This document shows positions 1 through 64,000 of a stretch of 64,000 nucleotides of DNA, in pieces. Position 1 is the first letter of the stretch, and each line of letters starts with the position of its first letter. Below the pieces are notes generated by a model. It ran no database searches, was not told the origin of the DNA, and saw only the letters and a list, made by a program, of their open reading frames with translations. Position numbers and translations under genes: made by a program. Where the stretch lies: the NCBI RefSeq assembly GCF_003815715.1, contig NZ_CP033922.1:3086001-3150000 (forward strand), written 5' to 3'. Origin of the DNA: Chryseobacterium sp. G0162. Its GTDB lineage: Bacteria; Bacteroidota; Bacteroidia; Flavobacteriales; Weeksellaceae.

Positions 1-232
1 AGGTGAAACAGGTCTTGGAAAACTTGTGGTAGGCCTCAAACCTGGGAAAAAGATAATCATAATAATCTCCATGAAAGACAAGATCTTTTTTTCTTGAAAA
101 ACTGAGATTGTTAAGTTGATTTATTTTGTAGAAAAACTCATGAGCGGGTATATCTTTTGCTAATCTTACCAATCCTATGGCAATATCTTCAAATTCTATA
201 TCATCAAGATCATAAAGTTTTTGAATTTCCAA
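1..232 (-). CDS. IPExxxVDY-like protein (partial, 3' end beyond window)
   Basis: The reverse strand is open from a TTG at 232 to the window edge (77 codons). The product begins LEIQKLYDLDDIEFEDIAI and continues with a segment containing INQLNNLSFSRKKDL. This resembles the small IPExxxVDY family that often follows rnc in Flavobacteriia; the naming motif would lie beyond the window, so the call is tentative. The start overlaps the 3' end of rnc by 23 bp, which suggests translational coupling in the acpP-fabF-rnc unit. There is no ATG in this frame before the TTG. Function is unknown. Confidence 0.6.
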   Translation of the reverse strand, partial: MEIQKLYDLDDIEFEDIAIGLVRLAKDIPAHEFFYKINQLNNLSFSRKKDLVFHGDYYDYLFPRFEAYHKFSKTCFT

Positions 233-974
233 GTATATTTTCTTTTTTATTTAAAATATAAAAAGCTCTCTGTGCTGCCTTTTCCTCAGCCTTTTTCTTG
301 GAGGTTTCCATAGCATTAGCAATTTTTTCATCTCCCAGCCATACATGACAACGGAACATGACTGCTTTATTAGCCTGTATTTCCTCGCAAGTTTCGTACT
401 TTATATTTACCTTCTTCTTCTGGCTCCATTCGAGAAGGAGACCTTTATAGCTGACAATTTTATTTTCAAGTTTGTTAATTTCGGAAGGCGTCAGAAGTCT
501 TTCCAGAATGATCTTTCTGCAAGCATCATAATGAAAGTCCAAATAAACGGCACCAATTAAAGCTTCAAATAAATTCCCGGAGATATTTTCCCCTAGAGCC
601 GAAGAATTATTCTGCTTTTGCAGAAGATCTGTAAGCTTAAGGTCTTCCCCTAATTTATTGAGATTTTTCCTATTAACAATCTTAGATTTCATCTGTGTCA
701 GATATCCTTCATTAGCTTGAGGATAGGTCTGGAACAAATGACAAGAAATAATTGTACCCAAAACAGAATCTCCCAAAAATTCAAGCCTTTCATAGTTGAT
801 GTCTTGATTTTTAGAAGAATTTTTTAAAGAAAAAGCTTCGCGGTAAAGAGCAATATTTTGTACCTCTGCACCCAAGACTTTTTTAAGCTCAGTGCTGAGA
901 AAATAATCTCTTTCCGTTAATTGTCTTTTTCTTTTTTTGAGAAGGAATTTAGAAAAGTATTTCTGTAACTCCAT
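210..974 (-). CDS. rnc: Ribonuclease III
   Basis: A 254-residue double-stranded RNA endonuclease acting in rRNA and mRNA processing. The RNase III signature ERLEFLGDSVLG lies at about residues 62-73, with the expected acidic residues E65 and D69. The second acidic helix NLFEALIGAVYLD is at 134-146 (E137). A C-terminal double-stranded RNA-binding domain covers about 175-242 and ends in a Lys/Ala-rich helix (KKKAEEKAAQRAF). The N-terminus is longer than in E. coli, with a basic stretch (LLKKRKR) at about 11-17. It begins 9 nt downstream of fabF and is probably co-transcribed with acpP and fabF. Confidence 0.97.
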   Translation of the reverse strand: MELQKYFSKFLLKKRKRQLTERDYFLSTELKKVLGAEVQNIALYREAFSLKNSSKNQDINYERLEFLGDSVLGTIISCHLFQTYPQANEGYLTQMKSKIVNRKNLNKLGEDLKLTDLLQKQNNSSALGENISGNLFEALIGAVYLDFHYDACRKIILERLLTPSEINKLENKIVSYKGLLLEWSQKKKVNIKYETCEEIQANKAVMFRCHVWLGDEKIANAMETSKKKAEEKAAQRAFYILNKKENILGNSKTL

Positions 975-983
975 TCATTGAAT

Positions 984-2228
984 TTAGATTTTCTTAAATA
1001 GAACGCAAGCATTATGCCCGCCAAATCCAAAAGTATTGCTCATGGCTACTTTTACATCTTTCTTAACCGCAGTATTAAACGTAAAGTTTAGTCTGCTGTC
1101 AATCTTTTCATCATCAGTAAAATGGTTGATGGTAGGAGGAACAATACCATGAATAATAGTTCCTAACGCAGCGATAGCTTCAATAACACCGGCTGCTCCT
1201 AAAAGGTGACCTGTCATTGATTTTGTAGAATTGATCTGAATGTCAAAAGCATGCTCGCCTAATAACTTCGAAATTGCGTTGGATTCTGCGATGTCTCCTA
1301 ATGGAGTAGAGGTACCATGCATGTTGATATGATCTACTTCATCAGCAGTTAAACCTGCATCTTCCAAACAGTTTTTCATTACCAGATAAGCGCCAAGGCC
1401 TTCAGGATGCGGAGCCGTCATATGATATGCATCTGCACTCATACCTCCTCCTAGTAATTCTGCATAAATTGTAGCACCACGTTTTACCGCATGCTCGTAT
1501 TCTTCAAGAATAATACATCCAGCACCTTCACCTAATACAAATCCATCTCTGTCTTTGTCGAAAGGTCTTGAAGCTGTTGTAGGATCATCATTTCTTGTAG
1601 AAAGTGCCATCATCGCATTAAATCCACCGACACCACTTGCTGTAACGGCTGCTTCAGAGCCTCCGCATACAATCACGTCTGCTTTTCCTAATTGGATAAG
1701 CATTTTGGAATCAATTATAGCATTTGCTGAAGATGCACATGCAGATACCGTTGTATAATTCGGTCCGTGGAAACCATATTCAATTGAGATCTGACCAGGA
1801 GTCATATCAGCAATCATTTTAGGAATAAAGAACGGATTAAATCTAGGAATTTCGGTATTAGCCCATCCTAAAACTTCCGTTTCAAAGGTTTCCAGACCTC
1901 CGATTCCGGAGCCCCAAATTACACCAACTCTGTTTTTATCTACATTATCTTCAATAATACCAGAATGTTCTACTGCTTCTTTAGCAGCAACAAGTCCCAA
2001 TTGAGTATTTCGGTCCATTTTTTTAGACTCTTTCTTATCGAAATGCTGTAATGGATCGAAATTTTTTACCTCGCAAGCAAACTTGGTTTTAAAGTTTGTG
2101 GCATCAAAAAGAGTAATCGGAGCGGCTCCGCTCTCACCTTTCACAAGATTTTCCCAGTATTCTTTTGCATTATTTCCGATTGGTGTTATTGCTCCAAAAC
2201 CTGTTACAACTACTCTTTTTAATTCCAT
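984..2228 (-). CDS. fabF: 3-oxoacyl-[acyl-carrier-protein] synthase II
   Basis: The condensing enzyme of type II fatty acid elongation, joining malonyl-ACP to acyl-ACP in the cytosol. The 414 residues match normal FabF length. The catalytic triad is visible: C164 in VSACASSANA, H304 in NMHGTSTPLGD and H341 in TGHLLGAAG. The N-terminal VVVTGFGAITPIG and the Gly-rich end FGFGGHNACVLF are typical. It sits 34 nt downstream of acpP, which encodes its carrier, and directly upstream of rnc, a common arrangement in Bacteroidota. Confidence 0.97.
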   Translation of the reverse strand: MELKRVVVTGFGAITPIGNNAKEYWENLVKGESGAAPITLFDATNFKTKFACEVKNFDPLQHFDKKESKKMDRNTQLGLVAAKEAVEHSGIIEDNVDKNRVGVIWGSGIGGLETFETEVLGWANTEIPRFNPFFIPKMIADMTPGQISIEYGFHGPNYTTVSACASSANAIIDSKMLIQLGKADVIVCGGSEAAVTASGVGGFNAMMALSTRNDDPTTASRPFDKDRDGFVLGEGAGCIILEEYEHAVKRGATIYAELLGGGMSADAYHMTAPHPEGLGAYLVMKNCLEDAGLTADEVDHINMHGTSTPLGDIAESNAISKLLGEHAFDIQINSTKSMTGHLLGAAGVIEAIAALGTIIHGIVPPTINHFTDDEKIDSRLNFTFNTAVKKDVKVAMSNTFGFGGHNACVLFKKI

Positions 2229-2262
2229 AAACTTTGTTTAATTTCTTTTTTGTTGAAGAATA

Positions 2263-2502
2263 TTATTTATTTACTACTTCTTCGATGTAAGCGATAGCGT
2301 GCCCTACAGTAGTAATTTTTTCAGCTTGGTCATCAGGGATCTGAATGTTAAATTCTTTTTCGAATTCCATGATTAACTCAACTGTATCTAGTGAATCTGC
2401 TCCTAAATCGTTAGTGAAGCTAGCTTCAGGAGTTACTTCTGTTTCTTCAACGTCAAGCTTATCAGCGATGATAGCTTTTACTCTTGATGCAATGTCTGAC
2501 AT
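2263..2502 (-). CDS. acpP: Acyl carrier protein
   Basis: A 79-residue acidic four-helix carrier. The phosphopantetheine attachment site is S37 in [12 protein letters not shown]. The length and the pattern of acidic helices II and III match AcpP. It is the first gene of the unit acpP-fabF-rnc. A TATATTTG element on the minus strand at 2541-2534 gives a leader of about 30 nt. Confidence 0.98.
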
Positions 2503-2533
2503 AGTAAATTATTTTTTTAATTGTTAGATGCTG

Positions 2534-2541
2534 CAAATATA
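2534..2541 (-). promoter_or_regulatory. -7 element of the acpP-fabF-rnc promoter
   Basis: TATATTTG on the minus strand fits the Bacteroidota -7 consensus TAnnTTTG and lies 32 nt before the acpP ATG. I see no good TTTG at the usual upstream distance. The rest of the 394-bp gap between acpP and catB (2503-2896) is AT-rich and holds no gene that I can support. A plus-strand TATATTTG at 2776-2783 is a candidate -7 element for catB, 113 nt before its ATG. Confidence 0.6.
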
Positions 2542-2896
2542 TAAAATTCTTTACGATAAAACATTTTTTTAGTCTTTTTTGTGGACAGAGACTTTTCATT
2601 TTAGATATGCTAGGTTTAGTGTTTTAGTTTTCAGCTATTTATATTTAATTGTATTAGAGAGGTTTAATTTTTATTTTCAAATGAACCGAAAAAATTTCTA
2701 AACAAAAAGGTTGAAAAAGGTCAAGATTTGACTTTTTCGGAATAAAAATGAATGAAAAGTCTATGCTTTTTTACCTATATTTGTGTGTTATGAAATTAAC
2801 ACGTTAGCTTTTTTAAATTAACAAATCTCTTTTCTATAAAGGATGGCTTATTAGCTGTTCTCTTTCTCACTATTGTTATATTTAAAAAGCTAAAAA

Positions 2897-3526
2897 ATGA
2901 AAAATTTCTTTGAAAGTCCTTTTAAAGGCAAAATCATACAAGACCATATTCAAAACCCCAATATTATTGCTGGTAAATATTCCTATTACTCTGGATACTA
3001 CCACGGACACTCTTTTGATGACTGTGCTCGATATCTGCTTCCTGACAGAAATGATGTAGATAAATTAATTATTGGTTCCTATTGTTCTATTGGAAGTGGT
3101 GCAAGTTTTATCATGTGTGGAAATCAAGGACACCGTTATGACTGGATTTCAAGTTTCCCATTCTATTATATGTCAGAAGTAGAGTGTTTCCAAAATAGCA
3201 AGGATGCTTTCGAATTGGCAGGAGATACTGTTATTGGAAATGATGTTTGGATTGGTACGGAGGCTATGGTAATGGCTGGAATTAAAATCGGAGATGGAGC
3301 TGTTATTGGCAGCCGTGCATTGGTGACAAAAGATGTAGAACCTTATACTATTGTAGGAGGAAATCCTGCAAAGCCTATCAGAAAAAGATTCAGCGAACAA
3401 CATATCGCGCTACTTCTTGAAATGAAATGGTGGGATTGGGATGAAAATGTTCTTGAAAAAGCTGTTCCAATACTTTGCTCAGCAGATATTGATGCGCTCT
3501 ACGAATTTTATAAAAAAATAAAATAA
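2897..3526 (+). CDS. catB: Type B chloramphenicol O-acetyltransferase (CatB)
   Basis: A 209-residue left-handed beta-helix (hexapeptide-repeat) acetyltransferase of the xenobiotic acetyltransferase family. CatB enzymes inactivate chloramphenicol with acetyl-CoA. The N-terminal stretch [19 protein letters not shown] and the segment around H79 ([10 protein letters not shown]), the catalytic histidine of the family, closely match plasmid-borne CatB proteins as I remember them. Hexapeptide turns ([26 protein letters not shown]) follow at about 112-150. No integron, IS or att site is visible nearby, so it looks like an intrinsic chromosomal gene, as reported for Chryseobacterium relatives. A weak hairpin follows the stop. 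Confidence 0.88.
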
Positions 3527-3633
3527 TTTGAAGATTCCATTTCGGAACCTTCTGTATTTTATAAATAATATCATTTAATGTTTCGCATCGTTTTTGCTGT
3601 TTAAAAAATATCAATCACTTAAATATTATCATT

Positions 3634-4194
3634 ATGAATACAGAAATTGGGCTTATCGCAGGAAGTTTGCGGAAAGAATCTTTCTCTAAAAAGATAGCGA
3701 AGGCATTACTTCCTATGGCTCCTCAGGGTTTTGAATTTAAAATTATTTCAATTGACAATTTACCTATATATAATCAGGATTTTGATGATTATAATAAGGT
3801 CCCCGAATCTTATACGAAATTCAGAGATGAAATAAGAACTATCGGCGGTGTTATTTTTATTACCCCAGAACATAACAGGTCGGTTCCTGCAGCATTGAAA
3901 AATGCAATTGACGTTGGTTCAAGGCCGGCAGGTAAAAATGTTTGGGATGGAAAGCCAGGTGCGGTATTTAGTAGTTCGCCGGGAAACCTTTCTGCTTTTG
4001 GGGCTAATCATCACCTTAGACAAAGTCTTGTGTTTCTTAATGTCCCGGCAATGCAGCAACCAGAAGTTTATCTTCCTCATATTGATAAAGTATGGGATGA
4101 GAACGGAAATCTAAATGATGAAGAGGTAAAAGATTTTCTTCAGAAGGCTGTGGATGCTTATATTGAGTGGTTTAAGAAGAATTGTAGCTCGTAA
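3634..4194 (+). CDS. NADPH-dependent FMN reductase family protein
   Basis: A 186-residue cytosolic flavodoxin-fold oxidoreductase. The FMN phosphate-binding loop GSLRKESFSKKIA is at about residues 10-22. The family motif PEHNRSVPAALKNAIDVGSRP spans about 75-95. Relatives reduce quinones, azo dyes, chromate or free flavin with NAD(P)H; the substrate cannot be read from sequence. It has its own short upstream gap and a strong terminator downstream, so it may be monocistronic. There is no signal peptide. Confidence 0.88.
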   Translation: MNTEIGLIAGSLRKESFSKKIAKALLPMAPQGFEFKIISIDNLPIYNQDFDDYNKVPESYTKFRDEIRTIGGVIFITPEHNRSVPAALKNAIDVGSRPAGKNVWDGKPGAVFSSSPGNLSAFGANHHLRQSLVFLNVPAMQQPEVYLPHIDKVWDENGNLNDEEVKDFLQKAVDAYIEWFKKNCSS

Positions 4195-4212
4195 TAGATT
4201 GGAATTTAGAAT

Positions 4213-4249
4213 AAAAAAAGCCACTGAATAATTCAGTGGCTTTTTTATT
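4213..4249 (+). terminator. Rho-independent terminator after the FMN reductase gene
   Basis: AAGCCACTGAAT / ATTCAGTGGCTT hairpin followed by a T tract, just before the 3' end of the convergent tmRNA gene. The A tract on the other side means it may also stop transcripts from ssrA. Confidence 0.85.
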
Positions 4250-4253
4250 TTAG

Positions 4254-4652
4254 TGGAGTTGGAGGGATTCGAACCCTCGTCCAAACAAGCAATACATAAG
4301 CTTTCTACATGCTTATTCTACCATTGATTTTCGACTGAAGGCAGAGGATAGACACCCAACTTCCAGCTTATCTTCTGAGTTTTTCGAATTTCAGCCGAAG
4401 CTTCTGAAACCTTATTTCCGCATTCCTATATCCCAGGATCAAATGCCGCAGAACAGAGCATTTGTGGAATATCTTGCTTCCCTACTGAAATCTTCGGGAA
4501 AACGCTTGATCTACTATACTTCGATATTAAGCTGCAAGAGCGAACTCTTCGTTGCCAGTTAAAATTTTGTAGCAAGGGATTATAGAGATCGCGCTACGGT
4601 TCTCTGCATGCTTACTTACCCATTGGTCTTGCTGTCGAAACCAGTCAACCCC
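4254..4652 (-). ncRNA. ssrA: Transfer-messenger RNA (tmRNA)
   Basis: The minus strand begins GGGGTTGACTGG and ends with a TPsiC-like arm (GGTTCGAATCC) followed by CTCCAACTCCA, the tRNA-like 3' domain with encoded CCA. The tag reading frame at about 4556-4527 encodes GNEEFALAA followed by TAA. The final ALAA is the usual degradation tag. The 399-nt length is normal. A TATCTTTG -7 element lies upstream at 4676-4669. tmRNA rescues ribosomes stalled on broken mRNA. Confidence 0.97.
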
Positions 4653-4668
4653 ATGAATAAAGTGAATG

Positions 4669-4676
4669 CAAAGATA
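4669..4676 (-). promoter_or_regulatory. -7 element of the tmRNA promoter
   Basis: TATCTTTG on the minus strand, 16 nt before the tmRNA 5' end. The remainder of the gap up to rpsU (about 4680-4910) contains no gene or hairpin that I recognise. Confidence 0.6.
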
Positions 4677-4914
4677 GTGCTTTTTGTTCATATTTCATTC
4701 ATGTAGATTATTTTTGATGATTACTACTGTATTCTAAGAGCTATAATAAGGGTCTATGGTGTTTCTTCCTAATAGGGTAAAGTCAGGACGGAAGAATACT
4801 TCTCTTGATAAAGTGTAATGATTGTGGATAAAATTATTTTTAATTGTAATGCCTTTTAATGCTAGGTTTTTTAGGAGATAAAGATAAAAATAGTGATAGT
4901 TTCATGTAATATAT

Positions 4915-4945
4915 TTTGTAATTCAAGAAAAAATGTCTAGTTTTG
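4915..4945 (+). promoter_or_regulatory. rpsU promoter
   Basis: TTTG at 4915-4918, a 19-nt spacer and TAGTTTTG at 4938-4945 match the Bacteroidota sigma-A promoter. The predicted leader is about 20 nt. Confidence 0.75.
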
Positions 4946-4968
4946 CAATCCAAAATGAGATGTAAAAT

Positions 4969-5166
4969 ATGTTAATAATTCCAGTTAAAGATGGTGAATC
5001 CATCGACAGAGCTTTAAAAAAATACAAAAGAAAATTTGATAAAACAGGTACAGTTCGTCAATTAAGATCTAGACAAGCGTTTATCAAGCCTTCTGTAACT
5101 TTGAGACAATCTAAGTTGAAAGCTGCTTACAAGCAAAGAGCACTTAGCAAGGAAGAGCAGGCTTAA
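4969..5166 (+). CDS. rpsU: 30S ribosomal protein S21
   Basis: A 65-residue very basic protein starting MLIIPVKDGESIDRALKKYK and rich in Arg/Lys (RQLRSRQAF), as in the S21 family. It binds the platform of the small subunit near the anti-Shine-Dalgarno region of 16S rRNA. In Flavobacteriia S21 is reported to contribute to weak use of Shine-Dalgarno pairing. It has its own promoter and is followed by a recombinase gene after a hairpin. Confidence 0.96.
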   Translation: MLIIPVKDGESIDRALKKYKRKFDKTGTVRQLRSRQAFIKPSVTLRQSKLKAAYKQRALSKEEQA

Positions 5167-5188
5167 GAATTTTTCTTAAACACATATT

Positions 5189-5229
5189 AATTCACTTCTT
5201 AAATTCTTATATTTGAGGAGTGAATTTTT
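5189..5229 (+). terminator. Terminator after rpsU with an embedded xerC -7 element
   Basis: AATTCACTTCTT at 5189-5200 pairs imperfectly with GAGGAGTGAATT (5215-5226), followed by T residues. TATATTTG at 5208-5215 in the loop side fits a -7 element for the downstream recombinase gene, so one sequence may end rpsU transcripts and start the next unit. Confidence 0.55.
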
Positions 5230-5241
5230 ATTTTATATCCC

Positions 5242-6132
5242 ATGATGCTGGAAAAGTTTTTAGAATACTTACAATTCGAAAAAAGGTACTCTCCTCATAC
5301 GATTACAAGCTACAAAAAAGACCTTGACGACTTTTCCCATTTCTATCTCCGAACAGAATCTTCCGACGATATTTCTAAAGCTGATAAAAAGATCATCAGA
5401 AACTTTATTGTTGATTTAAGTGAAAACAATATTTCCAAAAGAAGTATCAATAGAAAATTATCCTCTCTCCGCAGTTTTTATCTTTTCCTTTTAAAGATAG
5501 GTGAAATTAAGGTTTCTCCTACTGAAGGTATATCTTCCCTGAAATTTTATGCTGAGAAGCAAATTCCCATGTCTAAAGAAGAAATGGAAGATCTTAATGA
5601 TAAGATCCTGGAGTACACCCCTGATATCCTGGAAAAATGTATTATGGAAGTCCTTTATCAGACCGGAATGAGGAAAGCGGAGCTTTGTGGCCTGATATTT
5701 GAAAATGTTAATATAGACGGAAATGAGTTAAAAGTAATAGGGAAGGGAAACAAGCAAAGAGTGATTCCTATTTCTGAAGACTTGTCTGCACTTCTTAAGA
5801 ACTATTTGGAAATAAGAAAACCGCAGGAAGAATATCAGTTCTGTTTTTTTGTCAATAAGAAAGGGAAAAAACTCAATGAAAAATTTGTTTATGTGGTAGT
5901 TAATAAGTACCTTAGTCTTATAACAACGAAAGAAAAAAAAAGTCCTCACATCCTTCGTCATAGCTTTGCTACACACGTTTTGGATAATGGGGCGGAGATC
6001 TCCAAAGTGAAAAAAATATTAGGGCATTCCAGTCTTGCCAGTACTCAAGTCTATACGAATGCTAATATTGAACAATTGAAAAAAGTGTTTAATCAGGCTC
6101 ACCCTCGAGCGTCAAAAAAAGAAGAATTATGA
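5242..6132 (+). CDS. xerC: Tyrosine recombinase, XerC type
   Basis: A 296-residue site-specific recombinase of the phage integrase family, probably one half of the XerC/XerD system that resolves chromosome dimers at dif. An N-terminal SAM-like core-binding domain covers about 1-90. The catalytic domain shows R144 (TGMRKAELCGL), K168 (GKGNKQR), H236 and R239 (PHILRHSFATH), H262 (LGHSSLAST) and the nucleophile Y271 (QVYTN). The length is normal for Xer proteins. Its last codon overlaps the hpf start (ATGA), so the two are translationally coupled. It is not next to att-like repeats or phage genes, which supports a housekeeping role. Confidence 0.9.
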   Translation: MMLEKFLEYLQFEKRYSPHTITSYKKDLDDFSHFYLRTESSDDISKADKKIIRNFIVDLSENNISKRSINRKLSSLRSFYLFLLKIGEIKVSPTEGISSLKFYAEKQIPMSKEEMEDLNDKILEYTPDILEKCIMEVLYQTGMRKAELCGLIFENVNIDGNELKVIGKGNKQRVIPISEDLSALLKNYLEIRKPQEEYQFCFFVNKKGKKLNEKFVYVVVNKYLSLITTKEKKSPHILRHSFATHVLDNGAEISKVKKILGHSSLASTQVYTNANIEQLKKVFNQAHPRASKKEEL

Positions 6133-6419
6133 AGATTTCAGTACAATCAATTGGTTTAACTCCACACGAACCACTAGAATCACACATCGACAAAAAAGTA
6201 AGCAAGCTAGATACATTCTATGATAAAATTCAAGAGTGTAAAGTATTTCTAAAAGTAGAAAACAATGCTGATAAAGCTAATAAAACAGCTGAGATTATTT
6301 TAGCGGTTCCGGGAGATGATATTGTAGTAAAGAAGACATCTGCAAGTTTTGAAGAAAGTTTGGACCTTTGTGTTGATACAGCTAAAAAGCTACTAATCAA
6401 GAAAAAAGAAATGGCGTAG
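6129..6419 (+). CDS. hpf: Ribosome hibernation promoting factor, short form
   Basis: A 96-residue HPF/YfiA-family (S30AE) protein beginning MKISVQSIGLTPHEPLESHI with the typical KKVSKLDTFYDKI segment and a C-terminal basic helix (CVDTAKKLLIKKKEM). Short HPF binds the 30S mRNA channel and shuts down ribosomes in stationary phase. It overlaps xerC by 4 bp and is followed by a tRNA cluster with its own promoter. Confidence 0.9.
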   Translation: MKISVQSIGLTPHEPLESHIDKKVSKLDTFYDKIQECKVFLKVENNADKANKTAEIILAVPGDDIVVKKTSASFEESLDLCVDTAKKLLIKKKEMA

Positions 6420-6449
6420 AAAAAAAAGTTAAAAAAAGTTTATAAAATA

Positions 6450-6481
6450 TTTGAGAATTCAAAAAATCCGTTCTATATTTG
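6450..6481 (+). promoter_or_regulatory. Promoter of the tRNA cluster
   Basis: TTTG at 6450-6453, a 20-nt spacer and TATATTTG at 6474-6481, 48 nt before the first tRNA. Confidence 0.75.
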
Positions 6482-6528
6482 CACTCGCAAAAAAGGAACA
6501 GCGATCTTTTGAATTCTTTTTTATATTT

Positions 6529-6602
6529 GCCTCCATAGCTCAGTTGGCCAGAGCACGTGATTTGTAATCTCGGGGTCGTGGGTTCGAATCCCTCTGGAGG
6601 CT
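6529..6602 (+). tRNA. tRNA-Thr (anticodon TGT), copy 1
   Basis: Acceptor GCCTCCA/TGGAGGC, anticodon loop TTTGTAA with TGT, and GGTTCGAATCC T-arm; CCA is not encoded. The sequence is identical to the copy at 6953. Confidence 0.96.
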
Positions 6603-6621
6603 CATAAAAATATAAATCTTT

Positions 6622-6702
6622 GGGGAGATTCCAGAGTGGCTAAATGGGACTGACTGTAACTCAGTTGCTTCGGCTTCGTAGGTTCGAATCCTGCTCTCCC
6701 CA
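6622..6702 (+). tRNA. tRNA-Tyr (anticodon GTA), copy 1
   Basis: Acceptor GGGGAGA/TCTCCCC, anticodon GTA in CTGACTGTAACTCAG, a long variable arm and GGTTCGAATCC T-arm. Identical to the copy at 7047. Confidence 0.96.
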
Positions 6703-6723
6703 CTTATATTTTTTAAAAAAAAG

Positions 6724-6755
6724 TTTGCAAGATTAAAAAATAATTCTTAGTTTTG
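6724..6755 (+). promoter_or_regulatory. Internal promoter before tRNA-Gly, copy 1
   Basis: TTTG at 6724-6727, 20-nt spacer, TAGTTTTG at 6748-6755. The element is repeated at 7151-7182. Confidence 0.7.
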
Positions 6756-6789
6756 CACAGCGTTTACCAATGGTTTTGTAAACAAAATC

Positions 6790-6862
6790 GCGGAAGTAGC
6801 TCAGTTGGTAGAGCGTCAGCCTTCCAAGCTGAATGTCGCGGGTTCGACCCCCGTCTTCCGCT
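6790..6862 (+). tRNA. tRNA-Gly (anticodon TCC), copy 1
   Basis: Acceptor GCGGAAG/CTTCCGC, loop CTTCCAA with TCC, and GGTTCGACCCC T-arm. Identical to the copy at 7217. Confidence 0.96.
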
Positions 6863-6952
6863 CAACAAAAATCAATATTTAAAGTTGATTTTTTTAACAC
6901 TGAAATGTGTAGAGTAGAGTTTCTCTATCGGTTTCAGACTAATTGTTAAATT

Positions 6953-7026
6953 GCCTCCATAGCTCAGTTGGCCAGAGCACGTGATTTGTAATCTCGGGGT
7001 CGTGGGTTCGAATCCCTCTGGAGGCT
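6953..7026 (+). tRNA. tRNA-Thr (anticodon TGT), copy 2
   Basis: Same 74-nt sequence as the copy at 6529, with anticodon TGT. Confidence 0.96.
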
Positions 7027-7046
7027 CAATTTAATATAAAATATCT

Positions 7047-7127
7047 GGGGAGATTCCAGAGTGGCTAAATGGGACTGACTGTAACTCAGTTGCTTCGGCT
7101 TCGTAGGTTCGAATCCTGCTCTCCCCA
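7047..7127 (+). tRNA. tRNA-Tyr (anticodon GTA), copy 2
   Basis: Same 81-nt class II tRNA as the copy at 6622, with anticodon GTA. Confidence 0.96.
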
Positions 7128-7150
7128 CTATATTTTATATTAGAAAAAAG

Positions 7151-7182
7151 TTTGCAGAATTAAAAATTAATTCTTAGTTTTG
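7151..7182 (+). promoter_or_regulatory. Internal promoter before tRNA-Gly, copy 2
   Basis: TTTG at 7151-7154, 20-nt spacer, TAGTTTTG at 7175-7182; conserved between the two duplicated units. Confidence 0.7.
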
Positions 7183-7216
7183 CAAAGCGTTTACCAATAA
7201 TTTTGGAAACAAAATT

Positions 7217-7289
7217 GCGGAAGTAGCTCAGTTGGTAGAGCGTCAGCCTTCCAAGCTGAATGTCGCGGGTTCGACCCCCGTCTTCCGCT
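7217..7289 (+). tRNA. tRNA-Gly (anticodon TCC), copy 2
   Basis: Same 73-nt sequence as the copy at 6790, with anticodon TCC. Confidence 0.96.
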
Positions 7290-7329
7290 CAATAAAATCA
7301 CGCTCCTTAGTGTGATTTTTTTAGTTAAT

Positions 7330-7401
7330 GCCGACTTAGCTCAGCGGTAGAGTGCTTCCTTGGTAAGGAAGAGGTCACGGGTTCAAGTCCCGTAGTTGGC
7401 T
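7330..7401 (+). tRNA. tRNA-Thr (anticodon GGT)
   Basis: Acceptor GCCGACT/AGTTGGC with one G-T pair, loop TTGGTAA with anticodon GGT, T-arm GGTTCAAGTCC. It is single-copy and ends the cluster. Confidence 0.96.
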
Positions 7402-7410
7402 CTCGAATCT

Positions 7411-7436
7411 CCCGAATTTCTTCGGGAATTTTTTTT
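7411..7436 (+). terminator. Terminator of the tRNA cluster
   Basis: CCCGAA TTTC TTCGGG hairpin followed by AA and eight T residues, directly after the last tRNA. Confidence 0.85.
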
Positions 7437-7675
7437 GCCCAAATTTTGTTATTAATCTTAGGTCAAGAAAAAAATCACGAGGCTGATAAAGTAAAATAGT
7501 TATACAACTGTTTAAAAAATAGCAAAAAGAATCCTTCTTTCGAAATTTCAATGGATAAACCAGATTCGTGATCTTTTGTGTCGAAAACTTTAAAGTCTTC
7601 TATTCTTCTTAACTTTTACCACCAATCAGTAATCATCATAAAAATTTTCGTTACATTCGTGTAAAATAATTTTTG

Positions 7676-8356
7676 ATGAATATTCTTTTATTAGAAGATG
7701 ATCTCATTCTTTCTGCGGAACTTTGCCGATTTTTAGAATCCAATAATTTTACCTGCGATAAAATCTATGACGGAGAAACTTTCCTTCGTCAGATTAAAAA
7801 TAATTCCTATGATCTGTATTTGCTTGATATCAATGTCCCTAAAATAAACGGGCTGGATGTTTGTCAGACGATTCGTTCTTTTGATAAGAGTACGCCTATC
7901 ATTATGATCTCTGCTTATGGAGATATTTCAGATAAAAAAGATGCCTTTACCCGATTGGCTGATGATTACCTGGTAAAACCTTTTCAGTTTGAAGAACTCC
8001 TTTTAAGGATCAATTCTCTGTTGAGAAGAAAAATGCCTTCAGATACCTCTGATCAGGATATTATCAGAATAGATGACCTTATTATCAACAAAACGGAGCA
8101 AAAAGTGTATCGGGGCGGAAATGAAATAACCCTTACTTTAAAAGAGTTTCAGTTATTGGTTTATCTGGCAGAAGCACAGGGCAGGACTGTCTCTAAACAG
8201 CAGATTACTGAACATGTTTGGGAGCACAACTTTAATACCAATACCAATACGGTAGAAGTATACATTAATTTTTTAAGAAAAAAAATTGATAAAGATTTTA
8301 AAATAAAACTGATCCATACCCGTTCCGGTTTCGGATATTATTTAAGTCCATTGTAA
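7676..8356 (+). CDS. OmpR/PhoB-family response regulator
   Basis: A 226-residue two-component response regulator. The receiver domain has the acidic pocket D8/D9, phospho-acceptor D51 (LLDINVPKING) and K101 (DDYLVKPF). A C-terminal winged-helix DNA-binding domain spans about 125-226 and ends with the typical NTVEVYINFLRKKI and IHTRSGFGYYL. I chose the ATG at 7676 rather than the adjacent TTG at 7673. The sensor kinase gene begins at the base after its stop codon, and a metal-type RND efflux operon follows, so it probably controls that operon (inference, by analogy with CusR/CzcR). Confidence 0.93.
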   Translation: MNILLLEDDLILSAELCRFLESNNFTCDKIYDGETFLRQIKNNSYDLYLLDINVPKINGLDVCQTIRSFDKSTPIIMISAYGDISDKKDAFTRLADDYLVKPFQFEELLLRINSLLRRKMPSDTSDQDIIRIDDLIINKTEQKVYRGGNEITLTLKEFQLLVYLAEAQGRTVSKQQITEHVWEHNFNTNTNTVEVYINFLRKKIDKDFKIKLIHTRSGFGYYLSPL

Positions 8357-9721
8357 ATGTCTTTAAAGAGAAAGATAGCTTTAACAATTAGTATCGCCTT
8401 TTCATTGCTTTTTGGAATGGTGATGGCGGTCATTTATTTATCTTTCAATGATTTCAGAAGGGATGAGTTTAAGGAAAGATTCAGACAAAGACTGGAATTT
8501 ACGACCCATTTTATTTCAAAGTCTAAAGATTTTGAAGAAGAAGCACCCATCTTTTTCAATGAAAATTCGGATAATATTCTTTTGAATGAAAAGATTTTAA
8601 TTTTTAATGAACAGAAAGAACTGATCTACAGTACGATTAAAGACCGAAATGTTACCTGGGATAGTGCCATGCTTAAGGAGCTGGATAAAAAGAAGATTAT
8701 TTATACAGAGAAAACAGTTCCGGAGATTTATGCAGCACTAAGAAACATTAATGGAGAGAATTATTATATTCTTACCAGTGCCTTTGATACCAACGGGAAA
8801 TCAAAGTTGGGTTTTCTAAAATATCTTTTGATTACTGCTTATGTGATGAGCACGCTTCTTATCGGCTTTTTCAGTTATTACTTTGTAGAAAAGTTTCTTC
8901 GTCCTTTAGAAGATCTGAATAAAGAAATTTCAGAGGTAACAGCACATAAATTAACCACTCAGATTCCCGTTCAGGAATCTAATGATGAAGTAAATGTTCT
9001 TGCAAAATCTTTTAATACAATGATTGTACGGCTTAACGATGTATTTCAGTCGCAGAAAGATTTTACAGCAAGTGCTTCTCACGAAATCAGGACCCCTATT
9101 ACAAGAATGGCATTTCAATTGGAAAACCTGATTAAATTTGAAGAACATTCTCCAAAGACACTGTCTTCATTACAGCAAATTCAACGGGATGTTTATCAGT
9201 TGTCAGATCTGACGAATTCACTACTGCTATTAACGAAGTTTGATAAAGAAAATATTCAAAGCATTTACGAGGATGTAAGAATAGACGAAGTGATCTTTGA
9301 AGCCTTCGAAGGAGTGGAAAAAAGTTATCCTGATCTTAAACTGGATTTTCTTATTGCTGAAGAAACTTCGGAAAATGCTTTTCTTACCATTAGCGGCATT
9401 CAATCATTATTGGTGATTGTCTTCATTAATTTATTCAAAAACGCAGCGGTTTATTCTGACAATACAGAAGTGAGAGTATTGATAACCGAAACGAATCATA
9501 ATCTTAGTGTTGATGTAATTTCCCATGGAGCTACTATTTCGGTAGAAGAACAGACTAAGTTATTTGAAGCTTTTACAAGAGGAAATAATGCTCAAAATAT
9601 TTCCGGTTCCGGCTTAGGGCTAAGAATTGTTAAGAGAATTCTTGAATATCATGATGCTGAAATTATTTATTCTTCTCCCGATGAATACATGAATATGTTC
9701 ACCGTGATTTTTAAAAAATAA
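8357..9721 (+). CDS. Sensor histidine kinase
   Basis: A 454-residue inner-membrane kinase, partner of the upstream regulator. It has a transmembrane segment at about 9-29, a periplasmic sensing region at about 30-152, and a second transmembrane segment at 153-176. A HAMP linker (about 178-232, KFLRPLEDLNKEI) precedes a HisKA domain with H242 (SASHEIRTPITR). The HATPase domain has a G-box at SGSGLGLRIVKRI near 417-430. The N box appears as INLFKNAAVYS. The sensed ligand is not readable. The efflux genes downstream suggest a metal ion. Confidence 0.92.
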   Translation: MSLKRKIALTISIAFSLLFGMVMAVIYLSFNDFRRDEFKERFRQRLEFTTHFISKSKDFEEEAPIFFNENSDNILLNEKILIFNEQKELIYSTIKDRNVTWDSAMLKELDKKKIIYTEKTVPEIYAALRNINGENYYILTSAFDTNGKSKLGFLKYLLITAYVMSTLLIGFFSYYFVEKFLRPLEDLNKEISEVTAHKLTTQIPVQESNDEVNVLAKSFNTMIVRLNDVFQSQKDFTASASHEIRTPITRMAFQLENLIKFEEHSPKTLSSLQQIQRDVYQLSDLTNSLLLLTKFDKENIQSIYEDVRIDEVIFEAFEGVEKSYPDLKLDFLIAEETSENAFLTISGIQSLLVIVFINLFKNAAVYSDNTEVRVLITETNHNLSVDVISHGATISVEEQTKLFEAFTRGNNAQNISGSGLGLRIVKRILEYHDAEIIYSSPDEYMNMFTVIFKK

Positions 9722-9941
9722 ATTTTCAGAACTAATTATTACTCAAAAGCTGTTACCATTTTTGTTAAACTTCAGATTAAATTTTCTAAAAAAAATCAAA
9801 GGTTGGAGAAAAATTTTAAGTTTTAGAGTTCCATGATCTTATCTTAAAGCTCCTATTTAAGGTAATTTTAATATTTTTTTAATCCTCATTTAAGTTTCTT
9901 TTAATTGTAGCCAAGCAATTTTGTAATTTAAAAAGAAAATA

Positions 9942-11183
9942 ATGAACAGAATTGCAGTGCTGTGCCTGGCCGTTTCCTCATTCATGGCGGCACAACAGCA
10001 AATGTCTCTTTTGGATTGCGAAGAAGCCTTCCAGAAGAACAATCTTCAGCTGCTTGCGGAACAATACAACATCAACATGGCGGATGCTGATATCCTGCAG
10101 GCTAAAATCTGGGAATTGCCACAATTGAGTGGACAGTTCAATGCTTATAATCCTGAAGGTAAAAAGTTTTTTGATGTTGGTCATTCAAAAGGAGCAGGCA
10201 TTACCCAGCTAATTTATATGGGGGGTAAAAAGAAAAATGAAATTGCTTTTGCAAAATCGAATAAAGAATTGGCCCAGCTTCAGTTTTCTCAACTTCTTGT
10301 TGATCTGAGAGCCCAACTCCGTACTACTTATTTTAATCTTTACTACGAAAAATTAAAGCTTGAAAACACTGATAAGCAATTAGGGTATATGAATGACCTG
10401 TTAAGCGCTTATCGTGTACAGTCAGCTAAAGGAAATGTTTCCCTTAAAGATGCGGTGAGACTGCAAAGTCTGGTCATTCAGCTGAATCATGATAAGCTTG
10501 AAATCAACAAAAATATACTTGGTTTTGAACAGAATTTAAAAGTTCTTACCGGAATTTCAGAAGATATAGAACCTTTGATGCCCGAATCTGAAGCCAAAGA
10601 AGCACTGGCAACTCAGCCTTTTGGAGATGAAGATGAACTTAAAACTAAGGCATTGGAAAATAATGCAGATTATCGATATAATTTAAAATTAATTGATAAT
10701 AGTAAGCTGTATGCCCAATGGCAGAAATCATTGAATGTACCGGATCTTAATGTGGGTGCAGCATGGGATCAGGCTGGAGGAACTTTTAACAATGAAGCGA
10801 ATCTGACATTAGGAATTCCTTTACCATTATGGAGAGTGAACCAGGGAAATGTAGAAAAGGCTAATTATGCGATTCAGCAGAATCAGAAAAACGCAGACTT
10901 TCAGAAACTGACCCTTGAAACAAAGGTACAGGCAGCTTATAAAACCTGGAAAGCGCAATACGAGCAGCTTGCAGATATCAAAACAACAGATCTTCAGAAC
11001 ATGGATCTGGTTTATAACGGTATGATGACAAATTTCAGAAAAGGAAATGTAAATCTTATTGAATTTACAGACTTCATGGACAGTTACAGAGAAACTGCTC
11101 TTCAGATTTATGATATGAAGAACGAGATCATGCAGGCAGCAGAACAACTTAACCAATTAGTACAAACGAAAATCTTCTATTAA
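9942..11183 (+). CDS. TolC-family outer membrane efflux protein (CzcC/CusC-like)
   Basis: A 413-residue outer-membrane channel of an RND tripartite pump. An N-terminal signal peptide (MNRIAVLCLAVSSFMAAQ) is followed by two outer-membrane efflux repeats rich in long amphipathic helices. The helical regions at about 85-190 and 310-410 show typical coiled-coil patterns. It begins the efflux operon after a 220-bp gap. That gap holds two copies of CCT(C)ATTTAAG about 33 bp apart (9852, 9885), possible regulator sites but weak. The adaptor gene starts 2 nt after its stop. Confidence 0.88.
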   Translation: MNRIAVLCLAVSSFMAAQQQMSLLDCEEAFQKNNLQLLAEQYNINMADADILQAKIWELPQLSGQFNAYNPEGKKFFDVGHSKGAGITQLIYMGGKKKNEIAFAKSNKELAQLQFSQLLVDLRAQLRTTYFNLYYEKLKLENTDKQLGYMNDLLSAYRVQSAKGNVSLKDAVRLQSLVIQLNHDKLEINKNILGFEQNLKVLTGISEDIEPLMPESEAKEALATQPFGDEDELKTKALENNADYRYNLKLIDNSKLYAQWQKSLNVPDLNVGAAWDQAGGTFNNEANLTLGIPLPLWRVNQGNVEKANYAIQQNQKNADFQKLTLETKVQAAYKTWKAQYEQLADIKTTDLQNMDLVYNGMMTNFRKGNVNLIEFTDFMDSYRETALQIYDMKNEIMQAAEQLNQLVQTKIFY

Positions 11184-11185
11184 AC

Positions 11186-12271
11186 ATGAAAACTTATATT
11201 ATTCCAGTATTAATGATCTTATCATTGATGGCCTGCTCAAAAAAGGAGGAAGAAAAAAACAATCCGGCTAAAAAAGGCTTTGAACTCAGCAATACCATGC
11301 TGAAATCTATTTCCCTGGCGAAGGTTGAACAAAGAAATATAGAAGATGAATATAGTTTTTATGGAAAAATCTCCGCAGATAAGAACAGCTATATAGATGT
11401 TTATCCATTGGTTGGAGGAAATGTGATGAGTGTAAATGTAGAACTTGGGGATTATGTGAGAAAAGGTCAGGTACTGGCGACTATCAGGAGTACGGAGCTT
11501 GCCGAAATTCAAAAAGATGTGAGTGATGCTAAAACAGACCTTGTAGTGGCTAAAAATAACCTTAGAGTTGCTAAGGAACTCTACGAAGGAAAACTAAATA
11601 CAGAAAGAGATGTATTGGAGGCAAAAAGCCAGCTGCAGAAAGCAGAAGATCAATTACAGAGAGCTGCGGCTGTAAGTACTGTTTATAATGTGAAGTCAGG
11701 AAATATATACAGTGTGGTAGCACCTATTAACGGATATATTGTACAGAAAAGTATCAATAAAGATATGCAGCTGAGAAGTGACCGAAGTGATAATATTTTT
11801 GATGTTGCCAATACCACCAATGTTTGGGCCATTATGAATGTTAATGAATCGGATATTGAAAAGATAAGCCTTGGAATGAAAGCTCAGGTGTCTACACTTT
11901 CTTATCCGGATAAGGTCTTTGATGGAAAAATTGATAAGATTTTTAAAATCATTGATCCGCAAACCAATGCCATGCAGGCAAGGGTTGTTCTGGATAATGC
12001 TAATGGATTATTAATTCCGGATAGTAAAGCTACTATAAAAGTTTCCAGCCTTGAAAACAATACAATGCTGACTGTTCCTTCCAAAGCAGTAATTTTTGAT
12101 GATAACAAAAGTTTTGTGGTAATTTTTAAATCCAGAACTGATGTGAAAATAAGAGAAGTGAAAGTACAGAAACAGGTAGGTGATGTTACTTATATAGCAG
12201 ATGGCCTTAAAGAAGGAGAAGAAGTGATTACTAACAACCAGCTTCTGATATACCGCTCTCTAAACAGCTGA
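11186..12271 (+). CDS. RND efflux periplasmic adaptor (CusB/CzcB-like lipoprotein)
   Basis: A 361-residue membrane-fusion protein linking the inner-membrane pump to the TolC channel. A lipoprotein signal with lipobox LMAC places the acylated Cys at 17. Barrel-sandwich (lipoyl-like) halves are seen at about 64-100 (VYPLVGGNVMSVNVELGDYVRKG) and 172-200 (SVVAPINGYIVQKSI). A helical hairpin lies between them (about 105-155) and beta-barrel segments follow. It has no His-rich N-terminal metal-binding extension. It is located between the TolC and RND genes. Confidence 0.9.
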   Translation: MKTYIIPVLMILSLMACSKKEEEKNNPAKKGFELSNTMLKSISLAKVEQRNIEDEYSFYGKISADKNSYIDVYPLVGGNVMSVNVELGDYVRKGQVLATIRSTELAEIQKDVSDAKTDLVVAKNNLRVAKELYEGKLNTERDVLEAKSQLQKAEDQLQRAAAVSTVYNVKSGNIYSVVAPINGYIVQKSINKDMQLRSDRSDNIFDVANTTNVWAIMNVNESDIEKISLGMKAQVSTLSYPDKVFDGKIDKIFKIIDPQTNAMQARVVLDNANGLLIPDSKATIKVSSLENNTMLTVPSKAVIFDDNKSFVVIFKSRTDVKIREVKVQKQVGDVTYIADGLKEGEEVITNNQLLIYRSLNS

Positions 12272-12333
12272 AAATTGTAGTGATTTAAAATAAATTCTTT
12301 CAACGGCTTTTTTAGGTCATCAATGTATCTATC

Positions 12334-15300
12334 ATGAATAAATTCATAAAAAATATAATCGCTTTTTCATTAAAAAATAAAGCATTTACCTTTATCTGGG
12401 TGGCTATTTTAGCGATTGCCGGATTTATAAGTTTCAAAAATATGCCTATTGAAGCTTTTCCGGACGTTACCAATACCCAGATTGTAATCATTACCCAATG
12501 GAATGGGCGTAGTGCAGAAGAAGTAGAACGTTTTGTTACTACTCCCATAGAATTGGCGATGAGCCCGGTTCAAAAGAAAACCAGTGTGAGAAGTACCACG
12601 ATGTTTGGTCTCTCCATTGTGAAAATTCTGTTTGACGATGGGGTGGATGATACTTTTGCCAGAAATCAGGTCAATAACCAATTAAGAACCATTAGCCTGC
12701 CTGACGAGGTGGACCCTGAAGTACAACCACCCTACGGGCCAACCGGAGAAATTTTCAGATATACACTGGAAAGTAAAACAAAAGATTCCCGTAAACTGCT
12801 GACCCTGCAAAACTGGGTGATAGACCGTGCCTTAAGAGGAGTGCCTGGGGTAGCGGATATCAATGTTTTTGGTGGACAGGACAAAGTATTTGAATTAAGT
12901 ATCGATCCCAGAGCATTGGATAAATACAATCTGACCCCCCTCCAGGTGTATGATGCCGTTACCAAGAGTAATCTTAACGTTGGAGGAGATGTCATTGAAA
13001 AGAATGGACAGGCTTATGTGGTAAGAGGAATAGGTTTGGTAAAATCTATTACAGATATCGGAAATATCACCATTCAGAATGATAGCGGAAACCCTGTTCT
13101 GGTAAAAAATGTGGCAGAAGTTCATGAAAGCTCTATGCCTAGAGTAGGACAGGCAGCCCTAAATAACCATGACGATACCGTAGAGGGAATTGTGGTGATG
13201 AGAAAAGGGGAGAACCCAAGAGAAGTTTTGGTAGGGGTAAAAGCTAAAATTAAAGAGCTGAATGAAAAGATCCTTCCAAAAGATGTAAAAATGGTGACCT
13301 TTTACGATAGGGATAACCTGATGGATTTTACTACTAAGACTGTGATGCATAACCTGATTGAAGGGATTGTACTAGTGACTGTAATCGTTCTGATCTTTAT
13401 GGCGGACTGGAGAACTACGCTGATTGTTTCTATCATCATCCCATTATCTTTATTATTTGCTTTTTTATGTCTAAAACTGGCTGGGATGAGCGCAAACCTA
13501 CTTTCCCTTGGAGCCGTAGACTTTGGGATCATTATTGACGGAGCGGTCGTCATGGTGGAAGGACTCTTTGTAATGCTCGACCACAAAGCCCATCGGTACG
13601 GAATGGAGAAATTTAATAAATTAGCGAAAGGAGGCTGGATCAAACAAACCGGAACTGGTTTAGGAAAAGCAATTTTCTTCTCAAAGCTGATTATTATTAC
13701 TTCATTGATTCCAATTTTCTCTTTCCAGAAAGTGGAAGGGAAAATGTTTTCACCTTTAGCCTTTACTTTAGGATTTGCATTGATAGGAGCGTTAATATTT
13801 ACTTTAACACTGGTTCCTGTTCTTTCTCATATCCTTTTAAATAAAAATGTAAGGGAAAAAAATAACCCGTTTGTTAATTTCTGGGATAGAATTGTGTTAA
13901 AAGGTTTTAATCTAACCTTTAAACATAAAAGAACAAGTATGATTGTTGCTATTTCATTCCTTGCAGTAACATTGTTTTCCGGAAAATTCCTTGGAACTGA
14001 ATTCCTACCGCAGCTTAATGAAGGTTCACTTTGGATCACCGCAGAAATGCCAATGAGTTCATCTTTAAAAGAATCTTTGAAAACAGCAGATCTTTTGAAA
14101 AAAGACATTATGAGTTTCTCAGAAGTAACAGATGTTCTGGCACAAACAGGAAGAAGTAATGATGGTACAGACCCGAACGGATTCGGATTCGTGCAGTTTG
14201 CCGTAAACCTGAAACCAAGAGATGAATGGAAACGGAAAATCACTTATGATGAACTCATTAATGAAATAGACCAAAAGCTTAGAAGTTACCAGGGAATTAC
14301 CTTTAATTATTCGCAGCCGATTTCAGATAACGTGGCAGAAGCTGTCGCAGGTTTTAAAGCCGAGAATGGTATCAAAATCTATGGAGACAATTTAGAAACC
14401 TTAGACAAGTTAGCGCATGAGATTCTAGGTAAGATTAAAGATGTTGACGGAGTAAAAGATCCTGGTATTATTAAAAATATCGGTCAGCCGGAAGTAAGTG
14501 TAGTCTTGGACAGAGATAAGATGGCAGCTTATGGAGTAATGCCCGCTGATGCACAGGCTGTACTGGAAATGGCTTTCGGAGGAAAAACAGCTTCCGAAAT
14601 GTTTGATGGAGAAAGGAAATTTCCGATTCGTCTTCGTTATTCCCAGGAATATAGAACCAATGAAAATGACATTGCTGCTTTGATGGTTCCTACTCAGGAT
14701 GGTGCTAAAATCCCTTTAAAAGAGATCAGTACTATTGTGAAAGATAATGGAGCTGCATTTATTTACAGAGATAATATTAAAAGATATATTGGAGTGAAGT
14801 TCTCAATCCGGGATCGTGATTTGGGAAGTACCATTGCAGATGCCCAGAAAAAAGTAGCCACTGTTGAACTGCCGGATGGATATTCAGTAGGCTGGACAGG
14901 GCAGTTTGAAAACCAGCAGCGTGCTTCACACAGATTGGCCCAGGTCGTTCCCGTAAGTATTCTGATGATCTTTTTCCTTCTGTTTATCCTGTTTGGAAAT
15001 ATGAAAGATTCCCTTCTGGTTTTAGCGAATGTCCCATTTGCTCTGATTGGAGGTATTATTGCCTTGCATGTTACCGGAATCAATTTCGGAATCTCCGCAG
15101 GAGTAGGAATGATTGCCCTGTTGGGAATATGTATACAAAACGGAGTTATTTTAATTACAGAATTTCACCAGAACGTTAAAAATGGGTTGGATATAGATAA
15201 CGCAATATTAACCGGAGTGAAATCAAGAACCAGACCGGTAATTATGACCGCTCTTATGGCTTCTATAGGATTGATGCCGGCAGCATTATCTACAGGGATC

Positions 15301-15432
15301 GGATCAGAGTCTCAAAAGCCTTTAGCTATTGTAATTATTGGAGGACTTATAACGGCCACCATACTTACTTTGCTTATTTTTCCGATTATTTTCTGGATTT
15401 TTAACAGGACTAAAAGGGTAAGCCAAGCCTGA
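12334..15432 (+). CDS. Heavy-metal-type RND efflux pump (CzcA/CusA family)
   Basis: A 1032-residue proton-driven inner-membrane exporter. It has the RND layout: TM1 near the N-terminus, a large periplasmic loop, a TM2-6 bundle, a second loop, and a TM8-12 bundle. The proton relay of the CzcA group is visible in VDFGIIIDGAVVMVEG as D396, D402 and E409, with the same 6 and 7 residue spacing as in C. metallidurans CzcA. This marks a metal pump rather than a drug pump; whether for Zn/Co/Cd or Cu/Ag is not decided. It follows the adaptor gene after 62 bp, and the upstream two-component genes complete a cassette. Confidence 0.93.
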   Translation: MNKFIKNIIAFSLKNKAFTFIWVAILAIAGFISFKNMPIEAFPDVTNTQIVIITQWNGRSAEEVERFVTTPIELAMSPVQKKTSVRSTTMFGLSIVKILFDDGVDDTFARNQVNNQLRTISLPDEVDPEVQPPYGPTGEIFRYTLESKTKDSRKLLTLQNWVIDRALRGVPGVADINVFGGQDKVFELSIDPRALDKYNLTPLQVYDAVTKSNLNVGGDVIEKNGQAYVVRGIGLVKSITDIGNITIQNDSGNPVLVKNVAEVHESSMPRVGQAALNNHDDTVEGIVVMRKGENPREVLVGVKAKIKELNEKILPKDVKMVTFYDRDNLMDFTTKTVMHNLIEGIVLVTVIVLIFMADWRTTLIVSIIIPLSLLFAFLCLKLAGMSANLLSLGAVDFGIIIDGAVVMVEGLFVMLDHKAHRYGMEKFNKLAKGGWIKQTGTGLGKAIFFSKLIIITSLIPIFSFQKVEGKMFSPLAFTLGFALIGALIFTLTLVPVLSHILLNKNVREKNNPFVNFWDRIVLKGFNLTFKHKRTSMIVAISFLAVTLFSGKFLGTEFLPQLNEGSLWITAEMPMSSSLKESLKTADLLKKDIMSFSEVTDVLAQTGRSNDGTDPNGFGFVQFAVNLKPRDEWKRKITYDELINEIDQKLRSYQGITFNYSQPISDNVAEAVAGFKAENGIKIYGDNLETLDKLAHEILGKIKDVDGVKDPGIIKNIGQPEVSVVLDRDKMAAYGVMPADAQAVLEMAFGGKTASEMFDGERKFPIRLRYSQEYRTNENDIAALMVPTQDGAKIPLKEISTIVKDNGAAFIYRDNIKRYIGVKFSIRDRDLGSTIADAQKKVATVELPDGYSVGWTGQFENQQRASHRLAQVVPVSILMIFFLLFILFGNMKDSLLVLANVPFALIGGIIALHVTGINFGISAGVGMIALLGICIQNGVILITEFHQNVKNGLDIDNAILTGVKSRTRPVIMTALMASIGLMPAALSTGIGSESQKPLAIVIIGGLITATILTLLIFPIIFWIFNRTKRVSQA

Positions 15433-15457
15433 TTATCTTTCATTTTATATATTAATT

Positions 15458-15502
15458 GAGCCTGAAATATTCTGTATTTCAGGCTCTTTCGTGAAAGAGC
15501 CT
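15458..15502 (+). terminator. Terminator after the RND gene with a competing second hairpin
   Basis: GAGCCTGAAATA (15458-15469) pairs with TATTTCAGGCTC (15475-15486), then TTTC. The 3' arm also forms a second hairpin, AGGCTCTTTC (15481-15490) with GAAAGAGCCT (15493-15502). Only one can form at a time. Confidence 0.75.
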
Positions 15503-15627
15503 GTAAAAGGTATCAGAAAGTTTTTTTCAATCCGGAAAAATGTGTAAATTTGCAGTCTCAATGCATCGAAATATAAGGTTTGTCCTTCATTGGATGAGAA
15601 TATTGAAAGTTTTTTGAATAAAAAGTT

Positions 15628-15655
15628 TTTGGTATTTAAAAATTCATTATATTTG
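15628..15655 (+). promoter_or_regulatory. tuf promoter
   Basis: TTTG at 15628-15631 (short 16-nt spacer) and TATATTTG at 15648-15655. The predicted leader is about 40 nt. Confidence 0.7.
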
Positions 15656-15698
15656 CACACCGAAAATTTGAAAAACAATAAATAAATAATTTTAAATC

Positions 15699-16904
15699 AT
15701 GGCAAAGGAAACGTTTAATCGTAACAAACCACACTTGAACATTGGTACTATTGGTCACGTTGACCATGGTAAAACTACTCTTACAGCTGCTATTTCTGCT
15801 GTATTAGCTAGCAAAGGTCTTGCTGAGAAAAAAGACTTCTCTTCAATTGACTCTGCTCCAGAAGAAAAAGAAAGAGGGATCACTATCAATACTGCTCACA
15901 TCGAGTATGAAACTGTAAAAAGACACTATGCTCACGTTGACTGTCCAGGTCACGCCGACTATGTTAAGAACATGGTAACTGGTGCTGCTCAGATGGATGG
16001 AGCTATCGTAGTATGTGCTGCAACTGATGGTCCAATGCCTCAAACTAGAGAACATATCCTACTTTGCCGTCAGGTAAACGTACCTAAGATCGTTGTTTTC
16101 ATGAACAAAGTTGACATGGTGGATGATCCAGAATTGTTAGAGCTTGTTGAAATGGAACTTAGAGATCTATTAGCTACTTATGACTTTGATGGAGATAACT
16201 CTCCAGTAATCCAAGGTTCAGCTCTTGGAGCACTTACTGCAGCTACTAACGGTGACTCAGAAGATAAGTGGTTCAAAACTGTTGAAGCTCTAATGGATGC
16301 AGTTGATGAGTGGATCGACGAGCCAGTAAGAGATACTGATAAGCCATTCTTGATGCCAATCGAAGACGTATTCTCTATTACAGGTAGAGGTACTGTAGCA
16401 ACTGGTAGAATCGAGGCTGGTGTTATCAACACTGGAGATCCAGTTGATATCGTTGGTATGGGTGAAGAAAAATTAACTTCTACTATTACAGGAGTTGAGA
16501 TGTTCAGAAAAATCCTAGATAGAGGTGAAGCTGGTGATAACGTAGGTCTATTGTTGAGAGGTATTGAAAAAACTGACATCAAGAGAGGTATGGTAATCGC
16601 TAAGAAAGATTCTGTGAAGCCACACAAAAAATTCAAAGCATCTGTTTATATCCTTTCTAAAGAAGAAGGTGGACGTCACACTCCATTCCACAACAAGTAC
16701 CGTCCTCAGTTCTACGTAAGAACTACTGACGTTACAGGTGAGATCTTCTTACCAGAAGGTGTAGAAATGGTAATGCCTGGTGATAACTTAGAGATCACTG
16801 TAGAATTGTTACAACCAATCGCTCTTAACGAGGGTCTTAGATTCGCGATCAGAGAAGGTGGTAGAACAGTTGGTTCAGGTCAGGTTACTGAAATCTTAGA
16901 CTAA
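15699..16904 (+). CDS. tuf: Elongation factor Tu
   Basis: A 401-residue translational GTPase that delivers aminoacyl-tRNA to the ribosome. G1 is GHVDHGKTT (about 18-26), G2 includes [10 protein letters not shown]3 is DCPGHADY, and G4 is NKVD with a later G5 SALGAL. Domains 2 and 3 follow, ending with the conserved [18 protein letters not shown]. It is the first gene of the tuf-trpT-secE-nusG unit, a standard bacterial order. Confidence 0.99.
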
Positions 16905-16921
16905 TCATCTTAAAATAAATT

Positions 16922-16954
16922 AAGCTTCCGAAAGGAAACTCTCGGAAGCTTTTT
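16922..16954 (+). terminator. Terminator after tuf
   Basis: AAGCTTCCGA / TCGGAAGCTT hairpin with a short T run, 18 nt after the stop and 5 nt before tRNA-Trp; read-through is likely needed for the following genes unless they have their own promoter. Confidence 0.75.
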
Positions 16955-16958
16955 AACT

Positions 16959-17029
16959 ACGGGCATCGTCCAATGGTAGGATACCGGTCTCCAAAACCGT
17001 TGATCAGGGTTCGAATCCTTGTGCCCGTG
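16959..17029 (+). tRNA. tRNA-Trp (anticodon CCA)
   Basis: Acceptor ACGGGCA/TGCCCGT with discriminator G, anticodon CCA in GGTCTCCAAAACC, T-arm GGTTCGAATCC. It lies between tuf and secE, as in many bacteria. Confidence 0.96.
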
Positions 17030-17041
17030 CAAATATAAATT

Positions 17042-17248
17042 ATGAGTTCATTTGTTGATTTTTTAAAAGGTTCTTATAACGAATTCAGACATAAAGTTGA
17101 ATGGCCAAAATGGGCTGACCTTCAGTCGTCTACAATTGTAGTGACTATTGCGACAGTGATCTTGGCTTTATTTACTTTTGGAGTTGATGAATTGTTTTCA
17201 AAAGCAATCAGCAACATCATTGGAATGCTAATCAACTTGTTCAACTAA
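17042..17248 (+). CDS. secE: Preprotein translocase subunit SecE
   Basis: A 68-residue single-span form of SecE, the clamp subunit of the SecYEG channel. An amphipathic surface helix with the conserved FLKGSYNEFRHKVEWPKW is at about 7-25, and one transmembrane segment follows at about 31-62. It begins 12 nt after tRNA-Trp and lies 18 nt before nusG. Confidence 0.95.
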   Translation: MSSFVDFLKGSYNEFRHKVEWPKWADLQSSTIVVTIATVILALFTFGVDELFSKAISNIIGMLINLFN

Positions 17249-17266
17249 TTAAAGTATTTTCCCATA

Positions 17267-17809
17267 ATGAGCGAATTGAAATGGTATGTGCTGAAAGCAA
17301 TCAGCGGACAGGAAAATAAAGTGAAAAACTATATTGAGACAGAAATCAAACGTTTAGGGTTTGAGCAGTACGTTACTCAAGTGGTTATTCCTATGGAAAA
17401 GGTTATTCAAATTAGAAACGGTAAGAAAGTTCCTAAAGAAAGACCTTACTATCCTGGATACTTAATGATTGAAGCTGAGCTGATGGGAGAGATTCCTCAC
17501 GTTATCAAAAACATCCCTGGAGTTATTTCTTTCTTAAGTTTAACAAAAGGTGGAGATCCTGTTCCAATGAGAAAATCAGAGGTAAACAGAATGCTTGGAA
17601 GAATGGATGAACTTTCAGAATTCGCAAGCGATGTTGAGATTCCATATGTAGTAGGAGAAAACGTAAAAGTGATTGATGGTCCTTTCAACGGATTCAATGG
17701 TACAGTTGAGAAGATTCTTGAAGACAAAAAGAAAATTGAAGTTTCTGTATTGATCTTCGGTAGAAAAACTCCAATGGAACTAAGCTACATGCAAGTAGAA
17801 AAAGTATAA
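17267..17809 (+). CDS. nusG: Transcription termination/antitermination factor NusG
   Basis: A 180-residue RNA polymerase-associated elongation factor. The NGN domain starts with KWYVLKAISGQENKV and contains PYYPGYLMIEAEL. The C-terminal KOW motif is VKVIDGPFNGFNGTVEKI at about 129-146. It links transcription to translation and to Rho. It is followed by a strong terminator, and not directly by rplK as in many bacteria; about 6.4 kb of secreted-protein genes intervene. Confidence 0.98.
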   Translation: MSELKWYVLKAISGQENKVKNYIETEIKRLGFEQYVTQVVIPMEKVIQIRNGKKVPKERPYYPGYLMIEAELMGEIPHVIKNIPGVISFLSLTKGGDPVPMRKSEVNRMLGRMDELSEFASDVEIPYVVGENVKVIDGPFNGFNGTVEKILEDKKKIEVSVLIFGRKTPMELSYMQVEKV

Positions 17810-17831
17810 TATTTACTTATATAAAATATAA

Positions 17832-17858
17832 AAGACTGCTATTAAGCAGTCTTTTTTT
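17832..17858 (+). terminator. Terminator after nusG
   Basis: AAGACTGCT ATTA AGCAGTCTT followed by a run of T. The next 600 bp (17860-18470) are very AT-rich; I found no supported gene, RNA or promoter pair there. Confidence 0.9.
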
Positions 17859-18470
17859 GTTTTTATTACTATCATGCTTAAGGAAATAAAGTACCAGCTA
17901 TGAATATTTATATATAATAAATCATCCTTCTCATACTTTATATTGTTTCAAAGAAATCTTAATAAGCAGGGGTTTGTATTTATGGCTCGCCTAGATTAAA
18001 CAATCATTGATCTTAGCTAAAACCTAATATAGATGTAGGTACTGTATATAATCTATCAGCTTTCAAGAGTTTTCGGCTATGTTTTTCAAATAATTTGATA
18101 TAGATAAAATAAAACTTATTTTATACTTTTTTATTTTATTTTTTATAATTTTTCATATATTTTTTTATTGAAAATGTAAAAATAATAATTGGTGTTAGCT
18201 TCTTCTATAAGGCAGTTTATTATAATGTAATAATCACTTCTGTGGGACAAAATATAGGTTTTTCTCTGTTTGATAGCATTCCCGAAGGTCAATTCATTTT
18301 TGATGGCATACTTCTTGTAACTTATCCCGTAATTAACCCACAAAACTTATTGTTTTTTTATTAAGTACACTGTTTCCAGATGTACAGCACATTTAATGTT
18401 TTTTAATTAAAACTTGAATTGTGAGCAATAAGGCGTGGGTAATAGAAATCTTACAAACACATAACCGACA

Positions 18471-19100
18471 ATGACAAAAATTATTTCGATGATCCTCTTA
18501 ATAGGTTCAGCAGTATCAGTGAGTGCACAAGTTGGAATCAATACTGTCAAACCTGAAAAGGAACTTACCGTGAACGGAACGATGAAGACATCCGGCATTG
18601 TTTTCAAAAAACCTATGGAAAAGCTGGGTGCCAATGAAAACTATACGTTTATTATCAAGTCCCCGGCACCGGAAAATAAAATTACGGCATATAACGATAC
18701 TTTCGTCCCGAATTCCCCGGCTCCTATTAACCTTATCCAGTATAAAATTACTTGTGACCCATCAGACAAGGACTGGGTAAACCAGTTTGATACCAAGATC
18801 AACTCTCAGAAATTTCTGGTTGTAATTTCTTCTTTTGGTTTTACACAGCCTATCAGAACGTATTCTGCAGACTGGCTTACTCCGATGCCACAGATATTCG
18901 CTTTTTCTTCCGGAGGAACCTGGAAATTGAAAGCCGATTATCAGGGATTCTCTCCGGATTCATCTTTTCCTACCGGAGAATGGACTCTTAATTTGCTGGT
19001 GTTTGATAGGTCATATGCTAAAGAATTTAATTCTACACAAAGTTTAGGAGCAACTGCAACCTCTACAACAGGCTCGGCCGCAGCTCCTTTAATACAATAA
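18471..19100 (+). CDS. Exported protein with VGINT module (tandem paralog 1)
   Basis: A 209-residue protein with a signal peptide (MTKIISMILLIGSAVSVSAQ). After it comes QVGINTVKPEKELTVNG, a short N-terminal module widespread in secreted Flavobacteriia proteins. The C-terminal half contains a segment with GGTWKLKADYQGF and WTLNLLVFDRS, which recurs in altered form in the next two genes. Together they look like a three-copy tandem family. The function is unknown. There is no C-terminal T9SS domain. Immediate spacing (15 nt to the next gene) suggests one operon. Confidence 0.75.
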   Translation: MTKIISMILLIGSAVSVSAQVGINTVKPEKELTVNGTMKTSGIVFKKPMEKLGANENYTFIIKSPAPENKITAYNDTFVPNSPAPINLIQYKITCDPSDKDWVNQFDTKINSQKFLVVISSFGFTQPIRTYSADWLTPMPQIFAFSSGGTWKLKADYQGFSPDSSFPTGEWTLNLLVFDRSYAKEFNSTQSLGATATSTTGSAAAPLIQ

Positions 19101-19115
19101 AAAACAAATAATGCA

Positions 19116-19763
19116 ATGAAAAAAATTATCACACTATATTTTGCAGCATGCACATTTTTTGCTGTTAATGCACAGGTGGGAATCAATACTAAAACTCCCA
19201 AAGGAACTTTAGATGTGGAAGGAGAGACACTGGTAGAATCTTACTTGGTAGATACTGAGAATACATTTGCTGATGGAAGTTATTTACTTATTACCCGTTC
19301 TAAGGATTCTTCTCCTGTTGGGAAAGTTAAGTTATTAGATATTGCTCTTCGTAACGTTGCTCCTGTTAATACTTATAATGTTGTTTTGAAAAATGTTAAT
19401 CAGGATGAAGTGGTTAATTTAAGTACAGGATTAGAGACTGACAAATATGTGGTTGCAATTACCGGAGCGACTTTTAGTGTAGCCACATCAGCGACTATTT
19501 CAACGACCACTCCCAAATCTTTTGGGGCGTATTCTGCGGAAGTAACCAAAGTTACCAGAGGAGGAAAAACTTATCATGCTGTTAATCTTGGATTTAAAGG
19601 GGCAGGAACTACTGGTTCACTGAATGGAACATGGACGTTTACTTTAAATGTTTTTGAAAGATCGCTGGTTAAAGACTGGGGTACTTTTACAGGATCTGTA
19701 TCTGCATCCGGTTCACCGGTTTATTCAGGAGTTTCAACCAATACGCCTTTAGGGCTTCAGTAA
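19116..19763 (+). CDS. Exported protein with VGINT module (tandem paralog 2)
   Basis: A 215-residue protein with a signal peptide (MKKIITLYFAACTFFAVNAQ) and then VGINTKTPKGTLDVEG. The C-terminal part has YHAVNLGFKG followed by GTWTFTLNVFERSLVKDWG, matching paralogs 1 and 3. The middle part contains an acidic DKYVVAITG strand equivalent to QKFLVVISS in paralog 1 and NNFLVVVQN in paralog 3. The function is unknown; likely a surface or periplasmic beta-rich protein. Confidence 0.75.
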   Translation: MKKIITLYFAACTFFAVNAQVGINTKTPKGTLDVEGETLVESYLVDTENTFADGSYLLITRSKDSSPVGKVKLLDIALRNVAPVNTYNVVLKNVNQDEVVNLSTGLETDKYVVAITGATFSVATSATISTTTPKSFGAYSAEVTKVTRGGKTYHAVNLGFKGAGTTGSLNGTWTFTLNVFERSLVKDWGTFTGSVSASGSPVYSGVSTNTPLGLQ

Positions 19764-19773
19764 AAACAAAACA

Positions 19774-20442
19774 ATGGAAAGAAAAATTTATATCATTATG
19801 ATTACCTTTTTGGGACTATTTTTAAATGCCCAACTTGGTAAAGTAGGAATTAATACAAAAAATCCTGTTGAAACACTTGATGTCAACGGAAAGTCATATA
19901 CAAACGCTCTATATCTTAGAAATCCGGGAGAACCTACAATGACTGGAGGTAGTTTTTTAGCAACCTCTCAAAACGGTCTTCAACTGTATAACCCTAATCT
20001 GGAAAGCAGTGGTTTGTTCAATTATCTAAAACTTTCGCTTACCGGAGTTTCTGGTGCAGGAATTACAGATTATGATACTAAAATTGATGCTAACAACTTT
20101 CTTGTAGTTGTTCAGAACTATTCATTTAAGCTTAATGATAATTCTACCAATGTAATGCTTGATTACGGAGATAACGGGGTTAATGATAACAAGCAGGGAT
20201 CTCCTGATGTGGCAGCGTTCAAAAGCAACGGGACCTGGCATATAAGAGCTAAATTTACAGATAGCAGAATTATTAATGCGAGTTCGGCCAATCCAGCCAG
20301 AACCTACAATAATTTTACAGTAGATCTGTACCTTATGGCCTATAAAAGATTGATCACAAAGCAGAATATTAATGATGTGAATGCTGATCTTGGAGGAACT
20401 GACGGTTCTACTCAAACGATTAATAAGCCATCAGGTTTTTAA
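19774..20442 (+). CDS. Exported protein with VGINT module (tandem paralog 3)
   Basis: A 222-residue protein with a signal peptide (about 1-20) and KVGINTKNPVETLDVNG. It has the NNFLVVVQNYSF strand and a C-terminal GTWHIRAKF / FTVDLYLMAYKRL pair that align with paralogs 1 and 2. The three proteins are clearly diverged, so the duplications are old. It begins 10 nt after paralog 2. A terminator follows. The function is unknown. Confidence 0.75.
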   Translation: MERKIYIIMITFLGLFLNAQLGKVGINTKNPVETLDVNGKSYTNALYLRNPGEPTMTGGSFLATSQNGLQLYNPNLESSGLFNYLKLSLTGVSGAGITDYDTKIDANNFLVVVQNYSFKLNDNSTNVMLDYGDNGVNDNKQGSPDVAAFKSNGTWHIRAKFTDSRIINASSANPARTYNNFTVDLYLMAYKRLITKQNINDVNADLGGTDGSTQTINKPSGF

Positions 20443-20464
20443 TATAAAAATAAATTGAAGATAA

Positions 20465-20500
20465 AAAACCAGTCTATTGAAAAATAGACTGGTTTTCATT
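20465..20500 (+). terminator. Terminator after the tandem paralogs
   Basis: AAAACCAGTCTATT / AATAGACTGGTTTT hairpin with flanking A and T tracts; can act in both directions. Confidence 0.85.
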
Positions 20501-20611
20501 TTAATGAACTCTTCAATGTTTTGGGGTGTTTTGTCAATTTTAAAGGTATATATAAGATTGACTGTAGTTTTTTCAAATGATTTTATAATTTTATAGGGAA
20601 TTATACTTAAA

Positions 20612-22168
20612 ATGGGAAAAAGACTATCTTTTACATGGCTGCTGTTGTTTTTATTTGTATTGTGCTTTGGGCAGAATGGAGAGTATGGGCAATATATGAA
20701 TGAAGCCAACGAGCTAAAATTCAAGGATTGGAAAAAAGCAGAAGCTAATATACAGCAGGCCAGAAAAAGAGTTACTGATAATAATTTGGGAGATTTTTAT
20801 CTGGAAGCAGCAAAAATCTACAGCGATGTAAACTATTTTGATTTGGCATTGGATTATTCTAACAAGGCGTATCACATATTTTGGGGTAAAGACGAAGAAA
20901 AGACAGCCAAGATAGATGGGATTTTCGCTTATACTTATTCTCAGCTCAATGACACCAGAAAAGCAGTTACTTATTATAAAAAGCTTTTGAACTTTTATCA
21001 GAAACAAAAAAAACAAACAGAAACCATTAAAGCATTTAATAATTTAGGAAATGCTTACCTGGTTTTGTCTAAACTGGATTCATCAAGATATTATTTTGAA
21101 GAAGGACTGAAATCTTTTGAAACCTATGATAACCCGGTGTTAAAAGCATTTGTGTTTTCAAACTTTGGTAAACTTAACTTTCTTGAAGGAAATCAGATCA
21201 AGGCAGAAAATTATCTGCTTGAAGCCAATACCATTTTAAAAAAAAATGTCATTGAAGATCATAAATCAAACTATCAGGTTAATTACAACCTTGCCAATTT
21301 TTATATCGAAACCCAAAATCCGGAGAAAGCTTTATTCTATGCTCAAAATGTAGGGAAGTATATAACTTCTAATGGAGTAAATTTTGATAATACCAATTAT
21401 CTAAGAACTCTGTATAAAGCCTATCAGCTCAATAAAGATTACAAACATTCTGTAGAAACCTTTAAAAAATATGATTCTATCCGGGATCTGCTGAATATAG
21501 AAGAAAAGGCAGTGAATGTAGAACGATTGAAGGTACAACATGACTATGAACTGCAAAAAAGGCTGGATAAAATAGAACAGGATAAAAAGAATATGCTGTA
21601 TGTAGTTTTGGTTATTATTCTCCTGTTGGTTGTGGTAATCAGTATTTTATTGTTGATTAATTTTAGGAACAAAGCAGAAAAGCTTCGTCTTGAAAAAAAA
21701 TTGATTGAGAACCGTGAAAAACAGCTTGAAATAGATAATCAGATGAAAGAAAAAATGCTGGTCTATAAATCCATGGAACAATCTAAAATTGAGGAGATCT
21801 TTAAATCATTGCTGGAGCAGGTGAATGTTCTGAAGTCTAAGCTTAAAGACAGCGAAATTAATGAAGTTTCCAGAATTATCCATGAAATTAAACTGAATAC
21901 TAAGAATGATTCATGGGGAGATTTTGAATATCATTTTCTGAATATCCATGAATCATTTTATGAAAATCTGGATGACAAGCATCCCGGATTGACGAATTAT
22001 GATAAACGGCTGGCAGCAATGCTGAAACTTAAATTATCTACAAAAGAAATTTCAAATCTACTGAATGTAACTCCAAAAACAATTGAAAATTCAAGAACAC
22101 GCTTGAGGAAAAAGATGAATCTTACCAATACAAAAGAAGATCTTGCTCAATATTTGAATGAGTTGTAA
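20612..22168 (+). CDS. TPR-repeat membrane protein with C-terminal LuxR-type HTH
   Basis: A 518-residue protein with a signal/anchor sequence (about 1-20), TPR-like helical repeats over about 30-300 and a transmembrane segment at 329-350. A cytosolic coiled-coil linker (about 352-420) leads to a LuxR/GerE-like helix-turn-helix near 458-505 (LKLKLSTKEISNLLNVTPKTIENSRTR, in parts). This layout (periplasmic TPR sensor, one TM, DNA-binding tail) is a known Bacteroidota one-component regulator type. It sits between two groups of secreted-protein genes, so local control of them is a plausible inference. Confidence 0.85.
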   Translation: MGKRLSFTWLLLFLFVLCFGQNGEYGQYMNEANELKFKDWKKAEANIQQARKRVTDNNLGDFYLEAAKIYSDVNYFDLALDYSNKAYHIFWGKDEEKTAKIDGIFAYTYSQLNDTRKAVTYYKKLLNFYQKQKKQTETIKAFNNLGNAYLVLSKLDSSRYYFEEGLKSFETYDNPVLKAFVFSNFGKLNFLEGNQIKAENYLLEANTILKKNVIEDHKSNYQVNYNLANFYIETQNPEKALFYAQNVGKYITSNGVNFDNTNYLRTLYKAYQLNKDYKHSVETFKKYDSIRDLLNIEEKAVNVERLKVQHDYELQKRLDKIEQDKKNMLYVVLVIILLLVVVISILLLINFRNKAEKLRLEKKLIENREKQLEIDNQMKEKMLVYKSMEQSKIEEIFKSLLEQVNVLKSKLKDSEINEVSRIIHEIKLNTKNDSWGDFEYHFLNIHESFYENLDDKHPGLTNYDKRLAAMLKLKLSTKEISNLLNVTPKTIENSRTRLRKKMNLTNTKEDLAQYLNEL

Positions 22169-22311
22169 TTGTTTGTAATTTAAGCATTTGTGTTTTAGTG
22201 TGTGGAGATAATGTGGTGTTTTTTTTCTGTTATGTGGTAATTGTGTGCGGTATTTTTAACAAGGTTGGATGACATTGTATTCCTTTGTCTCCTATTTAAA
22301 ACAATACCGCA

Positions 22312-23934
22312 ATGAAAAAATTACTTACTCTTTTTATAGGCCTTTCCATAAGTTTTATGGGAAAAGCACAATGGAATCCGATCCTGGACCAAAATTTTTT
22401 GGTAACCAGTGCAAAAGGAAGTTCTTTTGCTGAAACAATGAGTGATGGGAAAACTTATATTGGATTCTGGAAAAGTGTACCCGCTCCAGTGAATTTTGAA
22501 CTTTGGGTTCAGATTTTGGATCAAAACGGAAATAAACAATTAGGTCCCAATGGAATTAAAGTTACAGATCAAATACCAATGGGAACTTACACGGTCGTAG
22601 AAAAAACAGCTGTAGATACATCAGATAATCTTTACATTGGTGTAACAGGAACGGGTGCAGGAACTCCGGGATATATTTTTAAAATTACTCCTCAGGGTAT
22701 CTCAGAATGGCCAACCGGAATTAGCTTGGGTGAAGCTTATTTACCTACAATTCTTCCCTTATCTGATGGGAATATTGTGGTTGGATATTTCCCTCCAAGT
22801 CAAAAATATACTAAAGTCCAAATGTTTAACCAGGCCGGGCAACCAGTATGGACAGCTCCCACACAGATCGTTTCGAATGATGTTGCTAAAAATACAATTC
22901 CTGCCGACCTCTTTAAATTGGACGGGGATGAATGTGAAATTATTTTCCACAAGCAAGTATCCTTTGGTACTACAAGCTACTTGTTTGCCCAAAAGATCAA
23001 TTTGAAAAGCGGGACCTTACTTTGGGATGCTCCCCAGCAGATTACCGCTAAATCTACTGCTTATAATGCAAAATATACAGGAGCTGTGGATGGGAGTGTA
23101 GTGTATTACGGGTACAGCACTGGCGAGAATATGAGGTTTGATGGATATCTTCAAAGAGTAAATGCCGATGGTACTCTGCCATGGGGCGTTTCCGGGGTAG
23201 ATTTTGATACCAATCAGACCTATTTTGAAAAAGATATGAAAGTCGCTTTTGAATCAGGATCTCCTTATATCTGGTCTATTGCAAATTATAGTTCTTCATC
23301 TCAGGGAGAAAACGGAGAGTTTGTACAAAAATTTGATAAAAATACTGGTGCCAGATTGTTTACGGATAACGCCAAGCAGGTATTTCCTGTAGATAATACA
23401 TCAATGTTCCATTATAGCAATCTGCAACTTGTAAATGATAAGCCATATTTTGTGGTACAGAAAAAAGAAGGTACGTCACTTAATGTATCTCTGAATGCTG
23501 TTCTGTTAAAGGATAGCGGTGATTTTGAGTGGTCACAGCACTATCTTCCAATAGCAACCTTTCCTGCCTCTAAAGGGTATACAACTGTTTTGAAACCCAT
23601 CAATGGGCAAGGAGTAATTGTATTTCAGGAAACTAAAAATACAGAAGAGGCTCCCACGGGAATCTATGCGCAGAATCTGATCTTGCCTAATGGTACAATG
23701 GGAACGAATGATATTTCAGGAAAAAAAATCAACAGTAAACTTTACCCGAATCCGGCAACAGATATTATTCATATTGATGGATTAAAAGATCAGGATTTCA
23801 AAATCTATAATACAGTTGGTCAATTGATAAAAACGGGATTGATGAAGCAAGGAATGGTTGATATTAGTGATTTGATAAGAGGAGCTTATATTATAAAGGT
23901 GAAAGAAGAAAATATGAAGTTTATCAAAAAATAG
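22312..23934 (+). CDS. Secreted protein with T9SS type A sorting domain
   Basis: A 540-residue protein with a signal peptide (MKKLLTLFIGLSISFMGKAQ). The central region, to about 460, is beta-rich and lacks an enzyme motif I can name. Repeated segments such as LDQNGNKQLGPNGIKV and ADGTLPWGVSGVDF resemble beta-propeller blades. The end has the type A sorting motif: KLYPNPATDIIHI, KIYNTVGQLIKTG, GAYIIKVKEENMKFIKK. It is probably cell-surface attached or released through T9SS. It has its own gap upstream and a terminator downstream. Confidence 0.85.
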   Translation: MKKLLTLFIGLSISFMGKAQWNPILDQNFLVTSAKGSSFAETMSDGKTYIGFWKSVPAPVNFELWVQILDQNGNKQLGPNGIKVTDQIPMGTYTVVEKTAVDTSDNLYIGVTGTGAGTPGYIFKITPQGISEWPTGISLGEAYLPTILPLSDGNIVVGYFPPSQKYTKVQMFNQAGQPVWTAPTQIVSNDVAKNTIPADLFKLDGDECEIIFHKQVSFGTTSYLFAQKINLKSGTLLWDAPQQITAKSTAYNAKYTGAVDGSVVYYGYSTGENMRFDGYLQRVNADGTLPWGVSGVDFDTNQTYFEKDMKVAFESGSPYIWSIANYSSSSQGENGEFVQKFDKNTGARLFTDNAKQVFPVDNTSMFHYSNLQLVNDKPYFVVQKKEGTSLNVSLNAVLLKDSGDFEWSQHYLPIATFPASKGYTTVLKPINGQGVIVFQETKNTEEAPTGIYAQNLILPNGTMGTNDISGKKINSKLYPNPATDIIHIDGLKDQDFKIYNTVGQLIKTGLMKQGMVDISDLIRGAYIIKVKEENMKFIKK

Positions 23935-23963
23935 TTTTCCATATTAGTAATAGTTTAATTAGG

Positions 23964-23997
23964 GAGAAGGGGAGCGGATATTCGCTCTCCTTTTCTT
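23964..23997 (+). terminator. Terminator before the rplK promoter
   Basis: AAGGGGAGCG / CGCTCTCCTT (with a G-T pair) hairpin followed by TTCTTTT. Confidence 0.7.
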
Positions 23998-24098
23998 TTG
24001 TCAGAAAGCGAAATACGTTTACGCATATGAAAATCTGAAATGGGAACTTCTGAATATCAATTATTTTTTTAAAACTTTTTAAAAATCAGCAATATCCG

Positions 24099-24129
24099 TT
24101 TGTAGTTTCAAAAATATTTTATACTTTTG
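24099..24129 (+). promoter_or_regulatory. rplKAJL promoter
   Basis: TTTG at 24099-24102, a 19-nt spacer and TACTTTTG at 24122-24129. The predicted leader is about 94 nt. Confidence 0.8.
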
Positions 24130-24226
24130 CAGTCCAAAAAGTAGGCTTATCATAAGTGAGTGCGATAACCTGCTGAATAATAAATGCTTCCAAACTCATT
24201 AATTATTCAAATTTAAAAAACAAACA

Positions 24227-24673
24227 ATGGCTAAGAAAGTCTTTAAAATGGTAAAGCTTCAGGTGAAAGGTGGCGCAGCTAACCCTTCTCCACCAGTAGG
24301 TCCAGCATTGGGTTCTGCAGGTGTGAACATCATGGAGTTTTGTAAGCAATTTAACGGAAGAACCCAAGATAAGCCAGGGCAAGTTTTACCTGTAGTAATT
24401 ACAGTATACGAAGACAAATCTTTTGAATTCGTTATTAAAACTCCACCTGCAGCAATCCAGCTAATGGATGCAGCTAAAATCAAGGGAGGTTCTGGTGAAC
24501 CAAACAGAAACAAAGTAGGTTCAGTATCTTGGGATCAGGTAAAGAAAATCGCTGAAGATAAAATGGCGGATCTTAACTGTTTTACAATGGATTCTGCAGT
24601 TTCTATGGTTGCAGGTACTGCTAGATCTATGGGATTAAGAGTAACAGGAACTAAACCAACTTTTAACGCTTAA
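24227..24673 (+). CDS. rplK: 50S ribosomal protein L11
   Basis: A 148-residue protein of the GTPase-associated centre of the large subunit. The N-terminal [23 protein letters not shown] is the L11 signature region, and the RNA-binding C-terminal domain ends in [10 protein letters not shown]. It opens the rplKAJL unit with its own promoter, unlike the usual nusG-rplK junction. Confidence 0.98.
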
Positions 24674-24684
24674 AACTATTAGAA

Positions 24685-25377
24685 ATGGCAAAATTGACTA
24701 AAAAGCAAAAGGAAGCTTTAAGCAAAGTAGAAAAAGGAAGAATCTATAACCTTGAAGAAGGTTCAGCTCTTGTAAAAGAAGTGAACACTGCAAAGTTTGA
24801 TGCTTCTGTAGATATCGCTGTAAGATTAGGTGTAGACCCAAGAAAAGCAAACCAAATGGTAAGAGGTGTTGTATCTCTTCCTCACGGTACTGGTAAAGAT
24901 GTTAAAGTTTTGGCTTTAGTAACTCCAGATAAAGAAGCAGAAGCTAAAGCTGCTGGTGCTGATTATGTAGGTCTTGACGAATATTTACAAAAAATTAAAG
25001 ATGGTTGGACAGACGTTGACGTTATCGTTACTATGCCAGCTGTTATGGGTAAATTAGGTCCATTAGGTAGAGTATTAGGTCCAAGAGGTTTAATGCCAAA
25101 CCCTAAATCAGGAACTGTAACAATGGAAATTGGTAAAGCAGTAACTGAAGTGAAAGCAGGTAAAATTGATTTCAAAGTAGACAAGTATGGTATCATCCAC
25201 GCTGGTATTGGTAAAGTATCTTTCGATGCTGCTAAGATCAAAGAAAATGCGCAGGAATTGATCTCTACATTGATCAAAATGAAGCCAACTGCTGCTAAAG
25301 GAACTTATGTGAAGTCAATCTATTTGTCTTCTACAATGAGCCCTGGTATTGCAATTGATACTAAATCTGTTAACTAA
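24685..25377 (+). CDS. rplA: 50S ribosomal protein L1
   Basis: A 230-residue L1-stalk protein. The segment [17 protein letters not shown], the motif [19 protein letters not shown] and the C-terminal [18 protein letters not shown] are typical. In many bacteria L1 represses its own operon by binding the mRNA leader; I did not identify such a site here. It lies 11 nt after rplK. Confidence 0.98.
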
Positions 25378-25394
25378 TAATAATCCTTAAGACA

Positions 25395-25982
25395 ATGACA
25401 AAAGACCAAAAAGTTGTAGCAATACAAGAGATCAAAGATTTGCTTCAGGATGCAAAAGTAGTATACGTAGCAGATTTAGACGGTTTGAACGCTGGTAAAT
25501 CTTCTGACTTCAGAAGACAAGCTTTCAAGCAAAATATCAAAGTAAAAGTTGTAAAAAATACACTTTTACAGAAAGCAATGGAACAAATCGAAGGAGTAGA
25601 TTACTCTGAAATGTTCCCTACTTTCAAAGGTAACTCAGCGTTGATGATTGCTGATACAGCAAACGCTCCTGCTAAGTTAATCCAAGGATTCAGAAAGAAA
25701 GAAGAGAAGCCAGCTTTAAAGTCTGCTTTTGTTCAAGAAACTTTCTACTTAGGTGACAACAACCTAGACATGTTGGCTAACATCAAGTCTAGAGAAGAAA
25801 TGATCGGTGAAATCATCGGATTACTTCAGTCTCCAATCCAGAGAGTTGTTTCTGCTCTTCAAAACAAACCTGAAACTGTAGAAGCTAAAGCTGAAGAAGC
25901 TGCTCCTGTAGTTGAAGAAACTCCTGCTGCTGAAGCTCCAGAAGCTGCTGCAGAAAGCACTGAAGAAACAAGTGCTGAATAA
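25395..25982 (+). CDS. rplJ: 50S ribosomal protein L10
   Basis: A 195-residue base of the L7/L12 stalk. The N-terminal rRNA-binding domain contains YVADLDGLNAG, KVVKNTLLQKA and FKGNSALM. After the helix that binds L7/L12 dimers (about 135-160, PIQRVVSALQ) there is an extra Ala/Glu/Pro-rich acidic tail of about 33 residues, longer than in E. coli L10 (about 165 residues). Such tails are common in Bacteroidota. Confidence 0.97.
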   Translation: MTKDQKVVAIQEIKDLLQDAKVVYVADLDGLNAGKSSDFRRQAFKQNIKVKVVKNTLLQKAMEQIEGVDYSEMFPTFKGNSALMIADTANAPAKLIQGFRKKEEKPALKSAFVQETFYLGDNNLDMLANIKSREEMIGEIIGLLQSPIQRVVSALQNKPETVEAKAEEAAPVVEETPAAEAPEAAAESTEETSAE

Positions 25983-26028
25983 TTATACTCAAAAAATTAA
26001 ATAAATAATCAACAAAAACATTACAACA

Positions 26029-26397
26029 ATGTCAGATTTAAAAAATTTAGCTGAAACGCTAGTAAACCTAACTGTAAAAGACGTAAACGAATTAGCTACT
26101 ATCCTTAAGGATGAGTACGGAATTGAGCCAGCTGCTGCTGCTGTAGTAGTTGCTGCAGGTGGAGCAGGTGATGCTGCTGAAGAAAAGACTGAATTCGACG
26201 TAATTCTTAAGTCTGCAGGTGCATCTAAATTAGCTATCGTTAAATTAGTAAAAGATTTAACTGGTGCTGGTCTTAAAGAAGCTAAAGATATCGTAGACGG
26301 TGCTCCTTCTGCAATCAAAGAAGGTGTTTCTAAAGACGAAGCTGAAGCTCTTAAGAAGCAATTAGAAGAAGCTGGTGCTGAAGTAGAATTGAAATAA
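26029..26397 (+). CDS. rplL: 50S ribosomal protein L7/L12
   Basis: A 122-residue acidic stalk protein that recruits translational GTPases. An N-terminal dimerisation helix is followed by an Ala/Gly hinge ([18 protein letters not shown]) and the conserved C-terminal domain ([38 protein letters not shown]). It ends the rplKAJL unit and is followed by a strong terminator rather than by rpoB. Confidence 0.98.
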
Positions 26398-26421
26398 TTT
26401 CAATTTTATTATAAATATAAG

Positions 26422-26450
26422 AAGCCTGAGCAATTTGCTCAGGCTTTTTG
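26422..26450 (+). terminator. Terminator after rplL
   Basis: AAGCCTGAGCAA / TTGCTCAGGCTT hairpin followed by TTT. Confidence 0.9.
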
Positions 26451-26670
26451 TTGTAATATACTCCATAAATTCTACATTTTATTCCTAAGTGTATTTGAAT
26501 ATTTTTACAGGGTATTTTATTATATTTTATTATAGTTGATGATTTAATAATAATTAACATAATATTCTGTTTTAATTTTATGTATTTTTATTTTTCAGTG
26601 TATTTTTAATGTTAAAATATTGTTTTATTTGAAAAAGTATTATATTTGCACTAATAAAAAACACAACAAC

Positions 26671-27159
26671 TTGGATAGAAATTATATTCTTTCCTATGGT
26701 CAAATAGCATTTCTTCTGCTCCTGTTGACTATAGGAAAATTAAACGCAAGAATCATATCTGCTACAATGGGTATGTCTGAGTTGCTGCACTATACAGATA
26801 CAAAAGATACTAAACTTTACCCACACTTATATGATGCTTTTTCACAGGAGCCTTTGAGTTCTGTGAAATGCAGACCTCTTCATGTAAAGATCAATGCTGA
26901 TTCTCAACCTATATTTTTAGAACACTCTTTACAAAGTAATCTTCCAATGGTCAATGACCGGAATTTTTTTCTTTTACCTATAAAGAACTTAAAGTCCATT
27001 TCTGTTGAGTATAAATGGAGAATATTTAATGCTGCTGTTCACACAGAAGGATTAAGTATAGTAGAACACATAAAGAACTTTTATATTAACTCTGTCAAAC
27101 TGATTGATGGTTTTAAGTTTATCATTAAAATCCCGGATAAACTGAATACTGACCTTTAA
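26671..27159 (+). CDS. Hypothetical exported protein
   Basis: A 162-residue protein that I do not recognise. I placed the start at the TTG at 26671 because a TATATTTG -7 element lies at 26641-26648 (with TTG 18 nt upstream), so an earlier start would precede the transcript. The N-terminus is then a good signal peptide (LDRNYILSYGQIAFLLLLL, cleavage probably after NA). The rest has no recognised motif, no cysteine pair and no T9SS domain. It opens the secreted-protein cluster between rplL and rpoB. Confidence 0.5.
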   Translation: MDRNYILSYGQIAFLLLLLTIGKLNARIISATMGMSELLHYTDTKDTKLYPHLYDAFSQEPLSSVKCRPLHVKINADSQPIFLEHSLQSNLPMVNDRNFFLLPIKNLKSISVEYKWRIFNAAVHTEGLSIVEHIKNFYINSVKLIDGFKFIIKIPDKLNTDL

Positions 27160-27289
27160 ATAATATTTCTCACTTTTTCAGATTCCTGATGGTCTTTTCA
27201 CTTGTTTCATTTACATATTTAATTGAAACCGGTTATTGGATTGGCCTTTCTATAAAATAAGCACAAAAAACAACAAATATAAACTAAGA

Positions 27290-28444
27290 ATGAAAAACAA
27301 ATTATTCACTCTAGCACTTTTATCTGTCGGATTTTCCATATCTGCACAGGTTGGGATTAACATCGACCAGCCTCAGGCTAGTCTTGATGTGGTGGGCTTT
27401 CCATCAAATACTAATAAACTTGATGGAGTTATTGCTCCAAGACTTACAGGAGTACAGCTGAAAGCTAAAAATTATACGGCTGCTCAAACCGGAGCAATAG
27501 TATATGTAACTTCTGCCGAAACAGCTCCTACCGGGCAAACTGTAAATGTCATAGCTCCCGGTTACTATTATTTTGACGGAACAAAATGGGGAAATTTAAA
27601 TGGAGACTGGCGTACTGTAGGTAACGGCGGTACAATAGCAACTTCCTCAACGTTAGGAACAGATATTTCTACCGGAAATTATTTGGGAACAAGTGATGGA
27701 CAGAATCTTGTATTGGCCACTCAAAAAAATGTCAAAGCAATACTTGATATAAACGGAACATTGCAAGGGGGCAACTCCAATGATGCAACAGGCTCCTATG
27801 CCGCTTTTTCCTGGGGATCAAATAATACAACCAATTCAACATCTTCCAATGTTGCTATCGGAAGAAATAATACAGCTACTGCAATCAATGCTAATTTTCC
27901 AGCAGTAGCTATCGGGGCCAATAACTCGGCTACCAGTGGTGCAAAAATTATTGGGAATTCCAACACGGCAACTGGGGCCAATCATTTTGTATTTGGAAAT
28001 TCGAATACAGTGAGTGGTGCAACAGGACTTACGCTAGGGAATCTACATAACAACAAAGGTGGAATTGCTATAGGTAGCGGAAATACAGTAGATCCCAATA
28101 GCTTTGCTGTGGGCTCAGCAAGTTCGGCCGTGGGAGGCAAAGCATTTGTAGTAGGGTTTTCCGGAACTGCTAATTCAGGACAAACAGTATATACAAACGG
28201 AACGCAGGTGTTTTTTAATGAGAATAACGCAGCAACTACTGATGTAGGAATCAACATGATTCCCAGTTCGGTAAACTTTGCAGATCTGGAAGTGAGTAAA
28301 GCAATACAAATTAAAGCGAATACGAGACCCACCTGTGATGCCTCCAATGCTGGAACTATTATATACGAAGTATCATTATCAGTAGGGAGCTTTGTTGGAT
28401 GTAAGCAGACCGGTGCCAGTGTCTTTACATGGCAGACCCTTTAA
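27290..28444 (+). CDS. Exported protein with VGIN module and YadA-head-like repeats
   Basis: A 384-residue protein. I chose the ATG at 27290, which gives a clean signal peptide (MKNKLFTLALLSVGFSISAQ), over an upstream in-frame TTG at 27236. The QVGINIDQPQASLDVVG module follows. At about residues 187-292 there is a run of short repeats such as NVAIGRNNTAT, AVAIGANNSAT, KIIGNSNTATG, FVFGNSNTVSG and GIAIGSGNTV. These match the AIGxxxxA pattern of YadA-type left-handed beta-roll heads. It may be trimeric and adhesive (inference). No YadA membrane anchor or T9SS domain is seen. The next gene starts 35 nt after. Confidence 0.75.
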   Translation: MKNKLFTLALLSVGFSISAQVGINIDQPQASLDVVGFPSNTNKLDGVIAPRLTGVQLKAKNYTAAQTGAIVYVTSAETAPTGQTVNVIAPGYYYFDGTKWGNLNGDWRTVGNGGTIATSSTLGTDISTGNYLGTSDGQNLVLATQKNVKAILDINGTLQGGNSNDATGSYAAFSWGSNNTTNSTSSNVAIGRNNTATAINANFPAVAIGANNSATSGAKIIGNSNTATGANHFVFGNSNTVSGATGLTLGNLHNNKGGIAIGSGNTVDPNSFAVGSASSAVGGKAFVVGFSGTANSGQTVYTNGTQVFFNENNAATTDVGINMIPSSVNFADLEVSKAIQIKANTRPTCDASNAGTIIYEVSLSVGSFVGCKQTGASVFTWQTL

Positions 28445-28479
28445 TAGAGAAAAACACAAACTTTATAAAACAATACAAA

Positions 28480-31080
28480 ATGACCAAAAAATTATTCGAG
28501 AAACTAGCTGCAATGCTTATGACATTGATGATGTCTGCGGTAGTATTTGCACAGCAAGGGTATGAACCGATCCGTGGAATGGGAGTGGAAGCAAAACCGG
28601 TAAACAATTCCGGGATTTGTTTGGCATGTTACAACGGAAGCATGAATCCGGTTGTGGATGCCAGCCTGGACAATAGTGTGAGTATGGGGAACTTCGCTTC
28701 TTTAATAAGTGGGAACGGAATCTCTGTAAAAAATAAGAATACCACTTATCCGGCAGGATATATTACCGGATTTAATGTGGATCTTGGAACAAGCTTTATT
28801 ACAATTGATCTTTTAAGTTCATTAAGAATTAGTACATATAAAAATGGAGTTCTTCAGGAAACTACAACAAGCAGTACGCTTTTATCAGTGCCTGCATTTG
28901 GTGAAAGCAAAAACAGAATATTCTTGCATTTTAAGACTTCTAAGGAATTTGATGAAGTGAGATTGTATCAAACCAATGTTCTTTCCGTATTCAGTGCAAT
29001 GAACGTGTATTATGCATTTGCATTCGATCCTGCCAGAGTACCGGTAGATAACAATGGGATTTGTGATGATATCATTGCAGGAAGTGGTGTGGATGGTAAT
29101 GTGTCCGGAAGCAGCAGTTTTCTTGCTCCGCTTTCTTACGTTCAGAATAAAGAGAATATCGGTGATGGAAATAAAAACTCCTTCGGGAAAATAGTTCTTC
29201 CTATAGGATTATTAGGATCTTATTCGGTAGGAGTATTAGATAAAAATCAAGTATATCCTGCAGGGAACAGAACTGGGTTTGTAATTGAGCCTGACGATCA
29301 GGGGAAATTGTTAAGTGCTGAGTTTTTAAAGAATATTACGATTGAAACTTACTTATTTGGACAGCTGCAAGATTCTAAACAACTTTCAGACGGTGGAGGA
29401 TTGATTAATATTAAAGTTATTGGATATGGTTCAGGGAAACAAAAAATAACTTTAACAACCACTAAGCCTTTCAATGAAGTAAGATTGAAGATTACCCAGA
29501 CGGTAGGATTTAACCTGGGAGCACTTAAAGTGTATTATGCTTTTGAAGAGCCGGTCTCTTGTGAATGTGATGATAAAATTCAGACCAGCGGTTCAGCGGT
29601 ACCTGGAAATTTAGTAACAGGATCAAGCTGGACATCAGGACCTGGATTTCTTGGTCTTATTTTAGCTAAAATGACAAATCCGGAAGCCATTGTTGATAAT
29701 AATCCATCCAATTACGCAACGGCAACAGTTCCGGCTGCCTCTATCTTCAGTATTTTCTCCGCATTTGCTACCGTAAGCAGTAATAGTATGCTTCCTGCTA
29801 ATACGATGGCGGGGTTTACTGTGGAAAAAGCAGGAAATCTTCTTGGGGTAAGCGTTCTTGAAAATATTAGTGTAACATTGTATAATGGAAACTCTGTAAC
29901 AGATACTTTTACCAGCTCAGGAAGTCTTATCAGCGGAAATTTCTTTACAACAAACTCCAATAAATTTTATGTAGGAGGAAAGGCTACGAAACCTTTTAAC
30001 AGAATGAAAATTACCTTCAATAGTGGTACTGCTGTTCGTATTCCTCAAAACTATTACATCTATAACGCATTTGCCAGCAAAGATGATGATAATGATGGGG
30101 TTCCAAACTGTTTCGATCGTTGTCCTGGAGGAGATGACAGTATTGATAATAACGGTAATGGTATTCCGGATTGTGCAGAAGGATGTACAGTGGTGAATGA
30201 TAAATCGCCTACATTGGATACGGATGGAGACGGAATTGTAGATGCGTGTGATTTTGATTCTGATAATGATGGTATTCCAGATTCTATGGAAGACTTTGAT
30301 AAAAATGGAAAATTTGAAGACGATGACTTGGAAGGAGATATCTTAATTACTCCTATATTGGGCGATGCTATTCCAAATTACCGTGATTTGGACTCTGATA
30401 ACGATGGAATTTTAGATCTTTTTGAATCAGGTATTCCGGTTTCAGTGATTAACCAGATCGATGCAGACCATAATGGTATTATTGATAGTGGTGTTCAAGT
30501 AGGTAAAAACGGGTTAGCAGATATCTTGGAAACGTATCCTGATTCCGGTACTTTAAAATATCCGATTAGAAATACCGATGGAGATAATCTTCCTGACTTC
30601 CTTGATATCACTTCTAACGGTTCAGACTTTGATCTGTATCAAATAGGCAAGGGAAATCTTGATACATTAGGTGGAGGATTTATTTCTACAATCAATGATA
30701 GTGATAAAGATGGTATTCAGGCAGTAGTAGATACTGATCTTGTGAAAAGAGGAGCTCCGAATTCTCCACTTTCACCGTATGCTTCATTGCTTAAAAATGG
30801 ATTGAATAATTCTGCAAAAATGGGGGAATCTTCAGAAATAAGAGAGGCAGCAGATGATGTGAAAATCTATCCTAATCCTATCAAAGCTGGAGAAAATCTT
30901 ATGATTACAGCAGCTGAGGAAGGAACTTATACATTATTCTCTGCAGAAGGAAAGGCTGTAAAGTCTGGTAAATTCTCAGCACGTACAGGTGTAGATACTG
31001 GTTCATTGCCTACGGGAATTTATATCATTAACATAGAAACCAAATCAACGATAAAATCTTATAAGGTAATTGTGAAATAA
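28480..31080 (+). CDS. Large T9SS surface protein: three internal repeats, thrombospondin type 3 repeats, sorting domain
   Basis: An 866-residue protein, start at ATG 28480 (an in-frame ATG at 28429 overlaps the previous gene and has no signal peptide). A signal peptide (about 1-25) precedes three copies of a domain at about 46-180, 194-355 and 361-533. Each has YPAGxxTGF or an equivalent, a strand with TYxNGxLQ-like residues, and KPFNEVRL...VYYAFA-like endings. From about 535 to 650 there are Asp-rich calcium-binding thrombospondin type 3 repeats (DDDNDGVPNCFDRCPGG, DTDGDGIVDACDFDSDNDG). The C-terminus is a type A sorting domain (KIYPNPIKAGENLMI ... GIYIINIETKSTIKSYKVIVK). Confidence 0.85.
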   Translation: MTKKLFEKLAAMLMTLMMSAVVFAQQGYEPIRGMGVEAKPVNNSGICLACYNGSMNPVVDASLDNSVSMGNFASLISGNGISVKNKNTTYPAGYITGFNVDLGTSFITIDLLSSLRISTYKNGVLQETTTSSTLLSVPAFGESKNRIFLHFKTSKEFDEVRLYQTNVLSVFSAMNVYYAFAFDPARVPVDNNGICDDIIAGSGVDGNVSGSSSFLAPLSYVQNKENIGDGNKNSFGKIVLPIGLLGSYSVGVLDKNQVYPAGNRTGFVIEPDDQGKLLSAEFLKNITIETYLFGQLQDSKQLSDGGGLINIKVIGYGSGKQKITLTTTKPFNEVRLKITQTVGFNLGALKVYYAFEEPVSCECDDKIQTSGSAVPGNLVTGSSWTSGPGFLGLILAKMTNPEAIVDNNPSNYATATVPAASIFSIFSAFATVSSNSMLPANTMAGFTVEKAGNLLGVSVLENISVTLYNGNSVTDTFTSSGSLISGNFFTTNSNKFYVGGKATKPFNRMKITFNSGTAVRIPQNYYIYNAFASKDDDNDGVPNCFDRCPGGDDSIDNNGNGIPDCAEGCTVVNDKSPTLDTDGDGIVDACDFDSDNDGIPDSMEDFDKNGKFEDDDLEGDILITPILGDAIPNYRDLDSDNDGILDLFESGIPVSVINQIDADHNGIIDSGVQVGKNGLADILETYPDSGTLKYPIRNTDGDNLPDFLDITSNGSDFDLYQIGKGNLDTLGGGFISTINDSDKDGIQAVVDTDLVKRGAPNSPLSPYASLLKNGLNNSAKMGESSEIREAADDVKIYPNPIKAGENLMITAAEEGTYTLFSAEGKAVKSGKFSARTGVDTGSLPTGIYIINIETKSTIKSYKVIVK

Positions 31081-31145
31081 TCATAAGAAAGATGTAAAGC
31101 ACTCTCTTACAACTGAATATAAAGATTAAGTAATAAAGAAACAGA

Positions 31146-31177
31146 AGAGTCTGAATTTTATTCAGACTCTTTTTTTG
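31146..31177 (+). terminator. Terminator after the large T9SS protein
   Basis: AGAGTCTGAAT / ATTCAGACTCT hairpin followed by seven T. Confidence 0.9.
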
Positions 31178-31270
31178 ATGTAGAATATATCATCTTATAA
31201 TGAATATTAACACTTAAAATTATTTTAATTATTGCTTTTTTTGTAATGTTGCCGTTGTTAATAAATTATT

Positions 31271-32509
31271 ATGAAAAACACACAATTAGTAAAAACAATT
31301 ATTTTGTTCTTTATGGTATCTGGCTACTGTACAGTCAGGGCTCAGTATAATCCTAATCAGGACTTAGATGGTGATGGGATTATTAACTCTGTTGATTTGG
31401 ATGACGATAATGATGGTATTCCTGATCTTCTTGAAAGTCCCCCGTCTAATACTGTTGTTAACGGCTCTTTTACCAGTGTTTCTGCTCCGTGGGTGCTGGC
31501 ATCAAGCTGGGTATATAACAGTGCTGGGGGAAATGTGAGTATTACTGATAATAATGTTTCTAATATAGATTTGAAGCAGACTATCAATAATCTTAACCGG
31601 ACAGATGGAATTGTTGCGCTGACCATGACATTAGGGGCACAGGACGGTAGTAATGCAGCAGGTTCCACAGGAACTCTGCAGATTCTTCTGAATAACACTC
31701 TGTATGCAACAATAAATAACGGTACCACAAGAAATACCACTACTAATAATGTTACAATAACATTGGCAAATGGTGCAACATCTAATTTTGTGGCTTTTAC
31801 AACAGCTAATAATACCGGGTATACCACGCGTACTTTTACGATTAATATTCCGTACAATTCTCCGGGAACAGCTGATCTGATTTTCAGGGCTACGTTGGCT
31901 TTAGATGACTGGCAGCTTGATGATGTATCTATTCCTGCTTATATCTTAGATACAGACGGTGATGGAATTCCTAATTATCAAGACCTGGACTCAGACAATG
32001 ATGGCTGTTTTGATTCTATTGAGGGAGACGAAAACGTAAAACTTTCTCAAATTAATTCATCGGGAGTTATACTAGGGGCAGTAGATGCTCAGGGAGTACC
32101 ACAGCTTGTCAATGCAGGCGGGGCAGCTGATATAGGTGGTGATCAGGGACAAGGAATAGGTTCTTCTCAAGATGCAGCGGTGAATGCTTGTCTTTGTTAT
32201 AAACCATCAGTAACATCCGGGACTGCTCTGAATACAAATCAGGGAATTACCGCTTTGAATAGAGCTGGTACAAATGGTGGTAACTGGCCAATGGTGAGAA
32301 AAGGAGGATGGATAGCACTTGAAGCTAAAACGAAAGGTTTTGTACCGAACAGACTTACTACAGCGCAAATTTCAGCAATTCCTGCTGCCAATCTTGTGGA
32401 GGGGATGATGGTATACAATGTTACTTCAGATTGTCTTCAAATAAATATTGATGGTACCCCCGCAGGATGGAAATGTTTTAATACACAAACATGTGTAGAT
32501 GTTAACTAA
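31271..32509 (+). CDS. Exported protein with thrombospondin type 3 repeats
   Basis: A 412-residue protein with a signal peptide (about 1-24). Immediately after it is a calcium-binding repeat, DLDGDGIINSVDLDDDNDG. A beta-rich middle domain of about 165 residues follows, then a second repeat (DTDGDGIPNYQDLDSDNDG). The end contains GMMVYNVTSDCLQINI and a Trp-Lys-Cys segment, as in other VGIN-type surface proteins. There is no clear T9SS sorting domain. The function is unknown; possibly a surface or envelope structural protein. Confidence 0.75.
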   Translation: MKNTQLVKTIILFFMVSGYCTVRAQYNPNQDLDGDGIINSVDLDDDNDGIPDLLESPPSNTVVNGSFTSVSAPWVLASSWVYNSAGGNVSITDNNVSNIDLKQTINNLNRTDGIVALTMTLGAQDGSNAAGSTGTLQILLNNTLYATINNGTTRNTTTNNVTITLANGATSNFVAFTTANNTGYTTRTFTINIPYNSPGTADLIFRATLALDDWQLDDVSIPAYILDTDGDGIPNYQDLDSDNDGCFDSIEGDENVKLSQINSSGVILGAVDAQGVPQLVNAGGAADIGGDQGQGIGSSQDAAVNACLCYKPSVTSGTALNTNQGITALNRAGTNGGNWPMVRKGGWIALEAKTKGFVPNRLTTAQISAIPAANLVEGMMVYNVTSDCLQINIDGTPAGWKCFNTQTCVDVN

Positions 32510-32522
32510 TAAATTTAAAATA

Positions 32523-33056
32523 ATGAAAAATATAATATTAATTGGGTTCCTTTTATTTTCTTTATCCACAAGTGCGCAGGTAGCTATTGGTAAAACCTCT
32601 GTAGCTTCTCCATCTGTATCTCTTGATTTTGGAGCAGGTAACAGAGGGGTTATTTTACCTTGGGTTACAAATGTAGCCTCTGTCACGGGAGCTGTTAACG
32701 GAACAATGACATATGATCTCGCGGATAAAAAAGTAAAGGTGAAATATGCATCAGGATGGAAAGATCTTTCCGTAAATACATCAGGAACTACTGTTGATCC
32801 CCTTACAAGCATTGACGGGGCTGTTATTCAGAATTCTGCAACCGAAAGTTCTACTGCCAAAGTTGCTATTGGAACATTGACATCGACTGCAGGAGTATTG
32901 GTTTTAGAAGACACTAATAAGGCTATGGTTCTCCCTAAAGTTGCCAATCCCCAGCTTACCATTGTCAATCCTGCACCAGGTATGATGGTTTACGATACGG
33001 TAACTAAGCTCTTGGCAGTCTTCAATGGAAATGTCTGGACTTTCTGGAAACAATAA
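32523..33056 (+). CDS. Exported protein of the VGIN-like surface family
   Basis: A 177-residue protein. The start at ATG 32523 gives a signal peptide (MKNIILIGFLLFSLSTSAQ); an earlier ATG at 32499 overlaps the previous gene. Mature protein begins VAIGKTSVASPSVSLDFG, a variant of the VGINT module, and ends with PGMMVYDTVTKLLAVFNGNVW, the closing motif of these proteins. It shares that end with the upstream gene. It lies 14 nt after it, so co-transcription is likely. The function is unknown. Confidence 0.7.
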   Translation: MKNIILIGFLLFSLSTSAQVAIGKTSVASPSVSLDFGAGNRGVILPWVTNVASVTGAVNGTMTYDLADKKVKVKYASGWKDLSVNTSGTTVDPLTSIDGAVIQNSATESSTAKVAIGTLTSTAGVLVLEDTNKAMVLPKVANPQLTIVNPAPGMMVYDTVTKLLAVFNGNVWTFWKQ

Positions 33057-33085
33057 CACATCCTAAAAAGATTATATAAATATTT

Positions 33086-33114
33086 AACCACTTCAAAATG
33101 AAGTGGTTTTTATT
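33086..33114 (+). terminator. Terminator before the rpoBC promoter
   Basis: AACCACTTC / GAAGTGGTT hairpin followed by TTTATTT; it overlaps the TTTG of the rpoB promoter by two bases. Confidence 0.85.
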
Positions 33115-33144
33115 TGTTATTATGAATGATTTTTTGTATCTTTG
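33113..33144 (+). promoter_or_regulatory. rpoBC promoter with a long leader
   Basis: TTTG at 33113-33116, a 20-nt spacer and TATCTTTG at 33137-33144. The transcript would carry a leader of about 330 nt before rpoB. That leader (33150-33482) has no supported ORF. It ends in a pyrimidine-rich stretch near 33380-33430. Confidence 0.75.
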
Positions 33145-33482
33145 CCCCTCTTTTGGCGCGAAAAATTGTTTGTAAGTTTATAAAATACTGAAAATCAACT
33201 CTTTCATTGTGTAGAACATGAAAGGGATTTCGTATTTATAAATATTGCGGTAATACCGTCTCAAAAGTAAGAAAAATATTTTGCATTACGCTGTGAAAAG
33301 ATATACCAGTGTTGCAGTTAGGATCAGATCAAAGACCTAAAGAGCATAGAATGAAGAATAAAGGCCGATAATTGCGCCAAAATTTTCTTTACTTTTTCTT
33401 TTTTTTATTGCCTTTTACCCTTTTTCTGTCCTGATATTTTTAAATGAATCAAAATATTTTTTAACCCTTTCTTAAAAGTTTT

Positions 33483-36400
33483 ATGAGTAAAACAAAATCA
33501 ACAACTCAAGGAAATCCGAGAATTAATTTCTCATCAGCGAAAGGAAAAATTGTAACTCCAGACTTCTTGGATATCCAAATCGAGTCTTTCAGAGAATTTT
33601 TCCAGCTTGATACACTTCCTGAAGCCAGAAAGACAGAAGCTCTTTACAAGACTTTCCAAGAGAATTTCCCAATTACGGATTCAAGAAACCAATTCGTATT
33701 AGAATTCCTAGACTATCTGGTAGATTCTCCACGTTATTCAATCGATGAGTGTGTGGAAAGAGGACTTACTTATTCAGTTCCTCTAAAAGCAAGACTTAAA
33801 CTGTACTGTACTGACCCGGAACACGAAGATTTCCAAACAGTGGTTCAGGATGTATATTTAGGTCCGGTTCCTTACATGACTCCTTCTGGTTCATTCATTA
33901 TCAATGGAGCAGAGCGTGTAATCGTAACTCAGTTACACAGATCTCCGGGTGTATTCTTCGGACAAACTTACCACGCTAACGGAACCAAACTTTACTATTC
34001 AAGAATTATCCCTTTTAAAGGATCTTGGATGGAATTCACAACGGATATCAACAGCGTAATGTACGCGTATATCGACCGTAAGAAAAAGTTACCATTAACA
34101 ACTTTATTAAGAGCTATCGGTTACGAATCTGATAAGGATATCCTTCAGATCTTCGACCTTGCTGAAGAGGTGAAAGTTTCTAAAGCTGCCCTTAAAAAAG
34201 TAGAAGGGAGAACATTGGCTGCGAGAGTATTGAACACATGGTTCGAAGATTTCGTAGACGAAGATACAGGTGAAGTAGTTTCTATCGAAAGAAACGAAAT
34301 CATCTTAGATAGAGAGACTATCCTTGAAAAAGAACACTTAGATCTTATCTTGGATGCTGGGGTGAAATCTATCCTGATTCACAAAGAAAACAGCAATGAA
34401 TTCTCTATCATCCAGAATACATTACAAAAAGACCCTACGAACTCTGAGAAAGAAGCAGTAGAGTACATCTATCGTCAGTTAAGAAACGCAGATCCACCAG
34501 ATGAGGAAACTGCAAGAGGAATCATTGAAAAATTATTCTTCTCTGAGCAGAGATATTCATTAGGTGAAGTAGGACGTTACAGACTAAACAAAAAATTAGG
34601 TCTTAATATCCCAACTACAACTGAGGTTCTTACAAAAGAAGATATCATTGCAATCGTAAGACACTTGATCGAGCTTGTGAACTCTAAAGCTGAGGTTGAT
34701 GATATCGACCACTTATCAAACAGAAGAATTAAAACTGTTGGTGAGCAATTAGCAGGACAGTTCGGAGTAGGTCTTTCAAGAATTGCAAGAACAATCAAGG
34801 AGAGAATGAACGTTAGAGATAACGAAATCTTTACTCCACTTGACCTTGTTAATGCTAAGACTTTAACCTCTGTAATTAACTCATTCTTCGGTACCAACCA
34901 GCTATCTCAGTTCATGGACCAAACCAACCCTCTATCAGAGATCACTCACAAGAGAAGATTATCTGCACTAGGGCCTGGTGGTTTATCAAGAGAAAGAGCA
35001 GGTTTCGAGGTTCGTGACGTTCACCATACTCACTACGGAAGAATTTGTCCGATTGAAACTCCGGAAGGACCAAACATCGGGTTGATTTCATCTTTAGGGA
35101 TTTATGCAAAAATCAACAACCTTGGTTTCATAGAAACTCCATATAGAAAAGTAGAAGATGGTAAGATTAATCTTAACGCAGATCCTATTTACCTAAATGC
35201 AGAAGACGAAGAAGACAAAGTAATTGCTCAGGCAAACGTTGAATTGAGTGATAATGGTGATTTCTTAACAGACAGAATTATTGCAAGATTAGATGGTGAC
35301 TACCCGGTAGTTGAACCAGCTCAGGTTAACCTTATCGACGTTGCACCAAACCAGATTTCTGGTATTTCCGCTTCTCTAATTCCATTCTTGGAGCATGATG
35401 ATGCGAACCGTGCATTGATGGGATCTAACATGATGCGTCAGGCCGTTCCTCTATTGAAGCCACAGGCTCCAGTTGTAGGTACAGGGCTTGAGCAACAAGT
35501 TGCAAGAGACTCTAGAATCTTAATTAACGCTGAAGGTACAGGTACTGTAGAGTACGTAGATGCTGACAGAATCGTTATTAAATATGAAAGAAGCGAAGAC
35601 GAAGATTTAGTACAATTCGAGTCTGCTACTAAAACATATAAACTTACTAAGTTTAGAAAAACTAACCAGAGTACAACGATTACCCTAAGACCAAACGTAA
35701 GAGTAGGTGATGTAGTGGAAAAAGGACAAGTACTTTGCGACGGTTATGCTACTGAAAAAGGAGAATTAGCTCTTGGTAGAAACTTAGTGGTAGCGTTCAT
35801 GCCTTGGAAAGGGTATAACTTCGAGGATGCGATCGTAATCAACGAGAAAGTTGTACGTGAAGACTGGTTTACTTCAATCCACGTAGATGAATATTCACTG
35901 GAAGTTCGTGATACTAAATTAGGTATGGAAGAACTTACGGCTGATATTCCAAACGTATCTGAAGAAGCTACTAAAGACCTTGATGAGAACGGTATGATCA
36001 GAATCGGTGCTGAAGTGAAGCCTGGAGATATCATGATTGGTAAAATTACTCCAAAAGGTGAATCTGACCCGACTCCTGAAGAAAAACTTCTTAGAGCAAT
36101 CTTCGGTGATAAAGCTGGTGATGTAAAAGATGCATCATTAAAAGCTGACTCTTCATTAAGAGGAGTTGTTATCAACAAGAAATTGTTCTCTAGAAACATT
36201 AAAGACAAAAAGAAAAGAACTGAAGAAAAACTTAAACTTGAAGAGATTGAAAACACTTACAAGGCTAAGTTTGACGAGTTGAGAAACACTTTAATTGAAA
36301 AATTAAATACACTGGTAAGCGGTAAAACTTCTCAAGGGGTACAAAATGACCTTGATGAAGAGATTATCGGTAAAGGGGTGAAGTTTACTCACAAGTTATT

Positions 36401-37304
36401 AACTTCAGTTGAAGATTATGTAAATGTTAGCGGTTCAGACTGGACAGTAGACGCTGACAAGAATGAATTGATCAAACAATTGATTCACAATTACAAAATC
36501 AAATATAACGACATCCAAGGGGTTAAAAACCGTGAGAAATTTGCAATTTCAATCGGAGATGAGCTTCCAGCAGGGATCATGAAGTTAGCTAAAGTTTACA
36601 TCGCTAAGAAACGTAAACTGAATGTAGGGGATAAGATGGCAGGACGTCACGGTAACAAAGGTATCGTATCAAGAATCGTTCGTGAAGAAGATATGCCATT
36701 CCTGGAAGACGGAACACCAGTAGATATTGTATTGAATCCACTAGGGGTACCTTCTCGTATGAACATCGGACAGATTTATGAAACAGTTCTTGGATGGGCT
36801 GGTCAGAAGTTAGGTATGAAGTTCGCTACGCCAATCTTTGATGGAGCTAGTCTTGATCAGATTACTGAGTATACTGAGAAAGCAGGCCTTCCTAAATTCG
36901 GTCACACTCACCTTTATGATGGTGGTACCGGAGAAAGATTTACACAGGCAGCTACCGTGGGTGTTATCTACATGCTGAAACTAGGACACATGGTTGATGA
37001 TAAGATGCACGCACGTTCTATTGGTCCTTACTCATTGATTACTCAGCAGCCGTTAGGAGGTAAAGCTCAGTTCGGTGGTCAGAGATTCGGAGAGATGGAG
37101 GTTTGGGCACTTGAAGCATTCGGTGCATCTAACATCTTGAGAGAGATCTTGACAGTGAAGTCGGATGACGTGATTGGTAGAGCAAAAACTTATGAAGCAA
37201 TTGCAAAAGGTGAATCTATGCCTGAACCAGGTATTCCAGAATCATTCAACGTATTACTTCACGAGTTACAAGGTCTTGGATTAGACGTAAGATTGGAGGA
37301 GTAA
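33483..37304 (+). CDS. rpoB: DNA-directed RNA polymerase subunit beta
   Basis: The 1273-residue beta subunit of RNA polymerase. The rifampicin-resistance region is easily found ([19 protein letters not shown], then [17 protein letters not shown]). The positions usually mutated in resistance (Q, D, H, R and S equivalents of E. coli 513, 516, 526, 529 and 531) are wild type. Conserved [32 protein letters not shown] and a C-terminal [14 protein letters not shown] are present. It is transcribed with rpoC from its own promoter. Confidence 0.99.
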
Positions 37305-37426
37305 GATATCAGATGTCAGACACAAGATGTCAGACTATGACACTCTAAGAATTTTATAATCCTTGAATTTGGAATGATGATTTCCTCTGAAATCTGAAAT
37401 CTGAAATCTAAAATCTAAAAAAAATT
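37305..37426 (+). repeat. Short direct repeats in the rpoB-rpoC gap
   Basis: Two near copies of AGATGTCAGAC (about 37311 and 37327) and a heptad run GAAATCTGAAATCTG continuing as AAATCTAAAATCTA (about 37390-37418). The 122-bp gap is unusually long for rpoBC. A similar AT-rich repeat lies after rpoC. Confidence 0.8.
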
Positions 37427-40400
37427 ATGTCAAATAAAAATAAATCAAGTAGATTTAATAAAATAACCATCGGTTTAGCTTCACCGGAGTCTATTTTACA
37501 AGACTCAAGAGGGGAGGTTTTAAAGCCGGAAACTATTAACTACAGAACTCATAAGCCTGAAAGAGACGGGCTATTCTGTGAGAAAATCTTTGGTCCTGTA
37601 AAGGATTACGAATGTGCTTGTGGTAAATACAAGAGAATTCGTTACAAAGGGATCGTTTGTGACCGTTGTGGAGTAGAAGTTACTGAGAAAAAAGTAAGAA
37701 GAGAGAGAATCGGGCACATCAACCTTGTAGTTCCAATTGCACACATTTGGTATTTCCGTTCATTACCAAACAAAATCGGATACCTTCTTGGAATTCCTTC
37801 TAAGAAATTAGATATGATCATCTACTACGAAAGATATGTAGTGATTCAGCAAGGTATTGCTAAGAAATTAGACGGTTCTGATTTCGAGAACATGGAATTC
37901 CTTACAGAAGAAGAGTACCTTGACATCATGGAAACTCTTCCTGTAGAAAACCAATATCTTGACGATTCTGATCCAAACAAATTCATCGCTAAAATGGGTG
38001 CTGAAGCTGTTGAGGAATTATTAAAAAGAATTGATCTTGATGCATTGTCTTTCGACTTGAGACATAAAGCTCACAATGAAGGATCTAAGCAAAGAAGAAC
38101 TGAAGCTCTTAAGAGATTGAACGTTGTAGAAGCATTAAGAGGTGCTAATACAAGAATGATCAACAGACCAGAGTGGATGATTATGCGTGTGCTTCCTGTT
38201 ATCCCACCAGAACTAAGACCATTGGTTCCATTGGATGGAGGACGTTTCGCAACTTCTGACTTAAATGACCTTTATAGAAGAGTTATCATCAGAAATAACC
38301 GTTTGAAGAGATTATTGGAGATCAAAGCTCCTGAAGTAATCTTGAGAAACGAGAAGCGTATGCTTCAGGAATCAGTAGATTCATTATTCGATAACACAAG
38401 AAAATCGTCAGCTGTAAAATCTGAATCAAACAGACCATTGAAATCACTTTCTGATTCATTGAAAGGTAAGCAAGGTCGTTTCCGTCAGAACTTACTAGGG
38501 AAAAGGGTAGACTACTCTGCGCGTTCGGTAATTGTTGTAGGTCCAAACTTACAGCTTCACGAATGTGGTATTCCTAAAGATATGGCAGCTGAACTTTACA
38601 AACCATTCATCATTAGAAAACTAATCGAGAGAGGAATTGTAAAAACAGTAAAATCTGCGAAGAGAATTATCGATAGAAAAGAACCAGTAGTTTATGATAT
38701 CCTTGAAAACGTGATGAAAGGTCACCCGGTACTATTGAACAGGGCACCTACGCTTCACAGATTGGGTATTCAGGCTTTCCAACCTAAGATGATCGAAGGT
38801 AAAGCTATCCAACTACACCCGTTAGTAACTACGGCCTTCAATGCCGATTTCGATGGTGACCAGATGGCGGTACACTTACCGTTAGGACCAGAAGCGATCC
38901 TTGAAGCTCAGTTATTGATGTTAGGTTCTCAGAACATCTTGAACCCTGCAAACGGTTCTCCAATTACAGTACCTTCTCAGGACATGGTTCTTGGTCTTTA
39001 TTTCATGACTAAAGAATTAAGTTCTACAGAAGATATGAAAGTAAAAGGAGAAGGTCTTGCTTTCTATTCTCCTGAAGAAGCGGAAATCGCTTATGCAGAA
39101 GGTAGAGTTTCATTAAATGCTAAGGTAAGATGTAGACTACCAGTTAAAGAAGACGGTGTAATCGTAACAAGATTGATCGAAACTTCTGTAGGTAGAATCT
39201 TATTCAACCAAATTGTACCTAAGCAAGTAGGATATATCAATGAACTTTTGACTAAGAAATCATTGAGAAACGTTATCGGTAAGATCCTTGCTGATACAGA
39301 TTTCCCTACTACAGTGAAGTTCTTGGATGCAATGAAAGATCTAGGATATTCAAACGCATTCAAAGGAGGTCTGTCGTTCTCTCTAGGAGATATCGTAGTA
39401 CCTGTGGAGAAAAAGCAGATGATTGCTACTTCAATTGAAACTGTAGACGAAATTAGAGCTAACTATAACATGGGTCTAATTACCGATACAGAACGTTATA
39501 ACCAGGTAATCGACGTTTGGACTAATACCAACGCTGGATTAACTGAAATGATCATGAGCAGAATGAAAACTGACCAAGGTGGTTTCAACTCTGTATATAT
39601 GATGCTTGACTCTGGGGCGAGGGGTTCTAAGGAACAGATCCGTCAGTTATCAGGGATGAGAGGTTTGATGGCGAAACCGCAAAAAGCTGGTTCTACCGGT
39701 GCGGAGATCATCGAAAACCCGATCCTTGCTAACTTTAAGGAAGGTCTTTCCATCTTGGAATACTTTATCTCTACCCACGGTGCTCGTAAGGGTCTTGCGG
39801 ATACCGCACTTAAGACTGCCGATGCGGGTTACTTAACGAGAAGACTAGTAGACGTTGCACAGGACGTTATCGTTACAGAAGACGACTGTGGAACTTTAAG
39901 AGGTACAGAAGTTACTGCATTGAAGAAAAATGATGAGATCGTTGAAAGAATCTCTGAAAGAATCTTAGGTAGAGTATCTCTTCATAATATTTATGACCCT
40001 GAGTCTGATGAGCTAATTGCTAGTGCAGATCAGGTAATCATTGAAGAATTAGCTAAGAGAATTGAAGAAGCAGGTTTAGAAGCTGTTGAAGTACGTTCTC
40101 CACTTACTTGTGAAGCTAAAAAAGGTATCTGTGCGAAATGTTACGGTAGAAACTTAGCAACAGGTAAAGTAATTCACATGGGTGAAGCGGTAGGTGTAAT
40201 TGCAGCACAGTCAATTGGGGAACCAGGTACTCAGCTTACGTTGAGAACCTTCCACCAAGGGGGTACTGCAGGTAACGTATCAGAAAACCCATCTATTGTT
40301 GCAAGAAGAGATGGTATCGTAGAAATGGACGAAGTAAGAACAATTACTTCTGAAGATGAAAACGGTAATACAGCTGAGGTTGTAGTTTCTCGTTCAACAG

Positions 40401-41692
40401 AATTCAGATTAGTTGCTGATAATGAGTCTAGAACTCCATTAATGGTAGCTAACGTACCTTACGGATCTATATTATCTGTTAAACCAGGTGATAAAGTGAA
40501 GAAAGGTGATATGATCTGTAGATGGGATCCGTATAACGCGGTTATCATTGCTGAAACTTCAGGTAAGGTAGAATACGAGGATATCATCCAGGGTATTTCA
40601 TTCCAACTTGAAATTGACGAACAGACAGGATTCGAAGAGAAAGTAATCTCTGAATCTAGAAATAAGAAAGCCGTACCTACCCTGAAGGTGGTAGACTCTA
40701 AAGGTGTTGAGCAAAAAGCTTACAACTTACCGGTAGGAGCCCACTTAATGGTAAACGATGGTGAAAAAATTAAGGCTGGTAAAGTCTTAATCAAAATCCC
40801 AAGAAAATCTGCAAAAGCAGGGGATATCACCGGAGGTCTTCCGAGAGTTACCGAATTATTCGAAGCAAGAAACCCTTCAAACCCAGCGGTTGTTACTGAA
40901 ATCGACGGGGTAGTTTCTTACGGAAAAATTAAGAGAGGTAACCGTGAATTGATCGTTGAAGCTAAAACTGGAGAAAGAAAAATTTACTTAGTTAAATTAT
41001 CTAACCAGATCTTAGTACAGGAGAATGACTTCGTGAGAGCTGGTTCGCCACTTTCTGACGGTTCAATCACTCCAGACGATATCTTAAGAATTAAAGGTCC
41101 AACAGCAGTTCAGGAATACTTAGTAAATGAGATTCAGGAAGTTTACCGTCTACAGGGGGTAAAAATCGACGACAAGCACTTCGAAATCATCGTAAGACAG
41201 ATGATGACAAAAGTATCTATCGTAGATGGAGGTGATACTCAATTCCTGGAAGGAGCTCTTGAGCACAAGTATGACTTCTTGGAAGAAAACAACAGAGTAT
41301 TCGGTCTTAAAGTAGTAGTTGATGCTGGTGATTCTAAAGAATTCCAACCAGGTCAGATGATTACTGCAAGAGAATTGAGAGATGAGAACTCTAAGTTGAG
41401 ACGTGAAGATCAAAGTTTAGTAGAAGTAAGAGAAGCTCTTCCTGCTACGGCAACTCCTGTACTACAAGGTATTACAAGAGCAGCACTTCAAACGAAATCG
41501 TTCATGTCTGCAGCATCGTTCCAGGAAACAACTAAAGTACTTAACGAAGCGGCAGTTGCTGGTAAGATAGATGATCTTAACGGTCTTAAAGAAAATGTAA
41601 TTGTAGGACACAGAATTCCTGCAGGTACAGGTCTTAAAGAGTATCAGAATGTTATTGTAGGTTCTAAGAAAGAATTCGAAGACCTTAACTAA
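37427..41692 (+). CDS. rpoC: DNA-directed RNA polymerase subunit beta'
   Basis: The 1421-residue beta' subunit. The N-terminal zinc ribbon has [22 protein letters not shown]. The active-site magnesium loop is [15 protein letters not shown]. The bridge helix and trigger loop region contain [19 protein letters not shown] and [17 protein letters not shown]. The second zinc site has [13 protein letters not shown]. It is followed after 87 bp by a DUF3467 gene. Confidence 0.99.
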
Positions 41693-41779
41693 AATTAATG
41701 ATTTGAAATTTGGGATTTGAAATTATTTTTATATTTTCACAATCTCAAATTTCGAATTTTAAAAACATAATTTATAACA
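41693..41779 (+). repeat. AT-rich inverted repeat after rpoC
   Basis: GAAATTTGGGATT (near 41705) is matched by an inverted copy AATCTCAAATTTC (near 41742). It resembles the heptad repeats in the rpoBC gap in style (AAATTTG/AAATCTG). Confidence 0.6.
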
Positions 41780-42085
41780 ATGGACAACAATCAAAATCCA
41801 CAAGACGGAAACATCAACATTGAATTAAACGAAATGGTAGCTGCTGGTATCTATGCTAACTTAGCTTTAGTAAACCACTCTCCATCTGAATTTGTAGTAG
41901 ACTTTATTCAGTTGATGCCAGGTGTTCAGCAAGCTAAAGTAAGATCAAGAGTAATTCTTGCTCCACTTCACGCTAAAAGAGTATTAAGCGCTCTTCAACA
42001 GAACATTGCTAACTACGAGCAGCAGTTTGGAGAAATCAAAGAAGTTGAGCCTTTCGTATTAGGAGGAAACAACGTACAAGCTTAA
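41780..42085 (+). CDS. DUF3467 domain protein
   Basis: A 101-residue acidic cytosolic protein that I assign to DUF3467 from its central pattern: GIYANLALVNHSPSEFVVDFIQL then VRSRVILAPLHAKRVLSALQQNI. This family commonly follows rpoC in Bacteroidota; its function is not known. The position suggests a link with transcription or translation, which is an inference only. A strong terminator follows. Confidence 0.85.
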   Translation: MDNNQNPQDGNINIELNEMVAAGIYANLALVNHSPSEFVVDFIQLMPGVQQAKVRSRVILAPLHAKRVLSALQQNIANYEQQFGEIKEVEPFVLGGNNVQA

Positions 42086-42110
42086 GATTTTTCTTACAAT
42101 AAAATAAGAA

Positions 42111-42140
42111 TACCCTGGTTTTTGCCAGGGTATTTTTTTT
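42111..42140 (+). terminator. Terminator of the rpoBC-DUF3467 unit
   Basis: TACCCTGG TTTTTG CCAGGGTA hairpin followed by eight T. Confidence 0.9.
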
Positions 42141-42158
42141 GTTACATATTATTAATAG

Positions 42159-42174
42159 TGTGAATTATTTCATA
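42159..42174 (+). promoter_or_regulatory. Possible CRP-like site upstream of the regulator gene
   Basis: TGTGA-N6-TCATA, one mismatch from a symmetric TGTGA-N6-TCACA. It lies about 110 nt before the predicted start of the regulator transcript, far for direct control. Confidence 0.35.
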
Positions 42175-42300
42175 GTAAAATATTTATGTTATTAGCTTTT
42201 TTCGTGTTGTTTGTTTATTGATAATCGTAAAATTTTATTTTAATGATGGATTAATTGCCCTATTTTTTATATTTGTTATAAAATATTGACAGAAAAGGAT

Positions 42301-42948
42301 ATGAGCAATCAATTTATTATTCAAAAATTCGGTTTTTTGGGAAATGACTTTGTGGATGAGCTTCAGAGGCATGCTATTGTAACAGAAATAAAGTCTAAAA
42401 CCGAAATAGTAAGAGAGGGACAAAAAAATAAATATGTACCCTTTTTAGTAAAAGGGTCTATCAAAGTTTTTACACTCAATGACGGAAGGGAGCTGATCTA
42501 TTATTATATTAAAGAAAGTGATAGCTGTCTGATGACTTTCTCATCTATTTTTACAGACTACATAAGTAGGGTATACGCTGTAGCGGAAGAGGATTCTGAA
42601 GCATTATTAATTCCAGTTTCCATCATGCATAGTTGGCTGCTGAAATTTCCAGAGATTAACAAATTGTTTTATCATGAATATGACAGACGATTTTCCGAAG
42701 TCATGAATATGGTCAATGATGCCGTTTTTCACCGTCTGGATAAAAGAGTTCTTAATTATATCAAACAACAAATTTCCATTACGGGAAACAATCCTATAAA
42801 AATTACACACAGAGAGATTGCTAATAATCTTGGAACTTCCAGGGAAGTTGTAAGCAGGGTTTTGAAAAAAATTGAAAGTGATGGAGATATTTTACAAACA
42901 AGAGAAGGAATAAAAGTCGCTGTAAATGAAAATGTTAGATTGTTCTAA
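42301..42948 (+). CDS. CRP/FNR-family transcriptional regulator
   Basis: A 215-residue regulator with an N-terminal cyclic-nucleotide-binding-like beta-barrel (about 20-120), a long dimer helix and a C-terminal winged helix. I chose ATG 42301 (upstream GAAAAGGA) over TTG 42286. The recognition helix, THREIANNLGTSREVVSRVLKK, has the R-E-x3-R arrangement (SREVVSR) that in E. coli CRP (SRETVGR) reads GTGA. It lacks the N-terminal Cys cluster of Fe-S FNR. The effector is unknown. A TATATTTG -7 element is at 42268-42275. A redox operon follows with a GTGA-N6-TCAC site, so it probably controls that operon. Confidence 0.88.
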   Translation: MSNQFIIQKFGFLGNDFVDELQRHAIVTEIKSKTEIVREGQKNKYVPFLVKGSIKVFTLNDGRELIYYYIKESDSCLMTFSSIFTDYISRVYAVAEEDSEALLIPVSIMHSWLLKFPEINKLFYHEYDRRFSEVMNMVNDAVFHRLDKRVLNYIKQQISITGNNPIKITHREIANNLGTSREVVSRVLKKIESDGDILQTREGIKVAVNENVRLF

Positions 42949-43000
42949 TTTATATTGTTATAAATGTTTTTAGTTTTGATTGATAAAAACTATGCCCTTG

Positions 43001-43045
43001 GTGACTTTTATCACATATATTTGAATTGATAACACGATAGATTTG
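43001..43045 (+). promoter_or_regulatory. CRP-like operator and promoter of the redox operon
   Basis: GTGACTTTTATCAC at 43001-43014 is a perfect GTGA-N6-TCAC palindrome. Two -7 candidates follow: TATATTTG at 43016-43023 and TAGATTTG at 43038-43045. With the second one, and a start about 4 nt after its G, the palindrome centres near -41, the usual place for a CRP-type activator. With the first one the site would sit over the promoter and suggest repression. Confidence 0.6.
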
Positions 43046-43074
43046 TTATATCATAATTTAATACAAATTGTAGT

Positions 43075-43917
43075 ATGACAAAAGCTCTCTTATTTTTGTC
43101 GATGCTTTCATCAGTCTTTGCTTTTGCACAGGAAGATCTGCTAAAAGATATCGATACTATCAAAACCAATACGGATACCTCACAACCTGCTTTTAAAGCC
43201 TTGCAGATTGTGACCGGGCAATCTACTAAACTTGCTGCCAAAAAAGAATGGTATATGGTGGTGGCACACCGGTTCGGGGATGTAAGTGCCGGATTTAAAG
43301 ATTTTTTCGGGCTGGATAATGCCTCTACTAAATTGGGCGTTATTTATGGGCTTACAGATGGCATCTCCTTAAGCTTGTCCCGTGAAACCAATATGAAAAC
43401 CTTTGAAGGAGCCATAAAGTATAGATTGGTAAGACAAAATGAGAACTTTCCGGTAGATATTGTAGGCTACCACGTAATGGGCGCCAATACAGCCCTTGAT
43501 AAAGACACTTATCCATATCTTCGATTTAGTGATAGATTGTCTTACCTTACACAAGCTTTGATTTCCAGAGGGTTTAGTGATAAACTTTCATTACAATTTA
43601 CACCTTCATATGTACATAAAAATCTTTATGAGCCAACTATTGAAGATAAAAACCAATTTTTAGCAGGTTTGGGTGGACGTTATAAAATTTCAAAAAGAGT
43701 TTCTGTAAATGCAGAATATTTTGTGAATTTCGACAATCACAGTTTCTATAAGAATCCACTGTCTTTAGGGCTGGATATAGAAACCGGGGGACATATTTTC
43801 CAGCTTTTATTTACAAATTCCCAGATCAATTCAGATATCGGATATCTTACCAATGCATCCGGAAATTGGGGAAAAGGACACATTTTCTTTGGGTTTAACC
43901 TTTATAGAGTTTTTTAA
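43075..43917 (+). CDS. DUF5777-type outer membrane beta-barrel protein
   Basis: A 280-residue protein with a signal peptide (about 1-19, ending FAFAQ) and alternating-residue strands through to a C-terminal aromatic (LYRVF), typical of outer-membrane barrels. Segments such as VVAHRFGDVS, FGLDNASTKLGVIYGLTDGISLSLSR and FFGFNLYRVF match the DUF5777 family as I know it. This family often sits next to haem c lipoproteins and YceI proteins in Bacteroidota, as here. The function is unknown. Its stop is one base before the next ATG. Confidence 0.75.
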   Translation: MTKALLFLSMLSSVFAFAQEDLLKDIDTIKTNTDTSQPAFKALQIVTGQSTKLAAKKEWYMVVAHRFGDVSAGFKDFFGLDNASTKLGVIYGLTDGISLSLSRETNMKTFEGAIKYRLVRQNENFPVDIVGYHVMGANTALDKDTYPYLRFSDRLSYLTQALISRGFSDKLSLQFTPSYVHKNLYEPTIEDKNQFLAGLGGRYKISKRVSVNAEYFVNFDNHSFYKNPLSLGLDIETGGHIFQLLFTNSQINSDIGYLTNASGNWGKGHIFFGFNLYRVF

Positions 43918-44263
43918 TATGAAAAAAGTAATATACCTGCTCGCTCTATCATTTGCAGCAATCACTATTGCCTGTGAAAGCAGAACCTATGAAGAAATTT
44001 CAGAAAATACCCCCATCATATTGCCAGTGAAATATACAACAGATATAAAGCCGATTATGGATAACAACTGCATTTCTTTGGGTTTAACCTTTATAGAGCT
44101 TTTTAATATGAAAAAAGTAATATACCTGCTCGCTCTATCATTTGCAGCAATCACTATTGCCTGTGAAAGCAGAACCTATGAAGAAATTTCAGAAAATACC
44201 CCCATCATATTGCCAGTGAAATATACAACAGATATAAAGCCGATTATGGATAACAACTGCATT
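43884..44263 (+). repeat. 189-bp in-frame tandem duplication in the haem lipoprotein gene
   Basis: Copy 1 (43884-44072) and copy 2 (44073-44261) have a period of exactly 189 bp (63 codons) and differ by one base that I can find (T43910 / C44099). A 2-bp TT is shared at the junction. The unit contains the end of the DUF5777 gene, the start codon, the lipoprotein signal and the first 33 or so mature residues of the next gene. Confidence 0.95.
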
Positions 44264-44455
44264 GGCTGTCATTCTGCAGGAAGTTTTAAACCTTTAGTCA
44301 CTTATGACCAGGTGAAAAATAATATAGACGGGATTTTAGACCGCATTCAAAGGGCAAATGGTGATCCACTGAAAATGCCTAAAGGAGGTTCACTATCTGC
44401 AACTCAAATTAATATGTTCATCAAATGGAAATCTGATGGGTTAACTGAAAACTAA
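43919..44455 (+). CDS. Haem c-type lipoprotein with duplicated N-terminus
   Basis: From ATG 43919 the frame runs for 178 residues and contains two copies of MKKVIYLLALSFAAITIAC, joined by SLGLTFIELFN. From the second ATG at 44108 the product is a normal-looking 115-residue lipoprotein: acylated C19, a haem-binding CIGCH at 51-55 and a likely distal Met in LKMPKGG (M90). Copy 1 stops matching before the CxxCH, so only one haem site exists. Which start is used is not decided by sequence; both have the same local context. The protein is probably a small electron carrier attached to the envelope. Confidence 0.75.
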   Translation: MKKVIYLLALSFAAITIACESRTYEEISENTPIILPVKYTTDIKPIMDNNCISLGLTFIELFNMKKVIYLLALSFAAITIACESRTYEEISENTPIILPVKYTTDIKPIMDNNCIGCHSAGSFKPLVTYDQVKNNIDGILDRIQRANGDPLKMPKGGSLSATQINMFIKWKSDGLTEN

Positions 44456-44466
44456 AAAGATTTGAT

Positions 44467-45009
44467 ATGAAAAAATTAACACTATTAAGCGTATTTCTAT
44501 TATTTGCAGGTTATATTTCTGCCCAGAAATACAGTTCCAAAACCGGTAAACTAACATTTGAAGCATCAGTACCCCTTTTTGATGATATCTATGCCCAGGA
44601 TGACAATAATCTGGTTATTCTTAATGCCGATACCGGGGAAATGGCATCTGTTTCTGTTGTTAAAAACTTTCATTTTAAAACCAAATTAATGGAAGAACAT
44701 TTCAATGAAAGTTATGCTGAATCTGCCAAATATCCTAAAACAACATTTAAAGGAAAAATTGTAGGCTTTGACAAGTCAAAGTTAACAACCAGCCCACAGA
44801 AATATACCGTTCAGGGAACCTTAAATTTCCATGGAGTAGATAAAGCGATAACCTCTGCCGCTTCAATGTATACAAAGGATGGTAAAATTTACATGCAAGG
44901 AAGCTTTGTGGCAAAACCAGCAGATTATAAAGTAACCATACCTAAGATGGTTACTAAAAAAATTGCTGAAAATGTAAATGTTGAATATACCTATACACTG
45001 ATAAAATGA
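44467..45009 (+). CDS. YceI-family periplasmic protein
   Basis: A 180-residue protein with a signal peptide (about 1-19, ending YISAQ) and a YceI-type lipocalin fold that binds isoprenoids or similar lipids in known members. Typical segments are NFHFKTKLMEEHFNESYAE, YPKTTFKGKIVGF and TVQGTLNFHGVDK. YceI proteins are often near cytochromes. Its stop overlaps the next start (ATGA at 45006). Confidence 0.88.
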   Translation: MKKLTLLSVFLLFAGYISAQKYSSKTGKLTFEASVPLFDDIYAQDDNNLVILNADTGEMASVSVVKNFHFKTKLMEEHFNESYAESAKYPKTTFKGKIVGFDKSKLTTSPQKYTVQGTLNFHGVDKAITSAASMYTKDGKIYMQGSFVAKPADYKVTIPKMVTKKIAENVNVEYTYTLIK

Positions 45010-45530
45010 GAAGCCTGATTATAACAATAAGTCTATTTCTGGGATCTTTATTGTTGGCCCAGGAAAAAGCAAAATCAATATTTGATATTGCCAGAAGCGG
45101 AACCGTAGCGGAAGTAAAAGACCTAATGAAACAGAATCCTGATATCATCAATCAAACCAATGAAAATGGTTTTTCCCCTCTTATTCTGGCTTGCTACAGA
45201 GGAAATGTAGAAGTGGCTGAATTTTTAATACACCATGTAAAGGATGTAAACTATAAAAGCAAAGAAGGAACAGCCCTGGCAGGTCTTTCTGTAAAATACA
45301 ACAGAAAGCTGGCTGAAGATTTACTGAAGAAAAATGCAGATCCTAATATTGCTGATGATACGGGGTCTACACCATTATTTTGGGCTGTAAAATTCGGAAA
45401 TAAAGAACTCATTGAACTCTTGCTTCAATATAAAGCCGATAAATCAATAAAAGATTCAATGGGAATGACCCCTTTTGAATATGCTTTACAAACGCATAAA
45501 GAAGAAATTATTAACATCTTAAAAAAATGA
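45006..45530 (+). CDS. Exported ankyrin-repeat protein
   Basis: A 174-residue protein with a signal peptide (about 1-19, ending LLLAQ) and about four ankyrin repeats: NENGFSPLILACYRGNVEVAEFLI, GTALAGLSVKYNRKLAEDLLKK, DTGSTPLFWAVKFGNKELIELLL and DSMGMTPFEYALQTHKEEI (each quoted in part of the repeat). Periplasmic ankyrin proteins occur near peroxidase and catalase genes in other bacteria. Here it is embedded in a haem/YceI operon. Confidence 0.85.
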   Translation: MRSLIITISLFLGSLLLAQEKAKSIFDIARSGTVAEVKDLMKQNPDIINQTNENGFSPLILACYRGNVEVAEFLIHHVKDVNYKSKEGTALAGLSVKYNRKLAEDLLKKNADPNIADDTGSTPLFWAVKFGNKELIELLLQYKADKSIKDSMGMTPFEYALQTHKEEIINILKK

Positions 45531-45533
45531 CGC

Positions 45534-46280
45534 ATGAAAAAAACTTTACTTACACTAGGATTGCTCATCGCGAATTTTACATGGGCGCAGTTTTCGTCAG
45601 GAACGGTAACCCTTCCGGTTACGGGTATGACGGTAAAATTAGATACAACCCCCACGGGGGTAACTCTTACGTTAACCGGGGATAGTAATTCCATGCTTGG
45701 AATCGGGTTTGGAACTGTAGGAATGGCCTCAGGGTCAGATGGATTTATCTATAATGCTTCTGCTAACAGGGATTATACATTTATAGGGAAGACAACACCA
45801 AATGCAGATCCTAGTCAGGATTGGACGGAAACCTCTAATACGGTATCCGGAAGTACAAGAACTATTGTGGCAACAAGAAGTCTTTCCGGAGGAGCCGGTG
45901 ATTTTGCCATTGCGAATGCGGCAGGAACAATCAATATCTTTTATGCACGTAAAACCGGTAATACTTTAGGATATCATGATGTAGGAAGAGACTATGCCAC
46001 TTTAACAATGGCTTCCAGCACTTTATCAACAAATGAAATTGCTGCTGCTGAAAAAAATAAAGTTTCCCTTTATCCTAATCCGGCAAAGACAACTGTGAAT
46101 TTCAAAAATGTTGACAAGATAAGCTCTCTTGAGATTTATGATGCAACAGGGAGAAAAATGAAATCTGTAAAACCGGATGGAGAAAATATAAGTGTTGAAG
46201 ATCTTAAACCGGGAATTTATTATTTTGAAATCAAACTGAAAGAGGGAACCCTGTCCTACGAAAAGTTAATCAAAGAATAA
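45534..46280 (+). CDS. DOMON-like secreted protein with T9SS sorting domain
   Basis: A 248-residue protein with a signal peptide (about 1-19, ending TWAQF). The middle (about 25-165) has MLGIGFGTVGMASGSDGFIYN, then a strand-rich region ending TINIFYARKTG and YHDVGRD, which resembles DOMON domains that bind haem or sugars. The assignment is by pattern only. The C-terminus is a type A sorting domain (SLYPNPAKTTVNF, LEIYDATGRKMKS, GIYYFEIKLKEG). It is the last gene of the redox operon and starts 3 nt after the ankyrin gene. Confidence 0.75.
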   Translation: MKKTLLTLGLLIANFTWAQFSSGTVTLPVTGMTVKLDTTPTGVTLTLTGDSNSMLGIGFGTVGMASGSDGFIYNASANRDYTFIGKTTPNADPSQDWTETSNTVSGSTRTIVATRSLSGGAGDFAIANAAGTINIFYARKTGNTLGYHDVGRDYATLTMASSTLSTNEIAAAEKNKVSLYPNPAKTTVNFKNVDKISSLEIYDATGRKMKSVKPDGENISVEDLKPGIYYFEIKLKEGTLSYEKLIKE

Positions 46281-46305
46281 AAAAACACATCCAAATATTT
46301 TTAAT

Positions 46306-46338
46306 AATACCTCTGATTTTTCGGAGGTATTGTTTTTT
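46306..46338 (+). terminator. Terminator of the redox operon
   Basis: AATACCTCTGA / TCGGAGGTATT hairpin (one mismatch) followed by TGTTTTTT. Confidence 0.8.
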
Positions 46339-46392
46339 ATGATTGGAGCGGGCTTGTTGGCTTTATTCAAGGGTTTCCTGCTTGTTTTTTTA

Positions 46393-46400
46393 TATATTTG
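46393..46400 (+). promoter_or_regulatory. -7 element before the GrpB-family gene
   Basis: TATATTTG, 13-19 nt before the two candidate ATG codons, which excludes the TTG at 46398 as a start. Confidence 0.55.
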
Positions 46401-46418
46401 TATAGTAAGCGGATGCCA

Positions 46419-47021
46419 ATGAAAGTTAGTTTTGAAAAATACAATCCATGCTGGAAAAATCAGTTTGAATCCATTAAAAACGAACTGAAAGAAAGTATAG
46501 GCTTCTTAAATCCCAGCATAGAACATATCGGGAGCACCTCTGTAAAAGGTTTATCAGCAAAACCCATTATAGACATTATGATTGGAGTGAAAGATGAATC
46601 AGAACTCGATAAAGTTCCTCCTTTATTACAGGGAAAAGATTACATCTATTACCAAAAGTATAATGAAGATATGCCGTATCGCCGTTTTTTCATTAAGCTA
46701 ACGGATAAACCTCAGAACTTGGGATTTCCGGAAATTATTTATCCGGAAGATGAAATTCCTGAAGAACTTCACGACCACAACCTTCGTTTAGCTCATATTC
46801 ATACCATTCCTGTTTCATCAGAACATTGGCTTCGCCATATTGCATTCCGCGATTATCTTCGTACCCATCCCGAAGTAAGAGAGGAATATCAGCAATTAAA
46901 AGAAAATCTCAGCACAATGGATTGGTTTGACGGCAATGATTATAATAAAGGAAAAGATCCGTTTATCAAAAGAGAAGAAAAAAATGCTGTTCAATGGTAT
47001 TTAAATAATCAGAAACTTTAA
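46419..47021 (+). CDS. GrpB/UPF0157 family protein
   Basis: A 200-residue cytosolic protein with the signature EHIGSTSVKGLSAKPIIDIMI near residues 33-53, typical of the GrpB family (nucleotidyltransferase-like fold). Later segments include YRRFFIKL, HLRLAHIH-like residues and HIAFRDYLRTHPEVREEY. No substrate is known. I prefer ATG 46419; the in-frame ATG at 46413 is nearly equal. It begins a three-gene unit with the deaminase-like and GNAT genes. Confidence 0.85.
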   Translation: MKVSFEKYNPCWKNQFESIKNELKESIGFLNPSIEHIGSTSVKGLSAKPIIDIMIGVKDESELDKVPPLLQGKDYIYYQKYNEDMPYRRFFIKLTDKPQNLGFPEIIYPEDEIPEELHDHNLRLAHIHTIPVSSEHWLRHIAFRDYLRTHPEVREEYQQLKENLSTMDWFDGNDYNKGKDPFIKREEKNAVQWYLNNQKL

Positions 47022-47032
47022 TACTTTACCCA

Positions 47033-47428
47033 ATGAGAAAAGACTTAAAGGAGATAGCCAGCCAGTTTGCAAAATCAAAAATGCTGAATGACTTTATAGA
47101 ATATGGAGGCGTTGCTGCCGCTATAGAAACTGCAGATGGAAATGTATATACAGGAATCAGTATTGATACCGCATGTTCTATGGGTTTTTGTGCTAAACAT
47201 AGTGCTGTAGCGGAAATGTTAAAGAATGGGGAGTATCATATCAAAGCAGTAGTGGCGGTGGGAAATGATGGAAATGCAGTTCCACCTTGTGGACGCTGCA
47301 GAGAATTGATGAGCCAGTTGTCCAAAGAAAACCTTAATGCTGTGGTGGAAGTGAAAAACGGAGTTTTTGTATCCTTGAAAGAACTGATGCCTTATGACTG
47401 GAAAGAAGATCTTGACAGAGACTGGTAA
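47033..47428 (+). CDS. Cytidine-deaminase-like protein lacking the catalytic Glu
   Basis: A 131-residue cytidine deaminase-fold protein. Zinc ligands are present at C53 (GFCAKH) and C86/C89 (PPCGRCRE). In active enzymes the first motif is C-A-E; here it is C-A-K, codon AAA at 47195-47197, one transition from GAA. The proton-shuttling Glu is thus missing (K55). The rest (IDTACSMGF, VVAVGNDG) looks intact, so the protein may be inactive, may bind ligand without turnover, or may use another residue. The family name is clear; the activity is doubtful. Confidence 0.8.
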   Translation: MRKDLKEIASQFAKSKMLNDFIEYGGVAAAIETADGNVYTGISIDTACSMGFCAKHSAVAEMLKNGEYHIKAVVAVGNDGNAVPPCGRCRELMSQLSKENLNAVVEVKNGVFVSLKELMPYDWKEDLDRDW

Positions 47429-47449
47429 TTATAGATTAAATAATAAAAA

Positions 47450-48295
47450 ATGAAGATCATGGAGTTCAAAACCTTAGCCAATATAGATGTAGAAGAGCTT
47501 TTAGAAGTATTCAACCTGTCTTTTTCAGACTATGTTGTTCCTTTTCACCTTACAAAGGAAATGCTTACCTCTAAAATAGCTGCTGAAAAATTAGATTTGA
47601 CTATTTCAGTAGGTGCCTTTGAAGATGGAAAATTAGTAAGCTTCATTCTTCAGTCCGAAAAATTAGAGAATGGACAGAAAATTATATATAACGGCGGGAC
47701 AGGAGTTGTACCTGGAAACAGAGGTCAAGGGCTGGTAAGAAAAATGTATGATTTTATCATTCCTGTTTTAAAAGAAAGACAAGCGAATGTATTACTGCTT
47801 GAAGTGATTGAAGGAAACTCAGGAGCTATTAGGGCTTATGAAAACTTGGGCTTTACGGTAGTTAGAAAATTGCTTTGTTTTAAAGGAAATATCAATTCTG
47901 GAATCGGAAATTCCCATATAACAATAAAAGATATGCATACATTTCAGTGGGATAATCTCCGTTCCTTCTGGGATATTGAACCTTCATGGCAGGGATCGGT
48001 TTATGTCTTGAATCCTATGCCGGATACATATAAAACTTTAGGAGCCTATTCAGATGAAAAGTTGGTTGGGTACATTGTTTACAATCCTGATACGAGAAGA
48101 GTGCTTCAGATTGCGGTACATAAAAACTATAGAAAACAAGGAATAGGTTCCGGGCTTTTTACAGCTATTGCTGACGGACAGCCAATTGCGATTAATAATG
48201 TGGATGATACTTCTAAAGAAGCAGGCGCATTTCTTGATAAAAAAATAGGCCTTAAAAACTGGTTATCACAATTTGAAATGAAACGGAGTATTTAA
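47450..48295 (+). CDS. Double GNAT-domain acetyltransferase
   Basis: A 281-residue protein with two GNAT folds. The first (about 1-150) has the acetyl-CoA motif VVPGNRGQGLVRKM and NSGAIRAYENLGFTVVR. The second (about 165-281) has VHKNYRKQGIGSGLF. Both have the R/Q-x-x-G-x-G/A loop, so both may bind acetyl-CoA. The substrate is unknown. It follows the deaminase-like gene after 21 nt and probably ends the unit. Confidence 0.85.
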   Translation: MKIMEFKTLANIDVEELLEVFNLSFSDYVVPFHLTKEMLTSKIAAEKLDLTISVGAFEDGKLVSFILQSEKLENGQKIIYNGGTGVVPGNRGQGLVRKMYDFIIPVLKERQANVLLLEVIEGNSGAIRAYENLGFTVVRKLLCFKGNINSGIGNSHITIKDMHTFQWDNLRSFWDIEPSWQGSVYVLNPMPDTYKTLGAYSDEKLVGYIVYNPDTRRVLQIAVHKNYRKQGIGSGLFTAIADGQPIAINNVDDTSKEAGAFLDKKIGLKNWLSQFEMKRSI

Positions 48296-48377
48296 CCAAC
48301 GTTTCCATTGACATTAAAAATAAAAGGTTTTAATATACTTTTAACCTCTTAAACTTTTCAGGGAGCAGTAGAGAATG

Positions 48378-48385
48378 TAACTTTG
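48378..48385 (+). promoter_or_regulatory. -7 element before the NPP-family gene
   Basis: TAACTTTG, about 18 nt before the ATG at 48403. Confidence 0.5.
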
Positions 48386-48402
48386 CCGAAAATTTTAAAA
48401 TA

Positions 48403-49686
48403 ATGAAGCGAGGAATACATTTTTTACTGCTGTTTCTTTCCTTAACGGTTTTTGCCCAACAGGGAGCTATTGATACAGCACAGGTAGTAATACCAGGTCG
48501 TCAGAATAGTATTGAAGCCCAGTCAAAACCATATGTTATCATGATTTCTACAGATGGTTTTCGATATGATTATGCGAAAAAATACAATGCTGAAAACCTC
48601 CTGAAACTTTCTGAAAATGGAGTGAAAGCAAAAGCTATGATTCCTAGTTACCCAAGTATCACTTTTCCCAATCATTGGAGCCTTATCACCGGACTCTATC
48701 CCTCTCATCACGGTTTGATTGATAACTTTTTCTATGATTACAAAAGAAAGGAACCTTATGCGATGAGCAATAAAAAAAATGCAGAAGATGGAAGCTGGTA
48801 TGGTGGAACTCCGCTTTGGGGATTAGCCGAAAAACAAGGAATGGTATCAGCATCCTTAATGTGGGTAGGATCTGCGAGTGATGCAGGAGGATTAAGACCG
48901 ACGTACTACTATCCTTATCATGAAAAATTTACTCCATCAGAAAAAGTAGAAAAAGTGATGAACTGGCTAAAGCTGCCGGAAGATAAAAGACCCCATTTCA
49001 TTTCATTATATTTCCCGGAAGTAGATGGGAGCGGGCATCATTTTGGTCCGGATACTAAAGAAACAGAAACTGCTGTTCATTTGATTGATAAAGCAATTGG
49101 AGATCTTGTTCAGAAAGTCAGCGATTTAGGGTTGAAAAATGTCAATTTTGTTTTTGTTTCCGACCATGGTATGATTAAGGTTGATGGTGGAACTCCATTG
49201 GAAATTCCGGCTCTTCTTTTTGATAAAGACAGATTTGATTTTTACAATTCTCAGACCCTTTTAAGAGTATATGTTAAAAATCCGGATGAGGTGAAATCTG
49301 TTTATAAAGAATTAAAAGCTCAAAAAACAGATGACTACGAAGTATATTTGGATAAAAAACTACCAAAATATCTGCATTTCGCGACAAGAGATGATCAATA
49401 CAGCAGAATAGGACAGATTCTTCTCCTTCCAAAAGCACCAAAAATATTTCTGGAAAAAGGAAAGAAAACTTCCGTAGGGAAACATGGGTACAATCCAAGA
49501 ACAGTTCCTGAAATGAAGGCAACCTTCTACGCATGGGGGCCGGAATTCAAAAATAATCTGGAGATTGATGAATTTGCTAATATCAATGTTTATCCCTTGG
49601 TTGCTGAAGTTTTAGGATTGAAAGCGGATCAGCCGATCGATGGAAAACTGAAGGTTTTAGGAAAAATTTTAAAAGAAAAAAAGTAA
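48403..49686 (+). CDS. Ectonucleotide pyrophosphatase/phosphodiesterase family protein
   Basis: A 427-residue secreted enzyme (signal peptide about 1-18, ending VFAQQ) of the alkaline phosphatase superfamily. Metal and catalytic residues of the NPP group are seen: D51 (STDGFRYDY), nucleophile T87 with N90 (SITFPNHWS), D208 and H212 (EVDGSGHHFGPD), D254/H255 (SDHGM), and a later H in KHGYNP. It probably hydrolyses nucleotide or lipid phosphodiesters in the periplasm; substrate unknown. Confidence 0.9.
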   Translation: MKRGIHFLLLFLSLTVFAQQGAIDTAQVVIPGRQNSIEAQSKPYVIMISTDGFRYDYAKKYNAENLLKLSENGVKAKAMIPSYPSITFPNHWSLITGLYPSHHGLIDNFFYDYKRKEPYAMSNKKNAEDGSWYGGTPLWGLAEKQGMVSASLMWVGSASDAGGLRPTYYYPYHEKFTPSEKVEKVMNWLKLPEDKRPHFISLYFPEVDGSGHHFGPDTKETETAVHLIDKAIGDLVQKVSDLGLKNVNFVFVSDHGMIKVDGGTPLEIPALLFDKDRFDFYNSQTLLRVYVKNPDEVKSVYKELKAQKTDDYEVYLDKKLPKYLHFATRDDQYSRIGQILLLPKAPKIFLEKGKKTSVGKHGYNPRTVPEMKATFYAWGPEFKNNLEIDEFANINVYPLVAEVLGLKADQPIDGKLKVLGKILKEKK

Positions 49687-49702
49687 ATCTTAAGTTTAAT
49701 AG

Positions 49703-49737
49703 AATTGCAATACAAAAATGTACTGCAATTTTTTTAT
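49703..49737 (+). terminator. Terminator after the NPP gene
   Basis: AATTGCAATACA AAAA TGTACTGCAATT hairpin (one mismatch) followed by a T run. Confidence 0.75.
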
Positions 49738-49751
49738 GAATTTTCAAAACA

Positions 49752-49780
49752 GTATCGGCGCACCAAAGGTGCGCCGATAC
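49752..49780. repeat. Perfect GC-rich palindrome between convergent genes
   Basis: GTATCGGCGCACC, loop AAA, GGTGCGCCGATAC: a 13-bp perfect stem, GC-rich against an AT-rich background. It has no T tract, so it is not a typical terminator. Confidence 0.9.
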
Positions 49781-49830
49781 TCGTTAATTTTATTTCAGCC
49801 TTAAAAGCAGAGGCTTAAACAAAATTATTG

Positions 49831-50709
49831 TTAGAATTTACTAACAAACTCCTTTGCAAACTCCTCCAATTTAATATTTCCGGTAACAGGAGAATGGTGT
49901 TCAATAAAATCTTTTTGGACGGTTCCGGTTTTCATTCCCTTTCCCATTTCAACATACAGTTCGGCCATATCTTGTGGTAAACCGGCCTGTAGCATCCCGT
50001 TTAAAGAATCTTCATCTGTGAATTCTACCCAAGGAAGTGCTGGCTTTTCGATAGCAGCTCCTAATACTTTGGCAAAATCAGAGGCTGTTCGGGAGTCACT
50101 TACAATGTATTTGATATTTTTACCTGTGTCATTGTTTACCAATTCCTCTGCAGCTGCTTTGGCAATATCTGCTGGATGTACCACAGGAATTTCTGTATTT
50201 TCAGAATAATTACCACCAATAATTCCTGCATTTTTAATCAATGGAATATCATTGAAGAAATTAGTATAAAAATAGCCTGCTCTTAAAAAGGTAAATGAGG
50301 TGTTTTCAATTTCACGATAAAGTTTTTCGATATGGTGAAGTCCTTTGATAGGACCATTTTCTACTGGAGATCCTGCTCCCACACTGCTTAACATAACTGC
50401 TCTTTTTACCCCGGTTTTCTTTAATGCTTCCGCATAATTCTTTCCGGCATTGATTGTATTCTGAATGATATTTTCGGCACTGATAGCAGGTGGTGTCATC
50501 ACAAATACAGCATCTGCTCCGGTAAAAGTCTGGGTTAAGAAATCAACATCTGTAATAGATCCGATAGCAGGTTTTGCTCCTAAAGATTCAATGTCTTGTT
50601 TTCTTTCTTCATTACTGCTGATAACAGTGATGTCATGTCCTTGTTCTACCAATTGCTTTGTTAAAGGTTTGGCGACGTTTCCTAGTGATCCTGTGATAAT
50701 AATTTTCAT
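49831..50709 (-). CDS. NmrA-like NAD(P)-binding oxidoreductase
   Basis: A 292-residue protein of the atypical short-chain dehydrogenase group. The Gly motif is ITGSLGNVAKPL at about 5-16, followed by a strand and VISSNEERK. The segments FVMTPPA and AVMLSSVGAGSP are as in NmrA/quinone oxidoreductase (QorB-like) proteins. It lacks the Tyr-x-x-x-Lys pair, consistent with the NmrA group. It is divergent from an HxlR regulator, a common pairing for redox- or electrophile-responsive genes. Confidence 0.88.
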   Translation of the reverse strand: MKIIITGSLGNVAKPLTKQLVEQGHDITVISSNEERKQDIESLGAKPAIGSITDVDFLTQTFTGADAVFVMTPPAISAENIIQNTINAGKNYAEALKKTGVKRAVMLSSVGAGSPVENGPIKGLHHIEKLYREIENTSFTFLRAGYFYTNFFNDIPLIKNAGIIGGNYSENTEIPVVHPADIAKAAAEELVNNDTGKNIKYIVSDSRTASDFAKVLGAAIEKPALPWVEFTDEDSLNGMLQAGLPQDMAELYVEMGKGMKTGTVQKDFIEHHSPVTGNIKLEEFAKEFVSKF

Positions 50710-50822
50710 ATGTAAATATTTTATTGTTTTTAATGGTCATGAAATCACCGAATACTGACTCATTTTTATCCATTGAGCAAATGATTGCGATTTCATAACA
50801 AATATTTTTTTATTTCCTGAGA

Positions 50823-50871
50823 CAAAGTTATATTTGTACTTACTTTTATACAAGTACTTACCCTAAAGTAT
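50823..50871. promoter_or_regulatory. Overlapping divergent promoters and possible HxlR operator
   Basis: On the minus strand TAACTTTG (50830-50823) faces the NmrA-like gene; on the plus strand TATATTTG (50829-50836) faces the HxlR gene. They share two bases. GTACTT-N10-AAGTAC (50836-50857) and a following ACTTACCCTAAAGT-like repeat lie just downstream of the plus-strand -7 element, where a repressor could block both. Confidence 0.5.
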
Positions 50872-50877
50872 GTAACT

Positions 50878-51306
50878 ATGACTGCCATCAAAGAAAGTTC
50901 AACGATCCAGGAGAACAAAAAGACAGTGCAGGATTGTCCTGTAATGTACGTTATGGAAAGAATTGGCGGATTCTGGAAACCCATTATCCTTTTTAATCTT
51001 TCTACAGGAGAAAAAAGATACAGTGAACTGAAGAAAGCAATTCCTGCAGTAACAGAAAAAATGTTAATTCAGCATCTGAAACAACTGGAAGCAGATGGGC
51101 TTATTATAAGAACAGCTAAGCCTGTAGTACCACCTCATGTGACTTATAAATTGAGTGATGCCGGCAATGAATTAGCTCCCGTTATAGATGCAATGGCTGC
51201 ATGGGCTTTTCAGGATATGGAAAGGAATGATTACAAATGCGCTGAAGGAAACCAATACATGATTGATAAAAATCAGAATAGCTTTGGTAAAAACCTGAAA
51301 AAATAA
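50878..51306 (+). CDS. HxlR-family transcriptional regulator
   Basis: A 142-residue winged-helix regulator. The N-terminal DCPVMYVMERIGGFWKPIIL carries the conserved C20, used for redox sensing in several HxlR proteins, followed by GEKRYSELKKAIPAVTEKML and the wing LIIRTAKPVVPPHVTYKLS. It is divergent from an NmrA-like oxidoreductase and probably controls that gene and itself. Confidence 0.92.
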   Translation: MTAIKESSTIQENKKTVQDCPVMYVMERIGGFWKPIILFNLSTGEKRYSELKKAIPAVTEKMLIQHLKQLEADGLIIRTAKPVVPPHVTYKLSDAGNELAPVIDAMAAWAFQDMERNDYKCAEGNQYMIDKNQNSFGKNLKK

Positions 51307-51340
51307 AAAAGAGGTTCTTCAATTCGAAGAACCTCTTTTT
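51306..51340. terminator. Bidirectional terminator between HxlR and ADH genes
   Basis: AAAAAGAGGTTCTTC / GAAGAACCTCTTTTT with loop AATTC, a 15-bp perfect stem between convergent genes. Confidence 0.9.
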
Positions 51341-51355
51341 ATCCTGTAGAAGAAA

Positions 51356-52408
51356 TTATAGAGACTGCATATCAATAACGAAACGGTATCTCACATCGCT
51401 TTTCAGCATTCTTTCATACGCTTCATTAATCTCTTGCATTTTAATCATTTCAATTTCTGAAACAATGTTGTGTTCTCCACAGAAATCCAGCAATTCCTGA
51501 GTTTCTGCAATACCTCCAATCACAGATCCTGCTACAGATTTTCTTCCCAGGATCATAGGAACTGTATTTAAAATAGGTTCCAGACCTCCTAAATATCCCA
51601 CAAGAACATGAGTTCCGCTGATATTTAAAGTAGTGACATAAGGATTTACATCATGTACATAAGGAACGGTATCAATAATCACATCAAACTTTCCTTTCAC
51701 TGACTTCATTTGCTCTTCATCAGTAGAAATAATAACATGATCGGCCCCTAACTGCTTAGCATCCTCAGTTTTTCCGGGTGTTCTTGAGAATAAAGTCACT
51801 TCAGCACCTAATCCTTTGGCAAGCTTAATTGCCATATGTCCCAATCCACCTAAACCAACAACGGCTACTTTAGAATCCGGACCTACATTCCAGTGTCTCA
51901 AAGGCGACCAGGTTGTAATTCCTGCGCAAAGAAGAGGAGCTACAGCAGCAGGATCAAGATTTTCAGGTACCTTTAGTACATGGTGAGAATCTACTACTAC
52001 TTTTTGAGAATATCCACCGAAAGTATGACCTCCCGAATGTTTATCCTTTCCATTATAAGTTCCGGTGAATCCATTCTCACAATACTGTTCAAGATCATGC
52101 TGGCAACTGTTACAATGTCCGCAAGAATCTACAATACATCCTACACCTGCAAGATCACCCACTTTGAATTTGGATACTTCATTTCCTACTTTGGTAATTC
52201 TTCCTATAATTTCATGTCCGGGAACAGCAGGATAGATGGTGCCACCCCAATCGTTTCTTGCTGTATGAAGGTCAGAATGGCATACCCCGCAGTATAGAAT
52301 TTCAATTTCTACATCTTTGGAAGTAACTTCTCTTCTTTCAATATTCATTTCTTTCAGATCTGCTGTGGTAGACTCTGCCCCAAAAGCTTTTACTGTAAAT
52401 GTGCTCAT
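51356..52408 (-). CDS. Zinc-dependent alcohol dehydrogenase (YahK/CAD-like)
   Basis: A 350-residue medium-chain dehydrogenase that probably reduces aldehydes with NADPH. The catalytic zinc site includes C40 (CGVCHSDLH), H65 and E66 (PGHEIIGR). The structural zinc site has C96, C99, C102 and C110 (SCGHCNSCQHDLEQYC). The Rossmann motif is VGLGGLGHMAIKLAKGLG. The fingerprint matches the cinnamyl-alcohol/YahK subgroup. It follows a cupin gene after 36 nt, and an AraC regulator is divergent to both. Confidence 0.92.
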   Translation of the reverse strand: MSTFTVKAFGAESTTADLKEMNIERREVTSKDVEIEILYCGVCHSDLHTARNDWGGTIYPAVPGHEIIGRITKVGNEVSKFKVGDLAGVGCIVDSCGHCNSCQHDLEQYCENGFTGTYNGKDKHSGGHTFGGYSQKVVVDSHHVLKVPENLDPAAVAPLLCAGITTWSPLRHWNVGPDSKVAVVGLGGLGHMAIKLAKGLGAEVTLFSRTPGKTEDAKQLGADHVIISTDEEQMKSVKGKFDVIIDTVPYVHDVNPYVTTLNISGTHVLVGYLGGLEPILNTVPMILGRKSVAGSVIGGIAETQELLDFCGEHNIVSEIEMIKMQEINEAYERMLKSDVRYRFVIDMQSL

Positions 52409-52444
52409 TTGATTATTTATTTTATTTGGTTTAATATATTGTTG

Positions 52445-52849
52445 CTATAAATTGTTATATTCTTCATCCGTTACAGGATTCAACCATTCCACAATACCGT
52501 TCTGTGTGTTGGTATTGATGGCGATGTGCGTGAACTCACTGTCAGGAGCTGCACCATGCCAGTGAATCACATTTGGAAGAATATTTACAATATCTCCGGG
52601 ATGTAATGCCTGTGCAGGTTTTCCTTTCTCTTGGTAAAAACCCGTTCCTGAAGTTACAATTAAAATTTGCCCACCTCCATGAGAGTGCCAGTTATTTCTG
52701 CATCCGGGTTCAAAAATTACATTCCCGATTTGGCAGTTCAGTTGATCTTCATTAGGTTTCAGGATTTGAACCCAAGCAGTTCCTCCTGAAAAATAATCCG
52801 ACGAAGCCTTTTCGCCCTTCGGAAAAATAGTTGTATTAAAAGTTTCCAT
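52445..52849 (-). CDS. Cupin-domain protein
   Basis: A 134-residue single-domain cupin. Cupin motif 1 includes WHSHGGGQILIVTSGTGFY and motif 2 has LHPGDIVNILPNVIHWHG, giving possible metal ligands at two His of the first, a Gln and the His of the second. Such small cupins often sit with dehydrogenases under AraC control; function unknown. It is the first gene of the minus-strand pair. Confidence 0.88.
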   Translation of the reverse strand: METFNTTIFPKGEKASSDYFSGGTAWVQILKPNEDQLNCQIGNVIFEPGCRNNWHSHGGGQILIVTSGTGFYQEKGKPAQALHPGDIVNILPNVIHWHGAAPDSEFTHIAINTNTQNGIVEWLNPVTDEEYNNL

Positions 52850-52895
52850 AACGGTACAAAATTCGAAACTTTCAGAGAAACCTTACTTATATGGA

Positions 52896-52966
52896 TTACC
52901 GAATTACTTACCAATTTTACCGACACGATATCTGTTATGTCAGAATTTGGTAATTTTGAATGGTAA
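52896..52966. promoter_or_regulatory. Repeated TTACC/GGTAA elements between cupin and AraC genes
   Basis: TTACC at 52896, 52908 and 52917 and GGTAA at 52949 and 52962. A TAATTTTG -7 element at 52951-52958 overlaps one of them and would serve the AraC gene. The pattern suits an AraC-type regulator that reads direct and inverted half-sites. Confidence 0.5.
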
Positions 52967-52977
52967 AAATATACTTC

Positions 52978-53880
52978 ATGGAAAATCAGGAGGTTGAAAT
53001 CTATAATACGGTTTCGGAATATAATAAAATGGCCCATCATGAAACATTGCATCCGTTGGTGAGCGTGATTGATTTTTCCAAATCAGATCCCATTTGTCAA
53101 TACAGAAGGAAGTTTGGTTTTTATACCGTTTTCCTGAAAGATGTGATGTGTGGAGATATGCAGTATGGAAAGCATAGTTACGATTATCAGGAAGGAACAT
53201 TGGTTTTCATCGCACCAGGGCAAACGTATGGAATTTATAATAAAGATAAATCTGTTCAGCCGGCAGGTTTTGCGTTAATTTTCCATCCCGATCTTTTAAA
53301 AGGAACCAATCTTGGGAAAAATATAAAAGAATATAATTTCTTTTCCTATGATGTACATGAAGCCTTACACCTTTCGGAAAAAGAAAGAGAGATTATCCTG
53401 GATTGTTTTAAAAATATAAAACATGAACTTGAACAATCCATTGATAAACACAGTAAATCATTAATTGTAAATAATATTGAGCTGTTTTTAAATTACTGTA
53501 TGCGTTTCTATGACCGTCAGTTTATTACCAGAGATCATATTAATCAGGGAGTTATTGGGAAATTTGAGAATCTTGTTGATGATTATTTAAAATCTGACAA
53601 TCCTAAAAATATAGGCTTTCCCATGGTGAATTATTTTGCCGAAAAACTGAATCTTTCAGCGAATTATTTCGGAGACCTTATCAAAAAAGAATTAGGAATC
53701 TCTCCGCAGGAATTTATCCACAATAAGTTGATTGATATTGCGAAAGTACAGATATTAGATCATGGAAAATCAATCAGTGAAATTTCCTATGATCTGGGTT
53801 TTAAATATCCACAGCATTTTACAAGATTATTCAAAACAAAAGTAGGGATATCCCCAAGTGAATACAAAATCCTGAACTGA
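52978..53880 (+). CDS. AraC-family transcriptional regulator
   Basis: A 300-residue regulator: an N-terminal cupin-like sensing domain (about 40-130, YQEGTLVFIAPGQTYGIY) and two helix-turn-helix units at the C-terminus (LNLSANYFGDLIKKELGISPQEF and SISEISYDLGFKYPQHFTRLFK, each in part). I chose ATG 52978 because the -7 element at 52951-52958 makes the ATG at 52960 too close to the transcript start. It is divergent from the cupin and ADH genes, which it probably controls. Confidence 0.9.
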   Translation: MENQEVEIYNTVSEYNKMAHHETLHPLVSVIDFSKSDPICQYRRKFGFYTVFLKDVMCGDMQYGKHSYDYQEGTLVFIAPGQTYGIYNKDKSVQPAGFALIFHPDLLKGTNLGKNIKEYNFFSYDVHEALHLSEKEREIILDCFKNIKHELEQSIDKHSKSLIVNNIELFLNYCMRFYDRQFITRDHINQGVIGKFENLVDDYLKSDNPKNIGFPMVNYFAEKLNLSANYFGDLIKKELGISPQEFIHNKLIDIAKVQILDHGKSISEISYDLGFKYPQHFTRLFKTKVGISPSEYKILN

Positions 53881-54045
53881 GTTTAAACACAACTATCACA
53901 AATCTTTTTTCACAATAGCACGAATGAATTTATTTGTGGGAATTAATGCATTCATTAGCGCTATTAGTGTTTAATTACTCATATAAATTTTCCATTCTCG
54001 GAAAACAAGGTTATCTTTAAAGGTAGAAGTTTTCACCACTCAACA

Positions 54046-55407
54046 ATGAAATCACAGAATAAAGAAACCCATGTATTCAATATCCGCTTTGGCACTATTA
54101 CTGGATTGAAGGAAGAAGGAATCATAAGAGTTAAAAGTATTCGTTATGCCTATTCCGAAAGATTTCAAAAACCTGTTCCGGCTGAGCATTTTATCTTTGA
54201 CAACAGGTTTGAGGATAAAATTCCGGTTTGTCCACAGAAACTCAGTCCGCTTGTGGAAAAAATGATCGGTGCAACACCGGTTGAAGAATTTGAACCTGAA
54301 GAATCTACTCAATATCTTTCGATAACACGTCCTGAAAATATCTTAGAAAACGAAAAACTTCCTGTTATTGTCTGGATTCATGGTGGCTCCCACGAGATTG
54401 GTTGTGGAGACCTTCCCACTGCTGATCCTGCAGAATGGGTAAAAGAGCAACAAATTATTGTTGTTACAGTATCTTATCGTTTAGGGCTCTTTGGCTTTTT
54501 AGGAGGGGATGAAAAGAGACCTCCTAATTTAGGTCTGTTGGATATAATGGAAGCCCTGAAATGGATCAAAGCTAATATTGCAGATTTTGGCGGAGATCCG
54601 GAAAATGTTACCCTGCTTGGTCAGTCTTCGGGAGGAGATGCTATTGCCCATTTGATGATCTCAAAAGGAGTTGATAATTTATTTCATAGGGTAATTATTC
54701 AAAGTGCTCCTTTAGGATTGCGGCATAAAAGGCAGAAAATGTCTGCTGAGTTTTTAAAGAAAACAGAAGAGATTAAAGATGAGGTTGATATTTATAAAAT
54801 GATGGATGATTATGGGAAATTAGTGCCATCTGTAATGAAATATGGTTTAAAAGCTGCTATGCCTTTTGGTATCCAATATGGATTTCCTCCTTTATGTAGA
54901 GAAGACGAATCTGTTGAAAAATGGCGTGAAAATGCTAAAAAATATGATGTACTGATTGGTTTCAATAAAGATGAAACCGCATTTTATCTAAAAACTTCAG
55001 AAGCTTTAAATAAATATTTTGGAAAGGGCTTTGGGCTAAAGATTATGGATAAAACGGTTGAAAAAACTACGGACATTATCTATGGAACTCCAGCCAGGCA
55101 ATTTGCAGAAAATTATGCAAGGGGAGGAGGGAATATTTATTTGTTTAAGATACATTCCAAACTAAAAGAGAATCCTATTGGAGCTCCTCATTGCATTGAT
55201 CTTCCTCTGATTTTCGGGAATGAATCTGCCTGGAAATCTTCTGAACTCCTGAAAGATATTCCCTGGGAACGTATTCAAAAGCACGGAAGAAAATTAAGGG
55301 CTCTGTGGGCTGAGTTTGCAAGAACCGGAACAATATCAGATGCATCAGAACGTCCTGAAATTTTAGAACTCAGAAAAATTCAGGTTCTGCAGAATAATAC
55401 AATCTAA
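54046..55407 (+). CDS. Type B carboxylesterase family protein
   Basis: A 453-residue serine hydrolase without a signal peptide. The oxyanion-hole motif is VWIHGGSHEIG at about 109-119. The nucleophile elbow is GQSSGGD with S194. A later acidic and His region contains GAPHCIDLPLIFG, a conserved block of this family. It may act on esters of xenobiotics or lipids; substrate unknown. It is preceded by a 165-bp gap with no promoter that I trust. Confidence 0.88.
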   Translation: MKSQNKETHVFNIRFGTITGLKEEGIIRVKSIRYAYSERFQKPVPAEHFIFDNRFEDKIPVCPQKLSPLVEKMIGATPVEEFEPEESTQYLSITRPENILENEKLPVIVWIHGGSHEIGCGDLPTADPAEWVKEQQIIVVTVSYRLGLFGFLGGDEKRPPNLGLLDIMEALKWIKANIADFGGDPENVTLLGQSSGGDAIAHLMISKGVDNLFHRVIIQSAPLGLRHKRQKMSAEFLKKTEEIKDEVDIYKMMDDYGKLVPSVMKYGLKAAMPFGIQYGFPPLCREDESVEKWRENAKKYDVLIGFNKDETAFYLKTSEALNKYFGKGFGLKIMDKTVEKTTDIIYGTPARQFAENYARGGGNIYLFKIHSKLKENPIGAPHCIDLPLIFGNESAWKSSELLKDIPWERIQKHGRKLRALWAEFARTGTISDASERPEILELRKIQVLQNNTI

Positions 55408-55437
55408 AATTTCAATAATTTTAGATTGTACATTATT
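55399..55437 (+). terminator. Terminator overlapping the carboxylesterase stop
   Basis: ACAATCTAAAATT / AATTTTAGATTGT hairpin with loop TCAAT; the 5' arm includes the stop codon. Confidence 0.7.
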
Positions 55438-55507
55438 ATTTAATAATTAGGTAGATGAAAACGTGGTGTTGGTAGGTTTTATTTAATAATAATTATAATA
55501 TATTGTT

Positions 55508-55515
55508 TATATTTG
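55508..55515 (+). promoter_or_regulatory. -7 element before the leader-peptide gene
   Basis: TATATTTG, 28 nt before ATG 55543. Confidence 0.5.
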
Positions 55516-55542
55516 AGTTACAAATTCAAAAAAATAATAATT

Positions 55543-55710
55543 ATGAAAATCAGAAAAACTTCCAATGCAAGAAAAATTGACCGTCAGGAACTAAAAAATG
55601 TAAATGGTGGAATCATCATCAGAGACAGAACTTGTTGCTTTTATAACGAAGACAATATCTGTTGTGAGTGGGCTCCTGATCTATGGAGTTGTAGAGGTAT
55701 TAAATGCTAA
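55543..55710 (+). CDS. Bacteriocin-like peptide precursor with double-glycine leader
   Basis: A 55-residue peptide, start at ATG 55543. The first 23 residues form a leader ending RQELKNVNGG, the double-glycine motif cut by peptidase-containing ABC exporters. The predicted mature part is 32 residues with six cysteines arranged CC-CC-C-C (TCCFYN, ICCEW, WSC, IKC). Similar orphan 'bacteriocin-like' peptides occur in Chryseobacterium. No maturation enzyme or peptidase ABC transporter lies next to it. Whether it is antimicrobial is unknown. Confidence 0.75.
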   Translation: MKIRKTSNARKIDRQELKNVNGGIIIRDRTCCFYNEDNICCEWAPDLWSCRGIKC

Positions 55711-55730
55711 TATTTACAACACGATAAAAA

Positions 55731-55759
55731 AATAAAGCGTACATCATGTACGCTTTATT
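55731..55759. terminator. Bidirectional terminator between peptide and amylase genes
   Basis: AATAAAGCGTACAT / ATGTACGCTTTATT palindrome around one C, between convergent genes. Confidence 0.8.
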
Positions 55760-55761
55760 AT

Positions 55762-57234
55762 TTATTCCGGAATCCAGACACTTACATTTCCGGCAGGTAC
55801 AGGAAAATTTCCCCAACCATTTTCATCGATGGGGATCTTATTTTTAAACCTTTTTAATAGGTCCTTACACTTTTTTCCGGCATATCGCTTTCCTATTTCC
55901 ATCGGCTTGTTGTAAGCCTCTTTATTGCTAAGAACTACAGCACAGCCTGTATGAGTTTCATCACCTTCGCGTATCCATCCAATACAGTTGGCATCCTCGA
56001 AATAATCTCGCTGTTCTCCATAAGCATGATCTTTTCTAGCTTTCAGAAGCTCTTCAATACCATCTATTTTAGGCATAAATATTTCCTGATCATTTCCTTC
56101 TTTATCTTTGTCAGTATAATGGGCACCATACAAATCCGGATAAAAAACACATGGATACCCATCTTTTCGCAATAGAATCAAAGCATAGGCAATAGGTTTG
56201 AACCAAGGTTCAACAGGAGCTTCCAAATCCTGCAACGGCTGTGTATCATGATTAGCAACTATACTCACCGAATGTAAAGGATCAGCTTGGGTGAGGGTTT
56301 CATCAAAAATTCTTCTGAGATCATAGGAAGCACCTTCTTTAGATGCATTATGAAAATTGTTTTGCAGTGAGCTGTCAAAAAGACTCATACAGCCTTCGGT
56401 TACTTCAATATACTTTTGAAGCAGATGAAGATATCCGGGAGCCCAGTATTCTCCTACAGCAAAAATGTTTTTTCCGGTATTGGAGCGGAGCAGCGTGAGC
56501 CATTCCTTATAAAAGTCGAAGGAAATATGCTTTAAAGCATCAAGGCGAACACCATCAAAATCTGTTTCGTCAAAATACCACTTCGCCCACGTGTTGAGCT
56601 CTTCGCGTACAAAAGGATTTCTGTGTTCAATGTCATTGTACATCAGATAATCATAATTGCCTTTTTCATCATGGATCATTTCTTCCCAGTCGTCCCCATA
56701 TTCAGATTGTATTTTATAAATATGAGACTCCATGCCCTCCGCATAATCTACACCACTGAAGCAAGTAAAATTCCATTCAAAATCAGAATATTTTTTTTCT
56801 CTTCCCGGAAAAGTAAACTTGGTATAGGATTCTATTTCCATAATATCGGAAATCACTTTTTCTCTGTTGTTTTCATCCACTTTTACCACATTGAACTTCT
56901 CCAGTTCATCACCCCCTGCTTTATGGCCCAAAACAATATCTACAATAACCTCTATATTTTGTTTTTTTAAAGCGTTGATTGCTTTTGCATATTCTTTTTT
57001 AGTACCATATTTGGTTGGCAGGGTTCCTTTCTGGTCAAATTCTCCGAGATCATAAAGATCGTAGGTATCATATCCTACCGAGTATCCACCATTTGCTCCT
57101 TTATAAGCAGGAGGAAACCATACAGAAGTTATTCCCAGTTTCGCCAGGTATTTGGACTGTTTTTCGGCTGCTTTCCATAGCTTTCCATCACCTTCAGAAT
57201 ACCAGTGGAAAAACTGAATCATTGTTGGGTTCAT
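55762..57234 (-). CDS. Cytosolic alpha-amylase (GH13)
   Basis: A 490-residue glycoside hydrolase that cuts alpha-1,4-glucans. There is no signal peptide, so it probably acts on internal glycogen or imported maltodextrins. Conserved regions: DIVLGHKAG (D99, H104), nucleophile D232 in GVRLDALKH, acid/base E262 in GEYWAPG, and D330 in VANHDTQ. The order and length match the GH13_5 group of bacterial liquefying-type amylases. It is separate from other sugar genes. Confidence 0.92.
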   Translation of the reverse strand: MNPTMIQFFHWYSEGDGKLWKAAEKQSKYLAKLGITSVWFPPAYKGANGGYSVGYDTYDLYDLGEFDQKGTLPTKYGTKKEYAKAINALKKQNIEVIVDIVLGHKAGGDELEKFNVVKVDENNREKVISDIMEIESYTKFTFPGREKKYSDFEWNFTCFSGVDYAEGMESHIYKIQSEYGDDWEEMIHDEKGNYDYLMYNDIEHRNPFVREELNTWAKWYFDETDFDGVRLDALKHISFDFYKEWLTLLRSNTGKNIFAVGEYWAPGYLHLLQKYIEVTEGCMSLFDSSLQNNFHNASKEGASYDLRRIFDETLTQADPLHSVSIVANHDTQPLQDLEAPVEPWFKPIAYALILLRKDGYPCVFYPDLYGAHYTDKDKEGNDQEIFMPKIDGIEELLKARKDHAYGEQRDYFEDANCIGWIREGDETHTGCAVVLSNKEAYNKPMEIGKRYAGKKCKDLLKRFKNKIPIDENGWGNFPVPAGNVSVWIPE

Positions 57235-57282
57235 ATAATTTGCTGATTTGTGGAATACAAGTTAGCGAAAAAATATGACCTG

Positions 57283-58377
57283 TTAATTTTCAAATTCTTT
57301 AAACGGGATTTTTAGTTGAACGGAGACAAGCTTTTTTTCTTCCGTGTTCAAATGAGAAAGTGATAGCCCAAGCAAGCGAACAGCTTTATCAAAAGGGCGT
57401 AGCTCCCAAAGTTTTTTTCCTGTATTGAAATATTCTTCCGGAGACGTAAAGTACTCCTCTCTGGTTACACTTCTTGTAAAAAGCGAGAAATCCTTATACT
57501 TAATTTTTAAGGTTAAAGTCCTTCCGAGAATATTGTTTTTCTGTAGACGTTGATGAAGTTCCTGCCCCAGGCTTTCCAGCTTTTCATTGATTTGCTGTTC
57601 ATCAAAAAGATCTTCAAAAAAAGTTCTTTCTACCGCTACACTTTTTTGGATCCGATGAGGTTTAACTTCAGAAGTATGTATACCCCGAACCACATTGTAG
57701 TAATGTTTTCCGGATTTTCCAAAGATTCTTACCAACTCTTCCAGCGATCTTTTCTTTAAATCTTTTCCTTTGTAAATGCCTAAACTAAACATTTTGTTAG
57801 CAGTAACCTTTCCTACACCATAAAATTTTTCCACAGGTAATTCTTCTAAGAAGTTTTCCACTTTATCGGGATGGATGGTTTTCTGGCCATTAGGCTTATT
57901 GATATCAGAAGCTACTTTAGCCAAAAATTTATTCACAGAAATTCCTGCAGATGCAGTTAAACCCGTTTGTTCAAATATTTTCTGACGAATCTCCCTTGCA
58001 ATCTGGTTGGCAGATTCTATTTCTTTTTTATTTTCGGTAACATCGAGATAGGCTTCATCCAATGAGAGCGGTTCTACAAGATCGGTGTACTCATAGAAGA
58101 TCTCACGGATCATTTTTGAAATTTCTTTATAGCGTGCAAAACGGGGCGGAACAAAGATGAGATCTGGGCATTTCTCTTTGGCTGTTTTACTGGGCATGGC
58201 AGAACGGACACCATATTTTCGGGCTTCATAGCTTGCTGCAGCTACTACGCCTCTGTGTTGGCCACCTACTGCAATAGGTTTTCCTTTCAGTGCAGGATTA
58301 TCATGCTGTTCTACAGAGGCATAAAATGCGTCCATATCCACGTGAATAATTTTACGAAGCGGCAAAGAAAAATCCAT
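57283..58377 (-). CDS. dinB: DNA polymerase IV
   Basis: A 364-residue Y-family translesion polymerase. The metal-binding acids are D14 (HVDMDAFYASVE) and D107/E108 (SLDEAYLDVT). The motif VAAASYEARKYGVRSAM is typical. The little-finger domain follows from about 235. The C-terminal QLKIPF resembles a beta-clamp-binding peptide. A TATCTTTG -7 element lies 5 nt before the start, so the leader is very short. No SOS box is known to me for this group. Confidence 0.95.
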   Translation of the reverse strand: MDFSLPLRKIIHVDMDAFYASVEQHDNPALKGKPIAVGGQHRGVVAAASYEARKYGVRSAMPSKTAKEKCPDLIFVPPRFARYKEISKMIREIFYEYTDLVEPLSLDEAYLDVTENKKEIESANQIAREIRQKIFEQTGLTASAGISVNKFLAKVASDINKPNGQKTIHPDKVENFLEELPVEKFYGVGKVTANKMFSLGIYKGKDLKKRSLEELVRIFGKSGKHYYNVVRGIHTSEVKPHRIQKSVAVERTFFEDLFDEQQINEKLESLGQELHQRLQKNNILGRTLTLKIKYKDFSLFTRSVTREEYFTSPEEYFNTGKKLWELRPFDKAVRLLGLSLSHLNTEEKKLVSVQLKIPFKEFEN

Positions 58378-58394
58378 ATCACAAAGATATGGAT
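58372..58394 (-). promoter_or_regulatory. Palindrome over the dinB start codon and -7 element
   Basis: ATCCATATC-ACAAA-GATATGGAT, a perfect 9-bp inverted repeat. It includes the dinB start codon (58377-58375) and the minus-strand -7 element TATCTTTG (58389-58382). Confidence 0.6.
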
Positions 58395-58425
58395 TCCTGT
58401 ATTTATGGTGAATTTTTTATAGCGG

Positions 58426-58532
58426 GAAGCTTGAAGCTTGAAGGAGGAAGTTAACGAGGTCAGTAAGGAAATTGATAACCATAAGTCTCAAATTATTTCC
58501 TGCTTCTCTCTCTCAGCCTCCAGCCTTTTCAC
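58426..58532. repeat. Degenerate inverted repeat between dinB and GNAT genes
   Basis: GAAGCTTGAAGCTTGAAGG near 58426 and an inverted relative (CAGCCTCCAGCCTTTTC near 58514), suggesting an old palindromic element; the second half reaches close to the end of the GNAT gene. Confidence 0.4.
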
Positions 58533-58984
58533 GACTTTAGCCGCATTGTAAGAAGATGAGGTTCGAAACCTGCTTTTTCATAAGCTTTTACAGCAGAATC
58601 ATTTTCAGCATAAACATCAAGTCTTATTTCTGAAATTCCCCTGGATTTTGCCCAGTCGATAAGCGCATCAGTAATTATTTTATTGACACCTTTTCCCCTG
58701 TGTTCAGGTTTTACATACATAAAACCCAGATAAGCATAGCTCTTAAATTTATTATAATCTTTCTCAGAATTTTTGATAAGAGCATAACCGGATGCGATAA
58801 TTTCATTATTGTCTTCTACAACAACTAAAGTTGCCTCCGGAGATTGTATGAATTCATTCAGATCATAATAATGGATTTCGCCATCAATCAATGTACTGTT
58901 AAAAGGTCTTTCTGCAGAAACAATTCCCTGCTCAAAGGTTAAAAGGATTTCTAAATCCTGTTCTGTGGCTTCTCTTGTGATCAT
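58529..58984 (-). CDS. GNAT family N-acetyltransferase
   Basis: A 151-residue single-domain GNAT protein. The acetyl-CoA-binding motif is YVKPEHRGKGVNKIITDALIDWA, followed by the C-terminal helix-strand AENDSAVKAYEKAGFEPHL. The substrate is unknown. It stands alone between dinB and the thioredoxin-like gene, all on the minus strand. Confidence 0.9.
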   Translation of the reverse strand: MITREATEQDLEILLTFEQGIVSAERPFNSTLIDGEIHYYDLNEFIQSPEATLVVVEDNNEIIASGYALIKNSEKDYNKFKSYAYLGFMYVKPEHRGKGVNKIITDALIDWAKSRGISEIRLDVYAENDSAVKAYEKAGFEPHLLTMRLKS

Positions 58985-59061
58985 GGTATAAAAAATAAAT
59001 GAAGTTTAAACATTCCGCTTTGATGGAGTGTTTAAACTTCAAGGTTTTGATATTTTAAAAA

Positions 59062-59577
59062 TTATTTTAAAAGTTTGTCTATGGTCTGCTGAATCTCAGG
59101 ATCTTCCGGAGAAATAGCATAATATTTTGCAATCGCTGATTTTTGATCGATAATCATATATCTTGGAATCCAGTTGAGATCCACATAATTGTTGAAATCA
59201 TTTTTCCAGCCTGAAGCAAACCAATAATTGTCTTTTTCTTTCATATTGAATCTTACAAGACTCTTATCAAATCCTTCTTTAGATCTTTCCAGCGATAAGA
59301 ACACAAAGTCAATATTTGGATTGTTTTTTTCTAATATTTCGGCTTTTGGAAGTGCCTGAAGACAGTCTCTGCACCATCCGGCCCAAAAATCGATCACTAA
59401 AACTTTTCCTTTATGCTGATCCAGAATTTCCTGGATGGTAATTGTTTTTCCATCCTCATCTTCCAGTTTTTGTTTTAAGGCTTCCTTAGAAAATCCTGTT
59501 TTAAGAGCAGTAGGAATTTTTTGTGCATAGCTAAAGCTAAACAGACCTACCATAAAAATTAATAACAACTTTCTCAT
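59062..59577 (-). CDS. TlpA-like thioredoxin-domain protein
   Basis: A 171-residue exported protein (signal peptide about 1-19, ending FSYAQ). The active site is WCRDC (C69, C72) in a thioredoxin fold of the TlpA/ResA group, which reduces periplasmic disulfides. VLVIDFWAGWCRDC and WIPRYMIIDQ (the cis-Pro strand) are seen. An upstream TAGTTTTG element on the minus strand is at 59603-59596. Partner unknown. Confidence 0.9.
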   Translation of the reverse strand: MRKLLLIFMVGLFSFSYAQKIPTALKTGFSKEALKQKLEDEDGKTITIQEILDQHKGKVLVIDFWAGWCRDCLQALPKAEILEKNNPNIDFVFLSLERSKEGFDKSLVRFNMKEKDNYWFASGWKNDFNNYVDLNWIPRYMIIDQKSAIAKYYAISPEDPEIQQTIDKLLK

Positions 59578-59595
59578 TCTACAATTTCATTTACA

Positions 59596-59603
59596 CAAAA
59601 CTA
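59596..59603 (-). promoter_or_regulatory. -7 element before the TlpA-like gene
   Basis: Minus-strand TAGTTTTG, 19 nt before the ATG at 59577. Confidence 0.5.
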
Positions 59604-59744
59604 AGCAATGCATTGCAATTCTGTATTTATTTTTTCTGAATTGGGAAAAATTTATATTATTGACAATTTCTATGAATATTGTTATAGTATAGATGAAGAT
59701 TGCCTCAAAGAGAAAACTCTATTTTTTAGTGAGAATATTTTTTG

Positions 59745-59787
59745 CCACGAATGCATGAATTTTTTCATTTTATTCGTGCATTCGTGG
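59745..59787. repeat. Long imperfect hairpin in the gap before purine nucleoside phosphorylase
   Basis: CCACGAATGCATGAA and TTCGTGCATTCGTGG form a 15-bp stem with one mismatch. Similar CACGAAT-type repeats are common between Flavobacteriia genes. The rest of the gap (59604-59824) has nothing else that I can support. Confidence 0.75.
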
Positions 59788-59824
59788 TTATTTATAAGTT
59801 TTTAAAATATTTTTTTGAGAATTC

Positions 59825-60640
59825 CTATTGGTAATTTTTTATCAAGCCTTTCACTACGGTGATTACATTCGGCATGGCTTTATTTGCTGCATTTAAAACT
59901 TCTTCGTGAGAAACAGCAAAGGCAATGTCCGGTCCTCCAAGATCTGTAATAACGGACATACAGAATACATCCATTCCCATATGTCTGGCAACGATCACTT
60001 CAGGAACGGTACTCATTCCTACCATATCACCGCCAATAGCTTTAATCATTCCGTATTCGGCAGGAGTTTCAAAAGTAGGACCTTGTAAGGCTACATAAAT
60101 CCCTCGATGGATTTTAATATTGTTGTCTGCAGCAGCTTGTTCCGCCACAGCGATCATTTTTTTGCTGTAAGGTTCACTCATATCCACAAATCGTGGTCCA
60201 AGCTCGTCAATATTTTTACCTCGAAGCGGATGCTCAGGCATCATATTGATGTGATCTTTTAAAATAACGATATCTGCAATACTGTAGGATGGATTTACAC
60301 TACCACATGCATTGGAAAGAATAAGATTTTTAATTCCCAACAGATGAAAAACCCTTACAGGAAAGGTTACTGTTTCCATAGAATGCCCTTCATAATAATG
60401 AAAACGGCCACTCATCATCAGTACTTTTTTTCCTTCCAGTATTCCATAGATAAGCTTTCCTGTATGTCCTACTACTGTAGTTTGTGGAAAATTGGGGATA
60501 TCTTTGTATTCTAAAACATGGATCGGTTCTACTTCATTCTGCAGTTTCCCAAGTCCGGATCCTAAAACAACCGCAAAATCAGGAGTGTCCTGAATGATAT
60601 TTCTGATGAAATCAGCTGTCTCTTTAATTTTTTCTAACAT
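59825..60640 (-). CDS. punA: Purine nucleoside phosphorylase
   Basis: A 271-residue trimeric-type PNP that splits purine nucleosides with phosphate in salvage. The phosphate-binding GSGLGKL is at about 27-33; VVGHTGKL, GRFHYYEGH and the purine-site Glu in PTFETPAEY are all typical. It overlaps the end of lpxK by 17 bp and is probably translated from the same transcript. The choice of PNP over MTA phosphorylase is from the motif and length. Confidence 0.92.
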   Translation of the reverse strand: MLEKIKETADFIRNIIQDTPDFAVVLGSGLGKLQNEVEPIHVLEYKDIPNFPQTTVVGHTGKLIYGILEGKKVLMMSGRFHYYEGHSMETVTFPVRVFHLLGIKNLILSNACGSVNPSYSIADIVILKDHINMMPEHPLRGKNIDELGPRFVDMSEPYSKKMIAVAEQAAADNNIKIHRGIYVALQGPTFETPAEYGMIKAIGGDMVGMSTVPEVIVARHMGMDVFCMSVITDLGGPDIAFAVSHEEVLNAANKAMPNVITVVKGLIKNYQ

Positions 60641-61649
60641 AATCTAAGATGATTTGATTGAATTCTTCCTTTTTATCAATAATGACATTGATAGGCCAGT
60701 AGTAAACAATTTCTCTAAGATAGTCAAAAGTTTTCAGACGAACGTAATCTTTCTCTGTGGTTAATATCAGCTTATATTCTCCTAATTTTTTATACTCCGC
60801 AAGGATTTTTTTAATATCATCATCCGTGAAATTATGATGATCTCTGAATTTCAGATGAGTTACCCTTTTTGAAAATTTAGCCAGATGTTCCAGAAGCGGT
60901 TTAGGGTTCGCAATTCCGGTAATCAGTAGAATATCATAGTAGTTTAGATTATTATCCGGAAGCATTTTATCTTTTCCGTATACATTTTCGTCATAACCGA
61001 TAGATGAAAAGAACACTTTTTGGTTATAAGAAGGTCTGATCCTTGAAATATAATATCTTTTGGTTTCCTCTGTAAGCTCATCAGGGCATTTGCTGACCAT
61101 AATGACATCTGCTCTTTTAGATCCGGCTCTGGATTCCCTAAGATCTCCGGCAGGAAGAAGATAGTCTTTAAAAAACGGATCATTAAAATCGGTCATCAGA
61201 ATATTGAATCCCGCTTTGATGGCACGGTGCTGCATGGCATCATCCAAAATCAGTACTCCAAGATCCATATCTTCAATCACTTTTTTGGCGCCGGGAACAC
61301 GTTCTTCCGAAACTGCAATCACAAAACGGTTTTTGAAACGCTCAAAAAGCTGCATCGCTTCATCCCCTACAATCTTGTAGTTGCTTTCATAATTCGTTAC
61401 TTCATAGCCTTTTGTTAATCTTCCGTACCCTCGTGAAAGGACTCCGGTTCTGTAATGTTTGGATAAATACTGGGCAAGATACATCACCATCGGCGATTTT
61501 CCGCTTCCGCCCACAGAGAGATTCCCGACATTGATTATCGGTGTCTTGAATTTTGTCGATTTAAAAATCCCCAAATCATACATTGTGTTTCGGATACCCG
61601 TTACCATATGATAAGCAAGGGAAAAAGGATAAAGGTACCATCTTTTCAT
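60624..61649 (-). CDS. lpxK: Tetraacyldisaccharide 4'-kinase
   Basis: A 341-residue inner-membrane kinase adding the 4'-phosphate in lipid A synthesis. The N-terminal membrane-associated helix contains YPFSLAYHMV. The P-loop is VGGSGKSPM near 47-55, preceded by INVGNLS. The segment VLSRGYGR and the DDAMQHR motif are typical of LpxK. A minus-strand TATTTTTG element (61664-61657) lies 8 nt before the start. Confidence 0.95.
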   Translation of the reverse strand: MKRWYLYPFSLAYHMVTGIRNTMYDLGIFKSTKFKTPIINVGNLSVGGSGKSPMVMYLAQYLSKHYRTGVLSRGYGRLTKGYEVTNYESNYKIVGDEAMQLFERFKNRFVIAVSEERVPGAKKVIEDMDLGVLILDDAMQHRAIKAGFNILMTDFNDPFFKDYLLPAGDLRESRAGSKRADVIMVSKCPDELTEETKRYYISRIRPSYNQKVFFSSIGYDENVYGKDKMLPDNNLNYYDILLITGIANPKPLLEHLAKFSKRVTHLKFRDHHNFTDDDIKKILAEYKKLGEYKLILTTEKDYVRLKTFDYLREIVYYWPINVIIDKKEEFNQIILDYVRKN

Positions 61650-61656
61650 ACGATTG

Positions 61657-61664
61657 CAAAAATA
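61657..61664 (-). promoter_or_regulatory. -7 element of the lpxK-punA unit
   Basis: Minus-strand TATTTTTG, just before the lpxK ATG; the transcript would be nearly leaderless. Confidence 0.45.
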
Positions 61665-61732
61665 GGAATTTTCATAAGCATTAGAGTAATATTCTCAAAG
61701 ACTTTTCAACAAATATTTCGTTAAATTAAAGT

Positions 61733-61740
61733 ATTTTTGT
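61733..61740 (+). promoter_or_regulatory. -7 element of truA
   Basis: Plus-strand TATTTTTG, 18 nt before the preferred TTG start at 61758; it argues against starting at 61737. Confidence 0.5.
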
Positions 61741-61757
61741 GGAGTTATTACAATACA

Positions 61758-62489
61758 TTGAGATACTTTATAGAATTTTCTTACAACGGAAAGAATTATT
61801 TCGGCTACCAGATACAGCCGGATGCTATTTCTGTGCAGGAAGAACTGGAAAAAGCACTTTCCACCATTTTAAGAGAAGAGATTAAAACAACAGGAGCCGG
61901 AAGAACGGATACTGGTGTTCATGCTAAAAAAATATTTGCTCATTTTGATACGGAGCAGGAACTGAATGATGAGCTTCCTCGAAGACTAAACAGTTTTCTT
62001 CCTCCTGATATATCCATTGAAAGAATTTTTAGGGTGAAGGATGATTTTCATGCCCGTTTCGATGCGACCTACAGAACCTATGAATATTATATTTCGTTGG
62101 AAAAAAATCCGTTTACTCAGGAATCTGCCTGGCAGCACTGGAAAAGACCTTTGGATATCAACAAAATGAACGAAGCTTGTAAAATTCTTTTTGAATACGA
62201 AGATTTTACAAGTTTTGCTAAATTAAAAACCGACAATAAAACGAACATCTGCAAAATGTACATCGCAAAATGGGAACAGAATGGAGCGGAACTGAAGTTC
62301 ACGGTCTCTGCCAACCGTTTTCTGAGAAATATGGTGCGTGCGATTGTAGGAACAATGATAGAGATTGGTACAGGAAAATTAAAACCGGAAGATCTTCGCA
62401 GAGTCATTGAAGATAAAAACCGTAATGCTGCCGGAACCTCTGCTCCTGCCCATGGATTATATCTTGTAGATGTAGGCTATGAATTTTAA
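61758..62489 (+). CDS. truA: tRNA pseudouridine synthase A
   Basis: A 243-residue enzyme that forms pseudouridine at positions 38-40 of tRNA. The catalytic Asp is D51 in GAGRTDTGVHA. Other conserved parts are RNMVRAIVGTMIEIG and APAHGLYLVDV near the end. I chose TTG 61758, giving the usual MRYFIEFSYNG start, because an upstream frame start would overlap the promoter. It is divergent from lpxK. Confidence 0.95.
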   Translation: MRYFIEFSYNGKNYFGYQIQPDAISVQEELEKALSTILREEIKTTGAGRTDTGVHAKKIFAHFDTEQELNDELPRRLNSFLPPDISIERIFRVKDDFHARFDATYRTYEYYISLEKNPFTQESAWQHWKRPLDINKMNEACKILFEYEDFTSFAKLKTDNKTNICKMYIAKWEQNGAELKFTVSANRFLRNMVRAIVGTMIEIGTGKLKPEDLRRVIEDKNRNAAGTSAPAHGLYLVDVGYEF

Positions 62490-62511
62490 ATAAAAACTAA
62501 AAACTATAATC

Positions 62512-62865
62512 ATGTTATCAATTCTTATTCTCATTGGAGCTTATCGATATTATGCAAGATTAGCAGAAAAATTCGGAAAAGTGAAATGGCAGCTGGGACT
62601 TTTGGCGGTAGGGGTTTATTTGGGTACTCAGATCATTTTAGGAATGTCTTACGGAGTTTACTTAGCTTCAACTGATCCAGAGGCTGTGAATAATGTAAAT
62701 TATACAGGTTTTTCTGCCGCTAACCTTGTCGGTTGGTTACTTTCTCTTCTTGCAGTATGGGGAGTTTATCTTCTTCTGGAACAAAAATATAAAAAAGAAA
62801 ATCTGCAAAAGCCCTCTATAGAAATTCAACAGATCGGTAAGGTTTCGGATGATTCACAGAATTGA
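62512..62865 (+). CDS. Small membrane protein
   Basis: A 117-residue protein with three hydrophobic segments: about 1-12 (SILILIGAYRYY), about 26-50 (QLGLLAVGVYLGTQIILGMSYGVYL in part) and about 68-86 (AANLVGWLLSLLAVWGVYLLL in part), then a charged cytosolic tail. No family is recognised. It follows truA after 22 nt and is probably co-transcribed with it. Confidence 0.8.
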   Translation: MLSILILIGAYRYYARLAEKFGKVKWQLGLLAVGVYLGTQIILGMSYGVYLASTDPEAVNNVNYTGFSAANLVGWLLSLLAVWGVYLLLEQKYKKENLQKPSIEIQQIGKVSDDSQN

Positions 62866-62996
62866 AATTGAAGCGTTCAAGAGGTTTGATAAAAATGAGA
62901 TTAGCTGCGAAAGATATTCATTCTGTAAATGACAGGCATCTTATATTTTCTATGACGATTTGCAAAAGTTGTACAGGCTGAGAATTTAGAAAGTCT

Positions 62997-63004
62997 TATT
63001 TTTG
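62997..63004 (+). promoter_or_regulatory. -7 element before the ABC exporter gene
   Basis: TATTTTTG, 35 nt before ATG 63039. Confidence 0.5.
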
Positions 63005-63038
63005 CATAGAATTTTAATTCTTTTCTTCGATTCGTATA

Positions 63039-64000
63039 ATGAAAAAACAAGATACCTGGGGAATTGTAAAAAGGCTGTTCTTTATTGGAATGAAATTTCG
63101 TTCTTGGTTCATCCTTACTTTAATAATTTCCGTCATACTCTCTATAGTTTCTACTTACAGACCATACCTTACCATGGAAGTGGTGGATAATGACATTACA
63201 AAGCTGCAGGATAAGGCTTTGATGATGAAGCATATCTATATTCTTGTGGGATTGGTCTTTGCTGAAACCATTTTAAACTTTTTCCTGGTTTATTTCTCAA
63301 ATTTTATCTCACAGAATGTAATCAGGGATATCAGAGAGCGTCTATATTCTAAACTGATTTATTTCAAAACATCATTCTTTGATAAAACACCGATCGGTCA
63401 GTTGGTAACCCGTGCAGTAGGAGATGTTGAAACCATTGCTATAGTATATACAGACGGGTTCCTGATGGTTTTCGGAGATATTCTGAGAATTGTATTTGTG
63501 TTGGTTATGATGTTCAGTACGAACGTTCACCTGAGTTATATTACGCTTGCTATTCTGCCTTTAATGGTCGTGATTACAAGGTTTTTTCAGAAAAGACTTA
63601 AAAAAGCTTTTGGGGACGAAAGAAACTGGACTGCTACCCAAAACTCTTTTGTACAGGAAAGATTGGCCGGAATGTCTATCATCCAGGTATTCAACAGGCA
63701 GGAATCAGAATTTAAGAAATTTGATGATATCAATATTACCTTGAAAGGAGCATTGTTGAGAACTGTTTTCATTTTTTCACTTTTCTTTCCGGTAGTAGAA
63801 CTTATTTCCTCATTATTTATAGGATTTATCCTGTTTTATGGTGGATATATTACGATCAGTGCTGGGGTAGTCATTGCCTTTATTCAGTATATTTCCATGT
63901 TGATCCGTCCATTAAGACAGATTGCAGACCGATTCAATAATATCCAGCGAGGAATTGTAGGGGCAGAAAGAGTATTGGGATTAATGGATGAAGAAAATTC
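63039..64000 (+). CDS. ABC exporter, transmembrane part (partial, 3' end beyond window)
   Basis: The frame from ATG 63039 is open to the window edge (320 codons). The product has about six membrane helices of an ABC type I exporter: LTLIISVILSIVSTYRPYLT, IYILVGLVFAETILNFFLVYF and so on. The coupling-helix features FDKTPIGQLVTRAVGDVETI, QERLAGMSIIQVFNRQ and GAERVLGLMDEEN are classic MsbA/multidrug-type. The nucleotide-binding domain lies beyond the window. It is not close to the double-glycine peptide gene (7 kb away) and shows no C39 peptidase domain at its start. Confidence 0.92.
   Translation, partial: MKKQDTWGIVKRLFFIGMKFRSWFILTLIISVILSIVSTYRPYLTMEVVDNDITKLQDKALMMKHIYILVGLVFAETILNFFLVYFSNFISQNVIRDIRERLYSKLIYFKTSFFDKTPIGQLVTRAVGDVETIAIVYTDGFLMVFGDILRIVFVLVMMFSTNVHLSYITLAILPLMVVITRFFQKRLKKAFGDERNWTATQNSFVQERLAGMSIIQVFNRQESEFKKFDDINITLKGALLRTVFIFSLFFPVVELISSLFIGFILFYGGYITISAGVVIAFIQYISMLIRPLRQIADRFNNIQRGIVGAERVLGLMDEEN

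Follow-up and report, generated by a model that had tools for sequence, protein, structure and literature searches.

Phase-variable tandem repeats within genes are a known kind of locus, and the one described here resembles them in being a direct, in-frame repeat inside a gene, while differing from them in consisting of two copies of a long unit, found in one genome, with no variation observed. Short tandem duplication is also a known kind of event. In bacteria, tandem duplications arise spontaneously at short direct repeats, as in Salmonella, where the confirmed junctions involve more than 10 bases (PMC3411829). The locus reported here has in common with those events a duplication restricted to one lineage, and it may resemble them in a short sequence shared by the breakpoints; in contrast, only 2 bases are shared, and it was found in an assembled genome, whereas the Salmonella cases were rare junctions in culture. 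It is probably an ordinary, short-lived copying accident.

The affected gene finds its closest described counterparts in the c-type cytochrome lipoproteins of Flavobacteriales (Cytochrome_CBB3 or PccH-like), with which it shares a lipobox cysteine, one CxxCH motif, a conserved downstream Met-Pro and, in its 115-residue form, 97 mature residues. Unlike them, the copy in the window, by which we mean the whole 64,000-nucleotide stretch of Chryseobacterium sp. G0162 DNA analyzed here, has an additional 63-residue N-terminal repeat, and its family matches fall below cut-off. A literature search for work on this locus returned no paper among the matches listed, and no paper naming DUF5777, the domain family of the gene immediately upstream, was found in the literature searched.

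Results

Base-by-base comparison revealed two head-to-tail copies of a 189-bp unit on the + strand, copy 1 at 43884-44072 and copy 2 at 44073-44261, which match at 188 of 189 positions, the sole difference being T at 43910 and C at 44099. Identity at an offset of 189 has its left limit at 43883 and ends on the right just past the TT at 44262-44263, a dinucleotide present at both breakpoints; this 2-base microhomology is an overlap of a length readily given by chance. Tandem Repeats Finder likewise reported an array at 43884-44263 with a period of 189, 2.0 copies, 99% match and no indels, such that the location, period, single mismatch and TT junction first described in a sequence-only reading are borne out. 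A repeat-family search returned a family of equal period and location at 95% match, the lower figure arising because its reference copy is displaced 19 bases leftward. A repeat of 189 bases at 99% would be far beyond chance.

The left end of the unit lies inside the DUF5777 gene (43075-43917, + strand), and the last 34 bases of that gene, with its stop codon, were duplicated too. In order, the unit comprises this DUF5777 tail with its stop, a 1-base gap, the ATG, the lipobox-bearing signal and the coding sequence as far as the first Cys of CxxCH, past which copy 2 runs on into the remainder of the cytochrome gene. The start codon, the lipobox and the first mature residues are thus duplicated, as the sequence-only reading had it, but the unit is wider than that reading proposed, extending back into the preceding gene.

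We call the gene product, on the basis of its sequence, a putative small cytochrome-c-like lipoprotein. In an alignment of 40 sequences (the window's protein, 35 chosen among the 120 listed protein matches and 4 chosen among 48 named loci), Cys19 of the lipobox, which follows a hydrophobic signal, is invariant, as are Cys51, Cys54 and His55 of CxxCH and Met90, the last of which may serve as the sixth haem ligand. The Pfam and NCBIfam cytochrome-family matches all lie under their curated cut-offs (PF13442, 20.1 bits versus 27), and none of three rose above in a further search. A profile search of solved protein structures returned 20 sequences with E values no higher than 1, headed by the one-haem cytochrome c 4rlr (1.2e-4), the remainder being mostly cytochromes c6 or other haem proteins at E 0.018 or worse, with one unrelated protein at 0.71.

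Upstream of the cytochrome gene lie a CRP/FNR-type regulator gene (42286-42948) and the intact DUF5777 beta-barrel gene (PF19089, E 3.6e-85), whose stop stands 1 base before the ATG at 43919. Downstream follow a YceI-like gene (44467-45009), an ankyrin-repeat gene (45006-45530) and a gene for a DOMON-like protein that carries a type 9 secretion tail domain (45534-46280; DOMON below its Pfam cut-off, Por_Secre_tail above), all on the + strand and assigned by domain search. Matches to these neighbors occur in 41 (regulator), 46 (DUF5777), 46 (YceI), 41 (ankyrin) and 43 (DOMON-like) of the 48 named loci. The five genes occur together, and in the order seen here, throughout the 41 loci L032-L072, whose titles name Chryseobacterium or Epilithonimonas and, in one case, a Weeksellaceae bin; the 7 loci at greater distance have only part of the block or a rearranged form of it. 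The locus is thus an ordinary, conserved operon-like block in Chryseobacterium and Epilithonimonas.

Among 173 genomes of the genus, one per species, the cytochrome gene occurs in 163 including this one (162 of the 172 others), ten giving no match, and a partial second copy is present in none of the 162 others that carry it. Comparison with related genomes had been proposed as the means of exposing an old duplication present in all relatives, and this result rules such a shared duplication out. Nor can the six genomes with two matches (G066, G125, G163, G171, G182 and G192) be taken as parallel cases, as both matches are full-length in each (residues 1-114 or 1-115); in five of the six the two matches are separated by more than 1.7 Mb or sit on separate contigs. 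The sixth, G125, has its two full-length copies at an interval of about 3.5 kb (contig 51, 166631-170533), a pair that suggests a duplicated block of the operon.

At the level of individual loci, a tandem repeat of at least 60 bases at 90% or more is present in both of the window's own loci and in none of the 77 relative loci, some of whose genomes are counted twice (79 loci in all). A DNA search returned loci for 11 relatives, and in all 11 the duplication junction, at query 371-375, forms one end of the best match. A protein search gave 262 matches, and among the 120 listed the best reached 92% identity over the 115-residue part; 119 of them are at most 138 residues long, too short for a double signal, and the one remaining, at 199 residues (P0033), is instead a frame fusion of DUF5777 with the cytochrome. 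No second strain of the same species was found, 92% being the best among the protein matches listed; the window's own protein is absent from those matches, and the collections may lack entries for this genome or for those closest to it. As far as seen, the duplication would be confined to this genome among those examined.

The sequence upstream of the start was compared across 35 named loci (L032-L066), the counts for the gap, the T-run, the Val codon and the 189 positions excluding 13 more distant named loci (L067-L079); named loci were used because some whole-genome loci, such as L004 and L006, are minus-oriented. In an ungapped comparison, copy 1 differs at 18 of 189 positions from the nearest of these relatives, L033 (C. 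jejuense CC143) and L035 (C. pennae), versus a single position between the two copies, which marks the duplication as young, in line with the recent origin previously claimed for it. Barring gene conversion, the event appears to be much younger than the split from these species. The locus shows two features of a recent tandem duplication, namely adjacent, near-identical direct copies and absence from the other gene-bearing genomes of the genus searched.

The single difference between the copies also has a direction. Position 43910 is the second base of a DUF5777 Val codon, and all 35 named relatives have GTN there, so the T in copy 1 is ancestral and the C at 44099 derived. The change falls in the copy that no longer encodes DUF5777, a pattern in keeping with a true duplication and a later mutation. 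This bears on an assembly or base-calling fault, by which the true state would be one copy, or two with another junction, an explanation we consider unlikely yet deserving of serious weight. In its favor, the duplication is known from a single genome, and a one-base error at the junction, where three T stand, would alter the entire reading. In addition, in two records from elsewhere, P0021 and P0033, frame slips join the DUF5777 tail to the cytochrome gene within the same homopolymer-rich stretch, and these may reflect either true indels or errors of sequencing.

The junction T-run has four T in 34 of the 35 named relatives, versus three here; the 35th, L059, has substitutions at this place. 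The TT breakpoint explains the three T without a further event, though an erroneous base call at this site may also account for them. If the true run were of four T, the first copy would end at the copied stop and the second would start 1 base later, and fusion of the copies, or their separation at that stop, would thus appear to depend on the length of this run.

Against a fault stand the assembly itself, which is a single contig, 100% complete, of 5.28 Mb, and the non-identity of the copies, with the difference placed where coding constraint on DUF5777 has been lifted. Moreover, the window and a further 400 kb of stretches, together 464 kb of this genome, contain three other arrays with a period of at least 30, matched at 80-91%, and 400 kb of the relative G024 contain one, matched at 92%; since the other arrays are diverged, near-identical duplications are not general in the assembly. 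Two of the arrays in this genome lie in other stretches, L110:10916-12578 (period 364, 4.6 copies, 87%) and L102:2223-2477 (period 87, 2.9 copies, 80%). Within the window, a 427-bp repeat of a tRNA-Thr/Tyr/Gly trio at 6527-7323 (91% match) is old and ordinary, given that it has a nearly full-length match at 93-97% identity in 9 of 9 other genus genomes searched, and its presence in these nine relatives likewise speaks against misassembly. A genome rich in tandem duplications was also considered and rejected, no such richness being seen in the 464 kb sampled of 5.28 Mb.

The ATG at 43919 opens 178 codons and that at 44108 opens 115, with a common stop at 44455 and no stop between them. The longer frame (43919-44455, + strand) encodes two lipoprotein signals and one CxxCH, and the shorter (44108-44455, + strand) is collinear with the gene of the relatives, such that the duplication is in frame, as claimed, and the two products proposed for it are possible on paper. 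In the fused frame, lipobox cysteines occupy residues 19 (codon 43973-43975) and 82 (codon 44162-44164), and the two hydrophobic peaks are identical over 15 residues (4-18 and 67-81). The sole haem-binding motif, CIGCH, falls at residues 114-118 (44258-44272, + strand), being present only once because copy 1 is truncated past the first Cys of the motif. The description of a haem lipoprotein with two signal peptides therefore applies to the reading frame; the fused protein itself is a prediction.

The copied DUF5777 stop, TAA at 44104-44106 (+ strand), is out of frame with the fused reading frame and lies 1 base upstream of the ATG at 44108; the DUF5777 frame through copy 2 reads FFGFNLYRAF and then meets this stop. 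That the fusion is free of stops is unremarkable, as a third of random lengths preserve the frame and the 12 codons upstream of the start are already open in the cytochrome frame in 27 of the 35 named relatives. In the same relatives, the ATG follows the DUF5777 stop after 1 base in 27, 2 bases in 4 and 3 bases in 4.

Discussion

We hold it probable that the 189-bp tandem duplication at this locus is genuine, arose recently within the strain or species, is nearly neutral and has left an intact gene behind the second start. It would have originated by illegitimate recombination or replication slippage between sites sharing TT alone, spanning the DUF5777 tail and the following gene as far as its haem motif, within which the unit ends. 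The cost of such an event would be low, because a complete cytochrome gene survives past the second start and DUF5777 is untouched.

The short gap of 1-3 bases in all 35 relatives leads us to infer that ribosomes terminating DUF5777 restart 1 base further on at the ATG at 43919, which would be expected to be well used and to yield the fused 178-residue form. The ATG at 44108 retains the same 34-base leader, but not the terminating ribosome, and would give rise to the normal 115-residue lipoprotein. In the fused form, the second signal might be processed again at Cys82 or might serve as a membrane segment. The arrangement would be nearly neutral and prone to collapse to one copy, with little effect expected.

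An overlapping view, not exclusive of the above and in our estimate rather doubtful, is that a loss of function is in progress, whereby the internal signal would insert the fused protein with its haem domain on the wrong membrane face, the second start would hardly be used and the gene would be decaying. The hydrophobicity of the internal signal indeed equals that of the first, and nothing terminates right ahead of the ATG at 44108, since the copied stop is out of frame. The RNA near that ATG is also predicted to be slightly more folded than near the ATG at 43919 (-8.8 versus -6.6 kcal/mol over 70 bases; -15.0 versus -12.1 kcal/mol over 100 bases), but none of these four start-region folds is distinct from shuffles (z from -0.51 to 0.65), and the two starts are not clearly separated by them. 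Against decay stands the 115-codon frame itself, which is complete, free of stops and 90% identical to close relatives.

Alternatively, the locus could be adaptive or phase-variable, with gain or loss of a copy by recombination switching between the fused and the normal protein or changing its amount, a proposal we find improbable. A direct repeat of 189 bp could in principle recombine, and the reading frame is preserved, but the chance expectation for frame preservation and the pre-start codons already open in most relatives take much from the latter point. Furthermore, the repeat is absent at the corresponding place in the 162 other genomes, and the suggestion of phase variation is left unsupported by any copy-number variant in other species, each represented by one genome.

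Tuning of expression, which had been suggested as well, fares no better. The promoter-like motif TAnnTTTG has no match on the + strand inside the 189-bp unit, the four + strand matches in 42901-44300 all lying upstream at 42971-43091, which disfavors both a phase-variable role and a doubled promoter. This absence is weak evidence either way, because the 3.8-kb locus carries six matches against a shuffle mean of 5.95, that is, matches at chance level. Least credible of all is a one-nucleotide switch at the junction T-run, in which three T would give the fused double-signal lipoprotein and four T, through translational coupling, the normal cytochrome together with a short lipopeptide, with cells moving between these states by slippage or to one copy by recombination.

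A recent and nearly neutral duplication, the reading we prefer, would acquire wider importance only if the locus proves variable within the strain. If real, it would nonetheless offer a clear and datable view of a newly formed intragenic duplication, in which one event copied an export signal along with a start and a stop codon, and a natural test of how a second, internal lipoprotein signal affects a cytochrome.
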